Shown piece after piece: positions 1 to 32,899 of a stretch of DNA of 32,899 nucleotides. The number at the start of each line of letters is the position of its first letter. The stretch's first letter is position 1. The stretch lies in NCBI GenBank assembly GCA_015485375.1, contig WFTU01000370.1:1-32899 (forward strand). The letters are read 5' to 3'. The notes under the pieces were generated by a model. The model ran no database searches, was not told where the DNA came from, and worked only from the letters and a program-made list of their open reading frames with translations. This stretch comes from Paracoccaceae bacterium. GTDB taxonomy: Bacteria > Pseudomonadota > Alphaproteobacteria > Rhodobacterales > Rhodobacteraceae. The translations under genes and the position numbers were made by a program.

Positions 1-186
1 GTGCTGATGGTGGGCGGCTCGATTCCGGGTGAAACCAAGACCATCGCGATTTCCATATATGACCGGTTGCAGGCGTTTGACGATGCGGCGGCGGCGCAGA
101 TGTCGGCCTTCCTGCTGGTGTTCTCGCTGGCGGTGATCTGGCTGACGTTTACACTGTCGCGGCGCATCGGGCGGAGGGCCGGATAG
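1..186 (+). CDS. modB: Molybdate ABC transporter permease, C-terminal part (truncated by window start)
   Basis: Open from base 1; ends ..GSIPGETKTIAISIYDRLQAFDDAAAAQMSAFLLVFSLAVIWLTFTLSRR, typical of a ModB C-terminus; immediately followed by a ModC-like ATPase. Confidence 0.85.
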   Translation: MLMVGGSIPGETKTIAISIYDRLQAFDDAAAAQMSAFLLVFSLAVIWLTFTLSRRIGRRAG

Positions 187-1287
187 ATGGGCGAGTTGCG
201 AGTCGATATCCGCCAGAAGGGACCGGTGCCGCTGGATGTGCATTTTGCCTGCCAGCCGGGCGAGGTGTTGGCGCTGGTCGGGCCGTCAGGGGGCGGCAAG
301 TCCACGGTGCTGCGCGCCATCGCGGGAACGCTGCGGCCAGCGGGCGGGCGGATCTCGGTAGGTGATCGGGTCTGGCTGGATGACGGGGTATTTGCGAAGG
401 CGCACCGGCGGCGGGTCGGCATGGTGTTCCAGAGTTACGCGCTGTTTCCGCATATGACGGCGCTCGGCAATGTCATGGCGGCCCTGCCGCCGGAGGCGGG
501 CGCGGCGGACAGGCTGCGCGCGCAAGCCCTGCTGGAACAGGTGCATCTGGCGGGGCTGGAGAACCGGCGTCCGGCGGAGCTGTCGGGCGGGCAGCAACAG
601 CGCGTGGCGGTGGCACGCGCCTTGGCACGGGCGCCGGAGGTGCTGTTGCTGGACGAGCCGTTCTCGGCCGTGGACAAGGCGACGCGGATGCGGCTTTACC
701 GCGAGATTTCGCTGCTCAAGGAGAGCTTCGACATGCCGGTGGTGCTGGTCACGCACGATCTGGACGAGGCCATGCTGCTGGCCGACCGCATGGTGGTCCT
801 GCATCACGGCACCACCCTGCAGGAGGGCACGCCGGAGGAAATCACCACGGCGCCGGTCTCGCCGGAAGTGGCGAAGCTGGTTGATATGCACAATATTTTC
901 AAGGCAACGGTGGTCGGGGAAGCGGGCAAACAGATGCTCGACTGGAACGGCCTGATGCTGGAACTGGACGGGCAGGCGGGGCTGGTTGTTGGCGAGAGCG
1001 TGGACTGGGTGGTGCCGGACGGGTTTGTCGTGCTGCACCGGCGGGATCGCCCCTCGCGCGGGGAGCGGGAAAATCCGGTTTCCGGCAAGGTCTGCTCGCT
1101 GGTGACGATCGGACAGACCAGCCATATCGCGCTGCTGCCGGATAATGATCGCGACAAACCGCTGCGCTTTTCCGTTCCGCGCCATGTAGCGACCCGCAAC
1201 GGGCTGGAAATCGGGGTGGATGCCGGCGTTTCCATCCTTGCGGAAGGCATCCATATTATGCGCCCCCAGGGTTGCAAAGGGGGCTGA
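187..1287 (+). CDS. modC: Molybdate ABC transporter ATP-binding protein
   Basis: Walker A GPSGGGKST, signature LSGGQQQR, Walker B VLLLDEP, H-loop THD; C-terminal TOBE/MOP-like region; follows modB. Confidence 0.88.
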   Translation: MGELRVDIRQKGPVPLDVHFACQPGEVLALVGPSGGGKSTVLRAIAGTLRPAGGRISVGDRVWLDDGVFAKAHRRRVGMVFQSYALFPHMTALGNVMAALPPEAGAADRLRAQALLEQVHLAGLENRRPAELSGGQQQRVAVARALARAPEVLLLDEPFSAVDKATRMRLYREISLLKESFDMPVVLVTHDLDEAMLLADRMVVLHHGTTLQEGTPEEITTAPVSPEVAKLVDMHNIFKATVVGEAGKQMLDWNGLMLELDGQAGLVVGESVDWVVPDGFVVLHRRDRPSRGERENPVSGKVCSLVTIGQTSHIALLPDNDRDKPLRFSVPRHVATRNGLEIGVDAGVSILAEGIHIMRPQGCKGG

Positions 1288-1376
1288 CGCCGCCAATATA
1301 CCATAGCAGGACGCGCATGGGCGCGTGGATGAATTCATGCCGGAAATCAGCGGCATAAACCTTTGAGGGACTGCAT

Positions 1377-2294
1377 ATGGACGATCCGTACAAAATACTC
1401 GGTGTGGACAAATCCGCCAGTGATGCGGAGATCAAGAAGGCCTATCGCAAGCTGGCCAAGAAATACCACCCCGACCTGAACCCCTCGGACAAGAACGCCG
1501 AGGCGAAGTTTCAGGAAATCTCGGGCGCGAATGATCTGCTGGGCGATCCGGAGAAACGGGCGCGCTTTGACCGTGGCGAAATCGACGCCAGCGGGCAGGA
1601 AACACCCGAACACCAGTATTACAAGCAATATGGCGGCCGCCCCGGTGCGCAGCAGTATAGCGCCGAGGGGGATTTCGACGATCTGGGGGATATATTCTCG
1701 CAGATGTTCGGGCAGCGCGGCGGGGCCGGTCCCCGGGGCGCGGCGGGTGGCCAGCGGTTTGACATGAAAGGTGGCGATGCGCGCTATCATCTGGCGGTCG
1801 ATTTTCTGGATGCAGTGAACGGCAATCCGCAGCGGATCGTGCTGCCGGACGGGTCTTCGCTGGAGGTGAAAATCCCGCAGGGGATCAAGAACGGCCAGAC
1901 CATCCGCCTGAAAGGCAAGGGCCAGCCGGGGATCGGCAGCGGTCCGCCGGGCGATGCCTATGTGGAGATCGAGGTGCGGCCGCATAAAACCTTCAAACGC
2001 GAGGGCAACGATATTGTGGTCGATGTGCCGATCAGCTTTGACGAGGCGGTGCTGGGCGGCAAGATCGACGTGCCGACCATCGACGGACGTGTGCGGGTGA
2101 ATGTGCCGGGCGGCGCCAGTTCCGGCCAGACGCTGCGGCTGAAAGGCAAGGGCGTGAAACCGCGCAAGGGCAAAACGGGCGACCAGCGCTGTGTGCTGAA
2201 AATCGTCATGCCGAAAGAGATTGATGACGATTTGAAAACCTTCGCCGAGAAATGGCGCAAGGACCATGCTTATAACCCGCGCGAAAATATGTGA
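1377..2294 (+). CDS. cbpA: DnaJ-family cochaperone, CbpA-like (J domain plus C-terminal substrate-binding domains, no zinc finger)
   Basis: J domain [34 protein letters not shown] with HPD; DnaJ C-terminal motifs [20 protein letters not shown] and [17 protein letters not shown]; no CxxCxGxG repeats. Confidence 0.85.
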
Positions 2295-2629
2295 GGTGGA
2301 TGATGATACCGGAAAAGAAAGTGATCGAGATCGTCAGGACGGTAAACCCCGACCAGCTCCATGTCTGGGTGCGCGAGGAATGGGTGCGTCCGGCGCAAAG
2401 CGAGGCGGAACCGGTCTATAACGAGGCTGACGTCGCGCGGGTACGCCTGCTCGATATGCTCGACAACCAGCTGGAGGTCGGGCGCGAGGCGATCCCGATC
2501 ATCCTGTCGCTGATCGACCAGATCCACGATATGCGCGCGCAGATGCAGGTGCTGAGCGGCGTGATCGAGGAGCAGCCCGAGGATGTGCGGCTGCAGGTGC
2601 TGAAGCTGGCGCTGGAGCGCTGCCAATAA
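2291..2629 (+). CDS. cbpM: Chaperone modulator CbpM-like small protein (MerR-like fold)
   Basis: 112 aa ORF overlapping the cbpA stop (alternative ATGs at 2300 and 2303); CbpM-like [31 protein letters not shown] pattern; genomic pairing with cbpA. Confidence 0.7.
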
Positions 2630-2665
2630 AAAACGCCCGGGAGCCGAAACTCCCGGGCGTTTTTT
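2628..2665. terminator. Bidirectional intrinsic terminator
   Basis: AAAAAACGCCCGGGAG-CCGAAA-CTCCCGGGCGTTTTTT: 11 bp GC stem with A-tract and T-tract, between convergent genes. Confidence 0.93.
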
Positions 2666-2683
2666 CTTCAAGAGCGGATAATC

Positions 2684-2884
2684 CTACTCGACCGGGGTGG
2701 CCTCGTAGCCTTCGCCTTTCATGGCGGCAAGGATCGCGGCCTGGTCAACGCTGGCCTCGATTTCGACGGTGCGGGTGTCGAGATCGGGTTTGACGCTGGC
2801 ATTGGCATCGAGCGCCTTTACAGCGCCTTCGATGGCCGAGGTGCAGTGGCCGCAGCTCATTTCGGGAACGGAATATTTGGTCAT
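2684..2884 (-). CDS. Heavy-metal-associated (HMA) domain copper chaperone-like protein
   Basis: 66 aa MTKYSVPEMSCGHCTSAIEGAVKAL.. with the MxCxxC metal-binding motif. Confidence 0.85.
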   Translation of the reverse strand: MTKYSVPEMSCGHCTSAIEGAVKALDANASVKPDLDTRTVEIEASVDQAAILAAMKGEGYEATPVE

Positions 2885-3195
2885 TTTTTCACCTTTTAGT
2901 CTGGTTCAACCGGATCGGTTCACAGGGGAATCTAGCCTTCAAGGGGCCTCCGAACAAGGGCAATTTCCAACCGTTTCGGCGAGCGCAAAGATTCCACTGG
3001 CTGGAGTGTTTGGCGGGGCCGGAAAATATTAAACAGTAATAACAGTATGTTAATATGCCGATTTTTCCGGTTTTCGCGGATTGTAACATTTCCGTGTTCG
3101 GGCGGGGGATTTTCAGGCGCTGTCGTTTTCCGATTGCCATTCCGACCGGAATGCCGCCAGTATATCGACAGGCGTAAAGATCGGAGAACAGGTGG

Positions 3196-4080
3196 TTGGA
3201 CAAAGAGGCTTTGGATAGAATCCGGACGCTGCCGCTCTGGTCCGGAGCGCTGCGGATCGAGCCGCTCGGCGGCGGGCGCACCAACCTCAATTTTATAGTC
3301 GCGGACGATCGCGCGAAATATGTGGTGCGCTTCGGCCACGACATTCCCGAACACCACGTTATGCGTTTCAACGAACTGGCTGCCAGCCGCGCCGCCCATG
3401 CCGCGGGCCTGTCGCCGGAGGTGCTGTATGCGGATGGCGGCATCACGGTTCTGCCTTATATCGAGAGCCATACGCTTGAGGAAAGCGATGTCGGCAAGCC
3501 GCAATACCTGCCGCGTATCGTTGCCCTGATGCGGGCTTGTCATCACGACATTCCGCGCCACTTCCGTGGCCCCGCGCTGGTGTTCTGGGTGTTTCAGGTG
3601 GTCCGCGACTATGCCGCCACACTGACGGAAGCGCGCAGCCCCCATACCGCCCTGCTGCCGGAGTTTCTGGAGATCGCCGCCACGCTGGAGCAGGCCGTCG
3701 GCAAGGTGGAACTGGTGTTCGGGCATAACGACTGGATGGCGGCCAATATCCTCGATGACGGGGCGCGGCTGTGGCTGATCGACTGGGACTATGCCGGTTT
3801 CAATTCGCCGCTGTTCGATCTGGGCGGGCTGGCCTCCAACAACCAGCTTGATGCGGTGCAGGAGGCCGAGATGCTGGCGCTCTATTTCGGCGCGCCACCC
3901 GATGCGGGGCTGCTTAAACGCTACCATGCGATGAAATGCGCCTCGCTGTTGCGCGAAACCATGTGGAGCATGGTGTCCGAGGCGACCTCGACGCTCGATA
4001 TCGACTATGCCGCCTATACGGCGGAAAATCTGGCGCGCTTCAGGCGGGCCTATGAAACCTACAGGGGGTCCTATGGCTGA
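3196..4080 (+). CDS. Phosphotransferase of the choline/aminoglycoside kinase family
   Basis: Kinase motifs VFGHNDWMAANIL and LWLIDWDYAGFNSPLFDLGGL; TTG start at 3196; overlaps the downstream ATG. Confidence 0.82.
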   Translation: MDKEALDRIRTLPLWSGALRIEPLGGGRTNLNFIVADDRAKYVVRFGHDIPEHHVMRFNELAASRAAHAAGLSPEVLYADGGITVLPYIESHTLEESDVGKPQYLPRIVALMRACHHDIPRHFRGPALVFWVFQVVRDYAATLTEARSPHTALLPEFLEIAATLEQAVGKVELVFGHNDWMAANILDDGARLWLIDWDYAGFNSPLFDLGGLASNNQLDAVQEAEMLALYFGAPPDAGLLKRYHAMKCASLLRETMWSMVSEATSTLDIDYAAYTAENLARFRRAYETYRGSYG

Positions 4081-6508
4081 CATTCCTTCGGCGGCGAAAA
4101 CCGTGATCATCGGCGGCGGCATCATCGGCTGCTCGACGGCCTATCATCTGGCCAAAGCGGGCGAGGAAGTGGTGCTGCTGGAACGTAAAAAGCTGACCTC
4201 CGGCACCACCTTCCATGCGGCGGGGCTGGTGGGGCAGTTGCGCTCGAACGCCAATATCACGCAGTTGCTGGGCTATTCGGTGGAGCTTTACAATTCCATC
4301 GAGGCGGAAACCGGCCTTGGCACCGGCTGGAAGATGAACGGCGGTCTGCGGCTGGCCTGCAACGCTGAACGCTGGACCGAGGTGAAGCGGCAGGCGACCA
4401 CGGCGCATTCCTTCGGGCTGCAAATGGACCTGCTGACCCCGCAGGAGGCGCAGGACCTGTGGCCGCTGATGAATGTGGACGACGTGGTCGGGGCGGCGTT
4501 CATGCCGACCGACGGGCAGGCGAACCCCTCCGACATCACCATGGCGCTGGCCAAGGGCGCGCGCATGGCGGGGGCGCGGATTGTCGAGGATTGCAAGGTG
4601 ACGGACCTTGAAATCGACAAGGGTAAAATTCGCGCGGTGATCACAGAACAGGGCCGGATAGAGTGTGAGAAGGTCGTGCTGTGCGCCGGCCAGTGGAGCC
4701 GCGATTTTGCCGCCCGTTTCGGGGTTAACGTGCCGCTGGTCAGCATGGAACACCAGTATATGGTGACGGAGCCGATCGAAGGCATGCCGAAAAACCTGCC
4801 GACCCTGCGCGACCCCGACCGGCTGACCTATTACAAGGAAGAGGTCGGCGGGCTGGTCATGGGCGGCTACGAGGCGAACCCGATCCCCTGGGCGGTGGAG
4901 GGCATACCGCAGGGGTTCCACTATTCCCTGCTGGACGCGAATTTCGAGCATTTCGAGCCGCTGGTGGAGCTGGCGCTGGGCCGCGTGCCGGCGCTGGAAA
5001 CCGCCGGCATCAAAACCCTGACCAACGGGCCGGAGAGTTTTACGCCGGACGGCAATTTCATCATCGGCGAGGCGCCGGAGTTGGCGAACTTTTTCGTCGG
5101 GGCCGGCTTCAACGCTTTCGGCATTGCCGCCGGTGGCGGGGCAGGGATGGCGCTGGCCGAATGGGTGCGAAACGGCGAGCCGCCCTTTGACCTCTGGTCC
5201 GCAGATATCCGCCGATTCGGGCGCCCGCATTTCGACACCGACTGGATCCGCACCCGCACGGTGGAGGCCTATGGCAAGCATTACACGATGGACTGGCCTT
5301 ACGAGGAACATGCCTCGGGGCGGCCGAACCGGCTTTCTCCTTTGTATCAAAACCTCAAAGCGCAGGGGGCCTGTTTTGGCGAGAAGCTCGGCTGGGAAAG
5401 ACCGAACTGGTTCGCGGGGGAGGGCGAGACGCCCGGGGATGTCTACAGCTTCGGCCGCCAGAACTGGTTCGACGCGGTCGGGCGCGAACACAGGGCCGCG
5501 CGCGAGGCCGCGGTGCTGTTCGACCAGAGCAGTTTTGCCAAATTCGCGCTCAAGGGGCCGGATGCGCTGGCGGCGCTCGACTGGATTTGTGCCAACGACG
5601 TGGACAAGCCGGTCGGCACGCTGACCTATACGCAGATGCTGAATGACCACGGCGGGATCGAGTGTGATCTGACCGTGGCGCGGGTGGCGGAGGAGGAATT
5701 CTATATCGTCACCGGCACGGGGTTCGCGACGCATGATTTCGACTGGATCAGCCGCAATATCCCCGAGGGGATGAATTGCCAGTTGTTCGATATCACCTCG
5801 GCCAATGCGGTTCTGTCACTGATGGGGCCAAAGGCGCGTGATATTTTGCAAAGCGTGACGCGGGCCGACGTGTCTAACGAGGCCTTCCCGTTCGGAACGA
5901 TCAAAACCGCCGGCATCGCCGGATGCCCGGTGCAGGCCTTGCGCGTCACCTATGTTGGCGAACTGGGGTGGGAGCTGCATTTGCCGGTCGAATACGCCGT
6001 GAATGTCTATGATGCGCTGATGCAGGCGGGCGAACCACACGGGTTGCAGAATGCCGGTTACCGCGCGATCGAGAGTTTGCGCCTTGAAAAAGGCTATCGG
6101 GCCTGGGGCAGCGATATCGGGCCGGACCACACGCCGTTCGAGGCCGGTCTGGGCTGGGCCGTCAAGCTGCGCAAGAACACCCCGTTCAGGGGGCGCGAGG
6201 CCGTGGAGGCGCAGAAATCCGGCGGAGTCGATAAAATGCTGGCAGGATTCACCTGTGATCCCGATGTGGTGCTGCTGGGGCGCGAAACCCTGTATCGCGA
6301 TGGCGAACGGGTCGGCTGGCTGACCTCGGGCGGGTTCGGTTATACCGTCGGAAAGTCCATCGGCTACGGCTATGTGCGCGGCAAGGGCGTGACGCGCGAT
6401 TTTGTGCTGTCGGGGGCGTATGAGCTAGAGGTTGCGGGCGAACGTGTGCCTTGCCATGTGCATATGGCACCGCTCTATGACCCGAAAATGGAGCGGGTGA
6501 AGGCCTGA
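4073..6508 (+). CDS. FAD-dependent oxidoreductase with GcvT-like C-terminal domain (dimethylglycine/sarcosine dehydrogenase-like)
   Basis: N-terminal VIIGGGIIGCSTAYHLAKAGEEVVLLE (DAO FAD motif), TSGTTFHAAGLVGQLRS, C-terminal GcvT-type ELGWELHLPVEYAVNVYDAL and GYRAIESLRLEKGYRAWGSDI. Preferred start ATG 4073; the ORF track starts earlier at 4007. Confidence 0.88.
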   Translation: MADIPSAAKTVIIGGGIIGCSTAYHLAKAGEEVVLLERKKLTSGTTFHAAGLVGQLRSNANITQLLGYSVELYNSIEAETGLGTGWKMNGGLRLACNAERWTEVKRQATTAHSFGLQMDLLTPQEAQDLWPLMNVDDVVGAAFMPTDGQANPSDITMALAKGARMAGARIVEDCKVTDLEIDKGKIRAVITEQGRIECEKVVLCAGQWSRDFAARFGVNVPLVSMEHQYMVTEPIEGMPKNLPTLRDPDRLTYYKEEVGGLVMGGYEANPIPWAVEGIPQGFHYSLLDANFEHFEPLVELALGRVPALETAGIKTLTNGPESFTPDGNFIIGEAPELANFFVGAGFNAFGIAAGGGAGMALAEWVRNGEPPFDLWSADIRRFGRPHFDTDWIRTRTVEAYGKHYTMDWPYEEHASGRPNRLSPLYQNLKAQGACFGEKLGWERPNWFAGEGETPGDVYSFGRQNWFDAVGREHRAAREAAVLFDQSSFAKFALKGPDALAALDWICANDVDKPVGTLTYTQMLNDHGGIECDLTVARVAEEEFYIVTGTGFATHDFDWISRNIPEGMNCQLFDITSANAVLSLMGPKARDILQSVTRADVSNEAFPFGTIKTAGIAGCPVQALRVTYVGELGWELHLPVEYAVNVYDALMQAGEPHGLQNAGYRAIESLRLEKGYRAWGSDIGPDHTPFEAGLGWAVKLRKNTPFRGREAVEAQKSGGVDKMLAGFTCDPDVVLLGRETLYRDGERVGWLTSGGFGYTVGKSIGYGYVRGKGVTRDFVLSGAYELEVAGERVPCHVHMAPLYDPKMERVKA

Positions 6509-6514
6509 GCATCC

Positions 6515-7201
6515 TCAGTCGATCAGCAGATCCGGTTTGGCGAAGGCTTTCAGCGCGTCCAGATCGGTAATCGCGATCATCTGCCCGTTCACCGTCACCC
6601 CGTGCGGTTTCAGGCTGTTGAAGGCGCGCGACAGGTTTTCCGGCGTCATGCCGAGATAGGACGCCAGCCGGCGCTTTTCGATCGGCAGGCGGAATTCCAG
6701 CGCGTCACCGTTGCGGTGGTGGTGCTTGAGCACATAATTCGCCAGCCGCTCCAGCGAGGAGCGCAGCTTCAGGTTTTTCATGTTCTTGATCGTGGCGCGG
6801 TAACAGCGGGCGAGTTCATCCACGATGGCAAAGGCGAAGGCCGTGTCCTTCATGAACACCGAACGCACGTTTTCCGAGGGCACCATGATAATGCGCGACT
6901 TTTCCAGCGTGCGCGCCGACATCAGGTTGGGCCGGTCCTTGATTGTGGCCGCCAGAATAAAGGTGGAGTTTGCGTAAAGCGTGGCTACCGATGTCTCGTG
7001 TTTGTTCCATGTGCTGAACAGTTCGACACAGCCGTCCTGCATGATATGCAGGAAATCCGGCGTATCGCCCTCCGATATCATCACCATGTTGGGCGGGAAG
7101 GTCTGCACAAAGGCCCCGCGCACAAGTTCCCCGAAGGATTCCTCCGCCATCCCGGCAAAAAGCGGCAGATCGCGGATTGATTCGAATTTCGCCGTTGTCA
7201 T
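6515..7201 (-). CDS. narR: Crp/Fnr-family transcriptional regulator lacking the FNR Fe-S cysteines (NarR/Dnr-like)
   Basis: cNMP-binding fold plus HTH with recognition helix ..SYLGMTPENLSRAFNSL (E..SR); only two Cys, so no FNR-type 4-Cys cluster; divergent from narK. ATG at 7201 follows a GAGGG Shine-Dalgarno-like sequence and is preferred over the TTG at 7234. Confidence 0.75.
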   Translation of the reverse strand: MTTAKFESIRDLPLFAGMAEESFGELVRGAFVQTFPPNMVMISEGDTPDFLHIMQDGCVELFSTWNKHETSVATLYANSTFILAATIKDRPNLMSARTLEKSRIIMVPSENVRSVFMKDTAFAFAIVDELARCYRATIKNMKNLKLRSSLERLANYVLKHHHRNGDALEFRLPIEKRRLASYLGMTPENLSRAFNSLKPHGVTVNGQMIAITDLDALKAFAKPDLLID

Positions 7202-7220
7202 CCTGTACCCTCGTTCCGAC

Positions 7221-7234
7221 TTGATAATTATCAA
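7221..7234. promoter_or_regulatory. FNR/Dnr-type box, perfect palindrome TTGATAATTATCAA
   Basis: Exact match to TTGAT-N4-ATCAA, 20 nt upstream of the regulator ATG. Confidence 0.8.
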
Positions 7235-7357
7235 TCCATAACCGGGGGGATGTCAACGGATTCCGGTGCAGATTTAGACCCTTTGATTGACGAGATGGCA
7301 TATGAAAAATGATAAAAATTCATAACTTATTAATTTATAAAGAAAAATAGGATTCCA

Positions 7358-7371
7358 TTGACGTGGATCAA
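7358..7371. promoter_or_regulatory. FNR/Dnr-type box TTGACGTGGATCAA upstream of narK1
   Basis: One mismatch to TTGAT-N4-ATCAA; centre about 85 bp upstream of the narK1 ATG. Confidence 0.8.
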
Positions 7372-7405
7372 TTCGCCCGCGCGTTTTTTGGTGTTCATGG
7401 AGGCA

Positions 7406-7433
7406 GAATTTAACGGCCGCAAGGGCCGAATTC
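7406..7433 (+). other. Leader hairpin next to the narK1 ribosome-binding site
   Basis: GAATT-(taa bulge)-CGGCC-gcaag-GGCCG-AATTC, then AGGAGGG Shine-Dalgarno from 7437. Confidence 0.6.
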
Positions 7434-7449
7434 ATTAGGAGGGATAACA

Positions 7450-8772
7450 ATGCATAACCTAGAGGGTGTCCGCCCGAGCGACCAGTATCGCGCTCTCGGA
7501 CTCAGCACGTTGGCCTTCACAGTCTGTTTTGCTGTGTGGACCATCTTTTCCATTATCGGCGTCCAGATCAAAGAGGATCTCGGCCTCTCCGAAACACAGT
7601 TCGGCCTTCTGGTGGCTACTCCCGTCCTGACCGGCTCCCTGAGCCGGATTTTTCTTGGCGTATGGACCGACCAGCTCGGCGGGCGCATCATGCTGCCGCT
7701 GCAGATGCTGATCACCGCGATCTCCGTCTGGCTGCTCTCCTCGGTGCAGACCTACGCTGTTTTCCTGATGATCGCCCTCGGCCTCGGCCTTGCGGGCGGT
7801 TCGTTCATTATCGGTATCGCCTACGTCTCGCGCTGGTTCCCGGCTGAAAAACAGGGCACGGCGCTCGGGATTTTCGGGGCCGGTAACGTCGGTGCGGCGG
7901 TGACCAACTTCGGTGCGCCGTTTCTGGTGGTTGCGCTGGGCTGGGAGCAGACCGCGCGGGTTTATGCCATCGTCCTGATCGTCATGGCGATCCTGTTCTA
8001 TATCTTTGCCAAAGAGGATCCGGTGCGGGTCGAGCAGAAAAAAACCGGCGCAAAACCGGTTTCGGCACTCAAACAGCTTGAGCCGTTGAAAAATATCCAG
8101 GTCTGGCGTTTCGCCACCTACTATTTCTTCGTGTTCGGCGCATTCGTGGCCTTCGCCTCGTTCCTGCCGCGCTACTATGTTGGTGCCTACGGCGTTGCGC
8201 TGACCTCGGCCGGTGTATTCGCCGGTATGTATTCGCTGCCCGGCTCGATCTTCCGCGCCCTTGGCGGCTGGATGTCGGACGTCTGGGGCGCGCGCTTCGT
8301 GATGTATCTGACCTTCGGCGTCTCGCTCGTTGTCCTGTTCATCATGAGCTACCCGGAAACCACCTATATTGTCGAAGGTATTCCGAACGCTGACGGCACC
8401 CCGCGTGTTATCGAGTTCAGCTTCGGCATTCCGCTCTATCTGTTTGTATTCCTGACCGTGGTGCTGGGCTTCGTCATGAGCCTCGGCAAGGCTGCTGTCT
8501 ATAAACACATTCCGGTCTACTTCCCGCACAATGTCGGCGCCGTCGGCGGTCTGGTCGGGATGATCGGCGGTCTGGGCGGTTTCGTCCTGCCGATCGCCTT
8601 CGGGATCCTGCTCGATGTGTTCCATGTCTGGTCGGTCGTCTTCATGCTGATGTTTGTCATCGTGGCGATCAGCATGATCTGGATGCACCTCGCTATCCGC
8701 AAGATGGACCGAGAGCAACATCCGGAGTTGCGCAAAAATACCCACCTGTCGGATGTGCCGCACAAGGCATAA
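7450..8772 (+). CDS. narK: NarK1-type MFS nitrate/nitrite transporter
   Basis: 12-TM MFS; FSIIGVQIKEDLGLSETQFGLLVATPVLTGSLSRIFLGVWTDQLGGR and GAGNVGAAVTNFGAPFLV nitrate-signature regions; upstream of narK2 and narGHJI. Confidence 0.88.
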   Translation: MHNLEGVRPSDQYRALGLSTLAFTVCFAVWTIFSIIGVQIKEDLGLSETQFGLLVATPVLTGSLSRIFLGVWTDQLGGRIMLPLQMLITAISVWLLSSVQTYAVFLMIALGLGLAGGSFIIGIAYVSRWFPAEKQGTALGIFGAGNVGAAVTNFGAPFLVVALGWEQTARVYAIVLIVMAILFYIFAKEDPVRVEQKKTGAKPVSALKQLEPLKNIQVWRFATYYFFVFGAFVAFASFLPRYYVGAYGVALTSAGVFAGMYSLPGSIFRALGGWMSDVWGARFVMYLTFGVSLVVLFIMSYPETTYIVEGIPNADGTPRVIEFSFGIPLYLFVFLTVVLGFVMSLGKAAVYKHIPVYFPHNVGAVGGLVGMIGGLGGFVLPIAFGILLDVFHVWSVVFMLMFVIVAISMIWMHLAIRKMDREQHPELRKNTHLSDVPHKA

Positions 8773-8794
8773 CGACAGGAGATGCTCTAAAAGA

Positions 8795-8813
8795 CGGGCC
8801 GGTCAACGGCCCG
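8795..8813 (+). other. Intercistronic hairpin narK1-narK2
   Basis: CGGGCCG-gtcaa-CGGCCCG perfect 7 bp stem; no T-tract. Confidence 0.5.
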
Positions 8814-8841
8814 CCATCACCCCAACCAAAGGAGAAGAACT

Positions 8842-10449
8842 TTGGGCAAAGATCTAAGAAACTGGAACCCGGAAGACGAGGAGTTTTGGAACTCGACCGG
8901 TAAGTCCATCGCCACACGCAACCTGTGGATTTCCATTCCCAGCCTGCTGGCCGGCTTCGCTGTCTGGCTTTACTGGGGCATTATCACGGTGCAGATGATC
9001 AACCTCGACTTCGGCTTTGCCAAGTCGGACCTGTTCACGCTTTCGGCTATCGCCGGTCTGACAGGCGCGACGCTGCGTATTCCGTCCACCTTCTTTATCC
9101 GCATCGCGGGCGGGCGCAACACGATCGTGTTCACCACCGCGCTGCTGATCATTCCGGCGCTCGGCACCGGTATCGCGCTGTCCAATCCGGATACGCCGTT
9201 CTGGACCTTCCAGCTGCTGGCGCTGCTCTCCGGTATCGGGGGCGGTAACTTCGCCTCCTCCATGTCCAACATCAGCTTCTTCTTTCCGAAAAAGAAACTG
9301 GGCTATGCGCTGGGCATGAACGCCGGTCTTGGCAACTTCGGTGTGACGACGATGCAGATCGTTATCCCGCTGGTGATGACATTCGCCCTGTTCGGTGGCG
9401 AGGGCCGCGCGCTGGTCAATACCTCCGGCACGCTGATCGGCAAGATCGAAGCCGGCACCATCACCTACATCCAGAACGCCGGTTATGTCTGGCTGCTGCT
9501 GCTGGTGCCGCTGATGTTCATCGGCTGGTGGGGTATGAACAACATCCGTGACGAGCATGTCTCGCCGGACATCCCCAACCCGCTTGGTGCCTTCTCGATC
9601 ATCACCGGTATGCTGCTGATCGGTTTTGTAACCGCTACTTTCGGTCTGTGGCTGATGCTGCCCGAAAGCGTAAGCGGCTCCGGCTTCGGCGTCTCCAAAT
9701 GGATCGTGCTGCCGATCGTTATCGCGCTGACCGTGTTCCTGCTGAAAATGATCCCCGGCGAAGTCGGCAAAAACCTGACCCGCCAGTACAAGATCTTCGG
9801 CAACAAACACACATGGGCGATGACCATCATCTACACCATGACCTTTGGTTCCTTCATCGGCTACTCGGCCGCCTTCGCACTGACCATCAAGGTTGTGTTC
9901 GGCTTCCAGCACCTGATGGTGGATGGTGTGATGACGCATGACACGGTGAACCCCAACGGCCCCTCGGCCCTGATGTTCGCCTGGATGGGCCCCTTCATCG
10001 GCGCCCTGATCCGTCCGGTCGGCGGTATCATTGCCGATAAAATGGGCGGCGCCAAAGTGACCCAGATCATCTCGGTCGCCATGGTCGCCTCGGCTGTTGC
10101 ACTGGCCTTCCTGCTGCAGAAAGCCTATGCCTCGCCGACACCCGAAACCCTGTTCCTGCCGTTCATGATCCTGTTCCTGATCCTGTTCACAGCAACCGGT
10201 ATCGGCAACGGCTCCACGTTCCGCACCATCGGTATCGTGTTCAACAAGGAGCAGGCCGGACCGGTTCTCGGCTGGACCTCGGCTGTGGCTGCCTACGGTG
10301 CTTTCATCATCCCGAAAGTATTCGGCGAGGAACTGGGTTCGGGTCATCCCGAATACGCCCTCTACGGTTTCGCGATCTTCTACGCGGTTTGTATTGCCAT
10401 CAACTGGTGGTTCTACCTGCGCCCCAATGCGTATGTGAAAAACCCGTAA
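8842..10449 (+). CDS. narK2: NarK2-type MFS nitrate/nitrite antiporter
   Basis: MFS with NISFFFPKKKLGYALGMNAGLGNFGVTTMQ and GIGNGSTFRTIGIVF nitrate-signature regions; directly upstream of narG. Start at 8842 appears to be TTG after AAAGGAGAAGAAC. Confidence 0.88.
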   Translation: MGKDLRNWNPEDEEFWNSTGKSIATRNLWISIPSLLAGFAVWLYWGIITVQMINLDFGFAKSDLFTLSAIAGLTGATLRIPSTFFIRIAGGRNTIVFTTALLIIPALGTGIALSNPDTPFWTFQLLALLSGIGGGNFASSMSNISFFFPKKKLGYALGMNAGLGNFGVTTMQIVIPLVMTFALFGGEGRALVNTSGTLIGKIEAGTITYIQNAGYVWLLLLVPLMFIGWWGMNNIRDEHVSPDIPNPLGAFSIITGMLLIGFVTATFGLWLMLPESVSGSGFGVSKWIVLPIVIALTVFLLKMIPGEVGKNLTRQYKIFGNKHTWAMTIIYTMTFGSFIGYSAAFALTIKVVFGFQHLMVDGVMTHDTVNPNGPSALMFAWMGPFIGALIRPVGGIIADKMGGAKVTQIISVAMVASAVALAFLLQKAYASPTPETLFLPFMILFLILFTATGIGNGSTFRTIGIVFNKEQAGPVLGWTSAVAAYGAFIIPKVFGEELGSGHPEYALYGFAIFYAVCIAINWWFYLRPNAYVKNP

Positions 10450-10463
10450 GTTTCGCGAATACA

Positions 10464-10499
10464 GGTGCCAGCGTTTTGTCCCCTCTTTTCGCTGGCACC
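10464..10499 (+). other. Intercistronic inverted repeat narK2-narG
   Basis: GGTGCCAGCG-N16-CGCTGGCACC: perfect 10 bp stem with pyrimidine-rich loop ttttgtcccctctttt. Confidence 0.6.
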
Positions 10500-10522
10500 C
10501 CCTATACAAATGGAGAGAAAAC

Positions 10523-13500
10523 ATGAGCCATCTACTGGACAGGCTGAATTTCCTGAAAAGCAACAGCGTCGGGACATTCGCGGACGGTCACGGTAATACG
10601 ACCAACGAGAACCGCGACTGGGAAGACGTCTATCGCAACCGCTGGCGCCACGACAAGATCGTGCGTTCGACCCACGGGGTGAACTGCACCGGTTCCTGTA
10701 GCTGGAAGATCTATGTGAAATCCGGCATCGTGACCTGGGAAACCCAGCAGACGGACTACCCGCGCACCCGCGCCGGCATGCCGAACCACGAGCCGCGCGG
10801 CTGTGCCCGTGGCGCTTCCTACAGCTGGTATCTCTACTCCGCCAACCGGGTGAAAACCCCGCTGATCCGCTCGCGGCTGCTGAAAAGCTATCGCCGCATG
10901 CGCGAGGCCAACTCTCCGATCGAGGCCTGGACCAAGCTCCAGAACGACCCGATCCTGCGCGCCGACTATGTGAAGTCGCGCGGCAAGGGCGGGTTCGTGC
11001 GCGCCGACTGGGAAGAAGCCACCGAGATCATCGCGGCCGCCAACGCCTATACCGCCAAAACCTACGGTCCCGACCGTGTCTTCGGGTTCTCTCCTATCCC
11101 GGCGATGTCCATGGTTTCCTATGCGGCCGGCTCGCGCTATCTGTCGCTGCTCGGCGGTACCTGCATGAGCTTCTACGACTGGTATTGCGATTTGCCGCCC
11201 GCCTCTCCGATGACATGGGGCGAGCAGACCGACGTGCCGGAATCGGCCGACTGGTATAACGCCGGCTTCCTGCTGCTCTGGGGCTCCAACGTGCCGCAGA
11301 CCCGCACGCCGGATGCGCATTTCTATACCGAGGCCCGCTATCGCGGCACCAAATCCGCCGTGATCTCCCCCGACTATTCCGAGGCCGCAAAATTCGGCGA
11401 TATCTGGCTGGCCCCGAAACAGGGCACGGACAGCGCGCTGGCCATGGCCATGGGTCATGTGATCCTGCGCGAATTCCACCTCGACCGGCAGTCCGAATAT
11501 TTCACCGATTACGGCCGCAAGTATTCCGACATGCCGATGCTGGTGCGTCTGGAAGAAAAAGACGGCAAGCTGGTGCCGGGGCGTCTGCTGCGTGCGGACG
11601 ACCTCGACGACAAGCTGGGTGAAAAGGACAATCCGGAATGGAAAACCATCGGCATCGACAAGGCTTCCGATGATCTGGTGGTTCCCAACGGTTCTGTCGG
11701 CTTCCGCTGGGACGGAAGCGCCCACTGGAACCTCGAGGAACAGGCCGCCGGCAAGGATACCGACCTGCGCCTGTCGCTGATCCTCGAAGAGGACCACGAC
11801 GAGATTGTCGGCGTCGATTTCCCGTATTTCGGTGGCGAGGCCTCCGAGAATTTCGTCAAATGCGACCATCCCGACATCCTGACCCGCAACATTCCGGCCA
11901 AGAAGATCAAGCTGGCCGACGGCGAGGCCTATGTGGCCACGGTCTTCGACCTGTTCTGCGCCAACTACGGTCTCGATCGGGGTCTGGGCGGCGAGAATGT
12001 CGCCAGCGACTATGGCGACGACACGCCGTTCACCCCCGCATGGGCCGAGAAAATCACCGGCGTTCCGCGTGACCAGATCATCACCGTTGCCCGCGAATTC
12101 GCCTCCAATGCGGAGAAAACCGAAGGCAAGTCGATGGTCATCCTCGGGGCCGGTCTCAACCACTGGTACCACATGGATATGAACTACCGCGGTATCATCA
12201 ACATGTTGGTGATGTGCGGTTGTATCGGCAAATCCGGTGGTGGCTGGAGCCACTACGTCGGGCAGGAAAAACTGCGCCCGCAAACCGGCTGGCAGCCGCT
12301 GGCCTTCGCGCTCGATTGGGCGCGCCCGCCGCGGCACATGAACTCCACCTCGGCGTGGTATGCCCACACCGACCAGTGGCGTTACGAGACGCTGGCCTCC
12401 GACGAGATCCTGTCCCCGACCGCGCCGGAAGGCGACTGGAAGGATGCCAGCCTGATCGACTACAACATCCGCGCCGAGCGCATGGGCTGGCTGCCCTCCG
12501 CGCCCTCGCTGAAAACCAACCCGCTCGAAGTGGCGAAAGCCGCGAAAGAGGCCGGGGTGGACGTGAAGGACTATCTGGCCGACAAGCTGACCAAGGGCGA
12601 GATCGAGATGTCCTGCGAGGATCCGGATGCACCGGAAAACTGGCCGCGCAACCTGTTTGTGTGGCGCTCCAACCTGCTCGGGTCTTCGGGCAAGGGGCAC
12701 GAGTATTTCCTCAAGCACCTGCTCGGCACCGATCATGGTGTTCTGGGCAAGGATCTGGGCGAGGAAGGCCGCCAGAAACCGATCGAGGCCAAATGGCACG
12801 ACGAAAGCACCGAGGGCAAACTGGACCTGCTGGTCACTATCGACTTCCGCATGTCCACCACGGCCGTCTATTCCGATATCGTGCTGCCGACGGCATCGTG
12901 GTATGAAAAGGACGACCTCAACACCTCGGACATGCACCCGTTCATCCACCCGCTGCAGGCAGCGGTCGATCCGGCCTACGAAAGCCGCTCGGACTGGGAG
13001 ATTTTCAAATCCATCGCGAAGAAATTCTCCGAAGTGGTGCCGGGCTATCTGGGCGAGGAAACCGATGTTGTCTCGCTTCCGCTCCTGCATGACACCCCTG
13101 CGGAAATCGCGCAGGACCAGGTCAAGGACTGGAAGAAAGGCGAATGCGAGCTGATCCCCGGCAAGACGGCCCCGAACTTCGTGGCTGTTCAGCGCGACTA
13201 CCCCAACCTCTACAAACGCTTCACCTCCGTGGGGCCGCTGATGGAGAAAGTCGGCAACGGCGGCAAGGGGATCGCATGGGATACCAAGGTGGAAATGCAC
13301 CACCTCAAGGATCTGAACGGCGTCGTGACCGAGGAGGGGCCGACCAAAGGCCTCGCCAAGCTCGACACCGCCATCGACGCGGCCGAGATGATCCTGATGC
13401 TGGCACCCGAAACCAACGGCGAAGTGGCCGTGAAAGCCTGGGAGGAACTCTCCAAGGCCACGGGTCGCGAGCATGCGCATCTGGCTCTGCCGAAAGAGGA

Positions 13501-14263
13501 TGAAAAAATCCGCTTCCGCGATATTGCCGCACAGCCGCGCAAGATCATCTCCTCGCCCACATGGTCGGGCATCGAATCCGAGGAGGTCTGCTACAACGCC
13601 GGCTACACCAACGTCCACGAGCTGATCCCGTGGCGCACCCTGACGGGCCGCCAGCAGCTCTATCAGGACCACCTGTGGATGCGCGCCTTCGGCGAGGGCT
13701 TCTGCACCTACCGTCCGCCGGTCGATCTGAAAACGATCAATGCGACCGTCAACACGGCAGAGCAGAACAACGAGCCGCATGTGCTGCTGAACTTCATCAC
13801 GCCGCACCAGAAATGGGGTATCCATTCCACCTACTCGGACAACCTGTTGATGCTGACGCTGAACCGCGGCGGTCCGGTGGTCTGGATGTCCGAAGTGGAC
13901 GCCAAGAAAGCCAATCTCGTCGATAACGACTGGGTAGAGGCCTACAACGTCAACGGTGCCCTCGTAGCCCGTGTGGTCGTCTCGCAGCGCATGAAAGAGG
14001 GAACCCTCTACATGTATCACGCACAAGAGAAGATCGTGAACGTGCCGGGCTCGCAGCAGACAGGCCTGCGCGGCGGGATCCACAACTCGGTCACCCGCAC
14101 CACGCTGAAACCGACGCATATGATTGGTGGCTACGCCCAGCAATCCTACGGTTTCAACTACTACGGCACCGTCGGCTCGAACCGCGACGAATTCGTGATC
14201 GTGCGTAAACTAACCAAGGTTGACTGGCTCGACGAGCCGGCAAAAGCAGGAGGGCAGAGCTAA
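10523..14263 (+). CDS. narG: Respiratory nitrate reductase alpha subunit
   Basis: 1246 aa; TFADGHGNTTNENRDWEDVYRNRWRHDKIVRSTHGVNCTGSCSWKIYVKSGIVTWETQQTDYPRTR closely matches remembered NarG N-termini, including the FS0 Fe-S ligands. Confidence 0.98.
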   Translation: MSHLLDRLNFLKSNSVGTFADGHGNTTNENRDWEDVYRNRWRHDKIVRSTHGVNCTGSCSWKIYVKSGIVTWETQQTDYPRTRAGMPNHEPRGCARGASYSWYLYSANRVKTPLIRSRLLKSYRRMREANSPIEAWTKLQNDPILRADYVKSRGKGGFVRADWEEATEIIAAANAYTAKTYGPDRVFGFSPIPAMSMVSYAAGSRYLSLLGGTCMSFYDWYCDLPPASPMTWGEQTDVPESADWYNAGFLLLWGSNVPQTRTPDAHFYTEARYRGTKSAVISPDYSEAAKFGDIWLAPKQGTDSALAMAMGHVILREFHLDRQSEYFTDYGRKYSDMPMLVRLEEKDGKLVPGRLLRADDLDDKLGEKDNPEWKTIGIDKASDDLVVPNGSVGFRWDGSAHWNLEEQAAGKDTDLRLSLILEEDHDEIVGVDFPYFGGEASENFVKCDHPDILTRNIPAKKIKLADGEAYVATVFDLFCANYGLDRGLGGENVASDYGDDTPFTPAWAEKITGVPRDQIITVAREFASNAEKTEGKSMVILGAGLNHWYHMDMNYRGIINMLVMCGCIGKSGGGWSHYVGQEKLRPQTGWQPLAFALDWARPPRHMNSTSAWYAHTDQWRYETLASDEILSPTAPEGDWKDASLIDYNIRAERMGWLPSAPSLKTNPLEVAKAAKEAGVDVKDYLADKLTKGEIEMSCEDPDAPENWPRNLFVWRSNLLGSSGKGHEYFLKHLLGTDHGVLGKDLGEEGRQKPIEAKWHDESTEGKLDLLVTIDFRMSTTAVYSDIVLPTASWYEKDDLNTSDMHPFIHPLQAAVDPAYESRSDWEIFKSIAKKFSEVVPGYLGEETDVVSLPLLHDTPAEIAQDQVKDWKKGECELIPGKTAPNFVAVQRDYPNLYKRFTSVGPLMEKVGNGGKGIAWDTKVEMHHLKDLNGVVTEEGPTKGLAKLDTAIDAAEMILMLAPETNGEVAVKAWEELSKATGREHAHLALPKEDEKIRFRDIAAQPRKIISSPTWSGIESEEVCYNAGYTNVHELIPWRTLTGRQQLYQDHLWMRAFGEGFCTYRPPVDLKTINATVNTAEQNNEPHVLLNFITPHQKWGIHSTYSDNLLMLTLNRGGPVVWMSEVDAKKANLVDNDWVEAYNVNGALVARVVVSQRMKEGTLYMYHAQEKIVNVPGSQQTGLRGGIHNSVTRTTLKPTHMIGGYAQQSYGFNYYGTVGSNRDEFVIVRKLTKVDWLDEPAKAGGQS

Positions 14264-15780
14264 TGAAAGTTCGTGCACAAATAGGCATGGTGCTGAACCT
14301 CGATAAATGTATCGGGTGCCATACATGCTCCGTCACTTGTAAAAACGTCTGGACCAGCCGCGACGGCGTCGAATACGCCTGGTTCAACAACGTCGAGACC
14401 AAACCCGGTATCGGTTACCCCAAGGACTGGGAGAACCAGAAGCGCTGGAACGGCGGCTGGGTTCGCGACAAGAACGGCAAGATCCAGCCCAAACAGGGCG
14501 CGAAATGGCGGATTCTGGCGAATATCTTCGGCAATCCGAACATGCCGGAAATCGACGATTTCTATGAACCGTTCGATTTCGACTATGACCACCTGAAATC
14601 GGCACCGGAAATGGATGCCTTCCCGACAGCGCGTCCGCGCTCGAAAGTCTCCGGCGAACGCATGGAGAAAATCGAGTGGGGTCCGAACTGGGAGGAAATC
14701 CTCGGCGGCGAATTCGAGAAACGCTCGAAGGATTACAACTTCGAGGGCGTGCAGAAGGAAATCTATGGCGAGTATGAAAATACTTTCATGATGTATCTGC
14801 CGCGCCTGTGCGAGCACTGCCTCAACCCCGCCTGCGCCGCATCCTGCCCCTCGGGCGCGATCTACAAGCGCGACGAGGACGGGATCGTGCTGATCGACCA
14901 GGAAAAATGCCGCGGCTGGCGCATGTGTGTGTCGGGCTGTCCCTACAAGAAGATCTACTACAACTGGGAAAGCGGCAAATCGGAAAAATGCACCTTCTGC
15001 TACCCGCGTATCGAAAGCGGCCTGCCGACGGTCTGTTCCGAAACCTGCGTCGGGCGCATCCGCTACCTTGGCGTGATGCTCTATGACGCCGACAAGATCG
15101 AGGAAGCAGCATCGGTCAATGGCGAGCAGGATCTCTATGATGCCCAGCTCGGCGTGTTCCTTGACCCGAACGACCCCGAAGTGCAGGCCGCCGCGCGTCG
15201 CGACGGTGTGCCGGAGGACTGGATCGACTCGGCCAGGAACTCTCCGGTGTGGAAAATGGCGATGGACTGGAAGATTGCCTTCCCGCTGCATCCCGAATAC
15301 CGCACCCTGCCGATGGTCTGGTATATCCCGCCGCTCAGCCCGATCCAGAATGCAGCCGAGGCCGGTATGATCGGTGTCGATAACGAGATGCCGGACGTGA
15401 AATCGCTCCGCATTCCGGTGCGCTATCTGGCGAACATGCTGACAGCCGGAGACGAGGCCCCCGTGGTCACGGCGCTGGAACGGATGCTGGCCATGCGTGG
15501 CTACATGCGCACCAAAACCATCGACGGTGTGATCGATCTGGAAATTGCAAAACGTGTCGGCCTCGACGCGCTGCAGATCGAGGACATGTATAACATCATG
15601 TCGATCGCCAACTACGAGGATCGTTTCGTGGTGCCGACCACCCACCGCGAGGTGGTGGAAGACGCCTACGACCTGCGCGGCGGCTGCGGCTTTACCGACG
15701 GGAACGGCTGCTCCACCGGCTCGAACGGCGGCAAGCTGTTCGGTTCGCGCAAATTCGTAACCCCGACGGAGGCGTTCTGA
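14263..15780 (+). CDS. narH: Respiratory nitrate reductase beta subunit
   Basis: Fe-S motifs CIGCHTCSVTCKNVW, CEHCLNPACAASCPSGAIYKR, CRGWRMCVSGCPYKK and CTFCYPRIESGLPTVCSETC; overlaps narG by 1 nt. Confidence 0.98.
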   Translation: MKVRAQIGMVLNLDKCIGCHTCSVTCKNVWTSRDGVEYAWFNNVETKPGIGYPKDWENQKRWNGGWVRDKNGKIQPKQGAKWRILANIFGNPNMPEIDDFYEPFDFDYDHLKSAPEMDAFPTARPRSKVSGERMEKIEWGPNWEEILGGEFEKRSKDYNFEGVQKEIYGEYENTFMMYLPRLCEHCLNPACAASCPSGAIYKRDEDGIVLIDQEKCRGWRMCVSGCPYKKIYYNWESGKSEKCTFCYPRIESGLPTVCSETCVGRIRYLGVMLYDADKIEEAASVNGEQDLYDAQLGVFLDPNDPEVQAAARRDGVPEDWIDSARNSPVWKMAMDWKIAFPLHPEYRTLPMVWYIPPLSPIQNAAEAGMIGVDNEMPDVKSLRIPVRYLANMLTAGDEAPVVTALERMLAMRGYMRTKTIDGVIDLEIAKRVGLDALQIEDMYNIMSIANYEDRFVVPTTHREVVEDAYDLRGGCGFTDGNGCSTGSNGGKLFGSRKFVTPTEAF

Positions 15781-16496
15781 TGGCTGTCACCTACAAGGCC
15801 CTCTCGGCGCTGCTTTCCTATCCTTCCGAGGATCTGAAAGCGGCCACGGGCGAGATCCGTCAGGTTCTCAACGACGAAAAACTGCTTTCAGCGTCCGCGC
15901 TGGAGGCCATCGAGCCGCTGCTGGCCGATTTCGAGACGATGGACGTCTACGAGCTGCAGGAACGCTTTGTGCTTCTGTTCGACCGCTCGCGCACCCTGTC
16001 GCTCAACCTGTTCGAGCATGTGCATGGTGAAAGCCGCGAGCGTGGTCCAGCCATGGTCGATCTGCTGGAAACCTACCGCGCAGGCGGGTTCGAGCTGGTC
16101 AGCACCGAACTGCCCGACCATCTGCCGATTCTGCTGGAATTCCTGTCAACACAGCCCGCCGGCGAAGCGCTCGGCATCCTCGAGGATGCCGGGCACATCA
16201 TCGCGGCACTGGCCGAACGCCTGAACCGGCGTGAAAGCCCCTACGCCGCGGTGCTGGCCGGACTGGCAGAGCTGGCCGGCGAGGCAGCCTCCGGCGAACT
16301 GGTGCAGGAGCTCCTGAAAGTGGCCGACGACGATCCCGAGGATCTCGAGGCGCTCGACGAAATCTGGACCGAGGCCGAGATCACCTTCGGCCCCGATCCC
16401 AACGCAGGTTGCCCCGTGACACGGGATATCTTGGCAAATATGGACCCCATCCCGCCCAAAGCACAGCCCGATCCGGCTGTCGCCGTGCAGAAATAG
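15780..16496 (+). CDS. narJ: Nitrate reductase molybdenum cofactor assembly chaperone
   Basis: LLSYPSEDLKAA..LFDRSRTLSLNLFEHVHGESRERGPAMVDLLETYRAGG NarJ motif; position between narH and narI. Confidence 0.95.
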   Translation: MAVTYKALSALLSYPSEDLKAATGEIRQVLNDEKLLSASALEAIEPLLADFETMDVYELQERFVLLFDRSRTLSLNLFEHVHGESRERGPAMVDLLETYRAGGFELVSTELPDHLPILLEFLSTQPAGEALGILEDAGHIIAALAERLNRRESPYAAVLAGLAELAGEAASGELVQELLKVADDDPEDLEALDEIWTEAEITFGPDPNAGCPVTRDILANMDPIPPKAQPDPAVAVQK

Positions 16497-16505
16497 GAGG
16501 CGAAC

Positions 16506-17189
16506 ATGAACGAGTTTCTTTTCGGAATATATCCCTACATCGCGATGACCGTGCTGGTTGTCGGCAGCATTGCACGCTACGAGCGGGATCCCTTCACATG
16601 GAAATCCAGCTCCAGCCAGCTCTTGCGCCGCAAGCAGCTGATCATGGGGTCGGTCCTGTTCCACCTCGGCGTTCTGGCCATCTTCGGCGGCCATTTCGTC
16701 GGCCTGCTGACACCGCTGTCCATCTGGCATGCGCTTGGCGTGACACCGGCGGCCAAGCAGATCATCGCGATCTCGCTCGGCGGGGTTGCCGGTCTGTCCA
16801 TGCTGACCGGCGCGCTGATGCTGGCGCACCGCCGCCTGTTCGACCCGCGCATCCGCGCCACCAGCTCCTTCGCCGATACGGCGATCCTGCTGATCCTGAT
16901 CGCGCAGGTGACCCTTGGCCTGATGACCATCTTCGTCAGCCTCGGCCATCTGGATGGTGAGGAAATGACCAAGTTCATGCGCTGGGCACAGGGTATCTTT
17001 ACCTTCAACCCCGAGTCGGCCAGCTATATCGCGGATACGAACATCCTGTTCAAACTGCATATTTTCCTTGGCCTGACCATCTTCGTGATCTTCCCGTTCA
17101 CACGGCTGGTGCATATGCTCTCGGTTCCGGTGCGCTACCTCTGGCGTCCGGGCTACCAGATCGTGCGCACGCGCAAGACCAAAGCCTGA
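16506..17189 (+). CDS. narI: Respiratory nitrate reductase gamma (b-type cytochrome) subunit
   Basis: 227 aa membrane protein; GSIARYERDPFTWKSSSSQLL.. and LFKLHIFLGLTIFVIFPFTRLVHMLSVPVRYLWRPGYQIVR are NarI-like. Confidence 0.96.
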   Translation: MNEFLFGIYPYIAMTVLVVGSIARYERDPFTWKSSSSQLLRRKQLIMGSVLFHLGVLAIFGGHFVGLLTPLSIWHALGVTPAAKQIIAISLGGVAGLSMLTGALMLAHRRLFDPRIRATSSFADTAILLILIAQVTLGLMTIFVSLGHLDGEEMTKFMRWAQGIFTFNPESASYIADTNILFKLHIFLGLTIFVIFPFTRLVHMLSVPVRYLWRPGYQIVRTRKTKA

Positions 17190-17208
17190 GCGGCAAGGAG
17201 AACAGGAC

Positions 17209-18015
17209 ATGACACCCCTGATGCCTGACGTCACCGTCAACGGTGAGACAATCCCCTCGGCAGCCATCGCTGCCGAGGCCCAGAACCACAACGCACCGCA
17301 GGACAAGCCCGGCTGGGCGTGGAAAGCGGCCGCGCGGGCAATGGCCATTCGTGCCCTGCTGTTGCAGGAAGGAAAACGGCTCGGTCTTGAAGCCGAGGCG
17401 CAGGAGATCGCGCCCGGCAAGCTGGAAACCGACGACGAGGCCATGGTGCGCTCCGTGCTGGAAGCGCTGATCGAACCGGCGCAGGTGACGGAGGCGCATT
17501 GCCGTGCCTTCTATGACCGCGCACCGGAAAGTTTCCGCGCGCCGAGCCTGTTCCAGCCTGCGCATATTCTGTTTGCAGCCCGTCCCGAAGATGCGGAGGC
17601 ACGGGCCGTGGCCCTGCAGAATGCGCAAAAGGCTTTGGAGGAGGTGACCAGGAACCCCAAATCCTTCGCCAAGGTCGCCAAGGCGCAGTCCGATTGTCCA
17701 TCCAAGGACAATGGCGGTATGCTCGGCCAGATCGGGAGCGGCGATACGGTGCCGGAGTTCGAGGCCGTTCTGGATATTCTGGCAGCCGGAGAAATCCACC
17801 CCGAGCCGGTAGAAACCCGTTTCGGCGTGCATATCATTCGCATGGATGAAAAAGCCGAAGGCGCGATTCTGCCTTTCGAGGCGGTTGAACCCCAGATCCG
17901 CGAGAAGCTGGAGCAGGTTGCCTGGGCCAAGGCGGCGCAGAAACTGACCCGTGATCTTGTGGAAAATGCCGAAATCTCCGGCATTGATTTTGCGACCGGG
18001 AACAAGGCCGCCTGA
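17209..18015 (+). CDS. Parvulin-type (PpiC/NifM-like) peptidyl-prolyl cis-trans isomerase
   Basis: Rotamase core FQPAHILFAA..AKAQSDCPSKDNGGMLGQIGSGDTVPEFEAVLD..VETRFGVHIIRMDEK; no evident signal peptide; immediately downstream of narI. Confidence 0.85.
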   Translation: MTPLMPDVTVNGETIPSAAIAAEAQNHNAPQDKPGWAWKAAARAMAIRALLLQEGKRLGLEAEAQEIAPGKLETDDEAMVRSVLEALIEPAQVTEAHCRAFYDRAPESFRAPSLFQPAHILFAARPEDAEARAVALQNAQKALEEVTRNPKSFAKVAKAQSDCPSKDNGGMLGQIGSGDTVPEFEAVLDILAAGEIHPEPVETRFGVHIIRMDEKAEGAILPFEAVEPQIREKLEQVAWAKAAQKLTRDLVENAEISGIDFATGNKAA

Positions 18016-18020
18016 TGTGC

Positions 18021-18042
18021 TCGGCCCGCGGATGCGGGCCGA
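18021..18042. terminator. Hairpin between convergent ppiC-like gene and tpa (possible terminator)
   Basis: TCGGCCCGC-ggat-GCGGGCCGA perfect 9 bp stem in the 33 nt convergent gap; no T-tract. Confidence 0.5.
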
Positions 18043-18048
18043 ACGCAC

Positions 18049-19365
18049 TCATGCAAGACCGTCCAGTGTTTTGCGGAATTTCTCCATCATTTCGTCGATA
18101 TGGGTTTTCTCCGCGATGAACATCGGGGCGATGATGCCGGTGTCGCCGGTGAATTTGACGTGCATGCCGTTCCAGAACAGGTCTTTTTGCGCCTGACCGC
18201 CGCGCGCGCCCGGTTTTTCACTACTGTGCAAATCCACGCCCGCGATCATGCCGATCCCGCGGATGTCGCGCACCATCGGGTGGTCCTTGAGCGAAAACAC
18301 CGCGTCGAGGAAGTAGTCGGACATCTCGGCGGCGCGTCCGAACAGGTCGTCCTCCTCGAAAATCTCCATCGTTGCCAGTCCGGCGGCACAGGCGGCGGGG
18401 TGGCCGGAGTAGGTGTAACCGTGGAAAAACTCGATTGCGCCGGGGGCGGCCTGATTCATGATGGCGTCATGCACCTTGTCCGATGTCGCCACCGCGCCCA
18501 TCGGGATGGAGCCGTTGGTCAGGGCCTTGGCCATGGTCATGATATCGGGGGTGACGCCGAAGACATCGGTCGCGAATTTGTTGCCGAGGCGGCCGAAACC
18601 GGTGATAACCTCGTCGAACACCAGCAGGATGCCGTTTTCGTCACAGATCTGGCGCAGCCGCTCCAGATAGCCTTTCGGCGGGGTCAGGATGCCGGTGGAA
18701 CCGGCGACCGGTTCGACAAAACAGGCGGCGATGGTCTGGCCGCCGTAGGTATCGACCATGCGTTGCAGGTCGTTGGCGAGTTCCGCGCCGCTTTGCTGCT
18801 GGCCGCGCACGAACAGTTCGTCCTCGCTCCAAGTGTGGCGCATCATCACCACGTTGGGCATGACCGAGGGGAAGGTTTTGCGGTTGTTGACCATGCCGGA
18901 CAGGGACACACCGCCCATATTCACGCCGTGATAGGCCCGTTCGCGCGACACGAAACGGGTGCGGTCGTTGCCGAGCGCCGAGTGGTAGGCCATGACCATT
19001 TTCAGGGCTGTATCAATGGCCTCGGAGCCGGAGTTGACGAAGAAAACGTGGTTGAAATTCTCGGGCAGCAACCGCGCCACCCGTTCGGCCAGCGCGAAGC
19101 TCAGGGGGTGGCCGGAGCCGAAGGGGGCGACATAGGTGAAATCCTGCATGGCGCGATGCACGGCCTCGATAATTTTCGGGTGGCTGTGGCCGGCGGGGGA
19201 GCAGAACAGGCCGCTGGAACCATCGATCACCGTGCCGCCGTGATGGTCGGTCAGGTAGTTGCCGCTGGCCTTGACGATCAGGCGCGGGTCCTGCTTGAAG
19301 CCGCGGTTGTCGGTGAAGGGAATCCAGAATTCGGCAAGCGAGTTTGTTTGCACGTCATAGGCCAT
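18049..19365 (-). CDS. tpa: Class III aminotransferase, taurine:pyruvate aminotransferase
   Basis: PLP class III motifs HPKIIEAVHRAMQDFTYVAPFGSGHPLSFALAERVARLLPE, VNSGSEAIDTALKMV, VFDEVITGFGRLG; next to tauR and xsc. Start taken as ATG 19365 (MAYDVQTNS..). Confidence 0.88.
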   Translation of the reverse strand: MAYDVQTNSLAEFWIPFTDNRGFKQDPRLIVKASGNYLTDHHGGTVIDGSSGLFCSPAGHSHPKIIEAVHRAMQDFTYVAPFGSGHPLSFALAERVARLLPENFNHVFFVNSGSEAIDTALKMVMAYHSALGNDRTRFVSRERAYHGVNMGGVSLSGMVNNRKTFPSVMPNVVMMRHTWSEDELFVRGQQQSGAELANDLQRMVDTYGGQTIAACFVEPVAGSTGILTPPKGYLERLRQICDENGILLVFDEVITGFGRLGNKFATDVFGVTPDIMTMAKALTNGSIPMGAVATSDKVHDAIMNQAAPGAIEFFHGYTYSGHPAACAAGLATMEIFEEDDLFGRAAEMSDYFLDAVFSLKDHPMVRDIRGIGMIAGVDLHSSEKPGARGGQAQKDLFWNGMHVKFTGDTGIIAPMFIAEKTHIDEMMEKFRKTLDGLA

Positions 19366-19453
19366 GTCGCGTCTCCGGTCAGATGTCAGAAAGGTGTCGC
19401 GGGGCATATTCCCCCGAAATCCGTTTGACACTAGGAGGGGTTTCAGGCTTCTA

Positions 19454-19486
19454 ATAGGGCCAGAGCCAGAACGGAAATAAGTCCAG
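19454..19486 (-). promoter_or_regulatory. Direct-repeat operator (putative TauR site) between tpa and tauR
   Basis: On the minus strand CTGGACTTAT-N13-CTGGCCCTAT; near-identical to the site upstream of xsc. Confidence 0.8.
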
Positions 19487-19488
19487 AT

Positions 19489-20955
19489 ATGCCCCTTGTC
19501 GAAGACACCTTTTTCCTCGATCCGAACTTTCAGGGGTCGTTGCAAAGCCAGATCCAGCAGATCGTGGCCTCGGCCATTCTGGCGGGGCGGCTGAAGGCGG
19601 GGGAAAAGCTGCCCTCGTCACGCAAGCTGGCAAAGCATCTGGGGATTTCGCGGATTACGGTGACGCTGGCCTATAACGAGCTGGTGGCCGATGACTATAT
19701 CACGGCCGCCGACCGTTCCGGCTACTACGTTTCCGAGACGGCGCCGACGGTGCCTTTGCCGCCTGTGCGCGGCGAGATGGTGCGCGACAGTGTGGACTGG
19801 TCCAAAGCGGTGCAACGGGATTTTACCGGCGGCAAGCGGGTGGAGAAGAACTACGAATGGCGCAGTTATCCCTATCCGTTTGTCTATGGCCAGCCCGACC
19901 CGACGTTGTTCAATCAGGCGAGCTGGCGGCTGTGTGCCTTGCAGGCGCTGGGCAAGAAGGAATTCGACAGTCTGACCTCGGACTATGCCGAGCGGGACGA
20001 TCCGGAGCTGATCGATTTCATTGTGCGTCACAGCCTGCCGCGGCGCGGTATTCTGGCCAAGCCCGAGCAGGTTCTGGTGACGGTCGGCGCGCAGAATGCC
20101 CTGTGGATGGCGGCGCAGATCTTGCTGAACCGGGAGCGCACGGCGGTTTACGAGAACCCCGGCTATCACGGCCTGCGCGAGACTTTGCGCTATAGCGGCT
20201 GCAAGCGGGTTCCGGTGCAGATCGACGAACAGGGCCTGCCGCCGGAGGCGCTGCCGCAGGATTTCGACGTTCTGTTCACCACGCCAAGCCACCAGTGCCC
20301 GACCACGATCACCCTGCCGATGGAGCGGCGGCATGCCTTGTTGCGTATGGCGCGCGAGCGGGATTTCCTGATTGTCGAGGATGACTATGAATTCGAGATG
20401 AGTTTCCTCAAATCCCCGTCGCCGGCGCTCAAGTCGCTGGATAAGGAGGGGCGGGTGATCTACGTCGGCAGCTTTTCCAAATCGTTGTTTCCGGGGTTGC
20501 GGCTGGGCTATCTGGTCGGCTCGGAACCGTTTATCCGGCAGGCCCGCGCGCTGCGATCCGCCGTGCTGCGCCATCCGCCCGGACATGTGCAGCGGACCAC
20601 GGCCTATTTTCTGGGGCTCGGCCACTACGACGCGATGATCAAGCGGATGCGGAGCGTGTTTCACAAACGGCGCGAGGTCATGGATGCCGCACTTGCCGAG
20701 TGCGGGCTGAAAGTGGCAGGTAGCGCTTCGTTTGGCGGCTCCAGTTTCTGGGTCGAGGCACCGGAGCATATCGACACAGAAATTCTGGCGCGGGAGCTGG
20801 AAAAGAAAGGCGTGTTGATCGAGGCCGGCAGCCCGTTTTTCGAAGGGGTGGATTGCCCGCGAAACTATTTCCGGCTCGCCTATTCCTCGATAGATGAACG
20901 GAAAATCCCCAAGGGGGTGCGGCTGATCCGCGAAACGCTGGAGGAAATGGCATGA
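19489..20955 (+). CDS. tauR: MocR/PdxR-family (GntR-wHTH plus aminotransferase-like domain) regulator of taurine metabolism
   Basis: N-terminal wHTH GRLKAGEKLPSSRKLAKHLGISRITVTLAYNELVADDYI; PLP aminotransferase-like region with VIYVGSFSKSLFPGLRLGYLV; located between tpa and xsc. Confidence 0.87.
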   Translation: MPLVEDTFFLDPNFQGSLQSQIQQIVASAILAGRLKAGEKLPSSRKLAKHLGISRITVTLAYNELVADDYITAADRSGYYVSETAPTVPLPPVRGEMVRDSVDWSKAVQRDFTGGKRVEKNYEWRSYPYPFVYGQPDPTLFNQASWRLCALQALGKKEFDSLTSDYAERDDPELIDFIVRHSLPRRGILAKPEQVLVTVGAQNALWMAAQILLNRERTAVYENPGYHGLRETLRYSGCKRVPVQIDEQGLPPEALPQDFDVLFTTPSHQCPTTITLPMERRHALLRMARERDFLIVEDDYEFEMSFLKSPSPALKSLDKEGRVIYVGSFSKSLFPGLRLGYLVGSEPFIRQARALRSAVLRHPPGHVQRTTAYFLGLGHYDAMIKRMRSVFHKRREVMDAALAECGLKVAGSASFGGSSFWVEAPEHIDTEILARELEKKGVLIEAGSPFFEGVDCPRNYFRLAYSSIDERKIPKGVRLIRETLEEMA

Positions 20956-20988
20956 CTGGTCTTATTTTGATTCGCCAACTGGCCCTAT
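20956..20988 (+). promoter_or_regulatory. Direct-repeat operator (putative TauR site) upstream of xsc
   Basis: CTGGTCTTAT-N13-CTGGCCCTAT, same half-sites and 23 bp pitch as 19454..19486. Confidence 0.8.
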
Positions 20989-21053
20989 CGTGGTGTCGGG
21001 GGCTCTAGCATACAGGGGGCAACACTCTCTCCATTCAATCGAAGGATTCCGCC

Positions 21054-22832
21054 ATGAAAATGACCACTGAAGAGGCTTTTGTAAAAGTCCTGCAAATGCA
21101 CGGTATCGACAATGCGTTCGGCATTATCGGCTCGGCCTTCATGCCGATTTCCGACAAGTTTCCGCAGGCGGGGATCACATTCTGGGATTGCGCGCATGAA
21201 TATACCGCCGGCATGATGGCCGACGGTTTTGCGCGGGCTTCCGGCAAGATGTCGATGGCGATTGCCCAGAACGGCCCCGGCATTGCCAATCTGGTGACAC
21301 CGGTCAAAACCGCCTACTGGAACCACACGCCGATGCTGCTGGTGACGCCGCAGGCCGCCAACAAAACCATCGGGCAGGGCGGTTTTCAGGAAGTAGAGCA
21401 GATGCGGATGTTCTCGGACTGCGTGGCTTATCAGGAGGAGGTCCGCGACCCCTCGCGCATGGCCGAGGTGCTGAACCGCGTGATCATGAAGGCCAAGCGC
21501 CTGTCTGCGCCGGCGCAGATCAACATTCCGCGCGATATGTGGACGCAGGTGATCGACGTTGACCTGCCCGCGATCGTCGAATTCGAGCGTCCCGCCGGTG
21601 GTGCGCAGGCGATTGCCGAGGCGGCGGCGCTGTTGTCGAACGCCGAGTTCCCCGTGATCCTGAATGGCGCGGGCGTGGTGATCGGTGGCGCTATTGCGGC
21701 GTCGCAGGCGCTGGCCGAGCGGCTGGATGCGCCGGTGTGTTGTGGTTACCAGCACAATGATGCTTTCCCCGGCTCGCACCCGCTGTTTGCGGGGCCGCTG
21801 GGCTACAACGGCTCGCGGGCTGCGATGGAGCTGATCTCCAAGGCCGACGTGGTGCTGGCACTTGGCACCCGTCTCAACCCGTTCTCGACCTTGCCGGGCT
21901 ATGGCATCGACTATTGGCCGCAGGATGCGAGGGTCATTCAGGTAGACATCAACCCCGACCGGATCGGGCTGACCAAACCTGTCACGGTTGGCATTGCGGG
22001 GGATGCGAAACAGGTGGCCGAGTCCATTCTGGCACAGCTTTCCGGCACGGCAGGGGATGCGGGGCGTCAGGAACGTCGCGACCTGATTGCCACCACCAAA
22101 TCGGCCTGGGCGCAGGCGCTGACCTCGATGGATCACGAGGACGACGACGAAGGCACCGACTGGAACCGGCGCGCCCGCGCGGATCGCCCCGATGCGCTGT
22201 CGCCGCGTCAGGCATGGCGGGCGATTCAGGCGTCCTTGCCGAAGGAGGCGATCATTTCGTCGGACATCGGCAATGTCTGCGCCATCGGCAACGCCTATCC
22301 GACCTTCGAGGCGGGGCGCAAATACCTTGCACCCGGTCTGTTCGGGCCGTGCGGGTATAGCCTGCCTGCCATTCTCGGGGCCAAGATCGGGCAACCGGAA
22401 ACGCCGGTGGTCGGTTTTGCCGGTGACGGGGCTTTCGGGATTTCGATGAACGAGATGACCGCCTGCGGGCGTGACGACTGGCCGCCGATCACCATGGTGA
22501 TCTTCCGCAATTACCAGTGGGGCGCCGAGAAACGCAATACCACGCTCTGGTATCACGATAATTTCGTCGGGACGGAACTGGACTATAACGTCTCTTACGC
22601 AGGTATTGCCAAGGCTTGCGGCGTGAACGGGGTGGTTGCCACCACGATGGAAGGGCTGACCGAGGCGCTGGACACGGCCGTCAAGGCGCAGATGGAAAAG
22701 GGCGAGACGACCTTTATCGAGGTCATGCTCAATCAGGAAATGGGCGAGCCGTTCCGCCGCGACGCCATGACCACGCCGGTCGAGGTTGCAGGGATAGATC
22801 CCGCCGATATGCGCCCGCAGAAAGGCGCATAA
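21054..22832 (+). CDS. xsc: Sulfoacetaldehyde acetyltransferase
   Basis: 592 aa ThDP enzyme, MKMTTEEAFVKVLQMHGIDNAFGIIGSAFMPISDKFPQAGITFWDCAHE matches remembered Xsc N-termini; taurine gene context. Confidence 0.95.
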   Translation: MKMTTEEAFVKVLQMHGIDNAFGIIGSAFMPISDKFPQAGITFWDCAHEYTAGMMADGFARASGKMSMAIAQNGPGIANLVTPVKTAYWNHTPMLLVTPQAANKTIGQGGFQEVEQMRMFSDCVAYQEEVRDPSRMAEVLNRVIMKAKRLSAPAQINIPRDMWTQVIDVDLPAIVEFERPAGGAQAIAEAAALLSNAEFPVILNGAGVVIGGAIAASQALAERLDAPVCCGYQHNDAFPGSHPLFAGPLGYNGSRAAMELISKADVVLALGTRLNPFSTLPGYGIDYWPQDARVIQVDINPDRIGLTKPVTVGIAGDAKQVAESILAQLSGTAGDAGRQERRDLIATTKSAWAQALTSMDHEDDDEGTDWNRRARADRPDALSPRQAWRAIQASLPKEAIISSDIGNVCAIGNAYPTFEAGRKYLAPGLFGPCGYSLPAILGAKIGQPETPVVGFAGDGAFGISMNEMTACGRDDWPPITMVIFRNYQWGAEKRNTTLWYHDNFVGTELDYNVSYAGIAKACGVNGVVATTMEGLTEALDTAVKAQMEKGETTFIEVMLNQEMGEPFRRDAMTTPVEVAGIDPADMRPQKGA

Positions 22833-23936
22833 ATGGAGCGGCGCGACGATCCGTGGATTCTGGTGCTGAATGCCGGATCGTCGAGCCTGAAATTCGCCGC
22901 CTATCCGCTTGAGGGCGAGGGCGTTCTGGCATCGGGGCAGGTGGCTGCAATAGGTACCGATGCGGTTTTGCATTTCGGGGGTGCACGTCGGCCCGTATCG
23001 GCACCCGACCACGAAAGCGCAACCGGTATTGTGCTTGCGGCCTTGGAGGGCGCGGAATTCGGGGTGCCCGCCTCGGCAGGCCACCGCGTGGTTCATGGCG
23101 GTGCGCAGACTGATTCTGCTCTGATTACACCGTCCATCCGCCAGTTGATTTCCGAGGCTGCGACACTCGCGCCGCTGCACAATCCGCCCGCGCTTGCGGT
23201 GATTGACGCGCTTGCGGCGCGGTTTCCCACACTGGAGCAGGTGGCCTGCTTCGACACGGCTTTTCACACCGCGAATCCGCCTGAGGCCACGGTGATTCCG
23301 ATTCCGGCAGATCTGCGCGCCAAGGGGATCCGACGCTACGGGTTTCACGGCCTGAGCTATGCCTCTCTGGTGCGCCGGTTCTGCGCGGTGACCGGCGTTC
23401 CGCTGCCGCACCGGTTGTTGGCCTGTCACCTTGGCGCAGGGGCAAGCCTAGCGGGCGTGGTGGATGGGCAGGGCGTGGCGACCACGATGGGGTTCTCGCC
23501 CATGGACGGGCTGGTGATGGCCACGCGGGCGGGGGCGATGGATAGTGGTGTGCTGCTGCACTTGCTGAAAAACGAAGGGTTCGATCCTGACACGCTCGAC
23601 GCGATGCTCAATCGCGAGAGCGGGTTGAAGGCGCTGGGCGGCAGTGCGGATATGAAAACCCTGCTCGACTCACAAGCTCGCGAATCCGCCTTTGCTGTAA
23701 CACATTATTGTTACTGGGCGGCGCGCCATGCGGGTTCGATGATTGCGGCCATGGGGGGGATCGACGGAATCGTGTTTACCGGCGGAATCGGGGAAAATGC
23801 GCCCCGTATCCGCGAAGCCATTGTCGAACACCTGAAATGGTGCGGAATCACAGCGGAAAACACCTGGATTATTGCTTCGGACGAGGAGGGAGAGATCGCC
23901 CATTCCGTGCGCTGTCTGGCAACAAATACCGCCTGA
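22833..23936 (+). CDS. ackA: Acetate kinase
   Basis: VLNAGSSSLKFA, HRVVHGG, FDTAFH, RRYGFHGLSY, CHLGAGASLAGV, FSPMDGLVMATRAGAMDSGV and FTGGIGENAPRIRE motifs; start abuts the xsc stop. Confidence 0.95.
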   Translation: MERRDDPWILVLNAGSSSLKFAAYPLEGEGVLASGQVAAIGTDAVLHFGGARRPVSAPDHESATGIVLAALEGAEFGVPASAGHRVVHGGAQTDSALITPSIRQLISEAATLAPLHNPPALAVIDALAARFPTLEQVACFDTAFHTANPPEATVIPIPADLRAKGIRRYGFHGLSYASLVRRFCAVTGVPLPHRLLACHLGAGASLAGVVDGQGVATTMGFSPMDGLVMATRAGAMDSGVLLHLLKNEGFDPDTLDAMLNRESGLKALGGSADMKTLLDSQARESAFAVTHYCYWAARHAGSMIAAMGGIDGIVFTGGIGENAPRIREAIVEHLKWCGITAENTWIIASDEEGEIAHSVRCLATNTA

Positions 23937-23942
23937 AATGAA

Positions 23943-23974
23943 CTGGCCATACCGCAATGAAAAACTGGCCGTAT
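23943..23974 (+). promoter_or_regulatory. Direct repeat resembling the tpa/xsc operators, upstream of the ABC transporter genes
   Basis: CTGGCCATAC-N12-CTGGCCGTAT; half-sites share CTGGCC..TA but the pitch is 22 rather than 23 bp. Confidence 0.5.
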
Positions 23975-24148
23975 GTGGTTGCATTGTGCTTTGGTTAGGC
24001 TAAGGTGTTCTTGCTTGGCGGTGCGACATTCTGTGCAAACTGTCATAAAATCTAAAAATAAGATCACTATAGGGCAATGTACTCGCGTGATCATTCACCA
24101 ACGGCGCGGCATTCGGCTGTGCCACTATTCTCCAGGAGGGAGACTTAC

Positions 24149-25288
24149 ATGACTGAGACAAAAAATGGCGTAAACCGCCGTTCATTCCTGAAAACCGGGA
24201 CGACCGTTGGCGCCGCTGCGCTGGCAACCCCGGCACTCGTGTCGAAGGCGCTTGCGTCCTCGGGCGAGTTGACGCTGCTCGACTGGTCCGACTACTGGCC
24301 GGACGACCTGCTGGCAGGTTTCGAAGCCGAAACCGGTATCAAGGTCAACTATATCGGTGTCGGTTCGAACGAGGAAATCATCAACAAGATGAAAGCCTCC
24401 AACGGTTCGGGTGCCGATATCATCGGGCCGACCAATAACCGTAACCTGCAGTGGGGTCCGCTGGGCTTGCTGCAGCCGTGGGACATGAGCCGCGTGCCGA
24501 TTGATCGTGCAAACCCGGCTATGGCGAAAATCGGGCCGGACGGCTGGGATTTCGGTATGGGTTCCGAGTGGATCCCGCACATTTGGGGTACCGAGGGCAT
24601 GGCATGGCGCACGGATCTCTGGGCACCGGCGTCTGCTGACGGTGTTCCGTCCTATGGCGAGATCTGGGATGATGCCAATGCCGGCAAAACCATGATTCGC
24701 GCACACTCCGGTATGCTTTGTGCCGGTCTCTATATGGAGACCATCGGCGAGCTGGACGAAGGCGCTGTCTGGGCGGCCTACGAGTCGGAAGAGAATTTCC
24801 GCGCTACATGGTCAAAAATCACCGACTGGTGTATCGCCCGCAAAGGCAACCTGAAACTGATCTGGAACGATGCGGACAGCCAGAAAAACGGCCTGCTGAA
24901 TGGCGGCGTCGTGGTTGGCCAGACGTGGGACGGTCCGCCGCTCGCACTGAAAACCGCTGGCGAGCCGGTCACATACCAGGCACCGAAAGAGGGTGCGATG
25001 GCATGGGTAGACGGTCTGGCACTGCCCAAAGGCGCGGTCAACATCGACGAAGCCTATGCGCTGGTCGAATACGCCTACCGTCCGGAAGTTGCCGGCAAGG
25101 CGATCGACAAGCACGGTTACAACTCGCCGATCCTTGGCGCCGACAAGTTCGCAGGCGATGCCTACAAGAAGAACTTCGCCGAAGCCTATCCGGGTGACGC
25201 ACTGGCCAACCTTAACCCGTGGCCGGCCGAGCCGCCCTGGTATGCAGACGTGCGCACCGAATTTGTGAACAAATTCAAAAGCGCATAA
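24149..25288 (+). CDS. Extracellular solute-binding protein, PotD/PotF-like, with Tat-type signal
   Basis: MTETKNGVNRRSFLKTGTTVGAAALATPALVSKALA twin-arginine signal; mature LTLLDWSDYWPDDLLAGFEAETGIKVNYIGVGSNEEIINKMKA family pattern; AGGAGG before the ATG. Confidence 0.87.
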   Translation: MTETKNGVNRRSFLKTGTTVGAAALATPALVSKALASSGELTLLDWSDYWPDDLLAGFEAETGIKVNYIGVGSNEEIINKMKASNGSGADIIGPTNNRNLQWGPLGLLQPWDMSRVPIDRANPAMAKIGPDGWDFGMGSEWIPHIWGTEGMAWRTDLWAPASADGVPSYGEIWDDANAGKTMIRAHSGMLCAGLYMETIGELDEGAVWAAYESEENFRATWSKITDWCIARKGNLKLIWNDADSQKNGLLNGGVVVGQTWDGPPLALKTAGEPVTYQAPKEGAMAWVDGLALPKGAVNIDEAYALVEYAYRPEVAGKAIDKHGYNSPILGADKFAGDAYKKNFAEAYPGDALANLNPWPAEPPWYADVRTEFVNKFKSA

Positions 25289-25302
25289 GCAAGTCTGAAA
25301 TC

Positions 25303-25328
25303 TTCCGGTCGCCTTCTGGCGGCCGGAA
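25303..25328 (+). other. Intercistronic hairpin between binding protein and ATPase genes
   Basis: TTCCGGTCGCC-ttct-GGCGGCCGGAA: 11 bp stem with one G-U pair. Confidence 0.6.
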
Positions 25329-25402
25329 CCTAACCGGATATTACCGGTCGGGCGCCCGAGGGTCGTCCCGTTTTGATACCCCGAAATTGCGGAGGAAGTT
25401 CT

Positions 25403-26518
25403 ATGAGCGTTGGTGTTGGTGTGAATCTGGAAAATCTCTGGATACGGTTCGGAGATTTCGTGGCCGTTCAGAATGCCAATGTGAATATCAACGGCGGTGA
25501 CTTCTTTTCGTTCCTCGGCCCGTCTGGCTGCGGTAAAACCACGATATTGCGCGCCGTTTCCGGCTTCCTGGACCCCAGCGAGGGGCGGGTGCTGATTGGC
25601 GACAACGATATGGCGGGCATCGGTCCAAACAAGCGGCCGACTGCCCTGATTTTCCAGAACCTCGCGCTGTTTCCATTGATGAAAGTCTGGGAAAACATAA
25701 CCTTCTCGATGGAAGTTAAAGGGGCGAGCACGGCCGAGCGTCGCAAGCGCGCCGACGAGCTGCTCGATATGATTGCGCTCGACGGTCAGGGAGACAAGCT
25801 GCCTTCCGAACTGTCGGGTGGTCAAAAACAGCGCGTGGCGATTGCCCGTGCGCTTTGCGCCGAACCGGATGTGTTGCTGCTTGACGAGCCGCTCTCGGCG
25901 CTTGATTTGAAGCTGCGCCAGCATATGCGCACCGAGTTGCGCGAAATCCAGCAGCGGGTCGGTATTACCTTCATCTACATCACCCACGATCAGGGCGAGG
26001 CGTTGACCATGTCCGACAACGTGGCCGTGATGCGCGCCGGTATCATCGACCAGATCGGCACGGGGCACGAGGTTTATGACCGCCCTGCCACGCCCTTCGT
26101 TGCCTCTTTTGTTGGCGAAAACAATGTGTTCCGCGGGAAAATTCATGAAATCAACGGTACGCAGGCCCTGTTGCAGACCAATCGCACCGGCCTGCTGCGT
26201 GCGGAGATCACACCCGCCGCAGTCGGCAACCTGAAGGTCGGCGACGACGCGATGATGTTTGTGCGCCCCGAGGCGCTTGCCCCTGCAGGTGCGGCGCCAC
26301 CGGAAGATAAAACCATCATTTCGGCCACGGTCCTGAACGAGGAGTTCGAGGGCAATTCCTATAGCGTTTTCCTCGAAGGCGAGGGCGGCAAGGAAATCAA
26401 GATGTCGCTGCCGAACCTGGGGCAGGATCCCGAAGCCTCCAAAGGCTCGGAGCTTTCGCTTACCTATGATGCCAGCAACGCCGTGGTCATGCCCGCGGGC
26501 GAGCTGGCGTCGGAATAG
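25403..26518 (+). CDS. ABC transporter ATP-binding protein (PotA/PotG-like)
   Basis: GPSGCGKTT, LSGGQKQRVAIARALCAEPDVLLLDEPLSALD, ITHDQGEAL; TOBE-like C-terminus; start ATG 25403 after GGAGGA. Confidence 0.9.
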   Translation: MSVGVGVNLENLWIRFGDFVAVQNANVNINGGDFFSFLGPSGCGKTTILRAVSGFLDPSEGRVLIGDNDMAGIGPNKRPTALIFQNLALFPLMKVWENITFSMEVKGASTAERRKRADELLDMIALDGQGDKLPSELSGGQKQRVAIARALCAEPDVLLLDEPLSALDLKLRQHMRTELREIQQRVGITFIYITHDQGEALTMSDNVAVMRAGIIDQIGTGHEVYDRPATPFVASFVGENNVFRGKIHEINGTQALLQTNRTGLLRAEITPAAVGNLKVGDDAMMFVRPEALAPAGAAPPEDKTIISATVLNEEFEGNSYSVFLEGEGGKEIKMSLPNLGQDPEASKGSELSLTYDASNAVVMPAGELASE

Positions 26519-26526
26519 GGGGCAAT

Positions 26527-27456
26527 ATGAGCAAGCCCCGTCTGTTTTCGCAGTTCTTCCGCAACAACGGCAAGGTCATGGGCAGCATTCTGCTGTTTCT
26601 GGTGCTGTTCTGGATAGTCGTCCTTATCCTGTTGCCTCAGCTGTCGATGCTCGACTTTTCGTTCCGCTACAACCTGCCGCCGTCGGAGCTGGGCGGGCCG
26701 AAGGATGTATATACGCTCGACAACTATAAATTCCTGCTGTTCGGGGCCGAAGGCAGTGACGGCCGGTTTAACACGGTCGACCTTCAGGTCTTTGTGCGCA
26801 CGATTATCGCCGCGATTGCGGTTACCATCCTCGACCTGATCCTGTGCTATCCGCTTGCCTATTATCTTGGCCAGTCGAAGGGCAAGGGCATCACACGGCT
26901 GCTGGTCGTCATGCTGATTATTCCCTACTGGATCAACGAAATCCTGCGCGCCTTTGCGCTGCGCATCATTTTCGGGGATGCGGGGCTGATAAACGATGTG
27001 TTGCTGGTGCTGAACCTTATTCAGGAACCGATCGACTTCATCCGCGCCGATATCGCGCTCTATGCCGGCCTTGGCTATGCCTATATCCTGCTGATGCTGT
27101 TCCCGATGTACAACGTGATCGAGAGCCTCGATCGCAACCAGATCGAGGCGGCGCGCGATATGGGCGCCAGCTGGATCCGCATCCACCGCCGCATCGTCAT
27201 TCCGCACGCCAAACCGGGGATCGCCTCGGGTATGACCATGGTGTTCATGCTCTCGGCCGGAGCACTGGCGGCACCGCAAATTCTGGGCGGACCGAGCAGC
27301 CTGTGGTTTACGCAGCTGGTCTACCAGTGGTTCAATGACTCGCTGAACTGGCAGCAGGGCGCGGCCTACGCCATTGTTCTGCTGATCTCCTCGATCGTGA
27401 TCGTGCTGACGTTCATGAAAATCTTCAAGGTCAACATGGGGGATATCGGCAAATGA
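26527..27456 (+). CDS. ABC transporter permease (PotB/PotH-like)
   Basis: Multi-TM protein; permease loop ESLDRNQIEAARDMGASWIRIHRRIVIPHAKPGIASG. Confidence 0.88.
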   Translation: MSKPRLFSQFFRNNGKVMGSILLFLVLFWIVVLILLPQLSMLDFSFRYNLPPSELGGPKDVYTLDNYKFLLFGAEGSDGRFNTVDLQVFVRTIIAAIAVTILDLILCYPLAYYLGQSKGKGITRLLVVMLIIPYWINEILRAFALRIIFGDAGLINDVLLVLNLIQEPIDFIRADIALYAGLGYAYILLMLFPMYNVIESLDRNQIEAARDMGASWIRIHRRIVIPHAKPGIASGMTMVFMLSAGALAAPQILGGPSSLWFTQLVYQWFNDSLNWQQGAAYAIVLLISSIVIVLTFMKIFKVNMGDIGK

Positions 27457-28730
27457 AGTCGTCTTTCATCGGCCGCGTTGCGCTTGTCACCTATCTGGTG
27501 ATCTTCTTCGGTTATCTGCTCGGACCGCTGTTCGTGATGAGCATGACCGCCTTCAATTCCTCGGCCTTTCCGTCGATTTCACCCTGGGCATGCTACACTT
27601 ACGAATGGTTCGATGTTCTGTTCAAGGATGAGCGTATTCTTAACGGTATCAAGAACAGCGTCATCATCGGCATCGGCACGGTTATCCTGTCGGTATCCAT
27701 GGGACTAGCTGCGGCACTGGTTCTGACGCAGGTCTGGCCGAAGTTCCGCTCGACCTACTATACTATCGTCATTGCCCCGATCCTGATCCCCGGCGTGGTG
27801 CTCGGTATCTCGACACTGGTGTTCTGGGATCGCGTCAGTGTTTTCCTTGGTCCGTCGACCGAGGCCTTCCTGCATAACGGGATTTTCCTGACTGTGCTGG
27901 GCCAGTCGACCTTCATCGCCTCCTACGCCATGCTGGTGTTTGTGGCCCGTCTGCAGCGTTTCGACCCGGGACTGACCGAAGCAGCGCTTGATCTGGGCGC
28001 GACCCACACACAGGCTTTCCGCAAGATCCTGTTGCCGTTCATGCGTCCGGCCATTGCCTCGGCCGCCGTTCTGGCGTTTCTGGCATCTTTCGAGAACTAC
28101 AACACTACCACCTTTACCTTCGGCAACTATCCGACGCTGACGATCGAGTTGGCGCAGAAAGTGCGTTACGGTATCAACCCGTCGATTTCGGCACTGGCCT
28201 TTATCATCGTGACCCTGACAATTTTCGCGGCACTGGCCAACGAGGCCTATCGCCGGAACAAGCAGCGCAACGAGGATATCCGCCTGAAGGGGGCGCCGCG
28301 CAAATCCGGTGGCTTCCTGCCGCCGTTCCTGACCGGCAACCCCGCCGCCATCATTTTCGTGCTGCTGTCCTTTGTGGTGATCACCATGTTCTGGACCGCG
28401 CAGAGCTACGAGCCGGCCGAGTGCAAGGCGCGGGTTCTGGCCGAGAAACAGGCGCTGGCGGCCGAGCGGATCGAGGCCCTGCGCGAGCAGCGGTTCCAGC
28501 AGCGGCTGGAGGCGGCGCATTCCGGTGTCGATATCTTTGGCCGCTCGACGGTTGATCCGACCGTGACCGAGGCCCCCGAAGCCCCCGCATCCAACGGGGC
28601 ATTCGGAAGTGTCTTCGCGCCGACCAATCTCAACAACGCCGCTCCGGTTGAAGAGCCGGAAAGCAACTCCGGTGGCGCCTTTGGCGGTGTGTTTGCACCG
28701 ACCAACCTGCAGGGCACGGACGGCAACTGA
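27453..28730 (+). CDS. ABC transporter permease (PotC/PotI-like) with unusual C-terminal extension
   Basis: Permease loop LTEAALDLGATHTQAFRKILLPFMRPAIASAAV; after the core, a further hydrophobic segment and a long Ala/Glu/Arg then Pro/Gly/Asn-rich tail; ATGA overlap with the preceding gene. Confidence 0.88.
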   Translation: MKSSFIGRVALVTYLVIFFGYLLGPLFVMSMTAFNSSAFPSISPWACYTYEWFDVLFKDERILNGIKNSVIIGIGTVILSVSMGLAAALVLTQVWPKFRSTYYTIVIAPILIPGVVLGISTLVFWDRVSVFLGPSTEAFLHNGIFLTVLGQSTFIASYAMLVFVARLQRFDPGLTEAALDLGATHTQAFRKILLPFMRPAIASAAVLAFLASFENYNTTTFTFGNYPTLTIELAQKVRYGINPSISALAFIIVTLTIFAALANEAYRRNKQRNEDIRLKGAPRKSGGFLPPFLTGNPAAIIFVLLSFVVITMFWTAQSYEPAECKARVLAEKQALAAERIEALREQRFQQRLEAAHSGVDIFGRSTVDPTVTEAPEAPASNGAFGSVFAPTNLNNAAPVEEPESNSGGAFGGVFAPTNLQGTDGN

Positions 28731-28735
28731 CAAGG

Positions 28736-28757
28736 GGCCAGCCGCCACAGGCTGGCC
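28736..28757 (+). other. Intercistronic hairpin between permease and phosphodiesterase genes
   Basis: GGCCAGCC-gccaca-GGCTGGCC perfect 8 bp stem. Confidence 0.55.
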
Positions 28758-28779
28758 ATTCCGCGCAACAGGAAATCCG

Positions 28780-29586
28780 ATGCTTATCGCGCAAATCAGT
28801 GACACCCATATTGCGGAGGAGGGGCGCAAGACTTTCGGCATTGCTCCGATGGCGGAGAACCTTGCCGCTTGCGTTGCGCACATCAACGCGCAGCCGCTGC
28901 CTGTCGATGTGGTGCTGGTCAGCGGTGACATCACCAATGACGGAACCGAAGGGGAGGCCCGTCGGGCGGCCGGTATTCTGGCGGGGCTGGATTGCCCCTG
29001 TTATGTCATTCCCGGTAATCATGACGATAGAGGCGCACTCTGGTCGGTGTTCGGAGGCGGGGCCTGTCCGTCGCGCCAGGGGGACTTCCATTCGTTTAGT
29101 GTTGCGGATTTCCCTGTTCACCTCCTGTTTGTGGACAGCACGCGCGTTGGCGCGGCTGGCGGGGAGATCTGCGAGGCTCGGGCGGCTTGGCTGGAACGGG
29201 CTCTGGCGGAAAGTGGGGACAAACCTGTCGTGATCGTCCTGCACCATCCGCCATTGAAATGCGGCGTGCCGGAGAGCGATCAGGACGGGTTCCTCGGTGC
29301 GGAGCGTTTCGGAGAGATTGTTGCGCGGCACGCCAATATCGAGCGGGTGCTTTGCGGGCATATCCATTTGCATACCCATTCCCGTTGGGCCGGAACGACG
29401 GTGACCACCGCACCGAGCACCGGTATGCCGCTGGCGCTGGATCTGACACAATCGCATCCGTCGGAGTTTCTGCTGGATGCGCCTTCCTACCTGCTGCATC
29501 ACTGGACACCGGACGGGGATCTGGTTACCCATCCGGTGCGCGTGGCGTCGCTTGATGGTCCATTCCCCTTTGTGGAGCGTCGTTGA
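28780..29586 (+). CDS. Class III cyclic-nucleotide/glycerophosphodiester phosphodiesterase, GpdQ/CpdA-like metallophosphoesterase
   Basis: Dinuclear metal motifs ISDTHI, VSGDITNDG, PGNHDDRG, HHPPL, CGHIHLHT; overall layout resembles GpdQ from memory. Preferred start ATG 28780. Confidence 0.85.
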   Translation: MLIAQISDTHIAEEGRKTFGIAPMAENLAACVAHINAQPLPVDVVLVSGDITNDGTEGEARRAAGILAGLDCPCYVIPGNHDDRGALWSVFGGGACPSRQGDFHSFSVADFPVHLLFVDSTRVGAAGGEICEARAAWLERALAESGDKPVVIVLHHPPLKCGVPESDQDGFLGAERFGEIVARHANIERVLCGHIHLHTHSRWAGTTVTTAPSTGMPLALDLTQSHPSEFLLDAPSYLLHHWTPDGDLVTHPVRVASLDGPFPFVERR

Positions 29587-30992
29587 TCATGCGCGAGCCA
29601 CTTCCGGACGAAACCTTTGACGTCGCCATTGTCGGCGGGGGCGTCGTTGGTTGCGCCATGGCCCGGCGTTTTACGCTGGAAGGCGCGCGGGTTGTGTTGC
29701 TGGAGAAGGCGAGCGATATTCTTGACGGAGCCAGCAAGGCCAATAGTGCCATCCTGCACACGGGGTTCGACGCGCCGCCCGGATCGCTGGAACTGGCCTG
29801 TATTCAGGCGGGGTATCGCGAGTATCTGGACATTCACGAGACCATGGGCCTGCCGCTGGAGCGGACGGGGGCCTATGTTGTGGCATGGACCGAGGAGCAG
29901 GAAGCGGCGCTGCCGGATATCCTGCAAAAGGCGCACGATAACGGTGTGGCTGACTCGGTTCTGGTTGATGCTGCAACGCTGCGCGCTGCCGAGCCACAGC
30001 TTTCATCACAGGCCCGCGCGGCGATCCATATTCCCGGCGAAAGCCTGATTGACCCGTGGTCCGCGCCATACGCCTATCTGCAGCAGGCGCTGGACAACGG
30101 CGCGCAGGTGTTTGTCGATTGCGAGGTGACAGGCGGGGTGTTCGCCGACGGGGAGTGGACGCTTGAAACCTCGCGCGGCGAGATCAAAACCCGTTCGGTT
30201 GTGAATTGCGCCGGGCTGTACGGCGATCTGCTCGACCGGAAGCTGCTGGGTGATGCCGGTTTCACCATCGCCCCGCGCAAGGGGCAGTTTGTTGTGTTTG
30301 ACAAGGCGGCCTCGACGCTGGCCGATGCGATTATTCTACCGGTGCCGAGCGCGCGCACCAAGGGGATTGTGCTGTTCCGGACAGTGTTCGGCAACCTTGC
30401 GGTCGGACCAACGGCCGAGGACCAGCAAAGCCGCACGGATGCCTCGACCGACCGTGAAATGCTGCAGTCGTTGATCGACGCGGGTATCGAAATGATTCCA
30501 GCGCTGGCCGACATGCCGGTCACGGCCACATATGCAGGGCTGCGACCGGCGTGTGAATTCAAGGAATACCGGATCAGCGAAACGCCCGATCGCAACTGGA
30601 TCACCGTTGGTGCTATCCGCTCCACCGGTCTGAGTGCGGCGCTGGGGGTCGCGCAGCATGTGTTCGGCCTCTACAATCGCGTGGACATGGGGCATCAGCC
30701 GATCGAGAACCCGTCCATTCCGCAGGCAAGTCGTCTGGCCGAGCGGTTCCCGCGTGACTGGCAGGAACCGGTTCATGGAGAAATCATTTGCCATTGCGAA
30801 CTGGTGACGCGGCGCGAGATCGAGGCGGCGCTGCAAGGGCCACTTGCCGCGCGCTCGCTGGCGGGGCTGAAACGGCGGACACGGGCCACGATGGGGCGGT
30901 GTCAGGGGTTCTATTGCTCGGCCAGACTGGCGGAAATCACGGATGGGCATTTCGAAATCCCGTTGGCACCGGAGGTCAAGGATGGGACATGA
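29583..30992 (+). CDS. FAD-dependent oxidoreductase with BFD-like [2Fe-2S] domain (GlpA-like glycerol-3-phosphate dehydrogenase family)
   Basis: FDVAIVGGGVVGCAMARRFTLEGARVVLLEKASDILDGASKANSAILHTGFDAPPGSLE; C-terminal IICHCELVTRREIEAAL..RATMGRCQGFYCSARL cysteine pattern. Confidence 0.85.
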   Translation: MIMREPLPDETFDVAIVGGGVVGCAMARRFTLEGARVVLLEKASDILDGASKANSAILHTGFDAPPGSLELACIQAGYREYLDIHETMGLPLERTGAYVVAWTEEQEAALPDILQKAHDNGVADSVLVDAATLRAAEPQLSSQARAAIHIPGESLIDPWSAPYAYLQQALDNGAQVFVDCEVTGGVFADGEWTLETSRGEIKTRSVVNCAGLYGDLLDRKLLGDAGFTIAPRKGQFVVFDKAASTLADAIILPVPSARTKGIVLFRTVFGNLAVGPTAEDQQSRTDASTDREMLQSLIDAGIEMIPALADMPVTATYAGLRPACEFKEYRISETPDRNWITVGAIRSTGLSAALGVAQHVFGLYNRVDMGHQPIENPSIPQASRLAERFPRDWQEPVHGEIICHCELVTRREIEAALQGPLAARSLAGLKRRTRATMGRCQGFYCSARLAEITDGHFEIPLAPEVKDGT

Positions 30993-32223
30993 ATTGACCC
31001 TGGGGCCGGATATCGATGTTGCCATCATCGGGGGAGGACCGTCGGGTCTCGCCGCCGCGACCGAATTGAAACGTCGGGGAGTCGCCCGCGTGGTGGTGCT
31101 GGAGCGCGAGCCGGTGGCGGGCGGGATCCCGCGCCATTGCGGCCATCCGCCGTTCGGCTGGCGTGAATTCCGCCGTATCCTCACCGGTCCGCAATATGCG
31201 CGAAAACTGGTTTCGGTGGCAGAGAAAGCCGGTGTGGAAATCCACACGAATACAAGCGTTGCGACAATCAAGCCGGGGCCGGGGCTGACACTCGCGACGC
31301 CCGAAGGTGTTCTGGATATTTCCGCCAGTCGCGTAATATACGCCACCGGTGTTCGCGAAACCCCGCGCGCCGCGCGCCTGATATCCGGTGTGCGGGCCAA
31401 GGGTATTCTCAACACCGGTGCGCTGCAGACCATGGTCTATCTGGAGGGGCGGAGTCCGTTCTTGCGGCCGCTGATTGTCGGCACCGAACTTGTCTCGTTC
31501 TCGGCCATCCAGACCTGTCGCCATGCCGGTATCAAACCGGTAGCGATGATCGGGGAGGGGGCCACGACCGTTGCCCGCTGGCCCACAGGTCTGTTCCCGA
31601 AACTGGCCGGCATCCCGCTCCACCTTCGAACCCGCCTTGAACGGATCAACGGGGAGGCGGTGGTCACATCCGCCACTGTAGACGGGCCGGATGGCGTGCG
31701 TGACATTCCCTGTGACGGGGTTCTGCTGACCGGAGAGTTTACGCCGGAGTCCAGCCTCGGGCGTCTGGGGCACTTGCAGATTGATCGCGGGACAGGCGGA
31801 CCTGCGGTTGACCAGTTCGGCCGATGCTCGGACCCGCGATTTTATGCCACCGGCAACCTGTTGCGTCCGGTCGAAACCGCAGGATGGAGCTGGCAGGAAG
31901 GGTGCGAGACCGGATTGCGGGTTGCCCGCGATCTGGTCGGAAGCCAGCCGCCCGCGCAACGCCAGATTCATGTTGTGACGCAAGAACCGCTGATCAAGCT
32001 GGTGATGCCGCAACGTGTCAGCCTGCCGCTGTCGGTGCGCGGGATGGAGGCGCTGCAGGTTCGGTTCACCGCACCGGCCCGCGGGTTTATCGAGGTTTAC
32101 GCAGACGGGGCGCTGGCGTGGAGCAAGCCGGTCGATGTGCGGCCCGAGCGCCGTTTCCTGATCCCGCTTGCCGGACTGGCGGAACAGCACACCAACGTGC
32201 TGGAACTGCGCTTTACCAAATAA
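30982..32223 (+). CDS. NAD(P)/FAD-dependent oxidoreductase (HcnB/opine-oxidase-A/GlpA-partner-like)
   Basis: VAIIGGGPSGLAAATELKRRGVARVVVLEREPVAGGIPRHCGHPPFG; VIYATGVRETPR; PRFYATGNLLRPVETAGWSWQEG. Preferred start ATG 30982 after GGAGG. Confidence 0.83.
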   Translation: MGHELTLGPDIDVAIIGGGPSGLAAATELKRRGVARVVVLEREPVAGGIPRHCGHPPFGWREFRRILTGPQYARKLVSVAEKAGVEIHTNTSVATIKPGPGLTLATPEGVLDISASRVIYATGVRETPRAARLISGVRAKGILNTGALQTMVYLEGRSPFLRPLIVGTELVSFSAIQTCRHAGIKPVAMIGEGATTVARWPTGLFPKLAGIPLHLRTRLERINGEAVVTSATVDGPDGVRDIPCDGVLLTGEFTPESSLGRLGHLQIDRGTGGPAVDQFGRCSDPRFYATGNLLRPVETAGWSWQEGCETGLRVARDLVGSQPPAQRQIHVVTQEPLIKLVMPQRVSLPLSVRGMEALQVRFTAPARGFIEVYADGALAWSKPVDVRPERRFLIPLAGLAEQHTNVLELRFTK

Positions 32224-32224
32224 A

Positions 32225-32250
32225 AACCCCGCGGCGCGAACCGCGGGGTC
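32225..32250. terminator. Intrinsic terminator for the minus-strand 5'-nucleotidase gene, possibly bidirectional
   Basis: CCCCGCGG-cgcgaa-CCGCGGGG stem; minus strand reads into TTTTTA. Confidence 0.82.
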
Positions 32251-32274
32251 TGTTGTCAGGGATTGTGGCCGCGA

Positions 32275-32899
32275 TTACTCGCCAACCACCTTGATACGAC
32301 CTTCGACGGTTGTTTTAACGCCACCATTGTTGATGATGTAGTCGATCACATCGTTGGCCATCAGGTTGCCGTTGCCGGAGTTGATCAGCACGCGACCGCC
32401 ACCCAGCATCCCGTAACCGTCACCGCCGCCAAGCGCGTAGTCGTTGGTTGCGAACTTGTAGACCTTGTTCACATCCAGATCCTCGCCACCGATCTTGATC
32501 GAGACGATGCGCGAACCGGCCGGAGCCGTCGGATCATAGACGATTTCCATGCCGGAGATCTGCGGGAAGCGGCCGGAGCCTTTCTCGACCTGGCTGACAC
32601 CGTTTTCCATCGCGTCCAGAATCTGCTGGCCGGTGATTGCCGTCATCACGGTGGCATTGCCGAACGGCAGTTCCGTCAGAATATCGCGACGGGTGAGCAT
32701 GGTGCCTGCATCATAGGTGCGGTCTGCACGGATGCCGCCGCCGTTGGCCATGGCCACGTCGGCACCGGTTGCAGCCCGCATAGCGTCTGCCACGAGGTTA
32801 CCGAAAGCGGTTTCCATGCTGCGCACGCTGTTGCGGCGGGTGTCTAGCGGACCTTCGGTTACACCGATGGCGACATTCAGGCTCTCGTCGAGGCTTTTC
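32275..32899 (-). CDS. 5'-nucleotidase/bifunctional metallophosphatase, C-terminal part (truncated by window end)
   Basis: ..ETAFGNLVADAMRAATGADVAMANGGGIRADR..LTELPFGNATVMTAITGQQILDAMENGV..YKFATNDYALGGGDGYGML (5'-nucleotidase C domain); frame stays open through the window edge. Confidence 0.88.
   Translation of the reverse strand, partial: KSLDESLNVAIGVTEGPLDTRRNSVRSMETAFGNLVADAMRAATGADVAMANGGGIRADRTYDAGTMLTRRDILTELPFGNATVMTAITGQQILDAMENGVSQVEKGSGRFPQISGMEIVYDPTAPAGSRIVSIKIGGEDLDVNKVYKFATNDYALGGGDGYGMLGGGRVLINSGNGNLMANDVIDYIINNGGVKTTVEGRIKVVGE

Follow-up and report, generated by a model that had tools for sequence, protein, structure and literature searches.

In the OpuA and GlnPQ importers the binding domains are fused to the permease, and in the maltose importer an extra periplasmic element of the permease, MalF P2, touches the binding protein. 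E. coli PotC, in turn, is a permease of 264 aa with six transmembrane segments (TMs) and a periplasmic loop P1 (PMC11414716). Here, we describe a PotC-like permease that continues through a seventh TM into a tail with a repeated short motif, encoded in the window (i.e., the whole stretch of 32,899 nucleotides that was analysed), together with 71 homologues, 40 of them tailed and 31 tailless.

The importer operon and its neighbourhood

The permease gene belongs to a set of four importer genes:

24149..25288, + strand: PotD/PotF-like substrate-binding protein, soluble, TAT-exported, 379 aa from MTETK
25373..26518, + strand: PotA-like ATP-binding subunit (Pfam ABC_tran and TOBE_2; nearest NCBIfam model PhnT2/PotA, under its cut-off)
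26527..27456, + strand: PotB-like permease subunit (Pfam BPD_transp_1; NCBIfam PotB at 147 bits, under the equivalog cut-off)
27453..28730, + strand: PotC-like permease with a seventh TM and a tail, 425 aa (Pfam, NCBIfam, AlphaFold core compared with E. coli PotC)

By domain, fold and operon, the product of 27453..28730 is a type I ABC importer permease of the PotC subfamily. Its residues 83-263 match BPD_transp_1 (PF00528) at 49.7 bits against a cut-off of 26.4, E. coli PotC is its closest solved relative by sequence (E = 3.4e-25), and Foldseek returned E. coli PotC (8y5f_C, E = 6.7e-8) as the best match to its AlphaFold core. A binding protein, an ATPase and a PotB partner accompany the gene, the start of which overlaps the end of the PotB-like gene by 4 bases; the binding protein carries Pfam SBP_bac_8 and a TAT signal and matches PotD/PotF in phmmer. 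Where a PotC protein typically stops in the cytoplasm past TM6, a feature that is not strictly defining for the subfamily, the window permease goes on into TM7 and a tail of ~107 residues. Scores against the NCBIfam equivalogs fall below the cut-offs both for PotC (115.5 bits, cut-off 326) and for PotD (97.4 bits, cut-off 582). Among the acidic polyamine-binding residues of PotD, the alignment shows D257 kept as D288 and D168 and E171 changed to H186 and M189 in the window binding protein. We therefore rejected an identity as a spermidine transporter, on the NCBIfam cut-offs and because D168 and E171 are not kept.

Several further observations concern the substrate. The binding protein (24149-25288) keeps the PotD aromatics (W46, Y49, W260, W286) along with D288 and carries R-x-H-S in place of the acidic D168/E171 of PotD; from the sequence, an amine with an anionic group is a conceivable ligand. 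Within 24149-32223, the importer genes lead into a GpdQ/CpdA-like metallophosphoesterase, accompanied by a type 2 glycerol-3-phosphate-oxidase-like FAD enzyme and a second FAD/NAD oxidoreductase. Neighbours of this kind were seen at three tailed orthologues (L013, L018, L019), and the phosphoesterase alone at two others (L017, L063). These phosphoesterase and FAD-enzyme neighbours, occurring also beside some tailed orthologues, suggest a glycerophosphodiester-type substrate in the window subclade. Directly upstream of the importer (19489-23936) lie a MocR-type regulator, a sulfoacetaldehyde acetyltransferase gene (xsc) and an acetate-kinase-family gene, an arrangement resembling sulfonate degradation clusters. 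Locus L074 (genome G243) likewise has xsc near its tailed importer, and many tailed loci have a MocR-like gene nearby.

Anatomy, distribution and conservation of the tail

The features of the tail, and of the loop residue predicted to pair with it, are as follows:

27591..27593, + strand: codon of C47 (SPWAC, periplasmic loop 1), predicted to form a disulfide with C324
28344..28406, + strand: TM7, about residues 298-318 (AlphaFold helix 297-318; mean hydropathy 2.3 over 40 orthologues)
28413..28520, + strand: charged helix, residues 321-356 (AlphaFold; block pLDDT 69-83, last ~6 residues 62)
28422..28424, + strand: codon of C324, 6 residues past TM7, predicted partner of C47
28521..28595, + strand: linker, disordered and fast-drifting (pLDDT <50 at residues 358-385; alignment)
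28596..28631, + strand: putative docking motif copy 1, GAFGSVFAPTNL
28674..28709, + strand: putative docking motif copy 2, GAFGGVFAPTNL

The initial annotation of this DNA had noted a further hydrophobic segment, a charged stretch and two near-identical 12-mers past the PotC-like core. All three are present in the ORF 27453-28730, and the coordinates given for the 12-mers are exact to the base; the hydrophobic segment spans residues 298-318 (28344-28406), and the start noted for it, 28380, lies within it. Past the charged helix, the AlphaFold monomer is mostly disordered by prediction, with the motif segments at low confidence and not confidently placed.

As had been anticipated, PotC proteins normally stop soon past TM6, E. 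coli PotC at 264 aa and 30 of the 31 tailless relatives at 264-320 aa (the remaining one, L007, at 323 aa). The tail, present on 40 permeases and not on the 31 relatives ending after TM6, is an added module, in agreement with the earlier reading. Tailed permeases occur in several alphaproteobacterial families; of 397 genomes sampled from the family, about 15 have one, as do further relatives. Plasmids of Ruegeria, Leisingera, Aliiroseovarius and Paroceanicella also encode them, under no other label than 'ABC transporter permease' in those annotated plasmid records that were checked. One genome (G379) carries two of them on different contigs (L033 on C11, L043 on C27), each of 425 aa, with equal match scores and the same cysteine positions. 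With the tree built from the core only, a single branch of the best tree separates the 40 tailed rows from the others, and 78% of bootstrap trees show this split, so that a single origin of the tail is likely, with low support at the fork of the tailed group (74/18) and weak deep support.

No clear match to the tail was found outside Alphaproteobacteria in a 299-genome phylum sample, where a lone match (E = 4e-4, with an internal stop) was taken as spurious, and a search against phages returned nothing. The database search of the tail alone that had been proposed gave nothing significant, whether with the tail profile against PDB sequences or with tail sequences against Pfam. We found no described equivalent of the tailed permease in Pfam, the PDB or the literature searched.

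GAFGSVFAPTNL and GAFGGVFAPTNL share 11/12 residues and differ in 10/12 codons, nine silently and one (AGT/GGT) giving S -> G. An 11/12 internal repeat appeared in 0/3000 shuffles of the tail residues, and a further 1000 shuffles stayed at or below 7/12. Between the window and a 95%-identical orthologue, the two motifs differ by 9 synonymous codon changes and 1 non-synonymous change, compared with 4 and 5, respectively, in the 14-codon linker between them. The suggestion that the motifs are selected at protein level is thereby borne out, by the nine silent differences between the copies as well as by the comparison with the orthologue. Absence or randomness of the tail in orthologues, which had been named as grounds for dismissing it, was looked for and not found: the tail is kept, and while linkers drift among tails, F-G-x-V-F-x-P-x-N-L (consensus F-G-[GNS]-V-F-[ADSN]-P-x-[NT]-L) recurs in 2-3 copies in 33/40. 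Counted by a strict rule over the 40 proteins, there are two copies in 28, three in five, one in one and none in six; F and P are present in 72/72 strict copies and L in 71/72, and the six proteins without a strict copy include the variants FGGAFGG..L, FGDIFGDPDLF and FGDVF. Two canonical copies are not strictly required, given the members with one or degenerate copies (L016, L037, L159, L146, L148, L149, L152). In the close orthologue L016 (6336-7508), the tail stops early with a single degenerate motif, GAFGDVFKDLEQGD, and the cysteine pair is retained; judged by its sequence, this is a natural partial tail loss.

Identity between motif copies is 80% within a protein versus 55% between proteins, which suggests a common partner or homogenisation. 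The tail profile matched no other protein in the window genome, and a DNA-pattern search for the motif in 26 tailed genomes gave no convincing match in other proteins. Its off-tail matches comprised one recurrent membrane protein, which we take to be NqrB, and scattered singles; the recurrent FGNVFAP, near the hydrophobic C-terminal end of that protein, was treated as chance. As far as sequences go, the tail is conserved, the cysteine pair is kept, and the motifs are under selection and recur, and the putative docking role first proposed for the tail is in keeping with a short motif repeated along a disordered segment.

Topology and the cysteine pair

The initial annotation had left open whether the tail is periplasmic or cytoplasmic; the evidence favours the periplasm and includes a cysteine pair that had been missed. 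All tailed permeases (40/40) have a Cys at C47, in periplasmic loop 1, and another at C324, just past TM7, and none of the tailless relatives (0/31) has a Cys at the C47 position, where Gly is most common and Ala, Ser, Thr and others make up the rest, an association that counts as essentially one evolutionary event. C47 and C324 are the sole cysteines of the window protein, as are their equivalents in several other tailed proteins, and C324 is the only invariant column among 24 diverse tails with a mean column identity of 26%. Given six TMs and a periplasmic P1 in E. coli PotC, a seventh TM would exit to the periplasm. Net charge, averaged over the 40 proteins, is +3.9 in the TM6-TM7 linker and -0.6 in the 15 residues past TM7. 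Taking together the cysteine pair, the charge pattern and what is known of PotC topology, we infer strongly that the tail is on the periplasmic side, a placement that is very probably correct as a matter of judgement rather than calculation. It is also likely, again as judged and not calculated, that C47 and C324 form the predicted disulfide, which would staple the tail to loop 1.

Possible roles of the tail and comparison with known systems

Neighbour-gene clustering and synteny showed that only the four ABC genes are common to tailed loci, with no recurrent extra periplasmic gene beside them. The binding protein is the sole separate soluble periplasmic product of this conserved locus and is therefore favoured as the local docking candidate. 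Our judgement, which is not a calculation, is that the cognate soluble substrate-binding protein has about an even chance of being the target of the tail.

The best explanation of the whole, for which we see the odds as balanced, would be a stapled periplasmic arm with hooks for the binding protein. The seventh TM would take the C-terminus out of the cytoplasm, and C324, just outside the membrane, would form a disulfide with C47 of loop 1, fastening the arm at its base to the transporter. The charged helix of ~36 residues would raise a disordered leash bearing F-G-x-V-F-x-P-x-N-L twice, or three times in some relatives. Each copy might be a short peptide hook whose likeliest target is the importer's own soluble substrate-binding protein, which the arm would keep by the mouth of the permease at an increased local concentration. 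We hold docking to the binding protein with moderate confidence; that short linear motifs, repeated along an intrinsically disordered arm with a disulfide staple, let a permease catch its free binding protein is a more tentative proposition, which we would not yet back over its denial. A partial Mantel test of the whole distal tail against the binding protein gave r = 0.27 (p = 0.01), a covariation that was lost with motif-only distances and outliers removed and hence discarded. We likewise set aside the 39 binding-protein positions conserved only in tailed systems as docking evidence, because several lie in the PotD ligand pocket or permease interface and are inseparable from substrate specificity.

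A 36-residue helix followed by ~70 disordered residues could cross much of the periplasm, and the tail is constant while neighbour genes differ between loci, which would also suit a tail that anchors or positions the importer on another periplasmic structure or protein (e.g., peptidoglycan, an outer membrane protein or another complex). However, if the motif were a general anchor, other inner-membrane proteins should carry it as well; none did in the window genome and none convincingly in the 26 tailed genomes, and Pfam shows no known anchoring domain, making this reading unlikely. The divergence of TM7 and the helix tracks that of PotB when controlled for the other subunits (partial Mantel r = 0.35, p = 0.0005), as might be expected of a self-docking regulator whose motifs bind loops of the two permeases on the periplasmic side, gating or stabilising the importer in competition with the binding protein. 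The disulfide base would lie near the periplasmic mouth, and the permease subunits are always there. Yet the PotB signal belongs to the helix and is not robust for the motifs (p = 0.02-0.13), the monomer model leaves the motif segments mostly disordered, at low confidence, and 2-3 copies on long variable linkers would be better suited to holding a mobile partner by avidity than to forming one gate; we thus consider self-docking improbable. The aromatic/Gly motifs between S/N/E/P-rich linkers resemble sticker-spacer sequences, with copies alike within a protein (0.80 vs 0.55), and FG-type motifs might be weak stickers through which several importers gather in the membrane, but this is very doubtful given that the P..NL end is conserved equally with the FG part, suggesting a defined binding pocket, and that copy number is steady at 2-3 with fairly regular spacing. 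Least probable is a cytoplasmic tail that docks a cytosolic partner, with TM7 re-entrant or peripheral and the cysteines unrelated: the helix is Glu/Arg-rich and we know of no experimental topology for the tailed family, but TM7 is strongly hydrophobic in 40 orthologues, the charge bias agrees with an outside location, and the tail cysteine is always paired with the periplasmic-loop cysteine.

How a soluble binding protein reaches its importer and remains there is a question of uptake kinetics, above all for trace-nutrient marine bacteria. If the stapled arm does hold the binding protein, it would tether the receptor by a means other than lipid anchors or domain fusion, with a valency set by the number of motifs, and such a dedicated, removable peptide leash would make the question open to tail and motif deletions. 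The cysteine pair offers a handle for topology and for crosslinking the arm.

Compared with E. coli PotC (PotABCD, PDB 8y5f), the window permease shares the six-TM core, the predicted fold and the same four kinds of subunit in the operon, whereas PotC is without TM7 and tail and has Gly at the C47 position; D108 of PotC is replaced by G114, in addition to the replacement of PotD D168/E171 by H186/M189 in the binding protein. MalF P2 is likewise an extra periplasmic element on a permease, with a contact to the binding protein that is only proposed for the window importer, but it is a folded loop domain between TMs as opposed to a C-terminal disordered tail with repeated motifs. In OpuA and GlnPQ, the receptor domain itself is fused to the permease (PMC11065425, PMC8025302). 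The likeness to these importers is the functional idea of a receptor kept near the translocator, a proposal in the case of the window importer, where the link would be a disordered tail with short motifs and the receptor is separate and soluble.
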